DNA of 52,049 nt, taken from contig CALUSG010000025.1 in assembly GCA_944323365.1 (NCBI GenBank), positions 1 to 52,049 on the forward strand, given 5' to 3'. The notes under the pieces are model-generated. The model saw only the letters and a list, made by a program, of their open reading frames with translations. It was not told where the DNA came from and searched no databases. This document shows, in pieces, positions 1 to 52,049 of this stretch (positions within the stretch are counted from its first letter, which is position 1; every line of letters begins with the position of its first letter). Both the position numbers and the translations under genes were made by a program. Origin of the DNA: Candidatus Gastranaerophilales bacterium. GTDB taxonomy: Bacteria > Cyanobacteriota > Vampirovibrionia > Gastranaerophilales > Gastranaerophilaceae.

Positions 1-22
1 GTTTCTCTTTCTTTTGCAAGCG

Positions 23-60
23 TTTTCTTTCTCTTTGCTTCGCAACAAAGAGAAAGAAAA
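23..60. repeat. Perfect 15-bp inverted repeat
   Basis: The arm at 23-37 is the exact reverse complement of the arm at 46-60, with an 8-nt spacer. The arms are pure pyrimidine or purine runs ending in CTTTG/CAAAG. A related pyrimidine run sits at 2-17. No T-tract follows on either strand, so a standard intrinsic terminator is not obvious. It may be the end of a gene lying left of the window. Confidence 0.6.
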
Positions 61-153
61 TGCTGAAATATGGCAATAATAGTTTTTATGTAAAAATAAA
101 TTACATAATGTTGTGCCCTGCCTCAAGCAGATAATTATTTATTATGTAAATTC

Positions 154-182
154 TTGCAAAACGCAAAAACTTTTGCTAAAAT
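154..182 (+). promoter_or_regulatory. Promoter of the 190-792 gene, leaderless geometry
   Basis: TTGCAA (154-159), 17-nt spacer and TAAAAT (177-182), the latter preceded by TGC (174-176) as an extended -10. The -10 ends 8 nt before the ATG at 190, so transcription should start at or next to the start codon. Confidence 0.6.
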
Positions 183-189
183 CTTTATT

Positions 190-792
190 ATGAAAAAATT
201 ATTTTTATTAATAGCTTTGTTGATTTTTGGATTAGCGGTTAACGCTGAAGGCATTACTTTGACCGGTGAAGCTCGTTTCGATTGGGTGGATATGTCCCAA
301 ATCCAAAGAGATTCTACTATTGAATACTATCACGATATACTGTTCGGGGATAGTGCGGTTAAGGAATTGTCCAAAGATGAATTTAAACAAAAGTTTCAGA
401 GCTTTAAAAAAGATGAAAACTATAAAGAACATTATATGCTTGCTAAAGATGATGTAAAAGAAACAAAAGATGCTAATATTTGTTCTTTTTATTATAAAAA
501 TAATATTTTGATTATATATGCTTTGCAATATAAAAATAACCCGAACAATGTGTTTTATTATGACCCGTATGGCCGCTTAAGATATGTTGATATTATTTCT
601 GAGAATTATCCCAATTTTCCATATAATTCCAAACAATTTAAATCAAATGGCAAACTTGTAAGTGCTATTTACTTTAAATCTAAGGATCTTCAATATATGT
701 ATGAGCCTGATGGAAAATTCAGAGGGGTTTGGTATAAAGAAAAAATGTATGACCGCAAAGGTAAACAAACCGTTATCAGAACTAACTGGTAA
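190..792 (+). CDS. Secreted hypothetical protein
   Basis: About 200 residues. The ATG at 190 is preferred over an upstream start at 154 because it begins directly with a signal peptide (MKKLFLLIALLIFGLAVNAEG: basic N-terminus, hydrophobic core, A-x-A-like cleavage site) and because a promoter -10 lies just ahead of it. The mature part is rich in Tyr, Lys and Asp. Its C-terminal half carries repeated aromatic-Asp-Gly turns (YYDPYGRL, YEPDGKF, YDRKGK), which suggest short beta-hairpin repeats. I do not recognise a family. It is presumably exported to the periplasm or surface. It stands alone and converges on thrS. Confidence 0.75.
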   Translation: MKKLFLLIALLIFGLAVNAEGITLTGEARFDWVDMSQIQRDSTIEYYHDILFGDSAVKELSKDEFKQKFQSFKKDENYKEHYMLAKDDVKETKDANICSFYYKNNILIIYALQYKNNPNNVFYYDPYGRLRYVDIISENYPNFPYNSKQFKSNGKLVSAIYFKSKDLQYMYEPDGKFRGVWYKEKMYDRKGKQTVIRTNW

Positions 793-793
793 A

Positions 794-816
794 AAAGCAG
801 GCATTAAGCCTGCTTT
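794..816 (-). terminator. Intrinsic terminator of thrS
   Basis: Stem 794-802 (AAAGCAGGC) pairs with 808-816, loop of 5 nt. Read on the minus strand the stem is followed by a run of T. It overlaps the last codons of thrS and sits between convergent genes. Confidence 0.75.
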
Positions 817-2600
817 GCAAATGATTCTGAAGAACGTGAATGTATTTCTTGCTCTATTTTAGAAATAAAGTCATCTACATTCATTGTTCCAACCTGTCCA
901 ATGCCTCTTGCACGAACGGCAACGGAATTGGATTCTATTTCTTTATCGCCTATTACAACTACATATGGAATTTTTTTATCTTGAAGACTTTCTCTTATTT
1001 TGTAGTTCATACTTTCGGATCTGTCATCAAGTTTTACTCTAATTCCTGCGTCACGCATTTTTTTGTATACTTTTTCGGCGAAATCTACGTGTTTTTCGTT
1101 AGAAATCGGTACAATTGCTACCTGTGTAGGAGCCAACCAGGTCGGGAATGCTCCTGCAAAGTGTTCTATCAAGATACCATGGAATCTTTCCATTGAACCA
1201 AATACAACCCTATGCAACATTACAGGTGTTTTCATTGCTCCGTCTTTGTCTTGATATTTTATTCCGAAACGTTCAGGTAAGTTGAAGTCAAGCTGGATTG
1301 TACCGCATTGCCATGTTCTTCCTATTGCATCTTTAATTTTGAAATCAATTTTTGGACCATAAAATGCTCCATCTCCTTCATTAATTTCGTATTTCATGCC
1401 ACGTCTGTCCATTGCCTCTTTTAATCCGGCTTCTGCTCTGTCCCAGTTTTCAATCTCTCCAACAAAACTTTCCGGACGGGTTGATAATTCAACTTCAAAC
1501 TCCATGTTGAATAAGCCCATTGTGTCTGCTACAAAATCAATTATTGCATTGATTTCATCTACCAGCTGTTCAGGGGTACAAAATACGTGTGCATCATCCT
1601 GAGTAAAACCTTGAACTCTTGTTAAACCTGATAGAGCTCCGGATTTTTCTTTTCTGTAAACTGTTCCTAACTCAGCCATTCTTAACGGTAAAGATCTGTA
1701 TGAATGTCTGTTCGCTTGATATATTAATATATGGAAAGGACAGTTCATCGGTTTTAATATAAATTGATCTTCGCTGTCTTCGTCTTTTTGAATAAAAAAC
1801 ATGTTATCTTTATAGTGAGCAGCGTGTCCTGAAATTTCCCACAATTTTGATTTTGCTATATGAGGTGTATTAACTATAACATAGCCGCGTTTTCTGTGTT
1901 CTGTACGCCAGTAGTTTTCTATTTCTTCTCTTACTACTGCCAAATTAGGATGCCATAAGACTAAGCCGCCGCCAAGTTCATCTCTTGTTGAAAATAAATC
2001 AAGTTTTGTTCCTAATTTTCTGTGATCACGCTTTTCAGCTTCTTCTAGGAAATTTAGATATCCTGCTAAATCTTCTTTTGTCCAAAATGCTGTTGCGTAA
2101 ATCCTTTGCAGCATCTTGTTGTTTTCATTTCCTCTCCAATATGCTCCAGCTACTTTTAATAACTTTATTGCATTTGGTTTTATATAACTTGTGTTTGGAA
2201 GGTGTGGACCTGCACAAAGATCATTAAACAATACATTGCCGTCTTTGTCCTTTGTTAGATATAAGGTCGGATTGTCATTCCGGTGTTCTTCCAATAATTC
2301 AGCCTTGTAAATTTCACCTTCTTTTTTGAATTCTTCAATTTGTTTGTCTACATCAGGTATAACATATTTTTCAAAAGTTAGATTTTGTTTAACTATGTTT
2401 TTTATTTCTTCTTCAATTTTTACAAGGTCATCTTCTGTAAAAGCATGACCGTCTGTTAAATCAAAATCATAATAAAACCCGGTTTCTGTTGCCGGCCCGA
2501 TAGCTAACTTTGCTGACGGGAACAGTTTTTGAACCGCCTGTGCCATGATGTGTGATGTGGAGTGTCTTAATACTCCGAGTGTTGATTCGTTTTTTTCCAT
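804..2600 (-). CDS. thrS: Threonine--tRNA ligase lacking the TGS domain
   Basis: Charges tRNA-Thr with threonine in the cytoplasm. The start is set at 2600 because an AAGGAAA ribosome-binding site precedes that ATG; an upstream in-frame start at 2654 has none. The protein (598 aa) begins almost at once with the editing domain (HSTSH at residues 13-17, then CAGPH), followed by the class II catalytic core (KPMNCPFH zinc cysteine, RMAELGTVYR motif 2, HRVVFGSMERF motif 3) and the C-terminal anticodon-binding domain. The usual ~60-residue N-terminal TGS domain of the E. coli enzyme (642 aa) is absent. It is a single-gene unit transcribed away from the XRE gene at 2829. Confidence 0.96.
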   Translation of the reverse strand: MEKNESTLGVLRHSTSHIMAQAVQKLFPSAKLAIGPATETGFYYDFDLTDGHAFTEDDLVKIEEEIKNIVKQNLTFEKYVIPDVDKQIEEFKKEGEIYKAELLEEHRNDNPTLYLTKDKDGNVLFNDLCAGPHLPNTSYIKPNAIKLLKVAGAYWRGNENNKMLQRIYATAFWTKEDLAGYLNFLEEAEKRDHRKLGTKLDLFSTRDELGGGLVLWHPNLAVVREEIENYWRTEHRKRGYVIVNTPHIAKSKLWEISGHAAHYKDNMFFIQKDEDSEDQFILKPMNCPFHILIYQANRHSYRSLPLRMAELGTVYRKEKSGALSGLTRVQGFTQDDAHVFCTPEQLVDEINAIIDFVADTMGLFNMEFEVELSTRPESFVGEIENWDRAEAGLKEAMDRRGMKYEINEGDGAFYGPKIDFKIKDAIGRTWQCGTIQLDFNLPERFGIKYQDKDGAMKTPVMLHRVVFGSMERFHGILIEHFAGAFPTWLAPTQVAIVPISNEKHVDFAEKVYKKMRDAGIRVKLDDRSESMNYKIRESLQDKKIPYVVVIGDKEIESNSVAVRARGIGQVGTMNVDDFISKIEQEIHSRSSESFAKQA

Positions 2601-2669
2601 TTTTTTCCTTTCGTCCTTCGGGTTTCCTGGTAAATTTTGTTTAAATAATAACATTTATATAAACTTTTA

Positions 2670-2689
2670 CCACCCGGGGCGGACCCCCC
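2670..2689. promoter_or_regulatory. GC-rich patch in the thrS leader region
   Basis: Twenty consecutive bases of almost pure G/C in a strongly AT-rich background. It contains a CCCGGG palindrome and a GGGG-CGGA-CCCC mini-hairpin (2676-2687). It lies 70-90 nt upstream of the thrS start and probably within its 5' leader. A role in thrS control is only a guess. Confidence 0.3.
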
Positions 2690-2828
2690 TAACTATATCT
2701 TCCTCCATTGTATCATAAATATTGGCATGGACTTAAAATTCTATAATAATGGGTAATTGATTTTTAAATCATGTCGTAATAATTATAAATCATTAGCATA
2801 TGATAAAAAATAAGGTAACATAATAAAT

Positions 2829-3050
2829 ATGGATAGAGAAAAAATTATTAAAATTTTTGCGGAAAATTTGAGAGCAGAAAGAGCGAGAAAGAAATATTCA
2901 CAGGAATTTTTAGCGGAGAAAGCCGATATTACACCGGAATATTTGGCAAGAGTAGAACACGAAAAATATAGTCCATCATTGGTTGTTATTGCAAGATTAG
3001 CTTTGGCATTAGGAATAACCGTTGATAAATTAATTCCTTTAGATGTTTAA
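2829..3050 (+). CDS. Small XRE/Cro-family HTH DNA-binding protein
   Basis: 73 residues, nearly all one helix-turn-helix domain of the lambda Cro/C1 type. It has the typical sequence RKKYSQEFLAEKADITPEYLARVE followed by a third-helix region ending in a short hydrophobic tail. No effector or oligomerisation domain is present, so it probably binds DNA as a simple dimer. An AAGG ribosome-binding site lies about 10 nt ahead of the ATG. It sits between the divergent thrS and the ssb operon, and its target is unknown. The sequence is written here only in outline; the HTH core spans roughly residues 15-65. Confidence 0.85.
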   Translation: MDREKIIKIFAENLRAERARKKYSQEFLAEKADITPEYLARVEHEKYSPSLVVIARLALALGITVDKLIPLDV

Positions 3051-3128
3051 CATTTCTTAACTACAATCAGGTTTTCACCTCAATATTTTCGTGTTTATAG
3101 TAGAATATTAATACGAAAGAGGTAACAC

Positions 3129-3464
3129 ATGAATACAGTAGTAATAGTAGGCAGAGTCGGAAGAGATGCTGAGGTAAGATATTTTGAATCAGGAAAAGTA
3201 AAGGCAAATTTTTCTGTTGCTGTCAATCGTTGGGATTCAAAAACAAAATCTGAAGTTGCCGACTGGTTTAATGTTGATGTTTGGGATAAGCAGGCAGAAT
3301 TTGCCGGAGAATATGTAAAAAAAGGTATTCAGGTTGCAGTAGACGGACGTATAGCTCAAAATAAATGGGTTGATAAAGCTACAGGCAGCGATCGTGAAAA
3401 CTTTTTAATTGTAGCTAACAGTATAAGATTATTGGGATCTAAAAAAGACGCAGAAGTTTTATGA
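3129..3464 (+). CDS. ssb: Single-stranded DNA-binding protein
   Basis: 111-residue OB-fold protein starting MNTVVIVGRVGRDAEVRY and containing FSVAVNRW and DWFNVDVWDKQAE, all typical of bacterial and cyanobacterial Ssb. It coats single-stranded DNA during replication and repair. It ends right after the OB fold (LLGSKKDAEVL) and has neither the Gly/Pro-rich linker nor the acidic DDDIPF-type tip that recruits partner proteins in most bacteria; short cyanobacterial Ssb proteins are similar. A GAGG ribosome-binding site precedes the ATG. Its stop overlaps the next start in ATGA, so it is translationally coupled to the DUF1537 kinase. Confidence 0.93.
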   Translation: MNTVVIVGRVGRDAEVRYFESGKVKANFSVAVNRWDSKTKSEVADWFNVDVWDKQAEFAGEYVKKGIQVAVDGRIAQNKWVDKATGSDRENFLIVANSIRLLGSKKDAEVL

Positions 3465-4765
3465 TAGTTAATTCAAGTGTTGTCGGTATTATAGCTGACG
3501 ATTTAACCGGAGCTAATGATACTGCTTTACAATTTCATTTAAAAGGTGCTAACACCCAAATATTATTAAGCGATGAAATCGATCCTTTAAATATTGCAGG
3601 GACTCAAACTTGGGCAATATCTACGGAATCACGTAATGTAACGCCTCATGAGGCTTACCTGAAAGTTAAAAAAACTGCTCAGATGTTTGAGAATGTTTTG
3701 AAACCTGATTATTTTTATAAAAAAATTGATTCAACTTTGAGAGGTCATATTGCGGTTGAAACATTAGCTATGTTAGAAGTTTTGGGTTGGGATGCCGTTG
3801 TTGTAATTCCTGCATTTCCTTCTGAAGGCAGAGTTACTGTAGGAGGATACCATCTTTTAAAAGGCATACCGATTGAAAGAACAGAGATGGCACGTGACCC
3901 ACATTCACCTATATTTGAATCTTATTTGCCTACACTATTAAAATCTCAAATACCTGAAGAATTTCATAATTTAGTAGGATTAATTGAACTTTCTACTGTT
4001 ATGAAAGGGGCAGGACCGGTATTAAAAAAACTTAATGAGATGATTAAGTCAGGTAAAAAATTAATAGTTGCGGATTCTGTGTCAACAACAGATATAGAAC
4101 AGCTTGTTTTGGCTATTGATAAGTCTGAATATAAAATATTACCTGCCGGTACGGCTGCTGCGGCAAGAGCTTTTAGTAATATATGGTTTGGCGATATTGA
4201 AATTTCTCATATAAAACAAAGTATTCCTGTTTTGCCTAAATTTATCGTATCAGGCAGTGCAACTCAAATTACGGCTAATCAGCTTGAAAGATTGGAGCAG
4301 AGCGATGAATTTAATACGCTTGTGATAAGTTTAGATTTAGACACGGTTTTGGGCGGAGTTAAAGAGGATTTAGTCCAACGAATAGTGTCAAATTTAGGTG
4401 AAAAGAATATTGTCGCAGTTCATACATCTAATTTAATAAAGAATTTTGACGGATTTTCTGATGAATCTTTGCGTGCAGAACTTACAAAAGCTGAGCTTGC
4501 AAGCGTCATAACGGACTTTTTATCGGAACTTGTAAGACAGGTCGCTGAGAAAAAAGAATTTATATTAATTTCATTAGGCGGAGAAACTTCATATAAGTGC
4601 TGTGCGGAATTAGGAGCTTTACAGCTGCAATTGATAGATGAAGTAGCTCCTGCAATTGCACTGTGTTTGGATCATGAAGCTCACTGGATTGTTACTAAGT
4701 CCGGAAATCTAGGCGGTACTAATACTTTAATCGATATTTTAAAATATTTTGAAAATCATGAATAA
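3461..4765 (+). CDS. Four-carbon acid sugar kinase family protein (DUF1537)
   Basis: 434 residues. The N-terminus has GIIADDLTGANDTALQF and the central KKIDSTLRGH motif typical of the DUF1537 (OtnK/DtnK) family. These kinases phosphorylate four-carbon sugar acids such as D-threonate or erythronate. The C-terminal nucleotide-binding half carries a SLGGETSYKC motif. It overlaps ssb by 4 nt and pdxA by 8 nt. A DUF1537 kinase next to a PdxA-like dehydrogenase is the arrangement known from threonate/erythronate catabolism, where the kinase product is oxidised by the PdxA homologue. Alternatively it could supply 4-phosphohydroxythreonine for vitamin B6. The substrate cannot be read from the sequence. 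Confidence 0.88.
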   Translation: MIVNSSVVGIIADDLTGANDTALQFHLKGANTQILLSDEIDPLNIAGTQTWAISTESRNVTPHEAYLKVKKTAQMFENVLKPDYFYKKIDSTLRGHIAVETLAMLEVLGWDAVVVIPAFPSEGRVTVGGYHLLKGIPIERTEMARDPHSPIFESYLPTLLKSQIPEEFHNLVGLIELSTVMKGAGPVLKKLNEMIKSGKKLIVADSVSTTDIEQLVLAIDKSEYKILPAGTAAAARAFSNIWFGDIEISHIKQSIPVLPKFIVSGSATQITANQLERLEQSDEFNTLVISLDLDTVLGGVKEDLVQRIVSNLGEKNIVAVHTSNLIKNFDGFSDESLRAELTKAELASVITDFLSELVRQVAEKKEFILISLGGETSYKCCAELGALQLQLIDEVAPAIALCLDHEAHWIVTKSGNLGGTNTLIDILKYFENHE

Positions 4766-5642
4766 AATTATAATAACAACAGGCGACCCTAACGGTATTG
4801 GAGCTGAAATTACAATCAAGGCTTTAAACAAACTTGATTTGCCGGTCAATGATGTCGTTTTGGTTTCTAATAAAAAAGTACTTGATTATTATGGAAGATT
4901 AAAAAAAGAATATGAATTGGCAGAAATTCCGTATGGTGAAATTTTGCCGGGTAAAGTTAGCAAAGAAGCAGGAGAATTTTGCTTCCAATCTTTAAAAAAG
5001 GCTTGCGAACTTAAAGGTAAAGCTATAGTTACTGCTCCTGTGTCTAAAAACGCACTTCATCTCGCCGGTCATAATTTTAACGGTCAAACTGAAATTTTGC
5101 AAAAATTTTTAGCTGATAATAGTCAGCATGCTGAAATGCTTTTTGTTGCCGGAAATTTCAGGGTATTGCTTTTAACAAGACACTGTGCATTAAAAGATGT
5201 TATCCTTACAAAAAATATTGTTGTTGAAAAAGTGACAGATCTTTATGAGTTTTTTGTGCAAAAATTAGGTATAAAATCTCCAAAATTCGCACTCTGCGGG
5301 TTTAATCCCCATGCCGGCGAAGACGGAATACTCGGTCGTGAAGAAATTGAAGTATTGCAGCCTGCTGTTGACGATTTACGCAGAAAAGGAATTAATATTA
5401 CTAACCCGCTGCCGGCTGATACGCTTTTTATTAAAGCTTTAAACTACGATTGTATTATTGCAAATTACCATGATCAAGGACTAATACCTATAAAAACTGT
5501 CGCCGGAATTAAAACGGTTAATATGACTATAGGATTGGATATTATTAGGACTTCTCCCGGACACGGTACTGCTTTTGATATCGCAGGTAAAAATATTGCC
5601 GATGAAACCGGCATGGTTGAAGCTATTAAAAGCATTTTGTAA
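4758..5642 (+). CDS. pdxA: PdxA family 4-phosphohydroxythreonine dehydrogenase
   Basis: 294 residues from the ATG at 4758; an upstream TTG at 4749 is less likely. It begins with IIITTGDPNGIGAEI and has the conserved metal-binding histidines in GHNFNGQTE, ANYHDQG and SPGHGTAFD. PdxA enzymes oxidise 4-phosphohydroxy-L-threonine with NAD in pyridoxal phosphate synthesis. PdxA2-type homologues act on threonate- or erythronate-4-phosphate after a DUF1537 kinase. The direct 8-nt overlap with such a kinase makes the second role plausible, but no pdxJ or aldolase partner is visible in the window to decide. Confidence 0.9.
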   Translation: MNKIIITTGDPNGIGAEITIKALNKLDLPVNDVVLVSNKKVLDYYGRLKKEYELAEIPYGEILPGKVSKEAGEFCFQSLKKACELKGKAIVTAPVSKNALHLAGHNFNGQTEILQKFLADNSQHAEMLFVAGNFRVLLLTRHCALKDVILTKNIVVEKVTDLYEFFVQKLGIKSPKFALCGFNPHAGEDGILGREEIEVLQPAVDDLRRKGINITNPLPADTLFIKALNYDCIIANYHDQGLIPIKTVAGIKTVNMTIGLDIIRTSPGHGTAFDIAGKNIADETGMVEAIKSIL

Positions 5643-5694
5643 ATATTTAAAAAATTAATTAGACTATCGATATATTTTGTTGTACGCTAAGTGT

Positions 5695-6030
5695 ATGAAT
5701 GCAAAACACGCAATGTACGGAATGGCTTTACTTACCCTTGGAATGCTTGGATATGGACGTATTCAGCAGGTTAAATTACAACAAAAATATAGTAATGAAA
5801 TTAAAGCCGTTGACCCAAATAGATACAATCAAATATTAAATACAACTAAAAATTTACCTTCCGATGACCATTTTAAAATTTGGAAAGAACAGTATTCTAA
5901 AATGGTTGACTCGTTGGATTCTGCAAAAATTCATGAAATACTTAAAAAAGACAGTGCAGCTAAAAAAGCTTATTTTGAAGCATCACTAAAACTTCAAGAT
6001 TCATTAAAATCTGTTGTAAAAAATATATAA
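5695..6030 (+). CDS. Small membrane-anchored hypothetical protein
   Basis: 111 residues from the ATG at 5695; an upstream TTG at 5677 is possible. One hydrophobic segment lies near the N-terminus (residues ~5-20), followed by a charged, mostly helical soluble part rich in Lys, Asp and Ser. No family recognised. It follows pdxA by 52 nt and precedes a strong bidirectional terminator, so it may be the last gene of the ssb operon or have its own promoter. There is no clear ribosome-binding site. Confidence 0.6.
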   Translation: MNAKHAMYGMALLTLGMLGYGRIQQVKLQQKYSNEIKAVDPNRYNQILNTTKNLPSDDHFKIWKEQYSKMVDSLDSAKIHEILKKDSAAKKAYFEASLKLQDSLKSVVKNI

Positions 6031-6056
6031 AAAAAGAGCTCGAAAGCTCTTTTTTT
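6030..6056. terminator. Bidirectional intrinsic terminator
   Basis: 11-bp stem (6030-6040 with 6045-6055) around a CGAA tetraloop. An A-run precedes it and a T-run follows it, so it works on both strands. It lies between the convergent 5695 gene and secF and overlaps the secF stop codon. Confidence 0.9.
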
Positions 6057-7053
6057 ATACTGCTAAAGTTTCTTTTGCAGGGGATTTCGGACTGTTCTTT
6101 TTGTCATTCCAAAAATCAATCAGCATACTGCAGAAGAATATACTTGAATAAGTTCCAATTGCAATACCTAAAATCATTGCTAATACAAAGTCTTTTGTAG
6201 TAACTCCGCCGAAGAAATACAATGCACCTAATGTAATTAAAGTTGTCAATGATGTATTAATACTTCTAGCCAAAGTTTGGTTAACTGACGCATCTACAAT
6301 TTCGCCGAAAGACATTTTTTTAGCATAATAGCGTAAATTTTCTCTTATTCTGTCAAATACAACGATAGTATCGTGAACAGAAAATCCGATAACGGTTAAA
6401 ATAGCTGTTATAAAAAGTCCGTCTATTTGAACATTATATACAAGTCCTAGAATAGAAAATATACCGCATACAAATAATACATCGTGTAAAATGCCCAGTA
6501 TAGCGGCAATAGCATAATCAAATCGGAAACGTATTGAAAGATATATACATATTCCTAAAAATGCTAAGCCTACGGCTATAAAAGAATTTTTAAACAATTC
6601 TTTTCCCATTGTAGGTCCGACAGAACTTACTTGAATAAGTTCAGGGTTTTCAAATTGTTCTTGCAGTGCAGATGTAATTTTTTCTGCATCATTAGAATGT
6701 TCATCAATAAATTTTGTTCTGATTGAAATTATTGAAGTTATAACCTGTTTTGTATGTTCTTGCTGGTCATTATTTACGTTTAAAATTTGAAGATAAGGGT
6801 TTTCAATACCTATTTCTTCGAGGTTTTTACGTGTAACGGCCAAATCGTCATTGGTTACTTTATGTGTAAGTCCGTATTGTAAAATAGTTCCGCCGGTATA
6901 ATCAATACCCACTTTCATAGGAGCATGGTTTGGATAAGTTACTGATGAATATACCATTGCAACAATTCCCGGGATAAGTAATACTGCCGACAAAACCATC
7001 CATAATATTCTATATTTAACTATATGTACTAAGTGTCTTTTTAAAGCAAACAT
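6055..7053 (-). CDS. secF: Protein translocase subunit SecF
   Basis: 332 residues, six predicted membrane segments. The family signature GIDYTGGTIL follows the first transmembrane helix, and the C-terminal block IGFSVHDTIVVFDRIREN is the conserved SecF transmembrane 4-5 region. With SecD it forms the RND-like SecDF complex that uses proton-motive force to pull secreted proteins out of SecYEG on the outer face of the inner membrane. It is 17 nt downstream of secD, in the order dapA-secD-secF. A GGA ribosome-binding site precedes the ATG. Confidence 0.97.
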   Translation of the reverse strand: MFALKRHLVHIVKYRILWMVLSAVLLIPGIVAMVYSSVTYPNHAPMKVGIDYTGGTILQYGLTHKVTNDDLAVTRKNLEEIGIENPYLQILNVNNDQQEHTKQVITSIISIRTKFIDEHSNDAEKITSALQEQFENPELIQVSSVGPTMGKELFKNSFIAVGLAFLGICIYLSIRFRFDYAIAAILGILHDVLFVCGIFSILGLVYNVQIDGLFITAILTVIGFSVHDTIVVFDRIRENLRYYAKKMSFGEIVDASVNQTLARSINTSLTTLITLGALYFFGGVTTKDFVLAMILGIAIGTYSSIFFCSMLIDFWNDKKNSPKSPAKETLAV

Positions 7054-7070
7054 TTTATTTTCATCCTTTC

Positions 7071-8372
7071 CTAGTCTAAAATACCAAATCGTGCTTTTTC
7101 ACGTTTTGTTTCAACAGCTTCATAACTTTTGCCTATTTCGTCTTTAGAAAGTCCGAATAGCTGCGGGTATTTTAATTCGCCTGTACCAAAAATTAAGTGC
7201 ATAAAGTTTTTAGTAATAGTAATAGCACTGAACATTGATACAATAACACCCAAAGCAAGAGTTAAAGCAAATCCTTTAACAACGCTTGTTCCTAATAAAT
7301 ACAGGATGGTACAGGTTATGATTGTTGTCATATTAGAGTCAAATATACTTGTAAATGCTCTGTCGAATCCGGAATTTATTGCCGTAAATAGATTTCTTCC
7401 CGCACGAAGTTCTTCTTTTGTACGTTCAAAAATCAAGATATTTGCGTCAACAGCCATTCCTATTGACAAAATGAAGCCTGCAATTCCGGCAAGAGTTAAC
7501 GTAACCGGTATTGTTTCAAACAAAGCAAATAAAATTAAACTATATATAATAAGAGCCAAATCGGCAATCAAGCCGGGTAATCTGTAATACAAAAGCATAA
7601 ACAGCATAACTGCTCCAAGTCCGATAATTCCTGCAAGTTTTGATTTTTCAATACTGTCAGCTCCAAGAGTAGGTCCTACGGTATTTTCTTCAACAATTTT
7701 AGCAGGTACAGGCAGAGCACCGGCATTTAACAGATTTACAACTCTTTCTGTATATTCATATGTAAAATCGCCGGTTATTTGGGCATTACCGCCGTAAATA
7801 GCTTCATTAACTCTCGGGTCAGAAAGCATATCCTCGTCAAAGAATATTGCCATACGTTTTCCGACAAGTTGTTCTGTTAATTCGTAGAATTTTTGGGCTC
7901 CTTCACTGTTAAATTCCAATGATATAGTCCATTTTCCGACATTATCCGTACTAACGGAAGCTTTTGAAAGGTCTTTTCCGGTAAGGCCTGTCGGAACCCA
8001 AATTGTTTCACCGTTTGGGCCTTTTTCTTCTTTTTTAAATTCAAGTTTTGCTGTTTCACCGATAAAAGCTTTTGCCTGTTTTAAGTCCTGTTGACCTGGA
8101 ATTTCAACAAGCAGTTTGTCATCTCCGACAAGCTGAACAACGGTTTCTGAAACACCTAATTTGTTAACACGGTTTTCTATGGCGAATTTTAATCTTTCCA
8201 TAATTTCCGGTGTAACTTTTGAAATGGAAGTCCCTTCTGTTTGTGCTTGTAAAACAAGTCTTGAACCCCCTACCAAATCAAGTCCGAGTTTTGGTTGATG
8301 AGTAAGAATTACAGCTGCTGATACAATTGTAATTAATACGATTACCCAAAACATAATAATTTTGTTTTTCAC
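7071..8372 (-). CDS. secD: Protein translocase subunit SecD
   Basis: 433 residues. The first membrane helix is followed by GLDLVGGSRL (SecD signature). A large periplasmic domain follows (roughly residues 40-250) with LLNAGALPVPAKIVEENTVGPTLG at its end, and then five membrane helices with SIGMAVDANILIFERTKEE. The start codon appears to be GTG at 8372 with GAGG upstream. It partners SecF directly downstream in driving protein export. At 433 aa it is shorter than E. coli SecD (615), as usual outside proteobacteria. Confidence 0.97.
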   Translation of the reverse strand: MKNKIIMFWVIVLITIVSAAVILTHQPKLGLDLVGGSRLVLQAQTEGTSISKVTPEIMERLKFAIENRVNKLGVSETVVQLVGDDKLLVEIPGQQDLKQAKAFIGETAKLEFKKEEKGPNGETIWVPTGLTGKDLSKASVSTDNVGKWTISLEFNSEGAQKFYELTEQLVGKRMAIFFDEDMLSDPRVNEAIYGGNAQITGDFTYEYTERVVNLLNAGALPVPAKIVEENTVGPTLGADSIEKSKLAGIIGLGAVMLFMLLYYRLPGLIADLALIIYSLILFALFETIPVTLTLAGIAGFILSIGMAVDANILIFERTKEELRAGRNLFTAINSGFDRAFTSIFDSNMTTIITCTILYLLGTSVVKGFALTLALGVIVSMFSAITITKNFMHLIFGTGELKYPQLFGLSKDEIGKSYEAVETKREKARFGILD

Positions 8373-8435
8373 TGTTTTTACCTCATTTATACTTATATTA
8401 TTTTATCAAAAATAAATTTTTATAGCCGATTCGGG

Positions 8436-9323
8436 CTAATTAAAGCTGTCAATAGCTGAAAACAGAATAATTTTTTCATCTTCTGTTAATTCAACAAGCG
8501 GCCGTCTAACGTATTCTTCAATTAAATTTTTATGAGCCAAAGCCGCTTTAATAGGAACAGGATTTGGAGCCATAAAAAGTTTTTTGAAAATATTAAACAA
8601 TTTTTGGTGCATATTTTTTGCCGCTGCCGGATTCCCTGTTTTGAAATTTCTTATCATAGATTTAATTTCAGAACCGAACAAATGTGAGGCAACTGAAATT
8701 ACTCCGTGTGCTCCTATTGAAAGCATAGGTAATGTCAGGCTGTCATCTCCTGAGTATATAACAAAATCTTCAGGACAGTACATTTTTAGTTCACTAACCA
8801 TATCCAAATCAGGACAACTTTGTTTTACAGCCACTATATTATCATATTTGCCGGCAAGGTATGCTACTGTCTTAGGCTGCATTGTAACGCCTGTTCTTGA
8901 CGGTATATTATACAGGATAATCGGCAGATCTACTGATTCTGCAATAGCTGAAAAATGTTCAATCATACCTTTTTGTGATGGCTTATTATAGTAAGGCACT
9001 ACAGATAAAATAGCGTCTACTTCTTCTTTTTGTGCATTTTCAGCGGACTTCACGGCTGTTTCCGTAGAATTTGACCCTGAATTGGCTATTATTTTAACTT
9101 TATTTGCTGCAGCACGTTTTACTGTGCTAATTAATTCAACTTCTTCTTCATGTGTCAAAGTTGGTGATTCGCCGGTTGTGCCTGCTACAAGGATTGAATC
9201 ACTTCCGTTATTTATCAAATATTTTACTAAAGATTCAGCCTTATCATAGTCTATTTCTTTTTTTTCGTTCATCGGAGTAACCATTGCGGTTATAACTTCT
9301 CCTGCATCATATCTCATTGGCAT
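8436..9323 (-). CDS. dapA: 4-hydroxy-tetrahydrodipicolinate synthase
   Basis: 295-residue TIM-barrel aldolase-type enzyme. It condenses pyruvate and aspartate semialdehyde, the first committed step to diaminopimelate and lysine. Schiff-base Lys167 lies in VAVKQS, Tyr138 in LYNIPSRTG, and the substrate loop GTTGESPTL is present. A strong GGGG ribosome-binding site precedes the ATG. It is first gene of dapA-secD-secF and divergent from mlaE. A PLP aminotransferase that could serve the same pathway (11010-12257) lies about 1.7 kb away on the other strand. Confidence 0.96.
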   Translation of the reverse strand: MPMRYDAGEVITAMVTPMNEKKEIDYDKAESLVKYLINNGSDSILVAGTTGESPTLTHEEEVELISTVKRAAANKVKIIANSGSNSTETAVKSAENAQKEEVDAILSVVPYYNKPSQKGMIEHFSAIAESVDLPIILYNIPSRTGVTMQPKTVAYLAGKYDNIVAVKQSCPDLDMVSELKMYCPEDFVIYSGDDSLTLPMLSIGAHGVISVASHLFGSEIKSMIRNFKTGNPAAAKNMHQKLFNIFKKLFMAPNPVPIKAALAHKNLIEEYVRRPLVELTEDEKIILFSAIDSFN

Positions 9324-9343
9324 ATCATATCCCCTTTTTTTAA

Positions 9344-9349
9344 ATTATA
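9344..9349 (-). promoter_or_regulatory. Likely -10 box for dapA
   Basis: TATAAT on the minus strand, placing the start site about 14 nt upstream of the dapA ATG, just ahead of its GGGG ribosome-binding site. No convincing -35 was found. Confidence 0.4.
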
Positions 9350-9419
9350 TAACAAAAGTTCAATTTTGAATATAAATATTAAGATAGTTTATTAATAAGT
9401 TTTCTCTAAATATGTCAGA

Positions 9420-9449
9420 TTGACAATAGAGAATATTTTTTTGTATAAT
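9420..9449 (+). promoter_or_regulatory. Consensus promoter of mlaE, leaderless geometry
   Basis: Perfect TTGACA (9420-9425), 18-nt spacer and perfect TATAAT (9444-9449). The ATG at 9456 lies exactly 7 nt beyond the -10 box, where transcription normally begins. There is no room for a ribosome-binding site. Confidence 0.9.
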
Positions 9450-9455
9450 TTTTTT

Positions 9456-10259
9456 ATGGGGATATTGCAAAAATATTACAGACAATCTGCCACATACAAG
9501 CTCTATAAAGGGTTATCCGAAATATTTTATGATTTTGTGGATACTTTAGGAAAAATAACTGAAAACGGGTTGCATGTTTTAAGATGCATATACAAAATTG
9601 ATTATAAAGAGTTAATAGAGCAGTGTTCAAGATTTGGAGTAAGTTCTTTGCCGATAACCCTGACAATAGTCGGCATGACATCTGTAATTGTAGCTTCACA
9701 GGTAGCATTAGAGATGGTAAAGCAAGGCGGGGGGCATTTTATCGGGATGATGATGACCATACTTATAGTAAGAGAAGTGGCTGTTATCATGTCGGGTTTT
9801 GCAATAATTTCAATGATAGGTTCTTCTCTTGCCTCCGAAATTGCTACAATGCGTGTGACAGAGCAAATTGATGCAATAAAAGTTTTGAAAGTAGATCCAA
9901 TATGTCATTTGTTTGTTCCAAGAGTACTGTCAGGAATAATAATGATGCCGTTTGTAACAATTATAGCAGCGGCAGTCGGTGTAATTGCAGGAGCTGTTAC
10001 ATCCGATTTATTTGCGGGGTTAAGTTATAGAGCATATTTTGATTCTGCCTGGCTGGGGTTATATATGAAAGATTTATGGGTGAGCCTTTTGAAAGCAGTG
10101 TTTTTCGGAGGAACTATAGCATTAATAAGCTGTTCATGCGGCTACTATGCCTCAGGAGGGGCAAAAGGCGTCGGACTCGCCACGACTAAAGCGGTTGTTT
10201 GGTCTTTTGTTGCTATTGTTATATGGGATATGATTTTTGCAATAGCTTTTTTCTTTTAA
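9456..10259 (+). CDS. mlaE: MlaE-family ABC lipid transporter permease
   Basis: 267 residues from the ATG at 9456. An upstream in-frame TTG at 9420 is the promoter -35 itself and is rejected. Five to six membrane helices. MlaE hallmarks are the central ILIVREVAVIMSGFAIISMIGSSLASEIATMRVTEQIDA-type block (about residues 105-145) and the closing VGLATTKAVVWS. It is the membrane part of the Mla/TGD-type system moving phospholipids between inner and outer membranes. mlaF follows 25 nt downstream. No MCE-domain MlaD gene is adjacent. Confidence 0.93.
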   Translation: MGILQKYYRQSATYKLYKGLSEIFYDFVDTLGKITENGLHVLRCIYKIDYKELIEQCSRFGVSSLPITLTIVGMTSVIVASQVALEMVKQGGGHFIGMMMTILIVREVAVIMSGFAIISMIGSSLASEIATMRVTEQIDAIKVLKVDPICHLFVPRVLSGIIMMPFVTIIAAAVGVIAGAVTSDLFAGLSYRAYFDSAWLGLYMKDLWVSLLKAVFFGGTIALISCSCGYYASGGAKGVGLATTKAVVWSFVAIVIWDMIFAIAFFF

Positions 10260-10284
10260 GCGTTGTAAAATAAAAGGTACAATC

Positions 10285-11013
10285 ATGAGTATAGAAGTTA
10301 AAAATTTAGTAAAAAAATTTGGAGATAACACAGTTATTGATAATGTTTCATTCAAAGTCAATGACAAGGAAACTTTAGCCATAGTAGGGTTTAGCGGTTC
10401 AGGTAAAAGTACAATTTTAAAACTTATTTGCGGGCTTATTCCAAAAGACAGCGGTGAAATTATTACATCAAAAGGTGATATAGCAATGGTTTTTCAATAT
10501 TCGGCATTGTTTGATTCTTTGGATGTAGCCGATAACATATCATTTGCATTACGGGAACGCAAAGATTTAAAGAAAAAATATACGGAAAAGCAGATAAAAG
10601 ATATTGTGGCTCAAAAACTTGAACTTGTAGGTTTAAAAGGAATTGAGCGGCTTTATCCGTCAGAATTGTCAGGCGGGATGCAAAAGCGAGTCAGTTTTGC
10701 AAGGGCAATAGTTACAGAGCCGAATTCTATACTTTATGATGAGCCGACTTCAGGACTGGATCCTATATCTTCTACTTTGATAGAAAATTATATTGTAAGA
10801 CTAAAAGAAGAAACCAATGCTGCCTCTATTGTAGTAACGCACCAAATGTCAACTATTCAAAGAACAGCGGATAGAGTTGTTATGCTGTATAACGGTAAAA
10901 TTGTTTTTGAAGGTACTCCTGAGGACATGCTCAAACAGGATAATCCTTATACAAAACAATTTGTCACAGCCTCATTAGAAGGGCCTATGAAAATGACGGA
11001 AAGGGAAAAATGA
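10285..11013 (+). CDS. mlaF: MlaF-type ABC transporter ATP-binding protein
   Basis: 242 residues with Walker A GFSGSGKST, Q-loop MVFQYSALFDSL, signature LSGGMQKRVSFARAI, Walker B ILYDEPTSGLDP and switch histidine in VVTHQMST. The MQKR variant of the signature is typical of MlaF/Ttg2A. It powers the MlaE permease upstream. AGGT precedes the ATG. Its stop overlaps the next start (ATGATGA), so the aminotransferase downstream is probably co-translated although functionally unrelated. Confidence 0.95.
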   Translation: MSIEVKNLVKKFGDNTVIDNVSFKVNDKETLAIVGFSGSGKSTILKLICGLIPKDSGEIITSKGDIAMVFQYSALFDSLDVADNISFALRERKDLKKKYTEKQIKDIVAQKLELVGLKGIERLYPSELSGGMQKRVSFARAIVTEPNSILYDEPTSGLDPISSTLIENYIVRLKEETNAASIVVTHQMSTIQRTADRVVMLYNGKIVFEGTPEDMLKQDNPYTKQFVTASLEGPMKMTEREK

Positions 11014-12257
11014 TGAGTAACTTTAAGGAAAATTTGTTTAATAAAGACGTTATGTCACTTGATACATATATTATGTTTAAGTTAAAAGAACAGACTGCAA
11101 AGCTTAAACCTGAATTAACAGCTAAAAACAGAGCCCCCATATCACTTTCGATGGGTGCTCCTACCGCTAATCCGCCAAAAGCTCTTATTGACAGACTTAA
11201 AGAAATTCTTGACGAAGACGGGATACATACATATTCAACTCCAAAGGGCGAAGATTATTTTAGAAAAGCAATAAGCCAAAGAATGAAAAACAGATTTGGT
11301 GTTGATATGGATCCGGATAAAGAAATTTTTTCTTTGGTAGGTTCAAAAGAAGGTATCTCAAATCTTATTAGATTTTTAATCACTGAAAAAGATACGGACA
11401 AAGACATCATAATGGTTCCGGATCCTTGCTATGCGTCTTATTTACAGTTTATTCAATGTGCAGGCGGTTTGGCTTATCATATCCCGCTTACCAAAGAAAA
11501 TAATTATATGCCTGATTTGAATCAAGTTTATGAAAATTTTGTCAAAGAAGGATACAACCCCGATAACCTCAAGGCTCTGATTATAAATTATCCGAATAAC
11601 CCGCTGGGTGTCAGTGCTACACGTGAATATGTCAAGTCCGCAATTGATTTTTGTAAAAAACATAAAATTCTTTTGATTTCGGATTTAGCATACGCAGATT
11701 TATATTTCAGCGACGACGAAAAACCGTTTAGTGTATTTGAACTTGAAGGTGCAAAAGATATAGCCGTTGAATTCCATAGCCTTTCAAAACCATATGCCGT
11801 TACAGGCTGGCGTTTAGGCTGGGTATGCGGTAATGAATTCGTTGTTCAGCGTTTGGGTAAAGGTAAATCTACTATTGATAACGGTATTTTTAAGGCTTTG
11901 CAAAAGGCTTGTGCTGAAATTCTTAATTCAAAAGAAGGCGACGAGTACATTAACGAAGGCAATTTAGGCTATAAACGCAAACAGGCTATTATGGTGGAAG
12001 GTTTTAAAGAACTCGGATGGGACATGTCAAAAGTTCCTCATACAACTTTTTATCTTTGGCTCCCTATTCCTAAAAAATATAACTCTTCTTTTGAGTTTTG
12101 TGAAGATTTATTAAGAAAATCAGGAATAGTTGTAGTTCCTGGTAATGCGTTCGGAAACTGTGGGGAAGGCTTTTTCCGGCTTTCGTATGTTTGTTCGGAC
12201 GAACAACTTAGAGAAGTTATTGAAAGAATGAAGCAAGACGGATTTACTTTTGAATAG
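11010..12257 (+). CDS. Class I/II PLP-dependent aminotransferase, possibly LL-diaminopimelate aminotransferase
   Basis: 415 residues of fold type I. The PLP-binding lysine is in FHSLSKPYAVTGWRLGW, with ININYPNNPLG-type substrate loop (seen as INYPNNPLG) and C-terminal FFRLSYVCSDEQL arginine region. The N-terminal ISLSMGAPTANPPKAL is typical of the LL-DAP/alanine aminotransferase branch. Cyanobacteria and relatives make lysine through DapL, and dapA lies close by, so DapL activity is reasonable. Alanine or another aminotransferase activity cannot be excluded. Translation overlaps mlaF; a second ATG at 11013 could also be the start. Confidence 0.82.
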   Translation: MMSNFKENLFNKDVMSLDTYIMFKLKEQTAKLKPELTAKNRAPISLSMGAPTANPPKALIDRLKEILDEDGIHTYSTPKGEDYFRKAISQRMKNRFGVDMDPDKEIFSLVGSKEGISNLIRFLITEKDTDKDIIMVPDPCYASYLQFIQCAGGLAYHIPLTKENNYMPDLNQVYENFVKEGYNPDNLKALIINYPNNPLGVSATREYVKSAIDFCKKHKILLISDLAYADLYFSDDEKPFSVFELEGAKDIAVEFHSLSKPYAVTGWRLGWVCGNEFVVQRLGKGKSTIDNGIFKALQKACAEILNSKEGDEYINEGNLGYKRKQAIMVEGFKELGWDMSKVPHTTFYLWLPIPKKYNSSFEFCEDLLRKSGIVVVPGNAFGNCGEGFFRLSYVCSDEQLREVIERMKQDGFTFE

Positions 12258-12297
12258 TTTTGTATTAAAATAATGATAGAGTAAATATTCATCATAA

Positions 12298-12328
12298 AAA
12301 AATGACCTCACATAATTGTGAGGTCTTT
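12298..12328. terminator. Bidirectional intrinsic terminator
   Basis: 9-bp stem (12304-12312 with 12317-12325) with a TAAT loop. Seven T follow on the minus strand and a shorter T-run on the plus strand. It separates the aminotransferase gene from the convergent 12352-12714 gene. Confidence 0.85.
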
Positions 12329-12351
12329 CCATATATATTTTTACCCAACTA

Positions 12352-12714
12352 TTAACTTAATGCCATCAGAGCCTTAACTGAACGGGCATTTTCTCTAACT
12401 TCTTCATCAGAGTGCATTTCAACCGTATCAGAAAGAATTTTTAGAGCTTCTTCTTTATTGTCAAGAGCAAGGAGCTCATTAATAGTACTCATTGCAACAA
12501 CAGTTGACATATCGTTAATACCTTTTCCTTTGTTAGTAATGGCAACAGCTAAAGAATCGTGTTGATTTTTTCTTATTAGAGCACGAGCTGTCAATTCTCT
12601 AACTTCGTCATCGCTGGAGTTTGTTCCCATTTCTTCCAAAACTCTTATAGAATCAGGATCTTCATGTAAACATAGAGCTTCAATAATATTTCTTACTTTT
12701 CTAATATCTTTCAT
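12352..12714 (-). CDS. Small HEAT-repeat-like protein
   Basis: 120 residues, entirely helical, with alternating pairs of amphipathic helices (DPDSIRVLEEMGTNSSDDEVRELTARAL and a second unit ending DEEVRENARSVKAL) that resemble two to three HEAT or armadillo repeats. Such repeats usually mediate protein-protein contact; no partner is evident. A perfect AAGGAGG ribosome-binding site precedes the ATG. It starts 13 nt after the 12727-13179 gene and is surely co-transcribed with it. Confidence 0.7.
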   Translation of the reverse strand: MKDIRKVRNIIEALCLHEDPDSIRVLEEMGTNSSDDEVRELTARALIRKNQHDSLAVAITNKGKGINDMSTVVAMSTINELLALDNKEEALKILSDTVEMHSDEEVRENARSVKALMALS

Positions 12715-12726
12715 TCAAAATCCTCC

Positions 12727-13179
12727 TTATGCTGCAATATTTAATCCTGATATCTCTTTCCACATTGATTCCAGGGTTTGAACGTCGTTTTTCTTAAGCT
12801 TGGAAACACTGTAGTTATCAATTAGTGATGTAAATCCTGATTTAATAGATTTACCCATGCCTGCAAAGTCTATAGCAATTTCTGTACTGCCGATTTCATT
12901 AATTTTATGTACAGCAGAAGAAAATCCTTCTTTCATTCTTTTGCCAAAAGCGGCAACAGACTCAATACCTTTTCTGAAAGTAGGGAATGCATCGCCAATT
13001 GAGCCTACAAATGCACTTAATTTTAATTTGTTTTTAGCTTTAGATGATTCATAAACATCAGCTGTTAAAACATTGCCTTTAAATGTAGATGGGGCAAAAG
13101 GGTTTGATGAATGATTTACTGTTTTTTTAATTTTAATCGGGGTGTTTAGAACCTGACCAATCTTTGCAATTATTGCCAT
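12727..13179 (-). CDS. Hypothetical protein with N-terminal F-K-G signature
   Basis: 150 residues from the ATG at 13179, chosen because GAGAGG lies 7-8 nt upstream; an in-frame start at 13194 has no such site. The N-terminus runs through an Ile-rich stretch (MAIIAKIGQVLNTPI) and a polar linker to F33-K34-G35, a pattern shared with several other proteins in this window. The rest alternates small amphipathic helices. No known domain is recognised. It heads a two-gene unit with the HEAT-like gene. Confidence 0.7.
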   Translation of the reverse strand: MAIIAKIGQVLNTPIKIKKTVNHSSNPFAPSTFKGNVLTADVYESSKAKNKLKLSAFVGSIGDAFPTFRKGIESVAAFGKRMKEGFSSAVHKINEIGSTEIAIDFAGMGKSIKSGFTSLIDNYSVSKLKKNDVQTLESMWKEISGLNIAA

Positions 13180-13293
13180 ATATATACCTCTCACTAACTA
13201 TTCACATTTTATAGAATATCATACTATTGAAATAAAAAATCCACCTTTTGATGTATTATTTATAATATATATACAGAATTTAGATGAGATTTG

Positions 13294-13302
13294 TGATAAA
13301 AT
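13294..13302 (+). promoter_or_regulatory. Extended -10 promoter of mazG, near-leaderless
   Basis: TGA-TAAAAT, an extended -10. The -35 position has no good match. The ATG at 13310 follows the -10 by 8 nt and no ribosome-binding site is possible. Confidence 0.55.
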
Positions 13303-13309
13303 AATAATT

Positions 13310-14059
13310 ATGAATAACATAGAAGAATTAATATCAGTAGTAAAAAGATTAAGATTACCCGGCGGTTGTGAATGGGACAGGAAGCAGACACATCAAACAT
13401 TACGGCCGAATATGCTTGAAGAGGCATATGAAGCATGTGATGCAATGGATGATAATGATTTAAAGCATTTGAAAGAAGAGTTAGGCGACGTACTTTTACA
13501 GGTAGTTTTGCATTCACAAATAGCGGAAGAGGAAGGGGCATTTAATATAGATGATGTTGCAAAAGGGATAAAAGATAAATTAATACATCGTCATCCGCAT
13601 GTTTTTGGTGATGTAAAAGTTAATTCAACGGAAGAAATACTGGAAAATTGGGAGAAGTTAAAAGCTGAAGAAAAGCCGCACAGAAAATCAGCAATGGATG
13701 GTATTTCAAAGTCGCAGTCCGCACTTATGACGGCACAAAAAATCAGTAAAAAGGCTGTAAAGACCGGTTTTGAATGGCCGGATGAAAAGTCTTTGTATGA
13801 ATGTATATATTCTGAAATTGAGGAATTTAAGGAAGCGGAAAAAGAATTTAAGGAAGAGGAGCTTGGCGATATACTTTTTGCGGTGGTAAATCTTGCGAGA
13901 TGGAACAAAATTGATGCAGAGCAGGCACTTTTAAGAGCAAATAAGAAATTTGAAAAACGTTTCCGAAAAATGGAGGAGCTTTCAGAAAAACCGCTTCAAC
14001 AATGTAGTTTAGAAGAGTTTGACAGGTTATGGAAGCTTGCAAAAAAATCTGTTGGTTAA
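13310..14059 (+). CDS. mazG: Nucleoside triphosphate pyrophosphohydrolase MazG
   Basis: 249 residues with two tandem MazG domains. The N-terminal one has the family opening RLPGGCEWDRKQTHQTL, metal-binding EEAYEA and EELGDVLLQVV (about residues 40-70). The second has EIEEF and EEELGDILFAVVNLARW (about residues 170-200). MazG hydrolyses NTPs and dNTPs to monophosphates, acting as a house-cleaning enzyme and lowering ppGpp-linked stress in E. coli. It stands ahead of clpB on the same strand but 89 nt away. Confidence 0.94.
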   Translation: MNNIEELISVVKRLRLPGGCEWDRKQTHQTLRPNMLEEAYEACDAMDDNDLKHLKEELGDVLLQVVLHSQIAEEEGAFNIDDVAKGIKDKLIHRHPHVFGDVKVNSTEEILENWEKLKAEEKPHRKSAMDGISKSQSALMTAQKISKKAVKTGFEWPDEKSLYECIYSEIEEFKEAEKEFKEEELGDILFAVVNLARWNKIDAEQALLRANKKFEKRFRKMEELSEKPLQQCSLEEFDRLWKLAKKSVG

Positions 14060-14148
14060 AAAAATATTAATTAAATATTAAAAATACCTGATTTTTTAAA
14101 ATTTACAGTTAAAATGTGAATAAGTGAATAAAAAAGGAGTTGATATAT

Positions 14149-16749
14149 ATGGTTGATATTAATCGTTTTACGAATTATTCACAAGAACTACTGTCAAGTG
14201 CAAATACCCTTGTGAATTCAAATAAAAATACGGAAATGCAGCCTGAGCATATAATGCTTGCGATGATAAAAGATAACGGAATAATCAAGGATTATTTGAC
14301 CGAACTTAAAATACTTACCCAATCATTTATAGATAGAATTGTCGGGACAGTGAAGTCATTTCCGACGATATCGGGATTGCAAAATTCACAGCAATTGTTT
14401 TTATCGCAGGAAACTAACAGGCTTTTGGATTTGTCAGATGAGATTGCAAATGAGCTTAAGGATGAGTTTATAAGTGTTGAAGATATTTTGCTGGCAATGA
14501 CAAGGCTGGATAATTCAAATATTCAAAAGGTTTTAGCTGATTTTAGGGTAAATCAAAACACAGTTTTGAACGCAATGAAAAAGATTAGAGGTAATAAAAA
14601 AGTGGATAACAAAAATGCAGAAGAAAATATGAAAGCACTGGAAAAATATTCAACAGATTTAACGGCACTGGCAAGGAAAGGCAAGTTAGATCCAGTAATA
14701 GGTCGTGACGAAGAAGTTCGGCGGATTATTCAGGTATTGAACAGACGTACCAAAAATAACCCCGTGCTTATAGGTGAACCCGGAGTGGGAAAAACCGCAA
14801 TAGTAGAAGGACTTGCACAGCGTATTGTGCGTGGGGATGTTCCGGAAAGCTTAAAAGAGGTTAAATTAATTTCGCTTGATATGGGAGCACTTGTTGCCGG
14901 AGCAAAGTTCAGAGGTGAATTTGAAGAACGTTTGAAAGCTGTTTTAAAAGAAGTTGAAGATTCAAACGGTGATATAGTAATGTTTATAGATGAACTTCAT
15001 ACAGTTGTCGGAGCCGGAGCAACAGAAGGTTCAATGGATGCGGGAAATCTTTTAAAACCGATGCTTGCAAGAGGAGTTTTAAGAACAATCGGTGCAACTA
15101 CAATTAACGAATATAGAAAATACATAGAAAAAGACCCTGCATTAGAACGTCGTTTTCAGCCGGTAATGGTTGACGAGCCAAGTGTTGAAGATACTATAAG
15201 TATTTTAAGAGGTTTGAAAGAAAAATACGAAGTTCACCATGGTGTCCGTATTTTAGACAGTGCGTTAATAGCGGCCGCAAAACTTTCAGACAGATACATA
15301 ACAGACAGGTTTCTTCCGGATAAAGCTATTGACCTGATTGATGAGGCAGCTTCATCTTTGCGTATTGAAATTGATTCAATGCCTGAAGAAATCGATTCTA
15401 TGATGCGTCAAAAAATTCAGTTTGAAATTGAACGTGAAGCGTTAAAAAAAGAGGACAGTGATGAGGCAAAAGCTAAAGTTGAAGATTTAACCAGGCAGAT
15501 TAATGAACTTGAAGGAAAAATTAATAAAATGAAAGTTCAATGGGAACAGGAAAAATCCTCAATAATAGGAGAAGCCGCAATTAAAGACGAAATAGATAAG
15601 GTTAAAAAACAAATAGAAGAAGCAGAAAGAAATACTGATTTGCAATTAGCAGCAGAACTCAAATACGGCAGACTTCTTGAATTGGAAAAGCAGTTAAAAG
15701 CTTGCGAAAATCGTGATAAAAAAGATAATCAATTGTTGAAAGAACAGATTGACGAAGGTGATATCGCAGAAGTTGTAAGCAAATGGACGGGAATTCCCGT
15801 TACAAAACTTGTTGAAAGTGAAATGCAGAAACTTATTAACATGGAAGAAATTCTTCATAAACGTCTAATCGGACAGGATGAGGCCGTAACAACGGTTTCA
15901 GATGCAATTCGCCGTGCCCGCTCAGGTTTGAAAGACCCGAAAAGACCTATCGGAACATTTTTATTCTTAGGTCCGACCGGTGTAGGTAAAACTGAATTGG
16001 CCAAAGCACTTGCTGAGTTTATGTTTAATGACGAAGATGCTCTGATACGTATTGATATGTCAGAATATATGGAAAAACACAACGTTGCAAGACTTGTCGG
16101 AGCTCCTCCGGGATATGTCGGCTATGAAGAAGGCGGACAATTGACGGAAGCTGTCAGAAGAAAACCATATTCCGTCGTGCTTTTCGATGAAATTGAAAAA
16201 GCACATCCGGATGTGTTTAATATAATGCTCCAAATCTTTGATGACGGCCGTTTGACCGATTCAAAAGGCAGAGTTGTCGATTTCAAAAATACTTTGATAA
16301 TTATGACAAGCAACCTCGGAAGTGACATAATTCTTGAAAAGACGCTTGATTCAATGCTTAACCAAACTGACTTTGATAAAACAAAAGAAGAAGTCCTGGC
16401 TCTTTTGAGAACAAAATTTAAACCTGAATTCTTAAACAGAATTGATGAAATAATTTTCTTCAAAGCCTTGACTTTACAGCAATTAAGTTCCATTGTCGAT
16501 ATACAAACGGATTATTTGAGAAAACTTCTTGCAGATCAAGAAATTGAACTTGATATTTCAGAAGAAGCCAAAGAATTCTTGGCAACAAAGGGCTTTAATC
16601 CGGTATATGGAGCAAGACCGCTGAAAAGAGTTATTAGACAACTTGTTGAAAATCCGCTTTCAAAACAAATTTTGGAACAAAAATTTAAACGAGGCGACAA
16701 GCTCATTATTGATGTTGATAATGACGAAATTCAGTTTGTGAAAGAATAA
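14149..16749 (+). CDS. clpB: ATP-dependent chaperone ClpB
   Basis: 866 residues from the ATG at 14149, which has GGAG 9 nt upstream. Order: N-terminal Clp repeat domain (1-~145), first AAA+ module ([13 protein letters not shown] Walker [15 protein letters not shown] Walker B), a coiled-coil middle domain (about 400-520, rich in Glu/Lys), second AAA+ module ([24 protein letters not shown]) and C-terminal domain. ClpB is a hexameric disaggregase that threads aggregated proteins together with DnaK. The middle domain separates it from ClpA/ClpC. No CIRCE-type inverted repeat was seen upstream. Confidence 0.97.
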
Positions 16750-16755
16750 ATATTT

Positions 16756-16786
16756 AGAGTTCTGCTAAAATGCAGAACTCTTTTTT
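16756..16786 (+). terminator. Intrinsic terminator of clpB
   Basis: 10-bp stem AGAGTTCTGC/GCAGAACTCT (16756-16765 and 16772-16781) with a 6-nt loop, then T5. It ends only 8 nt before the lptC -35 box. Confidence 0.92.
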
Positions 16787-16793
16787 AAATAAA

Positions 16794-16822
16794 TTGATAA
16801 AAACATTCATTCGTGTTAATAT
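16794..16822 (+). promoter_or_regulatory. Promoter of the lptC operon, leaderless geometry
   Basis: TTGATA (16794-16799), 17-nt spacer and TAATAT (16817-16822). The lptC ATG at 16829 begins 7 nt after the -10 box. Confidence 0.85.
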
Positions 16823-16828
16823 TTATTT

Positions 16829-17419
16829 ATGAATTGGTGGATAAATCTTAGTAAAAAACAGAAAGCATATTTGGCCGGATTCATAACAATAGCCTCAATC
16901 ATGTTATGGGCATTTATTTCAGCCGGAGTAATAACGCATGATTTTAACAGAAGCCAGCTTTCTACGAGTAAAGACCGTCAAGAAGCTCTGATTAACGGCG
17001 TTATACTTACGGAAACTAAAGATGAAAAAAAATACTGGGAAATTTACGGCGAAACCGGTATATATGACAGTGATAATCAAGTGGCTATGATGGATAATGT
17101 TATAGGGAATTTCTATAAAGATAATGAAGTGGCTATGAGTTTTCAATCATCAAAAGGTGCCTATAATTCAGTGAAAAAAACAATAATACTATATAACGAT
17201 ACATTTATTGTATTGCAGGACGGAACCACGTTAAAAGCTGATAGATTGCGTTATGCCGGCAATGATCAGCCGATTGTTGCAACAGGGAATGTTGAAATAA
17301 CCCGTGACAATAATTTTTTAGCCACGGCTGATAATGTCGAAATAAGTCCTAATTTTGAAAGCTTTAAGATAACCGGAAATACTACCTCAAAAATATTCGA
17401 AACTAAGGAGATGAAATGA
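16829..17419 (+). CDS. lptC: LPS export ABC transporter periplasmic protein LptC
   Basis: 196 residues: short cytoplasmic N-terminus, one membrane helix (about 14-33), then a periplasmic beta-rich jellyroll domain with the OstA-like pattern YGETGIYDSDNQVAMMDNV and LKADRLRYAGND. LptC passes lipopolysaccharide from the LptBFG inner-membrane complex to LptA. It is the first gene of a six-gene run and appears to be translated from a leaderless mRNA. Its stop overlaps the lptA start by 4 nt (ATGA). Confidence 0.88.
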   Translation: MNWWINLSKKQKAYLAGFITIASIMLWAFISAGVITHDFNRSQLSTSKDRQEALINGVILTETKDEKKYWEIYGETGIYDSDNQVAMMDNVIGNFYKDNEVAMSFQSSKGAYNSVKKTIILYNDTFIVLQDGTTLKADRLRYAGNDQPIVATGNVEITRDNNFLATADNVEISPNFESFKITGNTTSKIFETKEMK

Positions 17420-18390
17420 AAAAGATACTCACAGGTTTTTTAATAACTTTAGTCATATGCACAGCGGCAGTTAATGCATCGGATCTTGTTATAGAGTCAA
17501 AAAATCAAAGTTTTAATGAATCAGAAAACAAGATTAAATTTAACGGTGATGTTAAAGTTTCTATAGACGATTTAAAAGTAGAAGGTCAAACGGCTGATGT
17601 TAATTTAACAAAAGACCAGCAGCTTGACACGGCAACTTTTTATGATAAACCGTATGCGTACGAAGTGAAAAAAAATAAAAAACGTGAGGTAAAAGCCAAT
17701 ATATTAAAAGTATCATTAATTACAAAGATTGTAAAAGCCGAAGGCGACACTCAGTCAATAGTATTTGACGGAAAAACTCCTATTGTTGTAATAAATGCAG
17801 ATACTCAAGAGTATGATACGCAAACAGGAATAATGAATGCAGACGGAACAGTTACGATAAGATATAAGGAAATAGAAACTTATTCAAATCACGCAACAAT
17901 CAAAACAGATAAAAACGGTGACTTGAAAAATATAACATTAATAGGTAATGCAAGGGTTAAAGAGCAAAATAACGAGTCATTTGCCGATAAATTCGTGTAT
18001 GATCCGTCAACAGAAATTTTGACAGCAATCGGCAATACCACCTCAAAAGCTACAATGGAAGACGGAGATAAACTTATTTTAAAATCCGCATATCAAGAAT
18101 ATAACAAGGTAAAGAACATATATAATGCAAGCGGAAATGTAAATGTATGGTATCAGGATTACTATGCTGTAGGGCCTAAAATAACGTTTTATCCTGATAA
18201 AAAGACTAATAAGCCGAATGAGATTTATTTTACCGGACGTTCAAGTATAACACAGGGTGTCAGAACAATTTATGCGGATAAAATAAGAATGACAATAAAA
18301 CCAAAAGATTTTCAGGCAACCGGAAATACAAGAACAGTAATCAAAAACATAGGTTCAGAACAAGATCAAGATATGTCACTGGGGTTATAA
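17416..18390 (+). CDS. lptA: LptA/OstA-family periplasmic LPS transport protein
   Basis: 324 residues. A clear signal peptide (MKKILTGFLITLVICTAAVNA) is followed by two or more OstA-type beta domains, e.g. VIESKNQSFNESENKIKFNGDVKVS, KADTQ-like strands and YASGNVNVWYQDYYAVG-type repeats toward the C-terminus. LptA forms the periplasmic bridge carrying LPS to the outer membrane. At 324 aa it is nearly twice E. coli LptA (185), which suggests a tandem-domain protein as in cyanobacteria-like lineages. It sits directly after lptC; lptB and lptFG are not in the window. Confidence 0.85.
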   Translation: MKKILTGFLITLVICTAAVNASDLVIESKNQSFNESENKIKFNGDVKVSIDDLKVEGQTADVNLTKDQQLDTATFYDKPYAYEVKKNKKREVKANILKVSLITKIVKAEGDTQSIVFDGKTPIVVINADTQEYDTQTGIMNADGTVTIRYKEIETYSNHATIKTDKNGDLKNITLIGNARVKEQNNESFADKFVYDPSTEILTAIGNTTSKATMEDGDKLILKSAYQEYNKVKNIYNASGNVNVWYQDYYAVGPKITFYPDKKTNKPNEIYFTGRSSITQGVRTIYADKIRMTIKPKDFQATGNTRTVIKNIGSEQDQDMSLGL

Positions 18391-18392
18391 TT

Positions 18393-19160
18393 ATGCAGGA
18401 AAAGTTAGAAAAAGCAGTTAAAGCATTTAAAGAAGGTAATTGGGATAACGCAATAGATATTTTTTCTTCAATATTGGAAAAAGATCCGGATAATGCCGAG
18501 GTATATAATAACGTAGCCTTATGTTATGCCAATAAAGGCGATTACGAAAAAGCGGAAAAAAATTATCTGAAAGCTCTTACATTAAATCCGAAAATTGCAC
18601 AGGCATATATAAATTTGGCGGATATATATTATCGTCAACGGGATTTTGAACACGGAATAGGGCTTTTAAATACCGGAATATATGAATTACCTGATGAATT
18701 AATTTTATCACATTATTTGGCACGTTTTTATATGGAAGATGCAAGATTGGATCTTGCAATAGATGAATTAGAAAAAATATTAGAAAAACAGCCGGATAAT
18801 TACGATGCATATTATGATTTAGGACGGGTTCATTTCGAGCTGGGTAATTACGAGCTTGCTGCCGAAAATTTCGAAAATGTACTTGAATATAAAGAAAATA
18901 ATGAATTTATATATTACTATTTAGCTCAAGCATATGAAGCAAATGATGAACTTGATAAAGCTATATCTAATTATTTAAAAGCTATAACAGTAAATGATAA
19001 ATTTCCGCCTGCATATAAAAAAGCAGCAGTTTTGTTTATGGCACGAGGTGATTACAGTGACGCACTGGAATATTTTGAAGACTATTTAAAATTAGATATT
19101 CCTGCTGAAGAAGTTCAAAGTATTAAAAAGATTATGGAAAAGATAAAAAATGAAAAGTAA
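18393..19160 (+). CDS. Tetratricopeptide repeat protein
   Basis: 255 residues made almost entirely of TPR units of about 34 residues. Examples are WDNAIDIFSSILEKDPDNAEVYNNV, GDYEKAEKNYLKALTLNPKIAQAYIN-type units, and later repeats with DNYDAYYDLGRVHFELGNYELA. Six to seven repeats are visible. It has no signal peptide, so it is probably cytoplasmic. TPR arrays act as protein-binding scaffolds. It lies between lptA and dprA with 2-nt and overlapping junctions, so it may belong to either process; its partner is unknown. Confidence 0.85.
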   Translation: MQEKLEKAVKAFKEGNWDNAIDIFSSILEKDPDNAEVYNNVALCYANKGDYEKAEKNYLKALTLNPKIAQAYINLADIYYRQRDFEHGIGLLNTGIYELPDELILSHYLARFYMEDARLDLAIDELEKILEKQPDNYDAYYDLGRVHFELGNYELAAENFENVLEYKENNEFIYYYLAQAYEANDELDKAISNYLKAITVNDKFPPAYKKAAVLFMARGDYSDALEYFEDYLKLDIPAEEVQSIKKIMEKIKNEK

Positions 19161-20232
19161 ATACTGGGTTGCATTATCATCAATAGAGCAGCTTGACAGT
19201 CGTTTTATAATACGGTTGTATAATTATTTTGGGGATATTGAAACTGCATTCAATGCAGAGCTAAAGGATTTACAGAATATAGACGGGCTAAATATAAAAA
19301 AGTCCGAACAATTTCTCGGACTTCGAGATAAAGTCAATCCCGATAAAGCACTGGAAGAAGTTTTGAACAGGAATATTTTTTATTTGACATACGAAGATAA
19401 AAATTACCCTGAAATGTTGAAAAATATAGATAATCCCCCTGCCGTAATATACTACAAAGGAAATTTATCAGACTGTAACTTAAATAAAACGCTGGCCGTT
19501 GTTGGGTCAAGAAAAGCAAGCTACCATGCAAAAGAAGAACTAAATAAAATACTATCGGAATTTGCGGGGACTGATATTTGTATAGTATCAGGTCTTGCAG
19601 CGGGTATTGATTCGCAAGCACATTTAACGGCATTGGAAAATAATATTAAAACGATAGGTGTAATAGCCAGCGGCCTGGATTTTTATTATCCGGCTTCAAA
19701 CAAACACCTTTACCAGCGTATTGAAAGCGGTAACGGAGCTGTAATAAGCGAATATTATCCTACATTTGAACCTTTAAAATTCAGATTTCCGCAGCGGAAT
19801 AGAATTGTTTCGGGGCTTTCATACGGAACACTGGTTGCAGAAGCCTCATTAAAAAGCGGAGCACTTATTACCGCTAATTTAACACTGGAACAGGGACGGG
19901 AATTAATGTGTATGCCCGGCTTAATATCTAATCCTAATACACAGGGGATTTATAAACTGCTCAAAAATGGTGCAACACTCGTAACATGTGCGGACGATAT
20001 TCTAAATGCTTTGGGTTGGGAAATTAAGAAAGAAAACACTCAGATTGAAATTCCAAATTTGAATGAGCATGAACTAAGAATTCTGCAAGCCCTTGAAATA
20101 GAAGAAAAAGGCATTGATGAATTGATTTTGTTAACTAAGCTGGATGTAGAAAGTTTGTTGAGCGACTTGACAACCATGGAGCTTAAGGGCATAATAAAAC
20201 AAGTTAATGGAGACAGATATAAAAAAGTATAA
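19150..20232 (+). CDS. dprA: DNA-processing protein DprA
   Basis: 360 residues: N-terminal SAM-like helical domain (1-~80), Rossmann-like DprA domain (VVGSRKAS, IVSGLAAGIDSQAH, GVIASGLDFYYP, FPQRNRIVSGLS, EASLKSGALITA, QGRELMCMPG) and a C-terminal winged-helix-like domain (about 295-360). DprA binds incoming single-stranded DNA and loads RecA in natural transformation. It is widespread even in bacteria not known to be competent. It overlaps the TPR gene by 11 nt and its stop shares a base with the topA start (TAATG). Confidence 0.95.
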   Translation: MKSKYWVALSSIEQLDSRFIIRLYNYFGDIETAFNAELKDLQNIDGLNIKKSEQFLGLRDKVNPDKALEEVLNRNIFYLTYEDKNYPEMLKNIDNPPAVIYYKGNLSDCNLNKTLAVVGSRKASYHAKEELNKILSEFAGTDICIVSGLAAGIDSQAHLTALENNIKTIGVIASGLDFYYPASNKHLYQRIESGNGAVISEYYPTFEPLKFRFPQRNRIVSGLSYGTLVAEASLKSGALITANLTLEQGRELMCMPGLISNPNTQGIYKLLKNGATLVTCADDILNALGWEIKKENTQIEIPNLNEHELRILQALEIEEKGIDELILLTKLDVESLLSDLTTMELKGIIKQVNGDRYKKV

Positions 20233-22478
20233 TGGCAAAAAAGGAAAAATCATTAGTAATAGTAGAGTCGCCGGCAAAATCTAAGACGATTAAAAAGATT
20301 TTGGGTGATAGTTATCAAATAGAGGCAAGTTACGGGCATATAAGGAATTTAGCGACAAAAGACCCTAAAACTGATAATTTGGGTTTTGATGCTAATAATA
20401 ATTTTGAACCTAAATTTGAGATTATCCCCGGTAAAAAAGCTGTTGTAAAAAAGCTCAATGATTTGGCACAAAAATTTGATAATATATACATAGCCTCCGA
20501 CCCTGACCGTGAAGGAGAAGCAATAGCTTGGCATGTCCGGGAAGTTTTAAAAGTTCCTGATGAAAAAATAAAACGAATAGAATTTAATGAAATTACTCCA
20601 AAAGCAGTAAAATATTCGGTAGAACACCCGAGAATGATTAATATGGATATGGTACAAGCCCAGCAGACAAGGCAAATACTGGATAAGCTTGTAGGATATA
20701 AACTTAGTCCTGTTTTATGGAAGCAGATGGGGAATTATAATCTTTCAGCAGGGCGTGTACAATCTGTTGCACTTAGAATGATTTGTGAGCGGGAAGATGA
20801 AATAGAAGCTTTTATCCCGCAGGAATACTGGTCAATACACGCAGATTTGTCAAAAGACGGTAAAATCTTTGAAGCAGAAGTTTCAAAATATAAAAATACC
20901 CCGCTTGAAAAAAACGTAAAAAATCAGGAAGAAGCTCAAAAAATTGTAGATTATTTGAACAAATCTGATTTTACAGTGTCAAAAGTAACGAACAAAACCC
21001 TAAAAAGAAAACCGACCGCTCCATTTATAACATCAACACTACAGCGTGCAGCGAGTTCAAAATTGGGTTTTGGTGTTCAAAAGACAATGCAGGTTGCACA
21101 AAAGCTTTATGAAGGTATAGAGCTTGATACAGGTGCGGTAGGTCTTATTACATATATGAGAACAGACAGCGTAAGGGTTTCAGATGATGCAATTAATATG
21201 GCAAAAGATTTTATCTTAAACAACTACGGTGAAAAATATTACCCTGAAACTCCAAATATCTACCACAAAGGCAAACAAAATGTTCAGGATGCACACGAAG
21301 CTATAAGACCGTCATATCCTGAAAGAACTCCTGAAAGTATTAAGCAATATTTGGATAATGACCAATACCGTTTGTATAAGTTAATTTGGGATAAGTTTAT
21401 GTCTTCTCAAATGTCTAACGCTGAAATTGCAAATAAATCAATAGAGATTACAGCAGGTGATTATACGTTAAAAGCCGGCACAAGTAAGGTTACATTTGAT
21501 GGATTTTTAAAACTTTATAATGATTCTGATGAAGAAAAAGCTGACGACGCTAAAATACCTGATTTAGAAAAAGGTGATAAAGTTGAGTGTAAAAAAATTA
21601 CACCAAAACAACACTTTACACAGCCTCCTCCGAGATACAACGAGGCCTCACTGGTTAAAGCTCTTGAAGAATACGGAATTGGGCGACCATCTACTTATGC
21701 AACAATTATAACAGTTATCCAAACTCGTAAGTATGTTGAGAAAAAAGATAAGGCTCTTCATCCTACAATTTTAGGGCGTACTGTTTCAAAACAGCTTGTA
21801 ACCCAATTTTCAGACATTATGGATTATAAATTTACAGCAGGCATGGAAGAAAAGCTTGATAAAATCGCAGAAAAAAAAGCTGTATGGAATAAGGTTTTAA
21901 AAGATTTTTACGATCCTTTTATTCAGGAAGTAGACAGTGTAATGAAAACAGCCCAACGAGTTAAATTGGAAACCGACATAAAATGTCCGAATTGCGGAAA
22001 ACCAATGCTTGTCCGAACAAGTAAATTCGGAACACAGTTTTTAGGTTGTTCGGGCTATCCTGAATGTAAAACAGTAATGTCAATGAATGCATTATCAGAA
22101 CAAATTGAGGAAGAACAGGAAGTTTGTGCGGAAAAATGTGAAAAATGCGGCTCTGATATGGTATTTAAAGACGGGCCGTATGGCCGGTATATGGAATGCT
22201 TGTCGTGTCATTTCAGGAAACCTTATCATAAAACAACCGGAGTAACCTGTCCAAAATGTCAAAACGGTGAAATAGTCCAGCGAAAATCCAAACGGGGAAC
22301 CGTATTTTACGGCTGTAATAAATATCCTGAATGCGATTTTGTATTGTGGAATGAGCCGACAGGTGAAATTTGTCCGGATTGCGGGTCACTTTTGGTTAAA
22401 AAAGTTTTGAAAAACGGTACAACTATTTGCTGTTCAAAATGTAAATACAAAAAAGAGGCAGATGAAAATGCTGAATAA
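20232..22478 (+). CDS. topA: DNA topoisomerase I
   Basis: 748 residues of type IA topoisomerase. Toprim domain (LVIVESPAKSKTIKKIL; SDPDREGEAIAWHV), active-site tyrosine in GLITYMRTDSVRVS, and GIGRPSTYATII. The C-terminus has four Cys4 zinc ribbons (from about residue 580: CPNCGKP, CEKCGSD, CPKCQNG, CPDCGSL), each with a second Cys pair. It relaxes negative supercoils. dprA-topA is a common gene pair. aroE follows with overlap. Confidence 0.97.
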   Translation: MAKKEKSLVIVESPAKSKTIKKILGDSYQIEASYGHIRNLATKDPKTDNLGFDANNNFEPKFEIIPGKKAVVKKLNDLAQKFDNIYIASDPDREGEAIAWHVREVLKVPDEKIKRIEFNEITPKAVKYSVEHPRMINMDMVQAQQTRQILDKLVGYKLSPVLWKQMGNYNLSAGRVQSVALRMICEREDEIEAFIPQEYWSIHADLSKDGKIFEAEVSKYKNTPLEKNVKNQEEAQKIVDYLNKSDFTVSKVTNKTLKRKPTAPFITSTLQRAASSKLGFGVQKTMQVAQKLYEGIELDTGAVGLITYMRTDSVRVSDDAINMAKDFILNNYGEKYYPETPNIYHKGKQNVQDAHEAIRPSYPERTPESIKQYLDNDQYRLYKLIWDKFMSSQMSNAEIANKSIEITAGDYTLKAGTSKVTFDGFLKLYNDSDEEKADDAKIPDLEKGDKVECKKITPKQHFTQPPPRYNEASLVKALEEYGIGRPSTYATIITVIQTRKYVEKKDKALHPTILGRTVSKQLVTQFSDIMDYKFTAGMEEKLDKIAEKKAVWNKVLKDFYDPFIQEVDSVMKTAQRVKLETDIKCPNCGKPMLVRTSKFGTQFLGCSGYPECKTVMSMNALSEQIEEEQEVCAEKCEKCGSDMVFKDGPYGRYMECLSCHFRKPYHKTTGVTCPKCQNGEIVQRKSKRGTVFYGCNKYPECDFVLWNEPTGEICPDCGSLLVKKVLKNGTTICCSKCKYKKEADENAE

Positions 22479-23415
22479 AGAATTATATGAAAAATATTTA
22501 CAAAAAAAAGCAAAAAAATTGGGTGCAGAAGAGTTAATACATAGCCAATCACCGGAAAATGTTGCAGACAGACGTGAAAATAAGTTTTGTGTAATCGGTT
22601 ATCCTCTAGGTCATTCGCTTTCTTCTGTTATCCATCAAGCAGGATTTAAAAGTTTGGGAATAGAGGCGGTCTATGAAACTTTAGAAACTCCGCCTGAAAA
22701 TTTAGTGGAAAGAATTAAGTATTTAAAAAATAATAACTATAAAGGCTTCAATGTTACAATTCCGCTAAAATTGCCGGTTGCGTTATTTATAGAAGAAGTA
22801 GATAAATCTGCGGATATAGCAAGTGCTATTAATACAGTAGTGATTAACCCTGACAGGACATTAAAGGGTTATAATACTGACGTTATAGGTTTTAAAAAGG
22901 CAATACCGTCTGATTTTAACGTATTTGGTAAAACCGTCGGGATTTTAGGTACGGGAGGTGCCGGACATGCAGCTTCAGTTGCCCTGGCTGAATCAGGTGC
23001 CGGGGAAATAAGATTCTATACAAGAAGTATTCCGAATTCAATTGAATTATTGAATTATATGCGAAAAGTTTTTCCGCAGGTGAAATTTGAGGCTTATCAA
23101 ATCGAATACATAAGAGATTTATCAATGGTTGATATTTTAGTTAATACAACGCCAATAGGTATGCTCGGCCGTTCTGCAGATATGACACCTGTCGAAAAAG
23201 AACAGCTTAAAACCTTGCCTGAGGGGGCTTTGGTTTATGATGTTATTTATAACCCCAGAAAAACTGTCTTGCTAAAATTAGCTGAAGATTTGGGGTATCG
23301 GACAGTCAACGGTGTGGATATGTTTATAGCACAGGCTGCGGCTGCAGAAGAAATTTGGACAGGACAAAAACCTAATTTTGAGCTTATGAAAATAGCTTTA
23401 CTTGAAGTGCTTTAG
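22468..23415 (+). CDS. aroE: Shikimate dehydrogenase
   Basis: 315 residues from the ATG at 22468, which sits 9 nt after GAGG; the ATG at 22462 is too close to that site but possible. Catalytic features: VIGYPLGHSLS substrate loop, NVTIPLK lysine, GYNTDVIGF aspartate, and Rossmann GTGGAGHAAS. It reduces 3-dehydroshikimate with NADPH in aromatic amino acid synthesis. About 40 extra residues (Lys/Glu-rich helix) precede the usual start of the family at residue ~38. The start overlaps topA. Its stop overlaps the end of a convergent small gene. Confidence 0.93.
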   Translation: MLNKELYEKYLQKKAKKLGAEELIHSQSPENVADRRENKFCVIGYPLGHSLSSVIHQAGFKSLGIEAVYETLETPPENLVERIKYLKNNNYKGFNVTIPLKLPVALFIEEVDKSADIASAINTVVINPDRTLKGYNTDVIGFKKAIPSDFNVFGKTVGILGTGGAGHAASVALAESGAGEIRFYTRSIPNSIELLNYMRKVFPQVKFEAYQIEYIRDLSMVDILVNTTPIGMLGRSADMTPVEKEQLKTLPEGALVYDVIYNPRKTVLLKLAEDLGYRTVNGVDMFIAQAAAAEEIWTGQKPNFELMKIALLEVL

Positions 23416-23639
23416 CTAAAATCTATATAAATTCTGTCACGTTCAATAGAGTATTCTGAATAATCTTGATTTTTAGTACGTTTTATTGCACTTCTTTTTT
23501 CGAGATATTTTTTGAACCCTAAGGCTTTCATATTTGATTTATATATGCCTTTTATTTGTTTTTCACCAACAAACGGGTCATATTTGTATAATATAAATAC
23601 TTCTTCTTTTGATACGTCCATAGCAATAATATGACCCAT
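23412..23639 (-). CDS. Small hypothetical protein
   Basis: 75 residues, charged, with alternating hydrophobic beta-like segments (EVFILYKYDPFVGEKQIKGIY) and a basic helix (KALGFKKYLEKRSAIKRTK). No domain recognised. No clear ribosome-binding site precedes the ATG at 23639. It converges on aroE with a 4-nt overlap of stop codons and is divergent from the 49-codon gene at 23680. The protein-like composition and tight fit between neighbours favour a real gene, but the evidence is modest. Confidence 0.5.
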   Translation of the reverse strand: MGHIIAMDVSKEEVFILYKYDPFVGEKQIKGIYKSNMKALGFKKYLEKRSAIKRTKNQDYSEYSIERDRIYIDFS

Positions 23640-23664
23640 TTTTTCAAAAAATCAAATATTTATA

Positions 23665-23673
23665 TGCTATAAT
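23665..23673 (+). promoter_or_regulatory. Extended -10 promoter of a 49-codon gene
   Basis: TGC-TATAAT: a perfect -10 with extended TGn element. It ends 7 nt before the ATG at 23680, giving the same leaderless spacing as at mlaE, lptC and mtaB. The -35 is weak. Confidence 0.7.
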
Positions 23674-23679
23674 GTGTAT

Positions 23680-23829
23680 ATGATAAAATCACAGATAGTA
23701 AAGCTTAAAAACATTCGAGATAATATATTAATTGAAAACCGGCTAAAGGAATTGTTGGGTTCGGACCCGATAAGATGGGCTATAGTAAAAGTAGAGGGCG
23801 AAGATTTATACATAAGCGTGTCTTGTTGA
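23680..23829 (+). CDS. 49-residue hypothetical protein from a leaderless mRNA
   Basis: Short open frame from ATG at 23680 to TGA at 23827-23829. The product begins MIKSQIVKLKNIRDNIL and ends with an amphipathic beta-like stretch (RWAIVKVEGEDLYISVSC). The composition is balanced and protein-like, and a perfect extended -10 box stands at exactly the leaderless distance. Its stop overlaps the -35 of the metK promoter. No family recognised. Without the promoter match the frame would be too short to trust. Confidence 0.6.
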   Translation: MIKSQIVKLKNIRDNILIENRLKELLGSDPIRWAIVKVEGEDLYISVSC

Positions 23830-23853
23830 TTTTAAAATTTCACGGGATATAAT
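23826..23853 (+). promoter_or_regulatory. Promoter of metK
   Basis: TTGATT (23826-23831), 16-nt spacer and TATAAT (23848-23853). Predicted start near 23860, leaving a leader of about 55 nt. Confidence 0.75.
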
Positions 23854-23866
23854 TTAAATAGTAGTT

Positions 23867-23889
23867 GCCGGGTCGGAAAACTTACCGGC
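23867..23889 (+). promoter_or_regulatory. Hairpin in the metK leader
   Basis: GCCGG (23867-23871) pairs with CCGGC (23885-23889), with further imperfect pairing inside the loop. It ends about 12 nt before the AAGGAG ribosome-binding site. It might affect translation. The leader is too short for a SAM-I riboswitch. Confidence 0.4.
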
Positions 23890-23914
23890 GTAAAAAGAAT
23901 TAAGGAGAATTAAA

Positions 23915-25183
23915 ATGGCACCAAAGAATTTTTTATTTACTTCCGAATCAGTAACGGAAGGACACCCCGACAAAGTATGCGATCAGATATCTGATGCAAT
24001 TTTGGATGAATTTTTGACAAAAGATCCGCAAGCACGTGTTGCAGCGGAAACAACAGTTACAACAGGAATGGCATTGGTTTGCGGAGAAATAACATCGGAT
24101 TGTTATGTTGATATTCCGTCTGTTGTAAGAAATACTATTAAAAATATTGGTTATACTGAAAAAGACGGCGGCGGATTTGATTTTAACACCTGTGCCGTAT
24201 TAACAAGTATTGACGAACAATCATCAGATATAGCCGGCGGCGTAAATAAAGCATTAGAAAGCCGCAGCGAAAATTCTGATACTTCAATATCCGAAACAGA
24301 AGATATAGGAGCAGGCGATCAGGGTATAATGTTTGGTTTTGCTTGTAATGAAACACCTGAATTAATGCCGCTTCCGATAAGTTTGGCACATAAATTGTCA
24401 TATAGACTCTCTCAGGTGCGTAAACAGGGTATTTTAACATACTTAAGACCGGATGGAAAATCTCAGGTTACAGTTGAATATAAAGATGGAAAACCATTTA
24501 GAATACATACGATTTTAATATCAACACAACACGATTCTGAAATAGACGGAGTTTCAAGTAATTCAAAAGTTCAGGAGCGAATTTCAGCTGATATAAAAAA
24601 ATATGTAATAGAAGCAGTTTTTGCAAATGAACCAATAAAACCGGATTCAAATACGGTTATTTTGGTTAATCCGTCAGGAAGATTTGTAGTAGGCGGCCCG
24701 CAAGGTGATGCAGGTTTAACTGGCCGTAAAATCATTGTAGATACTTATGGCGGATATTCACGTCACGGAGGCGGAGCTTTTTCAGGAAAAGATCCGACAA
24801 AAGTTGACAGATCAGCAGCTTATGCGGCTAGATATGTCGCTAAAAACATTGTTGCGGCCGGTTTGGCTGAAAAATGTGAAATCGAGCTGGCTTATGCAAT
24901 CGGTGTTGCAGAACCTGTATCTATTATGGTTGATACATTTAATACAGGTAAAATCTCTGATGATGAAATAGCAGGTTTAGTATATAAAAACTTTGATTTA
25001 AGGCCTGCAGGAATTATCAAACAGTTTGATTTACGTGGATTACCTGCAAAAAATAACGGAAAATTCTATCAGTTATTAGCTGCATACGGACATATGGGCA
25101 GAGTTGATATCGATGTTCCATGGGAAAGAGTTGATAAGGCAGATGTCTTGAACTCTCAGGCTTGTTTGCAGATGTCGAGGTAA
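23915..25183 (+). CDS. metK: S-adenosylmethionine synthase
   Basis: 422 residues. Signatures: [17 protein letters not shown] (ATP/metal binding), [31 protein letters not shown], and closing [10 protein letters not shown]. It makes S-adenosylmethionine from methionine and ATP, the methyl donor of the cell and cofactor for the radical-SAM enzyme MtaB encoded later in the window. AAGGAG lies 8 nt upstream of the ATG. The length is slightly above E. coli MetK (384), mostly through small loop insertions. glmU follows after 2 nt. Confidence 0.97.
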
Positions 25184-25185
25184 AA

Positions 25186-26454
25186 ATGGATATAAAATCA
25201 ATTGTACTTGCAGCCGGAAAAGGCACAAGAATGAAGTCTGAAACACCAAAAGTTTTACATAAAATTATGGATAAAACTTTATTGGGCTATGTTTTGGATA
25301 GTGTAAAAGAAATCTCCAACGAAGATTTTGTAATTGTTGGTCATCATGCAAATGAAGTTGAGGAGTTTGTTAAAACTAATTATCAAAATGCCAAAACTGT
25401 TTTACAAACTCCACAATTAGGAACCGGACACGCTGTTTCGATGGTGTGTCCGTTTTTAGAAAATTACGGCGGGCTTGTAATTATTCTTTGCGGTGATACC
25501 CCTTTAATTACAAAACAAACACTCAGAAATTTCGTGGATTTCCATATTAATTCAAATTCAGATGTTACGGTTATGAGTGCAATGTTTGAAAATCCGACAA
25601 ATTACGGAAGAATTGTCAGGGATTTAAATGGCAGCGTAAAACGTATTGTGGAAGAAAAAGATGCAACCCCTGAACAAAAAGCAATAAAAGAGGTTAATGC
25701 AGGGATTTACTGCTTGTGCTGGGATAAAATTAAACCGGCTTTTAATAATTTAAAAACAAATAACGCACAGGGAGAATACTATTTGACGGATATTATTGAA
25801 TGGAGTAAAACCCAAAATCTAAATGTTAATGCGTTTGTATTAGCAAATAATGATGAAATATTCGGCATAAATTCCCGTCAAAACCTTGCTCAAGCCACTA
25901 AATTGATTAATGAACGAAAATTGAATGAACTTATGGAAAATGGTGTCACAATTGTTGATCCGTCTTGTACCTGGATTAGCGATGATACTGAAATAGGTGC
26001 GGATACGGTAATTTATCCATCTACATATATCGAAGGTAAAAATAAAATAGGTAAAAATTGTAAAATCGGACCTTTTGCACATTTAAGAGGCGGTGTGGAG
26101 CTGGAAGATAACGTTAAAATCGGTAATTTTGTTGAAGTTAAAAAATCTAAAATAGGCTCTCATACCAATGCCGGACACTTGTCTTATATAGGTGACAGCG
26201 AGCTCGGTTCAAATATAAATATAGGTGCTGGCACAATTACAGCTAATTTTAATCCGATTACAAATGTAAAAAGTAAAACTGTTTTACAAAATAACGTAAA
26301 AATAGGCTCAAATACGGTTTTAGTAGCTCCTGTTACGATTGAAGAAGGAGCCAATATCGGGGCAGGCTCGGTTATTACCAAAGATATTAAATCCTGGGCT
26401 CTTGCTATTACCCGTGCTCCGCTGAAAGTACTTGAAAATTGGGTAAAAAAATAA
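25186..26454 (+). CDS. glmU: Bifunctional GlmU (N-acetylglucosamine-1-P uridyltransferase / acetyltransferase)
   Basis: 422 residues from the ATG at 25186; an apparent upstream start at 25162 lies within metK. The N-terminal pyrophosphorylase half opens with VLAAGKGTRMKSETPKVLHK and has GTGHAVS and CGDTPLI. The C-terminal half is a left-handed beta-helix with hexapeptide repeats (IGPFAHLRGG, IGDSELGSNINIGAGTITANF). It makes UDP-GlcNAc for peptidoglycan and LPS. The C-terminus is about 30 residues shorter than E. coli GlmU (456). Confidence 0.95.
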   Translation: MDIKSIVLAAGKGTRMKSETPKVLHKIMDKTLLGYVLDSVKEISNEDFVIVGHHANEVEEFVKTNYQNAKTVLQTPQLGTGHAVSMVCPFLENYGGLVIILCGDTPLITKQTLRNFVDFHINSNSDVTVMSAMFENPTNYGRIVRDLNGSVKRIVEEKDATPEQKAIKEVNAGIYCLCWDKIKPAFNNLKTNNAQGEYYLTDIIEWSKTQNLNVNAFVLANNDEIFGINSRQNLAQATKLINERKLNELMENGVTIVDPSCTWISDDTEIGADTVIYPSTYIEGKNKIGKNCKIGPFAHLRGGVELEDNVKIGNFVEVKKSKIGSHTNAGHLSYIGDSELGSNINIGAGTITANFNPITNVKSKTVLQNNVKIGSNTVLVAPVTIEEGANIGAGSVITKDIKSWALAITRAPLKVLENWVKK

Positions 26455-26476
26455 AGGACCTTTCGGTCCTTTTTTT
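26453..26476 (+). terminator. Intrinsic terminator of metK-glmU
   Basis: 8-bp stem AAAGGACC/GGTCCTTT with TTTC loop followed by further T. The stem starts inside the glmU stop codon. Confidence 0.92.
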
Positions 26477-26521
26477 CATATTTGGTAATTTTGGTCTGTA
26501 AGATTTTATATATTATCGCTT

Positions 26522-26559
26522 TTCTTTTTTACTGATTCCAGGTTCTTTTTTACTGATTC
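26522..26559. repeat. Two tandem 17-bp units, 21-bp period, across a stop codon
   Basis: The same 17 bases occur at 26522-26538 and 26543-26559. The second unit contains the stop codon of the minus-strand gene 26550-27239; the other copy lies just beyond it. The end of the coding region itself is repetitive (QKEIQELQKLQKE), so this looks like slippage-driven growth at the gene end. Confidence 0.75.
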
Positions 26560-27239
26560 ATTTCCTTTTGTAGTTTTTGTAATTCCTGGATTTCCTTTTG
26601 TAATTCCTGTTTATTTGGTATTTTATTTATGCCTTTGTTTGTGTGAACGTCAGGAGTTATGATGCCTTTAAAAACCTTGTTTATTTCTGCTGTGATGTAA
26701 TTTAAGCGACCTAATAACTTTGCCTTCTGTTTTGCAGGTAATAAATTTTGTGCTTCTTTTAAGTCTCCGCTTACATGTGCTCTTACAGCATCTCCGTCTA
26801 TAAACGCTTTTTTCAACTTCCCGCCCTTATAAGATACATCAACTGCATTATCTAGTACCGCAGGTATTTTTTTATTAAAATCAGCGAATGCTGTAATTTG
26901 AACAGGTTCAGTTCCTCGTGGTGGTAAAATTTTACCTCGTAATTGGACTATTGGCTTCGTTTTATTTACATCCAGGCCTAGTGCAACATACCCAACCGGA
27001 TCGTTTTTTGAAAACATTTGAAGAAGTCCTGTACACATATTTTTGTCACCTTTTATTCCGCCTTTGAATGTTAAATCTTTATAGCCTAATTTCTTTAATT
27101 CTTTTACAATTTCTTTACCTTCAGGTGAAGCTTTTAATGATTCGTGAGGTAGTACTTTACGATAACCTTTAACCATTGCTTCTTTTAAAGTATTATACAT
27201 TTTTGGTGATATTAATTTTGAAACTGATGCTATTGACAT
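26550..27239 (-). CDS. Hypothetical protein, lineage-type
   Basis: 229 residues starting MSIASVSKLISPKMYNTLKE, with a GGGG ribosome-binding site upstream. The middle has beta-like segments (VGYVALGLDVNKTKPIVQLRG, VQITAFADFN) and the end is a Gln/Glu/Lys-rich helix with short heptad-like repeats (KQELQKEIQELQKLQKE), probably coiled coil. No signal peptide and no known domain. It stands alone, convergent with glmU. Its N-terminal tone resembles the other small lineage proteins here, but it lacks the F-x-G signature near the start. Confidence 0.65.
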   Translation of the reverse strand: MSIASVSKLISPKMYNTLKEAMVKGYRKVLPHESLKASPEGKEIVKELKKLGYKDLTFKGGIKGDKNMCTGLLQMFSKNDPVGYVALGLDVNKTKPIVQLRGKILPPRGTEPVQITAFADFNKKIPAVLDNAVDVSYKGGKLKKAFIDGDAVRAHVSGDLKEAQNLLPAKQKAKLLGRLNYITAEINKVFKGIITPDVHTNKGINKIPNKQELQKEIQELQKLQKEMNQ

Positions 27240-27490
27240 ATTTTTTCCCCTTTTTTAGTTTGTAACTCTTTTTGAAAATCGATTTCCCTTACTCCTTTAT
27301 TAAAAATTTTTTGTTGTATAAATTGCTTTTATTTATGCAGTTATATTGCATAATTTTTAAAAATCACGAAATATCAATACTTTCCAGTTTTACAATTCTT
27401 AATAAAACTAGAGATGTAAATTCATTATTTTAAAAATACATGAAATTTTATCTCATTTTTCTTTTTTGAAAAAGGGGGTATTATTTTAAT

Positions 27491-27817
27491 ATGGATATAA
27501 AGAAGCAGCTGGGATATAAAATAAAACGATTACGGCAGAAAAAAGGCTTGACGCAAGAGCAGCTAGCGGAAAAAGCGGATTTATCTGTACGCTCATTATC
27601 GGGGATTGAATCAGGTGAAAATTTTATGTCTGCACAAACAATGGAAAAAATTCTTAATTGTCTTAATATTAGTCCTAATGAATTGTTTTCAGCTGAGCAT
27701 TTAAGGCCTACAGATGAATTGGTAGAGGAAATTTTGGAGATTATTGAAGAAGTTAAAGATGATCGTGACAAAATAGAAAATATCTATAAAGTTGTTAAAG
27801 CCATTAATTTGATTTAA
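27491..27817 (+). CDS. XRE-family HTH transcriptional regulator
   Basis: 108 residues. The N-terminal HTH (about 5-65: IKRLRQKKGLTQEQLAEKAD, then LSVRSLSGIESGENF) is of the Cro/C1 type, followed by a short acidic helix (DELVEEILEIIEEVKDDRDKIENIYK) probably for dimerisation. A TATTAT box ends 7 nt before the ATG and a G-run lies 13-17 nt before it, so either leaderless or weakly led translation is possible. Its last 4 nt overlap the end of the convergent 27814-28101 gene. Target unknown. Confidence 0.85.
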   Translation: MDIKKQLGYKIKRLRQKKGLTQEQLAEKADLSVRSLSGIESGENFMSAQTMEKILNCLNISPNELFSAEHLRPTDELVEEILEIIEEVKDDRDKIENIYKVVKAINLI

Positions 27818-28101
27818 AAATGCATATCAAAACTTGGAGGCATACCGTTCATCTTTTCATCTTCCATTCTCATAGCAGAACCTATTGTAAAGCTTTGAGC
27901 TGAAATTCTATTAATTTGAAAAGCTAAATCTCCGTTAAATACCTGCTCATTTTCCTCTAAAAATTTAAATAAAGGATCAGCAGGTGCTTTTGCAATATTC
28001 CCTAGAGTTTCTCCGGCTTGTTTCAATGTTCTTTCCGGAACTTTTACGTTCAAGCCGAAAGGTTTATATGGTCTGTTAAATGTAAATCCTGTATCTGCCA
28101 T
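27814..28101 (-). CDS. Small hypothetical protein
   Basis: 95 residues from the ATG at 28101, chosen for the GAGGTG ribosome-binding site just upstream; an in-frame start at 28113 has none. It begins MADTGFTFNRPYKPFGLNVKVPERTL and continues with amphipathic helices. The aromatic-rich N-terminus followed by a helical body is reminiscent of, but not the same as, the F-x-G proteins in the window. No domain recognised. Ends overlap the HTH gene on the other strand. Confidence 0.6.
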   Translation of the reverse strand: MADTGFTFNRPYKPFGLNVKVPERTLKQAGETLGNIAKAPADPLFKFLEENEQVFNGDLAFQINRISAQSFTIGSAMRMEDEKMNGMPPSFDMHF

Positions 28102-28183
28102 CTTGCACCTCATTTATATATTCGGTAACCTTCCGGCTAAAATTTAATGATTTACTCTAAAAAGTAAAAAAAATTTACATTAA

Positions 28184-29560
28184 TTAATATTCTTGTTTGA
28201 ATAATTTTGTGATATTAAGCTTAATATGTCCTTCTTGTTCAATAGTTCTGATTTGTGACAGGGCATCTTCTGCTCGCATTTTCCCTGCATTTACAAGCTT
28301 GATTAAATTATTTGCGTATTTTTGCTGATTTTTCAGAGGGAAATTAAGTAATGTCTGCCATAATGGCTGGCTTTGTCTTGCTGAATTCAGACCTCTCTTA
28401 GCCAAAGCACAGTTAGCAATTGAATCTACACCGCCTTCTGATGACGGCTTTAGATGCTCTATTGAAACTAAGGACGGGTCAAATAGTCTATCCCCTATTA
28501 TATTTGGATCTACATCATTTAATTTTAATATTAATGCTTCCGGGCTTTTTCTTGATGTCGGCAAATGTTGTGCCAAATCCAGCATTTGTGACTTTAATTC
28601 TTTATCAGGCATACCTTCCAGCACTTTATTTAAATCATAAATAAATGCTTTATTACTAAACGGAACTTTTATTGGAATTCCTTTTAGCATATTAATGTTG
28701 TTTTCGCAAAGATGTTCTATTTTTTTGTAACCTTTTAATCTTGCGGTATTCAGCATATCCTCTATTAGTCTTATTTTTACTGCGTCTTTATCTGTTTCAA
28801 GTTTTTTCAGGTGCTTTTTATAAAAATCTGATTTCTTACCTGCGACTTTTAAATTCATAAATCCAAAAATCCGTTTTATTATTTTTTCGGGAATAGGTTT
28901 TTCATTATGGAACATTTCTGCTGATAAAATTTCCAAAAGTTTATCTATACGGTTTTTAAAGTTCCAATCTTCCATTTTTTCAGTGGCTTTTTTAATTTTG
29001 TATTCAAAGTCGTAAAAACTGAACTTTTGTAAAACAGGCTGGTCATATAGTTTTTTATCTGTTTGTGCCATAAAATTAAAGAAAGGTTCTATATATTCTT
29101 GTGGAAGTTTGGCTCCCAGAGTTTTTATGGTATCAAAATTAGGTTTTTGTTGTTTCCTTACTTTTGAACGTGTTTCTGAATACCAATTTTTTAGTAATTG
29201 TGAGGTTGTTATATCAGGATTTTTTTTAGCTGCTTGTTCAATTCGGTTGAAGACTTCGAGCTCAACTGATTTAAGATATCTGTTTTTGTATGGCTGAAGC
29301 TTACGGACAAATTCTGATACTGTACCTTGAAAAAGTCCTCTTGTTTTCATCTTTTTTAATTGAGAATGGGAAAGCATTTTATCACCGCTATAAAGACATG
29401 TCATATAACGGTTTAATTTCTTTAAATCCTTACCTGTCATAAGATGATTTTTGGCAGTAAAACATACTGTGTCATATGTATTATAGTAAGAATATTTTAT
29501 ATTAGATGTTCTGTTTTGGCTGCTATATGGGTATAAAAAATTTACCGGTAAAATTCTCAT
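28184..29560 (-). CDS. HNH-like motif protein with N-terminal F-T-A signature
   Basis: 458 residues. It opens MRILPVNFLYPYSSQN, an Asn/Tyr-rich stretch leading to C33-F34-T35-A36, as in the other signature proteins here. A long basic helical region follows (about 40-350). Near the C-terminus (about 380-412) is VSIEHLKPSSEGGVDSIAN followed by CALAKRGLNSARQ. This matches the HNH (beta-beta-alpha-metal) nuclease pattern: histidine in EHL, GG turn, asparagine in SIAN, final N in NSARQ. The zinc cysteines of many HNH proteins are absent. A nuclease role is inferred from that motif only. A TATATT box 7 nt before the ATG might make it leaderless. Confidence 0.7.
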   Translation of the reverse strand: MRILPVNFLYPYSSQNRTSNIKYSYYNTYDTVCFTAKNHLMTGKDLKKLNRYMTCLYSGDKMLSHSQLKKMKTRGLFQGTVSEFVRKLQPYKNRYLKSVELEVFNRIEQAAKKNPDITTSQLLKNWYSETRSKVRKQQKPNFDTIKTLGAKLPQEYIEPFFNFMAQTDKKLYDQPVLQKFSFYDFEYKIKKATEKMEDWNFKNRIDKLLEILSAEMFHNEKPIPEKIIKRIFGFMNLKVAGKKSDFYKKHLKKLETDKDAVKIRLIEDMLNTARLKGYKKIEHLCENNINMLKGIPIKVPFSNKAFIYDLNKVLEGMPDKELKSQMLDLAQHLPTSRKSPEALILKLNDVDPNIIGDRLFDPSLVSIEHLKPSSEGGVDSIANCALAKRGLNSARQSQPLWQTLLNFPLKNQQKYANNLIKLVNAGKMRAEDALSQIRTIEQEGHIKLNITKLFKQEY

Positions 29561-29594
29561 GATAAAAATATAAAATATGTAATATTAAAATTTG

Positions 29595-30194
29595 CTAGTA
29601 AACCGGAGGCGGTTGAATATATAAAGGCTTTAACTCAGCCCAGTTGCCGCTTTCAGTTTGTAATTTTTCTTTTACAATACTTAATAGAATTTCACCTAGG
29701 GGGTAGTTTTCTTGTTGGTAGGATTTCCCGCCTAAAATTTTTTGGAGTCTGTCATCGGTAATTACGTTATAATTTAATTCTTTTACTTTTTCCAGTTCTA
29801 CAGCACCTTTTATTTCTCCATCATACCAAAGGTATGCCATGTTTTTCCTTGCATCCAGTGCTACTAAATTATTGCCCTTTTCGGCTTTTGAGAGTATTTC
29901 TAATGAGGAAACGCCTATTGCTTTTATGTTTAATTGTTGGGCCATTACTCTTGCTACAGTTGTACACGCCCTTATACCCGTAAAGCTTCCCGGACCTATG
30001 TTTATGCCTATTGCGTCTAAATCTTTCGGGCTTAAATTATTATTAAATAACACATCTCTTATCGTTGAAATTAAAAATGCTGAATGGTATTTGCTTTCGG
30101 TATTTTCAACTATTTTTGAGCTTAAAATTTTATCATTATCGCTCAATACCACGTACATTTTATCCAAACAAGTATCAAAAACTAATATTTTCAC
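29595..30194 (-). CDS. tsaB: tRNA t6A37 biosynthesis protein TsaB
   Basis: 199 residues of ASKHA fold: MKILVFDTCLDKMYVVL and the GPGSFTGIRACTTVARVMA core that defines TsaB. With TsaD and TsaE it transfers threonylcarbamoyl to A37 of ANN-decoding tRNAs. It is last in the long minus-strand run and overlaps tsaE by 4 nt. The C-terminal half ends with LKPLYIQPPPVY, the usual TsaB ending (LxPxYlrpp). Confidence 0.93.
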   Translation of the reverse strand: MKILVFDTCLDKMYVVLSDNDKILSSKIVENTESKYHSAFLISTIRDVLFNNNLSPKDLDAIGINIGPGSFTGIRACTTVARVMAQQLNIKAIGVSSLEILSKAEKGNNLVALDARKNMAYLWYDGEIKGAVELEKVKELNYNVITDDRLQKILGGKSYQQENYPLGEILLSIVKEKLQTESGNWAELKPLYIQPPPVY

Positions 30195-30649
30195 TTTTCC
30201 AAACCTTCCACAATCTCTTTATTTTCTTTGCCAAAACCTTCAAAAGAATATTTGCGGGCATCGTCTTCGTATGTTACATTGATTTTTATATGGTTAAAAG
30301 GAATCTCGTCCTGCGAAAATTCCGCCCATTCCACAAATGTTGCCTGTCTGCCTTCTGAATATTCTTTTAATTCATCCAGTATTGTTTTTACGCCTTCGTT
30401 TTCCAGTCTGTACAAATCAAAATGATATACCGGAATTTGTGCTGTATGATATTCATTTAAAATTACAAAGCTCGGACTTGTAACTTTTTCTTTTACGCCC
30501 AAGGCATTTGCAACAAGTTTTACAAAAGCTGTTTTTCCCGCACCAATTTCTCCGTACAGGGTTACAAAACAGCCCATATCTTTTATCAGACGGGCAAATT
30601 TCTCGGCTAATTCCCTTGTGTCATCTAACGTTCTACATATTTTTTCCAT
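30191..30649 (-). CDS. tsaE: tRNA t6A37 biosynthesis ATPase TsaE
   Basis: 152 residues with P-loop LYGEIGAGKTAFVK, SPSFVILNEY, VYHFDLYRLE and FVEWAE, the standard TsaE order. It is the ATPase that resets the TsaBD complex in t6A synthesis. tsaE and tsaB overlap by 4 nt (30191-30194). It starts inside the end of the GGDEF gene with 17 nt shared, so the three are translationally linked. tsaD and the TsaC/Sua5 gene are not in the window. Confidence 0.95.
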   Translation of the reverse strand: MEKICRTLDDTRELAEKFARLIKDMGCFVTLYGEIGAGKTAFVKLVANALGVKEKVTSPSFVILNEYHTAQIPVYHFDLYRLENEGVKTILDELKEYSEGRQATFVEWAEFSQDEIPFNHIKINVTYEDDARKYSFEGFGKENKEIVEGLEK

Positions 30650-31847
30650 AAGCTACTACCTTGTTTCTTCCGTTATTTTTGGCTTCATATAATGCTTTGT
30701 CCACATTATTTATCAAATCTTCGCCATCACCTTGTAATTCATATATTCCCATACTTATTGTAACACTTATTTTGTTATAGTCAGGGTTGATTTCTGAGAT
30801 ATCAATTTGTGTTTTTTCAACATTTTTTCTTAAACGTTCTGCAACCATTTCCGCTTCTTTTAACTTTGTAAACGGCAGCAGTATTACAAATTCCTCTCCG
30901 CCGTAGCGTCCTGCTGTGTCATATTCTCTCAACTGTGAACGCATTACTCTTGATACTGTTTTTAATACTAAATCTCCGGCTGTGTGACCATAGGTATCAT
31001 TTACTTTTTTGAAATAATCTATATCTGTCATTATTACACAAAGCGGTGTCTTTTGACGTTTTGAACTTGCTATTTCTTGTTTTATTCTTTCTTCAAGCTG
31101 GCCTCTGTTGTAAAATCCTGTTAATGCATCTAATGTCGCATTTTTTAAAATTTCAGCATATACATTCGCCCGGTTTATTGTTGTGGCGGACTGATTTGTT
31201 AATTCTTCCAAATATTCTATTTCTCTATAGGTTAATTTTTTATCCAAATTCTTTGTTACTATGTAGCCTAAAATCTTTTCTTCAAACATTAATGGAAATA
31301 CACCAAGCTCTTCGGTTGTAACTCTTTTCCGGGGCTCTGCATTTATTATGTCAAAGATTTTTTTATCTTTGCAGGTATTCGGCCACATTAATTTGAATTC
31401 ATCATCTATTTTTATAAATACGTAAACTAAATGATCCTGTATGAATTTGTCTATCATTTCTCCCAAAAGCGGGATTATATATCTTAATTCATATTGAGTT
31501 TCAATAATTTTGGCGATATTTTTCATGACATTTTGAAACTCAAGACTCTTTTGCATTCGTGTTGTCAAAATCAGGTTTTGGAATTTTAAAGATATCATGG
31601 GCAATGCAATTTCCAAAAATTCTTGCAAATAATCATCCGTACGGTCAAACTCCGCAAATCCGATTATATTGTTTTGTTTGTATAGAGGATAATGTGGTTT
31701 GTCTGTTATGTAATCATTTTTTAAGATAATGTTAAAATGTGAAACATTAAAATTTTGGGCAAAAAAATCCTCCAAATTTGTCACAACTGTTTTTTCGCTG
31801 TAACTTTCATTTAAAATTTTTGAAAGTTGTTTTATCTTTTCTATCAT
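30633..31847 (-). CDS. Diguanylate cyclase with N-terminal GAF-like domain
   Basis: 404 residues. The C-terminal GGDEF domain (about 235-400) has an intact active site GRYGGEEF with an inhibitory I-site RxxD (REYD) five residues ahead, plus TDIDYFKKVNDTYGH. It should make cyclic di-GMP and be product-inhibited. The N-terminal 220 residues look like GAF or related sensing domains (ELGVFPLMFEEKILGYIVT, LTNQSATTINRANVYAE just before GGDEF). No membrane segments, so it senses a cytoplasmic signal. It lies in the oppA-to-tsaB run, immediately after yebC. Confidence 0.92.
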   Translation of the reverse strand: MIEKIKQLSKILNESYSEKTVVTNLEDFFAQNFNVSHFNIILKNDYITDKPHYPLYKQNNIIGFAEFDRTDDYLQEFLEIALPMISLKFQNLILTTRMQKSLEFQNVMKNIAKIIETQYELRYIIPLLGEMIDKFIQDHLVYVFIKIDDEFKLMWPNTCKDKKIFDIINAEPRKRVTTEELGVFPLMFEEKILGYIVTKNLDKKLTYREIEYLEELTNQSATTINRANVYAEILKNATLDALTGFYNRGQLEERIKQEIASSKRQKTPLCVIMTDIDYFKKVNDTYGHTAGDLVLKTVSRVMRSQLREYDTAGRYGGEEFVILLPFTKLKEAEMVAERLRKNVEKTQIDISEINPDYNKISVTISMGIYELQGDGEDLINNVDKALYEAKNNGRNKVVAYGKNM

Positions 31848-32597
31848 CTAGCCTTCAAGTTTTTGTAAAATGTCGTCTGAAATGTCAAAATTAGCATAGA
31901 CATTTTGAACGTCATCGTGTTCTTCAATTCTTTCCAAAAGTTTCATAATCTGTGAGGCAGTATTCTCGTCAGTAATCTCGATTGTGTTTTGCGGAATTCT
32001 TGTAAGTTCTGCGGTTTTACTTTTAAAACCTTGTGCCTCCAAACCTTCTGTTACTTTTTGAAAATTTTCAACAGAAGTTATAACCTTGTATTCATCTTCT
32101 TCATCTGTAATATCTTCAGCATCAAGGTTTATTGCAGCTTCAAAAAGCTTATCATAGTCAACTGATTTATCAAAAGAGATACAGCCTTTTTGGTCAAACA
32201 TCCAGCCTACGCAGCCTGTTGCACCTAAACTTCCGCCGAATTTAGTGAAATAACTTCTTATATCTCCGGCAGTTCTGTTTCTGTTATCGGTCATTGCTTC
32301 AATTACAACTGCTACTCCGCCGGGGGCATAGCCTTCATATATTAATTCTTCATAATTCTCTGCTCCGGAAGTTCCGGCTCCTTTTTCTATTGCTCTTTTT
32401 ATATTATCGTTAGGCAAGCCGGCGGCTTTTGCTTTTTCTATCGCCGTTCTTAGCCTAAAATTCCCTGCCGGATCTGCTCCGCCTAAACGGGAGGCTACTA
32501 TTAATTCCCTTGAATATTTCTGAAACACTACTGCTCGTTGTGAATCTACTTTTGCTTTTTTATGTTTTATCGTTGACCATTTTGAGTGTCCTGACAT
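31848..32597 (-). CDS. yebC: YebC/PmpR (TACO1) family protein
   Basis: 249 residues. Hallmarks: MSGHSKWSTIKHKKAKVD, LPNDNIKRAIEKGAG, YEGYAPGGVAVVIEAMTDNRNRT and the GSLGATGCVGWMF block. Family members were described as transcription regulators; related proteins help ribosomes through difficult sequences such as proline runs. It is cytoplasmic. GGGG precedes the ATG and the gene is 12 nt after mgtC. The following GGDEF gene starts on the next base after its stop. Confidence 0.96.
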   Translation of the reverse strand: MSGHSKWSTIKHKKAKVDSQRAVVFQKYSRELIVASRLGGADPAGNFRLRTAIEKAKAAGLPNDNIKRAIEKGAGTSGAENYEELIYEGYAPGGVAVVIEAMTDNRNRTAGDIRSYFTKFGGSLGATGCVGWMFDQKGCISFDKSVDYDKLFEAAINLDAEDITDEEDEYKVITSVENFQKVTEGLEAQGFKSKTAELTRIPQNTIEITDENTASQIMKLLERIEEHDDVQNVYANFDISDDILQKLEG

Positions 32598-32609
32598 ATA
32601 TTTTTCCCC

Positions 32610-33317
32610 TTATGCTTCACAAAATTCCTGAATTGATACTGATTCTATTCCTTTAAAATCATGAAACTCTTTGTATAGGTCTTTCATTGATTTTTTTAGC
32701 TTAACATCAGTTATTACAGTAATTTTAGTTATATTTTCTTTTCCGTCTTTTTTGCTTATTTCTTTTAAATCCGGGTATTTATCCACAAAATAATCATAAA
32801 TACCTACGGCATATTCTGTTGAACAATTAATTGTGATTTTAAGTCTTTTAATATTTTTAGTGCTGGAAACGAGCACATTTTTTTCAAAAAATCTTACAGA
32901 AACAAGTGTGATTATGGAAACAATAGTAGCAACAAGTGCCAAATCATACATGCCTGCTCCGCAAGCCATTCCTATTGCAGCAGACATAAACAATGTCGCA
33001 GCTGTTGTTAATCCAAAAACAGTTGCTCCGTGTCTTAATACAGTACCGCCGCCTATAAATCCTATACCGGTTACAACTTGTGCTGCTACACGGGCTGTAT
33101 CACGTGTGCCATATTCCGCATCTGTTACCGTTATTGCAGGAAATCCGTATATTGATATTATTGTAAATACGCATGCTCCCAAACATACTAGTATATTTGT
33201 TCTTAATCCGGCATATTTGTTCGTCATTTCACGTTCCAAGCCTACTGCAAAACCTAACAGTAATGCTGAAACAACTCTGATAACTATAGTTAAATCAAAT
33301 ATTCCCAGTAATTCCAT
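32610..33317 (-). CDS. MgtC/SapB family membrane protein
   Basis: 235 residues. The N-terminal four to five membrane helices contain the MgtC core: LLGFAVGLEREMTNKYAGLRTNILVCLG, then TGIGFIGGGTVLR and LTTAATLFMSAAIGMACG. The C-terminal ~75 residues are a soluble ACT-like domain. MgtC proteins are linked to magnesium stress, intramacrophage survival and F-type ATPase modulation in pathogens; their biochemical role is uncertain. It lies 1 nt downstream of the oppC stop. Confidence 0.92.
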   Translation of the reverse strand: MELLGIFDLTIVIRVVSALLLGFAVGLEREMTNKYAGLRTNILVCLGACVFTIISIYGFPAITVTDAEYGTRDTARVAAQVVTGIGFIGGGTVLRHGATVFGLTTAATLFMSAAIGMACGAGMYDLALVATIVSIITLVSVRFFEKNVLVSSTKNIKRLKITINCSTEYAVGIYDYFVDKYPDLKEISKKDGKENITKITVITDVKLKKSMKDLYKEFHDFKGIESVSIQEFCEA

Positions 33318-33318
33318 T

Positions 33319-34383
33319 TTACCTCATCTGACTTTTCGGATCGAGTACATCCCTTATTGTATCACCGATAAGGTTAAATGCCAATACCGCAACAAAAATT
33401 AAAAATCCCGGTGTCAAAAGCCACGGTCTGTATATTATATTGGTAAATTCCTGTGCTTCTTTAAGCATGTTCCCCCAGCTTGCATCAGGCTGCTGTATTC
33501 CCAGCCCCAAAAAGCTTAAACCTGATTCCGACAGGATATATGACGGTACCGATAATGTCATCGCTACTATTACAAAGCTCGTTGTCTGAGGTAATATATG
33601 TTTTACAATTATGCCTAAATCAGATTGGCCTATTGATTTAGCCGCCTGTACAAATTCTCGTGTCTTTATAGATAAAACCATACCTCTTACTACTCTTGCA
33701 AATCCTGCCCAGCCTATTAATGCAAGTATTACTACTATCAATATAAATCTTTGTATGCTTGTCATTCCCGATGGCAGTATTGAGGCTAAGATTATTAACA
33801 AATAAAAGCTCGGTATTGACATTACAGCTTCTGCAAAACGCATCATTAACGTATCTGCTTTTCCTCCAAAATAGCCTGATATACCGCCGTATAAAAGTCC
33901 TATAGGAAATAATACAAATAATGCTAAAAATCCTATCGTCATTGATATTCTTCCGCCAAAAAGCAGTCTTGAGAATACGTCACGGCCGTTTATATCCGTT
34001 CCCAACAGAAAAAGTCTTCCCGAATCTTCTACTGTTACCAAATGACGTTTCATCGGAATTATTCCTAAAAATTTATACGGCATTCCCTTTGCAAAAAACT
34101 TTAAATAATATTTTTGGGATCTATCCAGTTTGTATTGCATTTGTAAGGTTTCGTTGTCAAATTCTCTTATGTAATTATAGGTATACGGCTTTGACAGTCT
34201 TCCGTTTTCATCTATTGTGAAAATTTTTGAAGGCGGAACATAAGCCATTGATCTGTCTGAAAAATCTTTTGTATAAGGAGCCAGAAAATCCGCTAAAAAC
34301 AATGCTGCATAAATTAAACCGAGAACTATTATTGCGGCCTTTGCAAATTTATCTTTTAATAATTGTTCTATTACTTCTTTCAT
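33319..34383 (-). CDS. oppC: Peptide ABC transporter permease (OppC/DppC type)
   Basis: 354 residues. One N-terminal membrane helix, then a ~100-residue periplasmic stretch before LLGTDINGRDVFSRLLFGGRIS, the usual OppC opening, and five more helices with the permease EAA loop VVRGMVLSIKTREFVQAAKSIG. It ends with NLIGDTIRDVLDPKS, typical of the family. It forms the inner-membrane channel with OppB for oligopeptide or related substrates. It overlaps oppB by 4 nt. The N-terminal periplasmic insert is longer than in E. coli OppC (302 aa). Confidence 0.93.
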   Translation of the reverse strand: MKEVIEQLLKDKFAKAAIIVLGLIYAALFLADFLAPYTKDFSDRSMAYVPPSKIFTIDENGRLSKPYTYNYIREFDNETLQMQYKLDRSQKYYLKFFAKGMPYKFLGIIPMKRHLVTVEDSGRLFLLGTDINGRDVFSRLLFGGRISMTIGFLALFVLFPIGLLYGGISGYFGGKADTLMMRFAEAVMSIPSFYLLIILASILPSGMTSIQRFILIVVILALIGWAGFARVVRGMVLSIKTREFVQAAKSIGQSDLGIIVKHILPQTTSFVIVAMTLSVPSYILSESGLSFLGLGIQQPDASWGNMLKEAQEFTNIIYRPWLLTPGFLIFVAVLAFNLIGDTIRDVLDPKSQMR

Positions 34384-35345
34384 GTTTTAACCCTCGGATC
34401 TGTAATGATTAATAAAATATCAGCAAGCAAATTACCCGCAATAAGCATAGCAGCTCCCATCATCAGCGATGCCATAACAAGATTTATATCGGATTTTAAA
34501 ACCGCTTCCAAAATTAATCTTCCGAGTCCGGGATATTGAAAAACATATTCTGTTAAGGCTGCTCCGCTTAATAATCCTGCAAATTCAAATCCTAACAGGG
34601 TTATCAGCGGGTTAACAGCATTTCTCAATGCGTGTTTGTATATTACTTTAAATTCGCTTAGACCTTTTGCTCTTGCAAATTTGACATAATCACTATCCAA
34701 TACGTCCAGCATATTGGCTCTCATCTGACGTTGCAGCCCTGCAAGAGATATTGTAAACAAAACAGTTACAGGTAAAAATAAATGATGGGCTATGTCTTTT
34801 ATCTGCGAAATAAGCCCCATATCCGCAAAATTCGGGCTCGTTAAGCCGCCGACAGGAAACCAGCCTGTCCTTACCGCAAATATTAATAATAAAACCGCAA
34901 AGAAAAACGATGGTATTGCCATTCCGATACTCGTTAAAACTGTTAATATCCTGTCAAAAGGACTTTTCCACTTTAACGCAGCTAAAATCCCTAACGGAAT
35001 ACCGACTATCCACGTTAAAAATATTACGACTACTGTCAGTAATAATGTATTCGGTATTCTTTCTTTTAGTTTGACGCTAACTTTTTCGCCGTTTGAAGTT
35101 ATACCCAAATCTCCCTTTAAAAAGGATTTTGCCCAAAGTCCGTATTGTACTATTACAGGCTTATCTAAGCCGAGTCGTTCGGCTTCTTTTTGAAGAGTTT
35201 CCTGTGATACTGACGGATTTAGTCTTAATTCTGCAAGCGGGTCTACAGGTGACAGTCTTATTATAAAAAAGCTTATTATTGATACTATTATCAATAACGG
35301 TATTGTCTGTAAAATTCTTTTAAATATATACTTTAAGATTTTCAT
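34380..35345 (-). CDS. oppB: Peptide ABC transporter permease (OppB/DppB type)
   Basis: 321 residues, six membrane helices. It opens KYIFKRILQTIPLLIIVSIISFFI; EAA loop MRANMLDVLDSDYVKFARAKGLS; and VFQYPGLGRLILEAV near the end, all typical of OppB/DppB. It pairs with OppC. The gene is 8 nt after oppA. The genes for the two ATPases (oppD and oppF) that usually follow oppC are missing here. Confidence 0.94.
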   Translation of the reverse strand: MKILKYIFKRILQTIPLLIIVSIISFFIIRLSPVDPLAELRLNPSVSQETLQKEAERLGLDKPVIVQYGLWAKSFLKGDLGITSNGEKVSVKLKERIPNTLLLTVVVIFLTWIVGIPLGILAALKWKSPFDRILTVLTSIGMAIPSFFFAVLLLIFAVRTGWFPVGGLTSPNFADMGLISQIKDIAHHLFLPVTVLFTISLAGLQRQMRANMLDVLDSDYVKFARAKGLSEFKVIYKHALRNAVNPLITLLGFEFAGLLSGAALTEYVFQYPGLGRLILEAVLKSDINLVMASLMMGAAMLIAGNLLADILLIITDPRVKT

Positions 35346-35353
35346 AATGTTGT

Positions 35354-37240
35354 TTACCTCTCACCTGATGGGTTATCAGATTTTATTTCAGAGTTTTCAG
35401 GGCCTTCGCAAACGTAGATTTCTTCTATGTTGTAAATTACCCCGCCGAGTGAAGTCGGAAATATATTTTTGAATTTGTCACGTATTGCAACTATTATTGT
35501 TGGTGAATAAATGTAGATAAAAGGTTTTTCTTCATAGATGATTTTTTGGTATTCGTCGTAATATTTTTTTCTGTCTTCGAATTTTGTTGCTAATGCTCCA
35601 TTAATAAACAATTCATCAATGCGTTTTTCAAAATCATAGCGTGGAGAATTTTTGTCCTTTTCAAGCCTCATATTATAAACGTGTAAAGTGCCGTCTGACA
35701 TCATAACATTTTTTCCGCCGTTAGGTTCTAAAGGTGAGCCTGTAAAGCCCATAATTACCATGTCCCAATCCAGTGTGTTTACAAGTTTATTGACAAGTGA
35801 ATTGAATTCAATAGGTTTGAAATTTACTTTCATCCCCAAATCCTCCAAATCCTGCTTTATCATAACACCAATGGCTTCCCGCTCTGTATTGCCGGCATTT
35901 GTTAATAAATCAAATTCCACCCTGTTTTTATTTTTATCAAAAAGTCTTCCCTGTTTATCCCAGTAAAATCCTGATTCCTTTAACAATTCTTTTGACTTGT
36001 TTAAATCTCTTTCATAGGGTTTCAGGTCTTTGTTTAAAAAAATTGAATTGAGGCTTTCTGCTGTAAAAAGCGGTTCGCCAATGCCATTTGCAATGTTCAA
36101 GACAATATTTGTTCTGTCTACAGCATAATCAGCGGCTTTTCTGAAGTTAATATCATTGAACCAGCTTTGTTTTACCGGATTTACGTAATATTTTCCCTCA
36201 TTATTTTTCCTGTTGTTTAAATTCATTGCCAAATACATTGTTCCGGTATTCGGACCTAAATTATATATAACAAAATCAGAATGTGGCTCCATTGCTTTAT
36301 AACGTGCAACCTTTGAGCCCTGTAAATTGATAATATCCAGTTCTTTTGCTTCAAATTTTAAAACTTCATTGTTTAAATCACCTACTATTAAATAAACTAA
36401 TCTGTCCAAATAAGGTAATTTTTCATTATTTTTATTTATAAAATAATAATTAGGGTTACGTTCATATACTACCCGTTGAGCGGGTACGTATTCTTTAATT
36501 TTAAACGCTCCTGATACAACAAAATCTTCGGGTTTTGTATTTGTGGAAAGAAAGGTATCAAAATATTTGGCTCCTTTTTTCGCTGCAGGGCCAAAAATAT
36601 GTTTTGGGGCTATTGGAGAAGAAAGCATTCTTATGAACGGGGCAAAAGGTTCGGGTGTTATAAATTTTACTGTATAATCATCAATTTTGTATACTTCAGG
36701 AAGCTTTCCGTCTATTATAATTGAATCTCTTGTTGAAGTATTGCCGAGCCCTGCTAATATTATGTCTTTCCAGGTAAACACTACATCATCGGCTGTTATA
36801 GGCTTTCCGTCTGACCATTTTATACCGTGTCTTAGTTTTATTGTGTATTCTTTGCCGTTATCTGATATTGTAAAAGATTTCGCCAGCTTTGGTATGGGCT
36901 GACCTGTTACGGGGTGTGTTGTTAAAAGTCCGTCGTACATGATTTCGGATAACGTTGAGGATATGTTATCTTTTGAATTAAAAGGGTTAAAGGTCTTTGG
37001 TCCTTCTCCTATTGTTGAGGACGTTAGTGTACCGCCAAATTTTCCGATAGGTGCTTGCGACTGGATATAATCAATGCCGTTTATTGTTATATTTTTATGG
37101 TCTTCAGGGTAAATAATTTCTTTTCGGGTTTCTGATAAAGGTTTATATGTGTCTTCCAATGGCTTATCCTGTCTTATGCAGGCTTTCAATAACCCTAAAA
37201 TTATTATTATTGCTAAGATAACATACATAACCCGTTTCAT
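35354..37240 (-). CDS. oppA: Peptide ABC transporter substrate-binding lipoprotein (SBP family 5)
   Basis: 628 residues. The N-terminal membrane segment (MKRVMYVILAIIIILGLLKAC) ends in a lipobox-like LKAC, with Cys21 the probable lipidation site. Family 5 solute-binding signatures: TFNPFNSKDNISSTLSEIMYDGLLT, KLAKSFTISDNGKEYTIKLRHGIKWSDGKPITADDVVFTW. It captures peptides or similar substrates in the periplasm. It is the first gene of the run ending in tsaB. An OppA-type protein this size is common. The upstream region holds a poor TATTCT box about 8 nt from the ATG. Confidence 0.92.
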   Translation of the reverse strand: MKRVMYVILAIIIILGLLKACIRQDKPLEDTYKPLSETRKEIIYPEDHKNITINGIDYIQSQAPIGKFGGTLTSSTIGEGPKTFNPFNSKDNISSTLSEIMYDGLLTTHPVTGQPIPKLAKSFTISDNGKEYTIKLRHGIKWSDGKPITADDVVFTWKDIILAGLGNTSTRDSIIIDGKLPEVYKIDDYTVKFITPEPFAPFIRMLSSPIAPKHIFGPAAKKGAKYFDTFLSTNTKPEDFVVSGAFKIKEYVPAQRVVYERNPNYYFINKNNEKLPYLDRLVYLIVGDLNNEVLKFEAKELDIINLQGSKVARYKAMEPHSDFVIYNLGPNTGTMYLAMNLNNRKNNEGKYYVNPVKQSWFNDINFRKAADYAVDRTNIVLNIANGIGEPLFTAESLNSIFLNKDLKPYERDLNKSKELLKESGFYWDKQGRLFDKNKNRVEFDLLTNAGNTEREAIGVMIKQDLEDLGMKVNFKPIEFNSLVNKLVNTLDWDMVIMGFTGSPLEPNGGKNVMMSDGTLHVYNMRLEKDKNSPRYDFEKRIDELFINGALATKFEDRKKYYDEYQKIIYEEKPFIYIYSPTIIVAIRDKFKNIFPTSLGGVIYNIEEIYVCEGPENSEIKSDNPSGER

Positions 37241-37298
37241 ACATTTTAGAATAACATAAACATGAGTTTTGTTTATAGCGGGTCGGGCAATTTAAATA

Positions 37299-37324
37299 TA
37301 AAAAAAGAGCGGTTTCCCGCTCTT
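37299..37324 (-). terminator. Intrinsic terminator of the His/Cys-rich gene
   Basis: Stem 37305-37312 with 37317-37324 (AAGAGCGG/CCGCTCTT), TTTC loop, followed by six T on the minus strand. It separates the 37323-37592 gene from oppA, so oppA has its own promoter. Confidence 0.9.
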
Positions 37325-37592
37325 AATCTCTGTCATATTTTTGATGTTTTTTAAATTCTTTTCCCGGCATTTTATGGAAATCAGCATGATGATCTCTGCA
37401 ATGACATTCGTGATGATACATCGGCATTCCATAAGTAGGACACGGCGGCATTGGAGGTGTATGTATTGCTCCGAATAAGCATAATGCAAAAAATACTCCG
37501 ATAAATGAACCGCAGGTGATTGTTAAAAATTTCTTAAAACCTTTTGAGATGCATACATATTCACATTGCTCTCTGTGTTGTTCTTCTGTCAT
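37323..37592 (-). CDS. Small membrane protein with His/Cys-rich tail
   Basis: 89 residues with an AAGGAG ribosome-binding site. The N-terminal ~20 residues contain two Cys and basic residues. One membrane helix follows (about 22-45: FLTITCGSFIGVFFALCLFGAI). The tail is crowded with metal-type ligands: MPPCP, MPMYHHECHCRDHHADFHKMPG, giving at least six His, three Cys and several Met within 30 residues. This suggests binding of a soft or transition metal at the membrane surface. No family recognised. It is a single-gene unit between the M16 peptidase and oppA. Confidence 0.75.
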   Translation of the reverse strand: MTEEQHREQCEYVCISKGFKKFLTITCGSFIGVFFALCLFGAIHTPPMPPCPTYGMPMYHHECHCRDHHADFHKMPGKEFKKHQKYDRD

Positions 37593-37703
37593 AAATTTTT
37601 CTCCTTTTTGTTTAATAAACTAACCTTTTTTTATTTAACTTTTTATATTATTATAACGATTTTTGAAAAAAAAAGTTCATTTATTTAGTTGAAAAATTTA
37701 TTA

Positions 37704-40271
37704 TTAATTAGTTACTACAGACAGCGTGTAGTTATTGTTAAAATATTTGTTAGCGACTTCTATAATATCGTTTGCGGTAATACTGTTAATCAGATTTATG
37801 TAATCAAAGTCGTAGCCTCTGTTTGAAGTTTCAAACCAGCCGATGGTAGAGGCTTTTTCAAGATTTGTTTCCTGAGATATTACAAATTGTCCTAAAAGTT
37901 TGTCTTTTGCTTCTTGAAGCTCCTTTGTGCCTACAAATTCTGTTTTTAATTTATTTATTTCTTCAAAAAGTTTTGTTTTTACACGTTCTAAGTTTTTGGG
38001 GTTTGTGCCTATATAAAGTGCAAGATTGCCTCTTTTCATACTCGGACTGTAGTTTGTGCCTAATTGATATGCCAAACCTTCTTGTTCTCTTAGATTTTTA
38101 AATAATCTTGAGCTCATACCGACTCCGAGCATTGTATCTATTATCTGCAGTGCGGCATAGTCTTTAGGGTTTTGTATGCCGGCTGTTTGCCAGCCTAAAA
38201 ATATCCAGGCTGTTTGGGTATTCGGGTCTTTTATATTGGATATTTTTGGCACGGTTGCGGTTGGAATTGTGTAATTCGCATAGTTAAAAGGTTCTTTCGC
38301 CTGTTCTTTAAACATTTTTGTGAAAAGTGGAATTATCTCATTTTTTTGTACATTTCCGTTTACCGAAATTACTATATTTTGAGGGTTAAAGATTGTATTG
38401 TAGTATTCTGTTATATCCGTACGTTTAATTTGCGGGTATGTTTTTTCTAAAATTTTTGTTGAATTAGAATATACACTGTCTTTATAAATAAGGGTATTAT
38501 ATTCTTCTATTGCTTTTTGCAGCGGCAGGTCACGATTTTTTTTGATAGAGTTTAGTTTTTCGTTTATTGTTTTATTAATTTCATAATCATCAAAAACAGC
38601 GTTGTTTACTATATCGTCCAGTAGCGTTAATGTTTTATCCAGCTCGGGTTTTGTTGTGAGAATGTTTATTGAAAATGCATCGGCTTTTGATACAGGTGAA
38701 ATTTTTATCCCGTTATCTTCCATTATTTTAGATATTTCGGAAAAAGAATGGTTTTTAGTGCCTTTAAGCATTAAAGACGCCGTAAGTTTGCCTGTTCCGG
38801 GAATGCTTTCTATAAATTCTCCGCCTTTTGCAAAGATATTTATTGCAACTATGTCATTGGTTTTATTAGGGGTTAACAAAAGAGTTGCACCGTTTGAAAG
38901 TTTATATTTTTGGGTTTGGGGTGTTTGGCTTATCAGTGCTGCTTCTAATGGTTTTTTGTGTGATATTTTTACTTCTTTAGCTGTTTTAGCTGTTTCGGGA
39001 AGCAGAATTGATACGGCACTGTTATTTATATTTAAATATTTATTTGCAACCCGTTTCACGTCTTGAGGAGTTACTTTTTTTATGTTCGTTAAATAGTTTT
39101 CATAAAATTTAATATCGCCGGCAATTGTCATTGTATAGCCTATTTCTTGTGCTATATTTGAAATTGATTCCCTTGCATAATAGGTGTCTTTTTCTATTAA
39201 ATTTTGTGCAAGACGAACCTGCTCAAGGGTTACGCCGTTGAGCTGAATGGCTTGAAGTTCATCAAATATCGTTTTTTCAAGTTTTTGACTGTTATCAGGG
39301 GTAAAATTCGCTGATATATAAAATATTCCGTCATCTCTCATTGATGAGTTTGAGGCAGAAATGTTAAATGCCAGCTGTTTTTTATCTTTTATGTTTTGAT
39401 ATAAAATACTTGAGCGTCCTTCACCTAAAATTGCCGCCAAAACATCCAGTGCGTATGAATCTTTATCGGTTATTTTTACTGTTCTGAATCCTATGAACAT
39501 GTATCCCGAATCGGTTTTTGTATATTCTGTTTTCCTTAACTGTTTTGTTAGTTGTTTTTCTTGATAATATTTGTTCTGCGGAATTTTTTTGTATTCACTG
39601 TTAAAATATTTCTTTGCTGCATTTAATGCCGTTTGCGTATCTATGTCACCAGCTATTATTGTTATCATATTGGACGGGGCATAGTATTTATTAAAATAGT
39701 TAAGTATTTCTTCCCGGCTTATGTTTTCTATAATATTGCTTTCTCCTATAACCTTTCTTTTATAAGGGTGATTGGTATATAGCATGCTTATTAAATTGTT
39801 ATAAACCTTTGTGGTCGGCGAATTTATATCCTTTGAAATTTCTTCAAGTACAACTTTTCTTTCCTTTTCCATTTCTTTGCTCGGGATTAATGGATTTTGA
39901 AGCATGTCTGCGTGCATATCCAACGCTAAATCAAAGTACTTTGACGGTATTGTTATATAATAATGCGTAAAATCTTTACTCGTCGCTGCATTGTTTATTG
40001 CCCCTTTTGATTCTAATATTTTGTCAAATTCTCCCGGAGCATGGTTTGTTGTACCTTTGAAAAATAAATGCTCCAAAAAATGCGATACCCCGTTGTTTTT
40101 CTCATCTTCGTTGATTGAACCTGTTTTTACCCAGGTATCTATCGTTACTATTGGGTTCGTGTGAACTTCTTTTATTATTAACGTCTGTCCGTTATCCAGC
40201 TTGTATATATCCTGTGCAAATACATTTATACCTATTAAAAATACACTTAGCAGTATTACTATTTTTTTCAT
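37704..40271 (-). CDS. Two-domain M16 family zinc peptidase, exported
   Basis: 855 residues. Signal peptide MKKIVILLSVFLIGINVFA, then an active M16 unit with the inverted zinc motif HFLEH (H64, E67, H68) and the downstream glutamate in KVVLEEISKD. The second half (about 440-855) is the inactive partner domain: GTGKLTASLMLKGT stands where HxxEH would be, and the ESIPGTG and LGVGMSSRLFKNLREQEGLAY motifs are kept. Such proteins form a clam-shell that degrades peptides in the periplasm. GGGAG precedes the ATG. The oppABC genes nearby could import its products. Confidence 0.95.
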   Translation of the reverse strand: MKKIVILLSVFLIGINVFAQDIYKLDNGQTLIIKEVHTNPIVTIDTWVKTGSINEDEKNNGVSHFLEHLFFKGTTNHAPGEFDKILESKGAINNAATSKDFTHYYITIPSKYFDLALDMHADMLQNPLIPSKEMEKERKVVLEEISKDINSPTTKVYNNLISMLYTNHPYKRKVIGESNIIENISREEILNYFNKYYAPSNMITIIAGDIDTQTALNAAKKYFNSEYKKIPQNKYYQEKQLTKQLRKTEYTKTDSGYMFIGFRTVKITDKDSYALDVLAAILGEGRSSILYQNIKDKKQLAFNISASNSSMRDDGIFYISANFTPDNSQKLEKTIFDELQAIQLNGVTLEQVRLAQNLIEKDTYYARESISNIAQEIGYTMTIAGDIKFYENYLTNIKKVTPQDVKRVANKYLNINNSAVSILLPETAKTAKEVKISHKKPLEAALISQTPQTQKYKLSNGATLLLTPNKTNDIVAINIFAKGGEFIESIPGTGKLTASLMLKGTKNHSFSEISKIMEDNGIKISPVSKADAFSINILTTKPELDKTLTLLDDIVNNAVFDDYEINKTINEKLNSIKKNRDLPLQKAIEEYNTLIYKDSVYSNSTKILEKTYPQIKRTDITEYYNTIFNPQNIVISVNGNVQKNEIIPLFTKMFKEQAKEPFNYANYTIPTATVPKISNIKDPNTQTAWIFLGWQTAGIQNPKDYAALQIIDTMLGVGMSSRLFKNLREQEGLAYQLGTNYSPSMKRGNLALYIGTNPKNLERVKTKLFEEINKLKTEFVGTKELQEAKDKLLGQFVISQETNLEKASTIGWFETSNRGYDFDYINLINSITANDIIEVANKYFNNNYTLSVVTN

Positions 40272-40328
40272 ATTAGCTCCCTTTTCTCACATCCTACTAT
40301 AAATTCTTGTTTATGAAAAGTAGATAGT

Positions 40329-40607
40329 TTACTTAAAACGTCTTTTTATAATTTTATATAATGTAAACAGTATTGCTCCGCCTGCAGCTATTAAAACAGG
40401 TTTTGGAGTCTTTTTTCTGTCTATGGATTTGGCTTTCTGCTTTTGTTCAAAGATGTCTTGATTTATCTTGTTAAACTCCTTTGTAGCCTCATAATGCGAA
40501 AATAATACAGGCGTTATATGACTGTCCGGAACAGGTAATACTCCTGCTACGTACGGGCCATAATGCATAGGGGCATTCGCCGGATTACTTTTTACTACTA
40601 CTTCCAT
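40329..40607 (-). CDS. Small tail-anchored hypothetical protein
   Basis: 92 residues. The N-terminal half is Pro/Asn-rich (MEVVVKSNPANAPMHYGPYVAG); a charged helix follows (FNKINQDIFEQKQKAKSIDRKK) and one hydrophobic segment near the C-terminus (VLIAAGGAILFTLYKII) ends in basic RRFK, so it is likely inserted with N-terminus in the cytoplasm or periplasm undetermined. No domain recognised. It has a leaderless-type promoter upstream and no ribosome-binding site. Confidence 0.65.
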   Translation of the reverse strand: MEVVVKSNPANAPMHYGPYVAGVLPVPDSHITPVLFSHYEATKEFNKINQDIFEQKQKAKSIDRKKTPKPVLIAAGGAILFTLYKIIKRRFK

Positions 40608-40613
40608 ATTTCT

Positions 40614-40622
40614 ATTAAAACA
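40614..40622 (-). promoter_or_regulatory. Extended -10 promoter of the 40329-40607 gene, leaderless geometry
   Basis: On the minus strand TGT-TTTAAT, an extended -10 that ends 7 nt before the ATG at 40607. No good -35. Confidence 0.5.
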
Positions 40623-40674
40623 AAAACACTTTAAAAATTGCCTGTTAATTTATATTAATTTGTTAACTTTTGTA

Positions 40675-40703
40675 TTGACTTTATATTAAGAATGATTTAA
40701 AAT
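40675..40703 (+). promoter_or_regulatory. Promoter of the perR cassette with possible operator
   Basis: TTGACT (40675-40680), 17-nt spacer and TAAAAT (40698-40703). An AT-rich TTAA-N7-TTAA dyad at 40686-40700 lies in the spacer and -10, the place for a PerR/Fur-type operator, but it matches the Bacillus Per box only loosely. Confidence 0.65.
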
Positions 40704-40733
40704 GAGAATAGTTATCAAGTTCGAGGCAAAAAG

Positions 40734-41105
40734 ATGAATTATTCAAGACAAAGAGAAGTAGTACTAGATACATTAAAGCAAAATGTCATTCATCCGACAG
40801 CTGAAAAATTGTATTCAATAATACAAATAGAGTATCCGGAAGTAAGTAAGGCAACGTTATATCGTAACTTAAGCCAGCTGGCGGAAGCCGGAATAATAAA
40901 AAAGATAGACGGGTTGGAAAATTCTGCACATTTTGACCATAATACATGTTTGCATTATCATTTTATATGTGAGAAATGCGGAAAAGTTTTTGATATAAGC
41001 GAAGGTGTAGCACATGATGTTGTTCAAAAAGCAGAACAGGAAACAGGTTTTAAAATAAATAGTCATGAAATAGTGTTTCATGGATTGTGTAGAGATTGTA
41101 AGTAA
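40734..41105 (+). CDS. perR: PerR-like Fur-family peroxide regulator
   Basis: 123 residues. N-terminal winged helix ([20 protein letters not shown]) and C-terminal metal domain. All positions equivalent to the PerR regulatory metal site are present: H20, D68, H74, H76, D87; the structural zinc site is C79/C82 and C119/C122. D at the 87 position favours PerR over Fur. It should repress under reduced conditions and release DNA when its histidines are oxidised by peroxide. It heads a cassette of oxygen-defence genes and probably controls itself. Confidence 0.88.
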
Positions 41106-41118
41106 AGGAGAAATGATT

Positions 41119-41256
41119 ATGGAAAAATATGTATGCACAGTATGCGGTTATGTATATGACCCTGCAGAAAATGATAACGTGGCATTTGAAGATTTGGCCG
41201 AAGATTGGGTATGTCCTCTTTGTGCTGTTGGTAAAGATATGTTTGAAAAGGAATAA
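41119..41256 (+). CDS. Rubredoxin
   Basis: 45 residues: [19 protein letters not shown], then [13 protein letters not shown]. Two Cys-x2-Cys pairs bind one iron, the standard rubredoxin site. The ATG at 41119 is chosen because AAAGGAG lies 8 nt upstream; an ATG at 41113 would be too close. It passes electrons to rubrerythrin and the flavodiiron protein encoded next. A few residues shorter than typical rubredoxins (52-54), with the GDPE loop reduced to AEND. Confidence 0.92.
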
Positions 41257-41259
41257 GTT

Positions 41260-41799
41260 ATGGAATTAAAAGGGACAAAGACAGAAAAGAATTTAATGAC
41301 AGCCTTTGCAGGCGAATCAGAAGCAAGAAATAAATATACATATTATGCTTCACAAGCAAAAAAAGAAGGTTTTGTTCAAATAAGCCGAATTTTTGAAGAA
41401 ACTGCAAATAATGAAAAAGAACACGCTAAAATATGGTTTAAATATTTGCATGACGGAAGTGTTCCAAATACATTAAAAGCCCTGGAAGACGCAGCAAACG
41501 GTGAAAACTACGAGTGGACACAAATGTATGCTCAATTTGCTAAAGAGGCGAGGGAAGAAGGTTTTGAGCAACTGGCAATACTTTTTGAAATGGTTGCAAA
41601 AATTGAAAGGGAGCATGAAGAAAGATATAAAAAATTATTGGAAAATATTAAAGCAGACAAAGTTTTCCAAAAGCCTGCTCCTGTAATTTGGGAATGCGGA
41701 AACTGCGGACACGTTTTTGAGGGCGAAAATGCACCTGAACTTTGTCCTGTTTGTAAACACCCAAAAGCTTATTTCTTTGTTAAAGCTCAAAATTATTAG
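41260..41799 (+). CDS. Rubrerythrin
   Basis: 179 residues. N-terminal ferritin-like four-helix diiron domain ([44 protein letters not shown]) and C-terminal rubredoxin-like domain ([23 protein letters not shown]). It reduces hydrogen peroxide to water using electrons from rubredoxin. It starts 3 nt after the rubredoxin gene. Length and order are the classic Desulfovibrio type. Confidence 0.95.
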
Positions 41800-41849
41800 A
41801 TTTTTGGACGATGAAAAGATTTTTTTAAGATTTACAATGAGGAACAGCT

Positions 41850-43022
41850 ATGAAATTTAAAGAAATAAAAAATAACGTATACTATTGCGGTTTAAATGAC
41901 TGCGAACGCAAAATATTTGACGAGCTTATTCCTTTGGAACAAGGCACGAGCTATAACTCTTATTTAGTTAAAGGGTCTTTGAAAACGGCTTTGATAGATA
42001 CTATGTATCTGCCAAAATCAGATGAGTATATAAAAAATTTAGACGAAAATAATATAGCAAAAGTAGATTATATTATCGCTAACCACGGTGAGCAAGATCA
42101 TACCGGAGCATTGCCAAAGCTATTGAAAAAATACCCTGAGGCCGTTGTTGTTACAAATCAGTTTTGTAAAAATAACATTATGGAAATGCTTTTGATACCT
42201 GAAGATAGAATACAGGTTATAAAAAACAATGATGAGCTTTCACTGGGCGATAAAACATTAAAATTCTATATGGCTCCTGGGGTTCACTGGCCTGATACTA
42301 TGTTTACGCATATTGTTGAAGATAATTTATTGTGCAGCTGTGACTTTTTAGGAGCTCATTATACCTTTGACGATATATTTGCAAATGACTCAAAAGAACT
42401 TGAACATTGTGCAAAACGTTATTATGCGGAAATTATGATGCCGTTTAGAAAAATGTGCCAAAAATATACAAAACAAGTTCAAGAAATTAATCCTGAAATG
42501 ATTTTACCGAGCCACGGACCTATTTATAAAAATCCGAAATTTATACTGGATTTATACGCAGACTGGTCAGGTGATGAATCTAAAAATCTTGTTGTTCTGC
42601 CTTATGTGTCTATGTATGGCAGTGTAGAAGAAATGATAGATTATTTGGCTGATAAACTTAATAAAGCAGGCATTCAAACTATTAAACACGATATAGTGTC
42701 TGATGATTTAGGTGATTTGGCAATGGCGATTGTAGATGCTAAAACTCTTGTTTTGGGAGCGTCAATGGTGTTGGCTTCACCTCATCCTGCAGCTGCTAAT
42801 GCTGCTTACCTCGTTAATCTTTTAAATCCTAAGCTTAAATATGCAACTATTATAGGTTCTTATGGCTGGGGCGGAGATTTGACGGGTAAATTAACCAATA
42901 TGCTCTCCAATCTCAAGGTCGAATTAATTGAACCTGTTTTGATTAAAGGTAAAGCTAAAGCAGATACTTTCCAAAAACTTGACGCTATGGCTGATACTAT
43001 TATTCAAAAACATAATCAGTAA
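41850..43022 (+). CDS. Flavodiiron protein (A-type flavoprotein)
   Basis: 390 residues. N-terminal metallo-beta-lactamase-like diiron domain with H79-x-E81-x-D83-H84 (ANHGEQDHTGALP), and further ligands in GAHYTFDD and PSHGPIY. C-terminal flavodoxin domain (from about 255: LPYVSMYGSVEEM; IGSYGWGGDLTG). It reduces oxygen to water (or NO to N2O) with electrons from rubredoxin, protecting an anaerobe. GAGG precedes the ATG. It is 50 nt downstream of rubrerythrin and ends the cassette. Confidence 0.95.
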   Translation: MKFKEIKNNVYYCGLNDCERKIFDELIPLEQGTSYNSYLVKGSLKTALIDTMYLPKSDEYIKNLDENNIAKVDYIIANHGEQDHTGALPKLLKKYPEAVVVTNQFCKNNIMEMLLIPEDRIQVIKNNDELSLGDKTLKFYMAPGVHWPDTMFTHIVEDNLLCSCDFLGAHYTFDDIFANDSKELEHCAKRYYAEIMMPFRKMCQKYTKQVQEINPEMILPSHGPIYKNPKFILDLYADWSGDESKNLVVLPYVSMYGSVEEMIDYLADKLNKAGIQTIKHDIVSDDLGDLAMAIVDAKTLVLGASMVLASPHPAAANAAYLVNLLNPKLKYATIIGSYGWGGDLTGKLTNMLSNLKVELIEPVLIKGKAKADTFQKLDAMADTIIQKHNQ

Positions 43023-43055
43023 AAAAATTCAGTGGTTTTATCCACTGAATTTTTT
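43022..43055 (+). terminator. Intrinsic terminator of the perR cassette
   Basis: 14-bp stem (43022-43035 with 43042-43055), 6-nt loop, rich in T at its 3' side. One of the strongest hairpins in the window. Confidence 0.93.
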
Positions 43056-43062
43056 AGCACTA

Positions 43063-43091
43063 TTGAAAAAAATTTTTGCCTGTAATATTAT
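43063..43091 (+). promoter_or_regulatory. Promoter of typA
   Basis: TTGAAA (43063-43068), 17-nt spacer and TATTAT (43086-43091). Predicted start near 43098, giving a leader of about 23 nt. Confidence 0.7.
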
Positions 43092-43120
43092 AAAAATATA
43101 CATTTACTGGAATTACATAT

Positions 43121-44917
43121 ATGGCAGTTAACGAAAATATAAGAAATATAGCAATTATTGCTCACGTAGACCATGGTAAAACAACGCTTGTGGATTGTTT
43201 ACTGAAACAGGCCGGTGTTTTTCGTGAAAATCAACATGTTGAGGAACGTGTTTTAGACAGCAATGATTTAGAACGTGAACGAGGTATTACAATTCTTTCA
43301 AAAAATATCTCGATTAATTACAAAGGTTGTAAAATTAATGTTGTTGATACCCCCGGACACGCTGATTTCGGCGGAGAAGTGGAACGTGTATTGGGTATGG
43401 TTGACGGTGCGTTATTAATCGTTGATGCTGCTGAAGGCCCTATGCCCCAAACTAGATTTGTTTTATCTAAAGCTCTTGAGTTGGGTTTAAAAATTATTGT
43501 TGTTATTAATAAAATAGATAAGCCCGCTGCTGAACCTCTAACGGCTTTGGATAAGGTTTTTGATTTGTTTACCGAATTGACGGACAGAGAAGATTTAATA
43601 GATTTTCCGTTTATTTTTTCGAGCAGTTTGCAGGGGTTTGCAATAAAAGATTTGGAAGATGACAGAAAAGACATGATTCCGCTTTTGGATTGTATTCTGG
43701 AAAATATAAAACCGCCTGAAGGCGATGAAAATCTTCCACTACAGTTTAGAGCGGCCTCGCTTGATTACAATGAATACGTTGGAAGAATTGTTATAGGACG
43801 TATTGCAAACGGTAAAATTAAATCACAAGAACAAGTCTGCGTTGTTCATGCAAACGGCTCTCAGGAACGTGGAAAAATTACTAAACTCTTCGGATTTAAA
43901 GATTTAGGCAGAGTGGAAATCCAAGAGGCTTCTGCCGGAGATATCGTTGGTGTTGCAGGATTTTCCGATATTCAAATCGGAGAAAGTATCTGCGATTTAA
44001 ATAATCCTAACCCGCTTCCGCTTATCCATGTTGATGAACCGACTCTGCAAATGAATTTTTCTGTTAATGACAGCCCGTTCGCAGGTACTGAAGGAAAATT
44101 CGTTACTTCCCGTCAGTTAAGAAAAAGACTTTATAACGAACTCGAAAAAAATGTTAGTCTGCGTGTTGAAGATACTGACTCTACCGATGTTTTTAAAGTA
44201 TCCGGCAGAGGTGAATTACATTTAGGTATTTTAATTGAAACAATGCGTAGAGAAGGTTATGAGTTTGCTGTTTCTAAGCCCGAGGTTATTTATAAGGAAA
44301 TTAACGGTGAAAAATGTGAGCCTTACGAAAATTTAATCGTGGATGTCCCCGAAAATTATGCGGGAAGCTGTATTGAAAGACTATCTAACCGCAAAGGCGA
44401 AATGAAAGAAATGAATAATGCAAAGGGACGTACATCTATGGTGTTCCATATACCTGCCCGTGGACTTATCGGATTTAGAAGCGAGTTTATTAGAATGACA
44501 CGTGGCGAAGGCATTATGTATCATACGTTTTTACATTACAGACCTTATGCCGGTGATATTCCACGCCAAAGAAACGGCTCTATTATTGCTCACGAATTGG
44601 GTGAAGCTATTCCGTATGCTTTGGCTCAATATGAAGACAGAGGCGTTTTCTTTATTACTCCTAAAACTAAAGTTTACAGAGGTATGATTATCGGTGAATG
44701 TAACAAGCCTCAAGATATTGTTGTTAATATTTGCAAAACAAAAAAATTAACCAATATGCGTAGTGCAACTGCTGATGTCATGGTTACTTTACAAGCCCCT
44801 AGAAAAATGGCTCTTGAAGAATGCCTTGAATATATTTCTGATGATGAACTGGTCGAAGTTACACCCGAAAATATCCGCATTAGAAAAGCTGATTTAAATA
44901 GAAAAATTTATAACTAA
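43121..44917 (+). CDS. typA: Ribosome-associated GTPase TypA/BipA
   Basis: 598 residues, a translational GTPase. G1 AHVDHGKTTLVD, G2 RGITI, G3 DTPGHADF, G4 NKID; then EF-G-like domains II, III and V and the BipA-specific C-terminal domain (from about 480: RNGSIIAHELGEAIPYAL, ADVMVTLQAPRKMALEECLEYI). It assists large-subunit assembly and growth under stress or cold. Its last 4 nt overlap the end of the EamA gene on the other strand. Confidence 0.97.
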   Translation: MAVNENIRNIAIIAHVDHGKTTLVDCLLKQAGVFRENQHVEERVLDSNDLERERGITILSKNISINYKGCKINVVDTPGHADFGGEVERVLGMVDGALLIVDAAEGPMPQTRFVLSKALELGLKIIVVINKIDKPAAEPLTALDKVFDLFTELTDREDLIDFPFIFSSSLQGFAIKDLEDDRKDMIPLLDCILENIKPPEGDENLPLQFRAASLDYNEYVGRIVIGRIANGKIKSQEQVCVVHANGSQERGKITKLFGFKDLGRVEIQEASAGDIVGVAGFSDIQIGESICDLNNPNPLPLIHVDEPTLQMNFSVNDSPFAGTEGKFVTSRQLRKRLYNELEKNVSLRVEDTDSTDVFKVSGRGELHLGILIETMRREGYEFAVSKPEVIYKEINGEKCEPYENLIVDVPENYAGSCIERLSNRKGEMKEMNNAKGRTSMVFHIPARGLIGFRSEFIRMTRGEGIMYHTFLHYRPYAGDIPRQRNGSIIAHELGEAIPYALAQYEDRGVFFITPKTKVYRGMIIGECNKPQDIVVNICKTKKLTNMRSATADVMVTLQAPRKMALEECLEYISDDELVEVTPENIRIRKADLNRKIYN

Positions 44918-45795
44918 ACTTTCTTAAATTTTGAAATATAAACCGATTGCAAAATTACTGAAATTATAATTAATGCCATTCCTATATAGAAAGCAGGACT
45001 CAGGTCTTTGTTCTCCTGAAAAATTATTATTGCAAGTATTACTGTATAAACAGGCTCCAAATTGTAACTTAAATTTACTGTAAACGGTGGGATATATTTT
45101 AGTGATTGAATTTGAAGAGCATATAGTCCTATTGTTGATAGCGTTACCAGTAAAAATAAATAAAACATGTCATGTGCTGTCGGAACTATTGTTGCTACAG
45201 GAAAAATATGCAGGTAAAACGGCATTATAAGACTTACAATTATTAGTCCGCCTAAAAATTCGTGAAATAATATTGTTGATGATGACTCATAATGCTTTGC
45301 AATAATTCTGTTTGTTATCGTGTATAATGCGGCTACTGCTGAAGATATTACACCTAAAATTATACCAATTCGGTATTGTGAGTCAAAATGAAATATCAAC
45401 GATATCCCTATTATTGTTATCAGGCTAAATAATATTTCGTGCTTAAATATCCTGTGTTTTTCTAAAATAGGGTCTATTAGTGCCGTGAAAAAACTTACCA
45501 GCGAAAAACATACTATTCCGATTGATACGTTCGCATATTTTATGCTCCCGTAAAAAAACAGCCAGTGTATCCCTAATAGCATTCCTACCCCGGCTATCTT
45601 TAAAAAACTTTTAAAATCGGTTTTCGGGGCTTTCTTTACAAGCTCTAATACCGGTAATAGTATTATTAGCGACATTAATAACCTGTAAAATACAAGCAAG
45701 CCCTCATTTAACGTGATTATCCGCCCAAAAATACTCGTAAAACATGATAAAATTATTGATATGTGGAGTTTTACATAAGGATTTTGTAAATTCAT
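44914..45795 (-). CDS. EamA/DMT-family transporter
   Basis: 293 residues from the ATG at 45795; an in-frame start at 45831 lies upstream of the promoter and is rejected. Ten membrane helices in two five-helix EamA repeats (e.g. LLGIHWLFFYGSIKYANVSIGIVCFSLVSFFTALI and LGVISSAVAALYTITNRIIAK; second half PPFTVNLSYNLEPVYTVILAIIIF). Family members export amino acids and metabolites; the substrate is unknown. It is a single-gene unit with a leaderless-type promoter. Confidence 0.88.
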   Translation of the reverse strand: MNLQNPYVKLHISIILSCFTSIFGRIITLNEGLLVFYRLLMSLIILLPVLELVKKAPKTDFKSFLKIAGVGMLLGIHWLFFYGSIKYANVSIGIVCFSLVSFFTALIDPILEKHRIFKHEILFSLITIIGISLIFHFDSQYRIGIILGVISSAVAALYTITNRIIAKHYESSSTILFHEFLGGLIIVSLIMPFYLHIFPVATIVPTAHDMFYLFLLVTLSTIGLYALQIQSLKYIPPFTVNLSYNLEPVYTVILAIIIFQENKDLSPAFYIGMALIIISVILQSVYISKFKKV

Positions 45796-45801
45796 GATAT
45801 T

Positions 45802-45831
45802 ATTTTGACAGATTATATTTGCTGTTGTCAA
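45802..45831 (-). promoter_or_regulatory. Promoter of the EamA gene, leaderless geometry
   Basis: On the minus strand TTGACA (45826-45831), 18-nt spacer and CAAAAT (45802-45807). The -10 ends 7 nt before the ATG at 45795. The -35 is perfect; the -10 is modest. Confidence 0.6.
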
Positions 45832-45857
45832 GTTCTATATTTTATGAATTTTATTAA

Positions 45858-45882
45858 CAAAAAGAATGCCCGAAGGCATTCT
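45858..45882 (-). terminator. Intrinsic terminator
   Basis: 8-bp stem (45863-45870 with 45875-45882). On the minus strand it has a TTCG tetraloop and five T follow. It ends the 45902-46777 gene. Confidence 0.9.
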
Positions 45883-45901
45883 TCTTGATTATATTTATTA
45901 T

Positions 45902-46777
45902 TTATAAATCTACGTTGTCTTTTAATAACGCTAAATCTTCAACATTTTCAGGTTTTTGTAATAATAAATCATTTTCTAAAGTCAATTCCTGAATTCTTTT
46001 TTTACTTAATTCATCTTGAAGATTTTTATAATAATCGTAATGTTTATTGAATTCACGATTTTTAACATTAGTATGGTTTATAGAGTGGCAAATAGCTCCA
46101 AAAGCAACTAAAAATGGTGCATATTTTACTAATGATTTACCGAAGTTTTTCAGAGCGGATGGAGTTTTTTGGGCTAATTTAGAAATACCTTTAGAAGCCC
46201 AATTTAACACTCTGTTTTTATCAAGTTTATCTGCGGTTTTTAAAATAGCATTAGATATTTTAGCGTCATGCTTGTCTATAAGTTTAGTGATATATTTGTC
46301 AGAGAATTTACCTAAAAGTTTGTTAGCTCCGGCAAGAATTCCAAAGCTTGCTCCTGCAGTTGCAATGAAAGAAACTAACGGATTCTTTTGTGAAAATCCT
46401 CTTAATTTATCAAATTTTTCATCAAGTTTTTGTTTGCCTTTGAATACTAAGTCAATAATACCAAAACTTGCAAACCAGCCTGCTGTTGTAGTAAGAAAAC
46501 CTGCTAATTTTTCATATCGTCCTGTTTTAGACAAAAGTTTTGGCGTAAATGCTGCTGTTGTAATACCTGCAGCAACAGGAACAAGGTTGATTAAAAGGTT
46601 ATCAAGTTTCTTGTGTTTTTTGTCATTAACACTTTTTGCCGTTTCTTCGTAAGCGGCCATTTGTAAAACACTGTCATCAAGGTTAATAAACGCATCTATA
46701 TTATCACGTTTGCCTTCAAAATTTTGACGAAGTTGAGAATTCCTTTGGGGATTAGCCCCTATTGCGGTAATTTGCAT
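45902..46777 (-). CDS. Membrane-associated hypothetical protein with N-terminal F-E-G signature
   Basis: 291 residues. The ATG at 46777 is chosen because AAAGGTG lies about 8 nt upstream; an in-frame GTG at 46786 has none. It starts MQITAIGANPQRNSQLRQ, then N19-F20-E21-G22, the same signature as other small lineage proteins here. Hydrophobic segments at about 65-85, 105-125, 150-170 and 225-245 suggest several membrane passes or hydrophobic helices; between them are Lys-rich helices. The C-terminus is a charged coiled-coil-like helix. No known family. Confidence 0.72.
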   Translation of the reverse strand: MQITAIGANPQRNSQLRQNFEGKRDNIDAFINLDDSVLQMAAYEETAKSVNDKKHKKLDNLLINLVPVAAGITTAAFTPKLLSKTGRYEKLAGFLTTTAGWFASFGIIDLVFKGKQKLDEKFDKLRGFSQKNPLVSFIATAGASFGILAGANKLLGKFSDKYITKLIDKHDAKISNAILKTADKLDKNRVLNWASKGISKLAQKTPSALKNFGKSLVKYAPFLVAFGAICHSINHTNVKNREFNKHYDYYKNLQDELSKKRIQELTLENDLLLQKPENVEDLALLKDNVDL

Positions 46778-46866
46778 GCTACACACACCTTTCGCATTTT
46801 TATTATACTACTATAAAAACAAAAAGTAAATTATTTTGTTAGCTAATTAATTCTTTTTAATAAATA

Positions 46867-46895
46867 TTTACATATTATTTTATTTCAACTAATAT
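46867..46895 (+). promoter_or_regulatory. Promoter of mtaB, leaderless geometry
   Basis: TTTACA (46867-46872), 17-nt spacer and TAATAT (46890-46895). The ATG at 46902 begins 7 nt after the -10 box. Confidence 0.8.
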
Positions 46896-46901
46896 AAAAA
46901 A

Positions 46902-48188
46902 ATGGAAAAATTTTTTATACATACGATGGGCTGCAAGGCAAACCAGTTTGAAGAAATTATTATTGAAGAAAATTTAACCAAGCACGGTTTAAAAAAAGTT
47001 TCAAAAATTAATGAGGCAGATTTATATATATTAAATTCCTGTTCTGTAACCCACAAAAGTGATAACGAAGCATTTTATCTGTTACGTAATGCAAAACACA
47101 AAAATCCTTTGATAAAGACGGTTTTAACCGGTTGTGTTGCACAGACGGAAAAGGATAGTCTTTTACAGTATGATTTTATTGATTATATAGCAGGGAATGA
47201 TGAGAAATTAAATTTATATGATGTAATAAGCCGCACGAGTTATGCTGTTTCGGACATAATGAGCAAAGAAAAATTCAGCAAGGTTTCCATTATGGACAGC
47301 GGAAAGACACGTGCAAGTCTAAAAATTCAAGACGGATGCGATAACAGATGCAGTTATTGTATAATACCGTTTGCCAGAGGTAAAAGCCGCAGTGCTGATA
47401 TTGATTTTATAATAAACGAAATTCATAATCTTGAAGAGCACGGATTTAAAGAAGTAGTTTTAACCGGAATACATATAGGACTTTGGGGAAAAGATTTAGG
47501 TTTGAGTTTGTTGGATTTATTAAAGGTGATAGAAAAAAGGACTAAAATTAAAAGATACAGACTGGGGTCTTTAAATCCTTTGGAAATAACAGATGAAATG
47601 CTTGATTTTTTGGCGGTATCGGATAAATTTTGTCCGCATTTTCATCTTTCGCTTCAATCCGCCTGTGACAAAACATTACGTTCAATGAACAGATTTTACA
47701 AGGTAGATGAATATTTAAGGTTAATAGATAGGATAAATTCAAAATTTAATTTGCCATTTTTGGGAAGTGATATAATCACCGGATTTGCAGGGGAAACTGA
47801 GGAAGATTTTGAAGTGACCCGAAAGAATTTGGAAAAATCAGGTTTGTCGCAAATCCATACATTTCCGTATTCAATAAGAAAAGGAACAGTCGGAGCCGAA
47901 ATGCCAAATCAGGTGGATGACAGGGAAAAAGAACGCAGGGCTAATATTATAAAATCAATTTCACAAAAAAAATACAAAGAATTTGCAGGCAAAAATTTGG
48001 GAAGAGTTTGTGAGGTTTTGGTGGAAAAGCATCCTGATAAATTTGATGGTATGTTAAAAGGGGTTACATCAAACTTTCTGACGGTACATTTAGATACGGA
48101 TGATTTGACGAAAACAAATACTATTTGTAGTGTTGAATTATCGCAATTTAAAGATGGTAAAATTTATGGGAAAAAATTGTTCAGCTGA
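46902..48188 (+). CDS. mtaB: tRNA methylthiotransferase, MtaB type
   Basis: 428 residues. N-terminal MTTase domain with three cluster cysteines (C11, C47, C78), radical SAM domain with CDNRCSYC (C146, C150, C153), and a C-terminal TRAM-like domain (from ~365). The TMGCKANQFE opening and VLTGIHIGLWG motif fit MtaB, which adds the 2-methylthio group to t6A37 in tRNA, rather than MiaB or RimO. It acts on the product of the TsaBDE pathway, whose tsaB and tsaE are in this window, and uses S-adenosylmethionine made by MetK. It is preceded by a leaderless-type promoter. Confidence 0.93.
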   Translation: MEKFFIHTMGCKANQFEEIIIEENLTKHGLKKVSKINEADLYILNSCSVTHKSDNEAFYLLRNAKHKNPLIKTVLTGCVAQTEKDSLLQYDFIDYIAGNDEKLNLYDVISRTSYAVSDIMSKEKFSKVSIMDSGKTRASLKIQDGCDNRCSYCIIPFARGKSRSADIDFIINEIHNLEEHGFKEVVLTGIHIGLWGKDLGLSLLDLLKVIEKRTKIKRYRLGSLNPLEITDEMLDFLAVSDKFCPHFHLSLQSACDKTLRSMNRFYKVDEYLRLIDRINSKFNLPFLGSDIITGFAGETEEDFEVTRKNLEKSGLSQIHTFPYSIRKGTVGAEMPNQVDDREKERRANIIKSISQKKYKEFAGKNLGRVCEVLVEKHPDKFDGMLKGVTSNFLTVHLDTDDLTKTNTICSVELSQFKDGKIYGKKLFS

Positions 48189-48201
48189 ACAAGCTGAACA
48201 A
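48171..48201 (-). terminator. Terminator of the BI-1 family gene
   Basis: Stem 48177-48184 with 48194-48201 (TTGTTCAG/CTGAACAA); on the minus strand it is followed by six T. The region also contains a perfect 16-bp palindrome at 48177-48192 that includes the mtaB stop codon. Confidence 0.75.
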
Positions 48202-48210
48202 TTTGAACAA

Positions 48211-48942
48211 TTAATTTCTGTCGTTTACTTTTGCTAAAAGTCTTAAGATTTCCAAATACAGCCAAATAAGGCTTATCATAAGACCAAAAGCACCATACCA
48301 TTCGTATTTTTTCTCTAGAAGACCTTGAGAACCTCTTTCAATAAAATCGAAATCAATAATAAGGTTAAGAGCAGCAATGGCCACAACAATTATACTAAAA
48401 CCTATGCCGATAGGGCTTGAGGTGAAAATTTGAGGTATACCACGACCAAAAAAGTCAGCAACTATTTGGATTAAATAAACAACAGCAACCGATAAAGTTG
48501 CGGTAAGGATAACGCCTCTGAATTTTTCAGTACATCTGATAACATTCAATCTATATAGGATTAACATAGAGGCGAGAGCCGCAAAAGTTGCCAGTATAGC
48601 CTGCATAACAATCCCGGCATATTGAGCCGCATAAACAGCAGAAATACCGCCTAAAAAGAATCCTTCACAAACTGAATACAGAGGAGCTAAAACATTCATA
48701 GCTTTTCTAGTAAAAATAATAACCATAGCTAGGATAAAACCTACAATAGAACCGCCGACGGTTAATATTTGGGCTTTATCAGTGTACCCGTTGAAGGCTA
48801 GATACCAGGTATAGCATGCTGCTATAAATAAACATGCCAATAAAACAAAAGTTTTATTAATTGCACCATTTATAGTCATAGGCTCGCCTTCAAGAATCCG
48901 TGTTTGTTCAATAACATTTTCATTAAAAACAGGATTTGACAT
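48211..48942 (-). CDS. Bax inhibitor-1/YccA family membrane protein
   Basis: 243 residues, seven membrane helices after a polar N-terminus (MSNPVFNENVIEQ). Family features: GAINKTFVLLACLFIAACYTW, VLAPLYSVCEGFFLGGISAVY, FDFIERGSQGLLEKKYEWYGAFGLMISLIWLYLEILRLL. In bacteria BI-1 family proteins are pH-sensitive calcium leak channels (BsYetJ) or FtsH-associated (YccA). The ATG has AGGGGG about 10 nt upstream. Confidence 0.93.
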   Translation of the reverse strand: MSNPVFNENVIEQTRILEGEPMTINGAINKTFVLLACLFIAACYTWYLAFNGYTDKAQILTVGGSIVGFILAMVIIFTRKAMNVLAPLYSVCEGFFLGGISAVYAAQYAGIVMQAILATFAALASMLILYRLNVIRCTEKFRGVILTATLSVAVVYLIQIVADFFGRGIPQIFTSSPIGIGFSIIVVAIAALNLIIDFDFIERGSQGLLEKKYEWYGAFGLMISLIWLYLEILRLLAKVNDRN

Positions 48943-49147
48943 AAAAAATACCCCCTATAAAATTAAATATTACATAAATAATAATAGCATACAATCCGTA
49001 AAATTACCAATAAAAAATTAGTAATCCATAAAGCCAGTCACGGTTTAGTATGAGTTGAAAGTTTTGACTGATGAGGTTTAGGGCCTTGGCGGTATTTGTT
49101 AGGAGCATAATATATTATAAAAAATTATATATAATTAAAATTAGTAC
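48943..49147. other. Intergenic, no gene seen
   Basis: Contains the upstream region of the BI-1 family gene and a G-richer stretch at about 49020-49110. No open frame, tRNA or strong hairpin found there. Confidence 0.5.
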
Positions 49148-49175
49148 TTTACAATAAAAATTTTTGTAATATAAT
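49148..49175 (+). promoter_or_regulatory. Promoter of tRNA-Asn
   Basis: TTTACA (49148-49153), 16-nt spacer and TATAAT (49170-49175); start near 49182, a few bases before the tRNA. Confidence 0.75.
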
Positions 49176-49185
49176 AAAGATATAA

Positions 49186-49257
49186 TCCTCAGTAGCTCAA
49201 TGGCGGAGCAACCGGCTGTTAACCGGTAGGCTGCTGGTTCGAGTCCAGCCTGGGGAG
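49186..49257 (+). tRNA. tRNA-Asn (GUU anticodon)
   Basis: Full cloverleaf: acceptor TCCTCAG/CTGGGGA (7 bp, one G-T), D-arm GCTC/GAGC, anticodon arm ACCGG/CCGGT with loop CTGTTAA (anticodon GTT at 49218-49220), T-arm GCTGG/CCAGC with TTCGAGT loop, discriminator G. CCA is not encoded. GUU reads AAC and AAT, so this tRNA is a substrate of the t6A and possibly ms2t6A pathways elsewhere in the window. A recombinase remnant lies antisense right behind it. Confidence 0.96.
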
Positions 49258-49271
49258 TTTTTTAGTAAATT

Positions 49272-49301
49272 AGGGCTTAAATCAGTTTCAAGCCCTTTTT
49301 T
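49272..49301 (+). terminator. Intrinsic terminator of tRNA-Asn
   Basis: Stem AGGGCTT (49272-49278) with AAGCCCT (49290-49296), 11-nt loop, followed by T-run. Confidence 0.85.
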
Positions 49302-49740
49302 AGTGCCGTTTTCCAAAGTTCGATTGTTGCAGTTTCTATCTCTTAAATTATATTGATTTTCTGCTATTGTTTGGAATACAGGCTTCAATATCAGATTAAA
49401 AGTTTTATCTTTGTAAGTGATTTTTTCGCTGATTATCTCTAAAATTTTTCTGCGTTGAGCAATAGTACCTTTTAAATAATAATAGTATGCATTGTCTGTA
49501 AATCTTAGCAGGGTGTCAGCCTGTTCGTAAAACTGCTTATCTAGTTTGTTGATTTCTTCAAGCTGAATATACATTTTATCTTTTTCGGCTTGCCACTTGT
49601 CATTTTGCTTTTTCCAAAATTCATGAGTTATAGTTCCGTTATCATTGAACAGACATTGCAGGAATTTGATTTTTTTGAACTAATAGGGGTGTGTTTCAAA
49701 TATATCTTGATTTTTTTAGTCGGAAATCGCTAAAAATGAA

Positions 49741-49764
49741 ATTCCTGAATTGGGTGTTCTTTTA
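49741..49764. repeat. Dispersed 24-bp repeat, copy A
   Basis: ATTCCTGAATTGGGTGTTCT plus four bases; differs from copy C (50371-50394) at two or three positions. It lies in the recombinase pseudogene, where the minus strand reads KEHPIQEF. Confidence 0.6.
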
Positions 49765-49803
49765 AAATAATCAAACCATGTGACTCTTTACAATCATATT
49801 TTT

Positions 49804-50175
49804 TTATAGATATTCAAACAAAATTTTAGATAATTTAGATTCCTTAAATTCGTCTTTTATCTCATTTACTACTTTATTGTACAAGTCAACAAGACTATGT
49901 TCTTTTGTGTTTTCTAATGTATATGGAGCAGAACCCAAATTTTCCATTATTTTATTTTTATCTTTTTTGTATACCTTTAAATATATACTATCTCCACTTT
50001 CATTTCGGTCTAATAATACCAAGTCCTTATTTCCATTATTTTCAAGCATTTTAATTTGATTTTTTATTCTATTGCTAGCACCTTCAGTATATAATCTAGC
50101 AAATCTAAAAGAAACTCTAACTCTTGATGTAAAATTAGGTTGATTTGCATTATATGCTTGTACTTTAGAAATCAT
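49804..50175 (-). CDS. Small hypothetical protein with N-terminal F-T-S signature
   Basis: 123 residues with GGAG before the ATG. It opens MISKVQAYNANQPNFTSRVRVSF: an Asn-rich leader with N14-F15-T16-S17, like the other signature proteins here. The body is basic and mixed alpha/beta (NKDLVLLDRNESGDSIYLKVYKKDKN) and ends in a helical segment. No family recognised. It lies in the accessory region next to the recombinase remnant. Confidence 0.7.
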   Translation of the reverse strand: MISKVQAYNANQPNFTSRVRVSFRFARLYTEGASNRIKNQIKMLENNGNKDLVLLDRNESGDSIYLKVYKKDKNKIMENLGSAPYTLENTKEHSLVDLYNKVVNEIKDEFKESKLSKILFEYL

Positions 50176-50348
50176 TTTTACTCCTATAATTCTTTATTAT
50201 ATCCTACTACTTTATAACTACAAAAATCCTGAATATTTTTTTTGCTATTTTTATTAAAAATTTTTACAATACGCTCTAAAAAAATTTATTCCTTTTTAAT
50301 CTTAAATTTATAACATTATTTAGGGTTTCTAAATTTACCTGTCCAAAA

Positions 50349-50394
50349 ATTCCCGAACTGGTTGTCAAATATTCCTGAACTGGTTGTTCTTTTA
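50349..50394. repeat. Two tandem copies (B, C) of the dispersed repeat
   Basis: Copy B 50349-50370 and copy C 50371-50394, back to back, share ATTCC(T/C)GAACTGGTTGT. They are related to copy A at 49741-49764, about 610 bp away. Confidence 0.65.
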
Positions 50395-50709
50395 CAGTTG
50401 GTAAACAATTTTAAATAAATTTAGGGTTTCAGAAAAGTCCAGGATGTCCGATTTTAGGGACTATCATACTCATAAATTGTATTTGTTTGAGTAGCGTGAG
50501 TAGCTCAACTGGTGTGATTATTTTAGGCAATCGGCATTTGGTATGGGTTTGAGGGGGAGGAAGCAAGCCATTTGATTCAGTAACAGATAAAATTCTCTTT
50601 TTGCTGTCAGGGCAGATGTATAAAAATAATTTCTGTTAGTTTAAAAACAACTTATTAAACTAATTAATTGTTGGACTTTAAGTCTAACTTACAAATTTTC
50701 AATTGAAAC

Positions 50710-50736
50710 GCCGAGAACATAACATTCTCGGCTTTT
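50710..50736. terminator. Terminator-like hairpin
   Basis: 8-bp GC-rich stem GCCGAGAA/TTCTCGGC (50710-50717 and 50725-50732), 7-nt loop, T4 on the plus strand and GTTT on the minus strand. It lies 30 nt downstream of the 50766-51041 gene. Confidence 0.7.
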
Positions 50737-50765
50737 CAAAATTTAAAATGTTTTCTAAATTTTAA

Positions 50766-51041
50766 TTAAACAATTTTATCAAGTTTATCTTTAGCAATGT
50801 TTTTAGCAACTTGATGTGGCAAAACATTAGCTACATAATCTAATAATACTACATTATTTTTAGCAACGTTTTTAGCAGCTTGATGTGGTAAAACATTAGC
50901 TACATAATCTAATAATACTGCATTTTTAACATTGGTCATTTGATACATACTGGTTCCCAATATATCAACAACCTTTGATGCTTCTTTATTAACTACTTTT
51001 GTCGGATTGCCTGTGAAGGCAATAGGATTAATTGATACCAT
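50766..51041 (-). CDS. Small F-T-G signature protein with 23-residue tandem repeat
   Basis: 91 residues with AAAGG before the ATG. It opens MVSINPIAFTGNPTKVV with F9-T10-G11, the shortest form of the signature. Residues 40-62 and 63-85 are two nearly identical copies (NAVLLDYVANVLPHQAAKN and NVVLLDYVANVLPHQVAKN, each continuing four residues), each an amphipathic hydrophobic helix. The rest is short and charged. No family recognised. Repeat growth by in-frame duplication is recent. Confidence 0.72.
   Translation of the reverse strand: MVSINPIAFTGNPTKVVNKEASKVVDILGTSMYQMTNVKNAVLLDYVANVLPHQAAKNVAKNNVVLLDYVANVLPHQVAKNIAKDKLDKIV
50787..50924 (-). repeat. In-frame 69-bp tandem duplication
   Basis: Two 69-bp units (50856-50924 and 50787-50855) inside the 50766-51041 gene, differing at only a few bases. 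They encode the 23-residue protein repeats. Confidence 0.9.
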
Positions 51042-51245
51042 GTCACACTACCTTTCCTTTATATGTTTGTACTGAAATAATAACATGAATATGAAAACTG
51101 TTAGTATAATAATTTTGACATTTTATAAATGAAAAATTTACAAAAGTTTACAATGTAAGCCTATTGGTATAACTTCACTTTCTAGGTCAGATTTGCTAAT
51201 CCAACAGTATTATACGGTAGCTTAAATATTTAAAGAAAATTTTTT
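51042..51245. other. Intergenic, no gene seen
   Basis: AT-rich. It contains the upstream region of the 50766-51041 gene and TTTACA-like boxes but no convincing promoter pair or open frame. Confidence 0.45.
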
Positions 51246-51506
51246 TTAAATTTGATTATTATTTAAGATTTTTCCTTTTACTTTTACATCTTTAAAATCT
51301 TTTTCACAAAGGTTTGAATTAGAAATATGAACATTTCCTTCGATGAATTGTAGCATATTTAGATTTTTTATTTGTGGTTTTTCAAAATATACGTCATTTC
51401 CTATATGTTTTAAATTACCTAAATTTGTTATTTGGGAATTTACGAAGAATGCATCTTTTTTAATTGTTTGTAGATTTTTTAAATCAGTAATTTGGGAATT
51501 TGAAAA
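51246..51506 (-). pseudogene. Leucine-rich-repeat fragment
   Basis: The minus-strand frame from 51506 to the stop at 51246-51248 encodes three repeats of about 23 residues with consensus QIT(D/N)L-NLQ-I---F: NSQITDLKNLQTIKKDAFF, NSQITNLGNLKHIGNDVYF, and a third with QIKNLNMLQFIEGNVHI. It has no start codon and an in-frame stop directly upstream (51507-51509), so only the end of an LRR-like protein remains. LRR proteins of this kind often mediate binding to other cells or host surfaces. Confidence 0.6.
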
Positions 51507-51521
51507 TTACATAATTTTGTA

Positions 51522-51559
51522 TAAACTCACCCTGTATAAATACTACAAGAGTGAGTTTA
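51522..51559. repeat. 9-bp inverted repeat
   Basis: TAAACTCAC (51522-51530) and GTGAGTTTA (51551-51559), 20-nt spacer. It lies between the two pseudogene fragments. No T-run supports a terminator. Confidence 0.55.
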
Positions 51560-51576
51560 ATAAAAATAATATTCTG

Positions 51577-51885
51577 TCATTTTTTTAATGCTTCTGCAAT
51601 GGATTTTTTATAATCAGGTCTTAAAATACCAACTTCTGTAATTATTCCTGTAATTAGTTCATTCGGAATGACATCAAACCCAGGATTTATTATATCTACA
51701 TCCAGCGCACAAATAATTTTACCGTTGATATGAATCATCTCTTCGTGTGATCTTTCTTCAATTACAATTTCATCTCCAGTTGCAATAGATGTATGGATTT
51801 GATTTTTATGATGATGATAAATTATTTTCTCTAAATCATAAAAATTTTTGTATTTCTTAATACTCGTTTTTACTGTTACAAATAA
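51577..51885 (-). pseudogene. C-terminal fragment of an MtnA/eIF2B-like protein
   Basis: 102 codons open on the minus strand, ending at TGA 51577-51579 and preceded by an in-frame stop at 51886-51888, with no early start codon. The text ATGDEIVIEERSHEEM followed by INPGFDVIPNELITGIITEVGIL matches the end of methylthioribose-1-phosphate isomerase and related eIF2B-family proteins (IEER; NPAFDVTP; LITAIITE). About 240 residues of the usual N-terminal part are absent. No other methionine-salvage gene is seen. Confidence 0.65.
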
Positions 51886-51888
51886 TCA

Positions 51889-52049
51889 TTTAAGGTGTTT
51901 CATTACACCCAACCGACAGAACCGGTTTACAATTCATATACAATCCCCTTTAATTTTATTCATTTTTAAAATAGCGTAAATAAATATATTTAGCAAATAC
52001 CTTTCAGTGACATGAATTGGAATTAAGGCTTTAATTACAAATATACTTG
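51889..52049. other. Right edge of window, no gene seen
   Basis: Only a 15-codon minus-strand frame with a GGGG ribosome-binding site (starting near 51938) is visible, too short to call a gene. Confidence 0.4.

What the first reader, a model, noticed from the sequence alone, without database searches (positions are those of the whole stretch)
50999..51041. Shared N-terminal F-x-G signature on unrelated proteins
Five proteins with different bodies start the same way: a few residues with Ile/Val, an Asn/Ser/Pro-rich linker, then F-[TKE]-[GSA]. They are 50766-51041 (F9-T-G), 49804-50175 (F15-T-S), 45902-46777 (F20-E-G), 12727-13179 (F33-K-G) and 28184-29560 (F34-T-A). All five are minus-strand and of unknown family; four have SD sites. 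None has a normal signal peptide. A conserved short head on varied bodies suggests a targeting, tethering or processing signal specific to this lineage.
Basis: seen in the sequence. Interest (0 to 1): 0.75.

Follow-up and report, generated by a model that had tools for sequence, protein, structure and literature searches.

The report
Shared N-terminal tag on unrelated proteins
A gut-dwelling relative of cyanobacteria (order Gastranaerophilales) puts the same short, flexible two-part tag on the front of many unrelated proteins, and gene neighbourhoods and a tagged/untagged enzyme pair suggest, without proving it, that the tag marks cargo for an undescribed second type III (flagellum-type) secretion machine.

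Summary
The shared head is bipartite: M-[KRQ]-[IV]-x-[PAS]-[IV], then a variable Asn/Ser/Thr/Pro/Gln-rich linker with almost no Asp/Glu/Leu, then [NST]-F-[KTNRQ]-G. F-[TKE]-[GSA] alone is weakly enriched (1.5-fold). The bipartite form occurs at 4.6% of sampled N-termini of this genome against 0.7% of internal-Met decoys. It recurs in held-out genomes of the family and was not detected in four sister families. Of 107 matches to a degenerate DNA pattern, 82 are in frame and stop-free. Orthologues keep both anchors while linker length changes. In the HNH-nuclease-like member, residues 1-38 are predicted disordered and the fold starts just after F-T-A.

The function is inferred. These genomes carry a second, flagellin-independent type III secretion system even where flagellin is gone. 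The order also has soluble FlhA C-domain proteins. A GH77 glucanotransferase lies directly downstream of that gene in 45 of 80 loci (43 headed); its conserved paralogue elsewhere is headless. Best reading: a type III export signal (0.55). Rivals: an intracellular tether, or another unknown targeting code. No export was shown, and sister families with this FlhA show no detected heads in small samples.

The parts
51009..51041 (-). Head MVSINPIAFTG on the 91-aa protein 50766-51041 (body has a tandem repeat VLLDYVANVLPHQ)
   Evidence: Sequence and SD-like site; PSSM 16.2, but it is one of the training seeds; no orthologues examined.
50125..50175 (-). Head MISKVQAYNANQPNFTS on the 123-aa protein 49804-50175
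   Evidence: Sequence and SD site; PSSM 14.8, a training seed; no orthologues examined.
46712..46777 (-). Head MQITAIGANPQRNSQLRQNFEG on the 291-aa helical, membrane-like protein 45902-46777
   Evidence: M1, Q2 and F20 invariant in 18 aligned orthologues while the linker varies; 28 of 30 keep both anchors.
29453..29560 (-). Head MRILPVNF...DTVCFTA on the 458-aa HNH-nuclease-like protein 28184-29560
   Evidence: F34 at least 90% conserved in 13 sequences; 27/30 keep F-x-[GSA]; residues 1-38 pLDDT below 50, fold starts after it; HNH_4 E=0.004, below cut-off.
13075..13179 (-). Head-like N-terminus MAIIAKIG...SSNPFAPSTFKG on the 150-aa protein 12727-13179; borderline member
   Evidence: 24/28 orthologues keep both parts, but F-K-G sits in a longer conserved block and the first anchor is atypical; PSSM 9.7, not a training seed.

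Best explanation
The head is a modular N-terminal export signal read by a type III secretion apparatus of flagellar descent that these bacteria keep independently of flagellin. Proposed mechanism: the disordered head presents a short hydrophobic start (M-K-I-x-P/A/S-I) and, after a flexible charge-poor linker, an F-x-G docking residue. The first anchor engages the export gate and F-x-G docks on an FlhA-type C-domain, either of the gate itself or of the soluble FlhA_C protein of this order. The folded body follows as cargo. Shown here: the head is real, bipartite, conserved, lineage-restricted as far as sampled, predicted disordered in one member, and present on one of two paralogous enzymes; the apparatus genes exist; soluble FlhA_C and a headed enzyme are adjacent. 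Inferred: that the head binds FlhA_C, that cargo leaves the cell, and where it goes.
For: (1) Real N-terminal signal anatomy: enrichment over decoys and controls, in-frame excess, both anchors conserved with variable linker, head disordered and ending where the fold begins. (2) Apparatus: FlhA, FliE, FliF, FliH and a FliG-like gene in one operon; FliO, FliP, FliQ, FliR and a C-ring protein in another; FliP in all family genomes tested; FlhA in nearly all family genomes although flagellin is absent from the own genus; own-type FlhA is a separate clade from the flagellar FlhA of the same genomes. (3) Link: soluble FlhA C-domain proteins in f1 and f2, not seen in the f4-f10 genomes tested; a GH77 enzyme (PF02446) lies directly downstream in 45/80 loci, 43 of them headed, while the paralogous GH77 is headless in the two copies read. 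(4) Linker composition Asn, Ser, Thr, Pro, Gln rich and nearly free of Asp, Glu, Leu, with Ile at position 3, resembling the injectisome signal bias in PMC2668754. (5) Precedents: two-part signals in early flagellar subunits (PMC8983047); chlamydial MalQ and other glycogen enzymes carry type III signals (PMC4829429).
Against: No export or binding shown. f4 and f9 genomes have the own-type FlhA (63-65% identity) but no detected heads, in small samples. The T3SS structural proteins read carry no head, and no headed gene lies inside the T3SS operons read; the nearest is about 1.1 kb beyond fliR with an unrelated gene between. The flagellar gate recognition motif is not present in the heads, and linkers can be as short as 1-2 residues whereas flagellar subunits need a minimum spacing. 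Some headed proteins look membrane-embedded, and one has a Sec-like hydrophobic segment after the head.
Confidence: 0.55

Rival explanations
1. The head is an intracellular tether: a linear motif that binds a shared scaffold, membrane site or compartment and gathers unrelated enzymes and membrane proteins there, without export.
For: Bodies include enzymes usually cytosolic, such as GH77 and AAA ATPases, and a membrane-like protein; short linkers tolerated; some 12727-family members have a second internal F-T-G.
Against: No scaffold or compartment genes were identified; the only recurrent neighbour found is a secretion-derived FlhA_C protein. The motif sits at the extreme N-terminus with a fixed start, as export signals do.
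Confidence: 0.25
2. The head is a targeting or processing signal for another, unknown route (for example a new protease or envelope pathway), unrelated to type III secretion.
For: The head is confined to f1 (weakly f2) while own-type FlhA is broader; one headed protein has a Sec-like segment after the head (L264:19774-20424).
Against: No cleavage-site pattern is evident, and the F-x-G anchor is retained next to the fold.
Confidence: 0.15
3. The resemblance is chance or low-complexity bias of AT-rich N-termini.
For: F-[TKE]-[GSA] alone is only 1.5-fold enriched, and the simple regular expression is not significant in the G004 sample (p=0.07).
Against: Held-out PSSM tests, an equally AT-rich control genome (G018, GC 0.34, 0 of 320 at the threshold), the in-frame excess and orthologue conservation.
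Confidence: 0.02

Closest known systems
Bipartite export signals of early flagellar subunits (FlgD, FlgE, FlgG): hydrophobic extreme N-terminus plus gate recognition motif (Bryant et al. 2022, PMC8983047)
   Same: Two separated short elements in a flexible N-terminus, the first small and hydrophobic at the extreme start, on proteins of a flagellar-type type III system.
   Different: The second element here is F-x-G, not the gate recognition motif; no minimum spacing; cargo is enzymes and unknown proteins, not rod or hook subunits; the motif is far more conserved in sequence.
Injectisome effector N-terminal signals (SIEVE model, PMC2668754)
   Same: Ile favoured at position 3, Asn and Ser rich, few charged residues.
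   Different: Those signals are degenerate with no fixed anchors; here there are two anchors shared across a whole order.
Chlamydial glycogen enzymes with type III signals, MalQ included (PMC4829429)
   Same: A GH77 amylomaltase-type enzyme with a type III-like N-terminus.
   Different: In Chlamydia export of reporter fusions was demonstrated; here there is only sequence and gene-order evidence, and the bacteria are gut commensals.
Flagellin-less flagellar genes of Melainabacteria MEL.A1 (Di Rienzi et al. 2013, PMC3787301)
   Same: Same lineage; [quoted passage not shown]
   Different: That paper read it as ongoing genome reduction. The FlhA tree here shows a separate paralogous system that survives loss of the flagellar copy.

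Membership tests
Type III secretion export signal | N-terminal, disordered, within the first tens of residues | tested here: met
   Head pLDDT below 50 for residues 1-38 in the HNH member only; position and enrichment.
Type III secretion export signal | Polar (Ser/Asn) rich, few acidic residues, Ile near position 3 | tested here: met
   composition and consensus against PMC2668754; Ile-3 is partly imposed by the search pattern, but most heads found without that pattern also have Ile or Val there.
Type III secretion export signal | Export depends on the signal and on a type III gate | not testable with these tools
   Needs secretion assays; gate genes are present.
Early flagellar substrate signal | Gate recognition motif (F-x-x-x-hydrophobic) at a minimum distance from the hydrophobic start | tested here: not met
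   The residue at F+4 is usually not hydrophobic by inspection of the heads, and linkers of 1-2 residues occur; so not filed under this family.
Sec signal peptide | Basic N-region, hydrophobic core, cleavage site within the head | tested here: not met
   Heads have a polar, Leu-poor linker and no hydrophobic core, by inspection; no signal-peptide predictor was available.
Non-flagellar injectisome T3SS | Secretin (SctC), and absence of flagellar rod and motor parts | tested here: inconclusive
   Secretin not searched; FliF has the flagellar C-domain, a FliG-like gene sits in the operon, and a rod protein was seen in a relative. Best called a flagellar-descended, flagellin-independent T3SS, not an injectisome.
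GH77 4-alpha-glucanotransferase (headed neighbour) | PF02446 above its cut-off | tested here: met
   L264:11527-13554, E=4e-18, 65.8 bits against a cut-off of 25, residues 67-603.

The most novel reading that the evidence does not exclude
A whole bacterial order uses a sequence-definable N-terminal targeting code (M-K-I-x-P/A/S-I ... F-x-G), read by a dedicated receptor (possibly the soluble FlhA_C protein) and feeding an undescribed flagellum-derived secretion system that exports dozens of unrelated proteins, including metabolic enzymes, from gut commensals.
Probability: 0.4. Interest if true: 0.88.

Novelty: new variant of a known kind. Interest (0 to 1): 0.72.

Why it matters
Type III export signals are hard to define from sequence; a lineage where the signal can be written as a motif would let the secretome be listed and the recognition mechanism be dissected. 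It would also give a function to the flagellin-less flagellar genes of Gastranaerophilales, so far read as decay, and identify candidate secreted proteins of common, nearly uncultured gut bacteria. If the tag is instead a tether, it points to an undescribed intracellular assembly.

Tried and rejected
F-[TKE]-[GSA] alone as the feature: too weak. Pfam, NCBIfam and PHROGs for the five proteins: only sub-threshold hits, including HNH; PADLOC not run. Structure of 45902-46777: low confidence, not interpreted. Foldseek on the HNH member: no hit below E 0.1, the HNH domain of Cas9 being the best credible match. Looking for heads on the T3SS parts themselves: none on FliE, FliF, FliH or FlhA. Flagellar gate recognition motif in the heads: absent by inspection. 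Literature searches for an N-terminal motif or a type III system in Gastranaerophilales found no prior report in the open-access library. A first orthologue table missed reverse-strand loci and a first FlhA tree dropped them; redone.

Full report
What was checked. The window is contig C25 of a 1.70-Mb draft genome. Close relatives of its family are labelled Candidatus Gastranaerophilales in public records. The five ORFs and their F-x-[GSA] heads are present as described. Pfam, NCBIfam and PHROGs give no confident family for any of them; 28184-29560 has a sub-threshold HNH endonuclease match.

Is it more than chance? About 528 kb of the genome was taken in stretches, genes were called mechanically, and N-termini were compared with internal-Met decoys. 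The clear pattern is bipartite: M-x-[IV]-x-x-[IV], then a linker, then F-x-G, at 24 of 521 N-termini against 14 of 2,106 decoys, p=5e-9. A position matrix trained on 15 heads of this genome was applied to genomes not used in training. Family members gave 13/548, four other families 1/732 and decoys 6/2,035 (p=1.3e-4 and 1.2e-5). One control genome (G018) is equally AT-rich and gave 0/320. In 80 named loci the rate is 38/1,270 against 7/6,233, with orthologues counted repeatedly. A degenerate DNA pattern was then scanned over 194 genomes. Of 107 distinct listed matches in the family, 82 are in frame and free of stops, where a third would be expected in frame by chance; of 8 listed control-family matches, 2 are in frame.

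Anatomy. Consensus: M-[KR]-[IV]-[SNT]-[PAS]-[IV]-[NST], a linker of 1 to more than 40 residues, [NST]-F-[KTNRQ]-G. The [KR], [IV] and [PAS] positions are partly imposed by the search pattern; the position after the second [IV], the linker composition and the residues flanking F are not. The linker is rich in N, P, Q, S, T and H and nearly free of D, E and L. In 45902-46777 orthologues M1, Q2 and F20 are invariant while the linker shrinks from 13 to 2 residues; 28 of 30 keep both anchors. In the HNH family (13 sequences, 34% mean identity) M1 is invariant and F34 at least 90% conserved, alongside the invariant H369. The model of that protein has pLDDT below 50 for residues 1-38 and mostly above 85 from there on, so the fold begins just after F-T-A.

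What carries it. Headed bodies include AAA ATPases, a metallophosphatase, GNAT-like proteins, an EF-hand protein, the HNH-like protein, membrane-like helical proteins and GH77 glucanotransferases. GH77 is the most informative. The family has two paralogues. One lies directly downstream of a soluble FlhA C-domain gene in 45 of 80 loci, and 43 of the 45 carry the strict first anchor and a second anchor of the form F-x-R. The other is conserved in all 20 genomes examined, and the two copies that could be read begin without a head, directly with the common body.

The secretion link. PF00771 (FlhA) occurs in nearly all genomes of the family, while flagellin is absent from this genus and many others. 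Flagellated members have two FlhA proteins. The own type forms a separate, vertically inherited clade, so the system predates the loss of flagella. The own genome has FliE, FliF, a FliG-like protein, FliH and FlhA in one operon, and FliO, FliP, FliQ, FliR and a C-ring protein in another. Soluble FlhA_C proteins occur in this order and were not seen in the sister families tested, matching the distribution of the head as far as sampled. In known systems the FlhA C-domain takes part in substrate recognition (abstract of PMC10965912). Known parallels are the two-part signal of early flagellar subunits (PMC8983047), the Ile-3 and Asn/Ser bias of injectisome signals (PMC2668754) and chlamydial MalQ with a type III signal (PMC4829429).

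Limits. Nothing here shows export or binding. Families f4 and f9 have the own-type FlhA without detected heads in small samples, so the T3SS alone does not predict the head. Several headed proteins are membrane-like. Only about a third of the genome was read. The two smallest window proteins rest on motif score alone. Type III export is therefore the leading inference at 0.55; that the head is a real, selected, lineage-specific signal is near certain.

Noticed in passing
L225:1504-2982, L224:1492-2943, L100:4264-5745; own genome contig C62 near 37542 and 65923: Soluble proteins made of a small N-terminal domain plus an FlhA C-domain without the membrane part, found across Gastranaerophilales; the own genome has two, each next to a GH77 gene.
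   Followed up: partly
L223:1492-3273 (genome G079): A fusion-like protein: a FliG-like N-terminal part, two hydrophobic segments, and an FlhA C-domain.
   Followed up: no
L017:18414-19649, L014:5681-6757, L090:7585-8559: A recurrent family starting MGMAASQARYLGLTARKTNVEYEGQQINQ, one copy near the T3SS operon; its coiled, flagellin- or rod-like start could mark a structural substrate of the system.
   Followed up: no
L022:839-12365 and L075:212-4430: Clusters of adjacent headed genes: nine or more in 12 kb including GNAT-like and small repeat-type pairs, and a group of three including an AAA ATPase.
   Followed up: partly
L264:19774-20424: Head followed by a Sec-like hydrophobic segment, an EF-hand and a His/Pro-rich tail; orthologues occur downstream of several soluble FlhA_C loci.
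   Followed up: no
window 26550-27239: Starts MSIASVSKLISP with F-K-G only at residue 58; possibly a long-linker head or chance.
   Followed up: no
window 50766-51041: Body holds a tandem duplication of VLLDYVANVLPHQ[AV]AKN[VI]AK.
   Followed up: no
genome G056 (family f10): Seven matches to the head DNA pattern against one in the control reading; frames not listed. Heads may reach beyond Gastranaerophilales.
   Followed up: no
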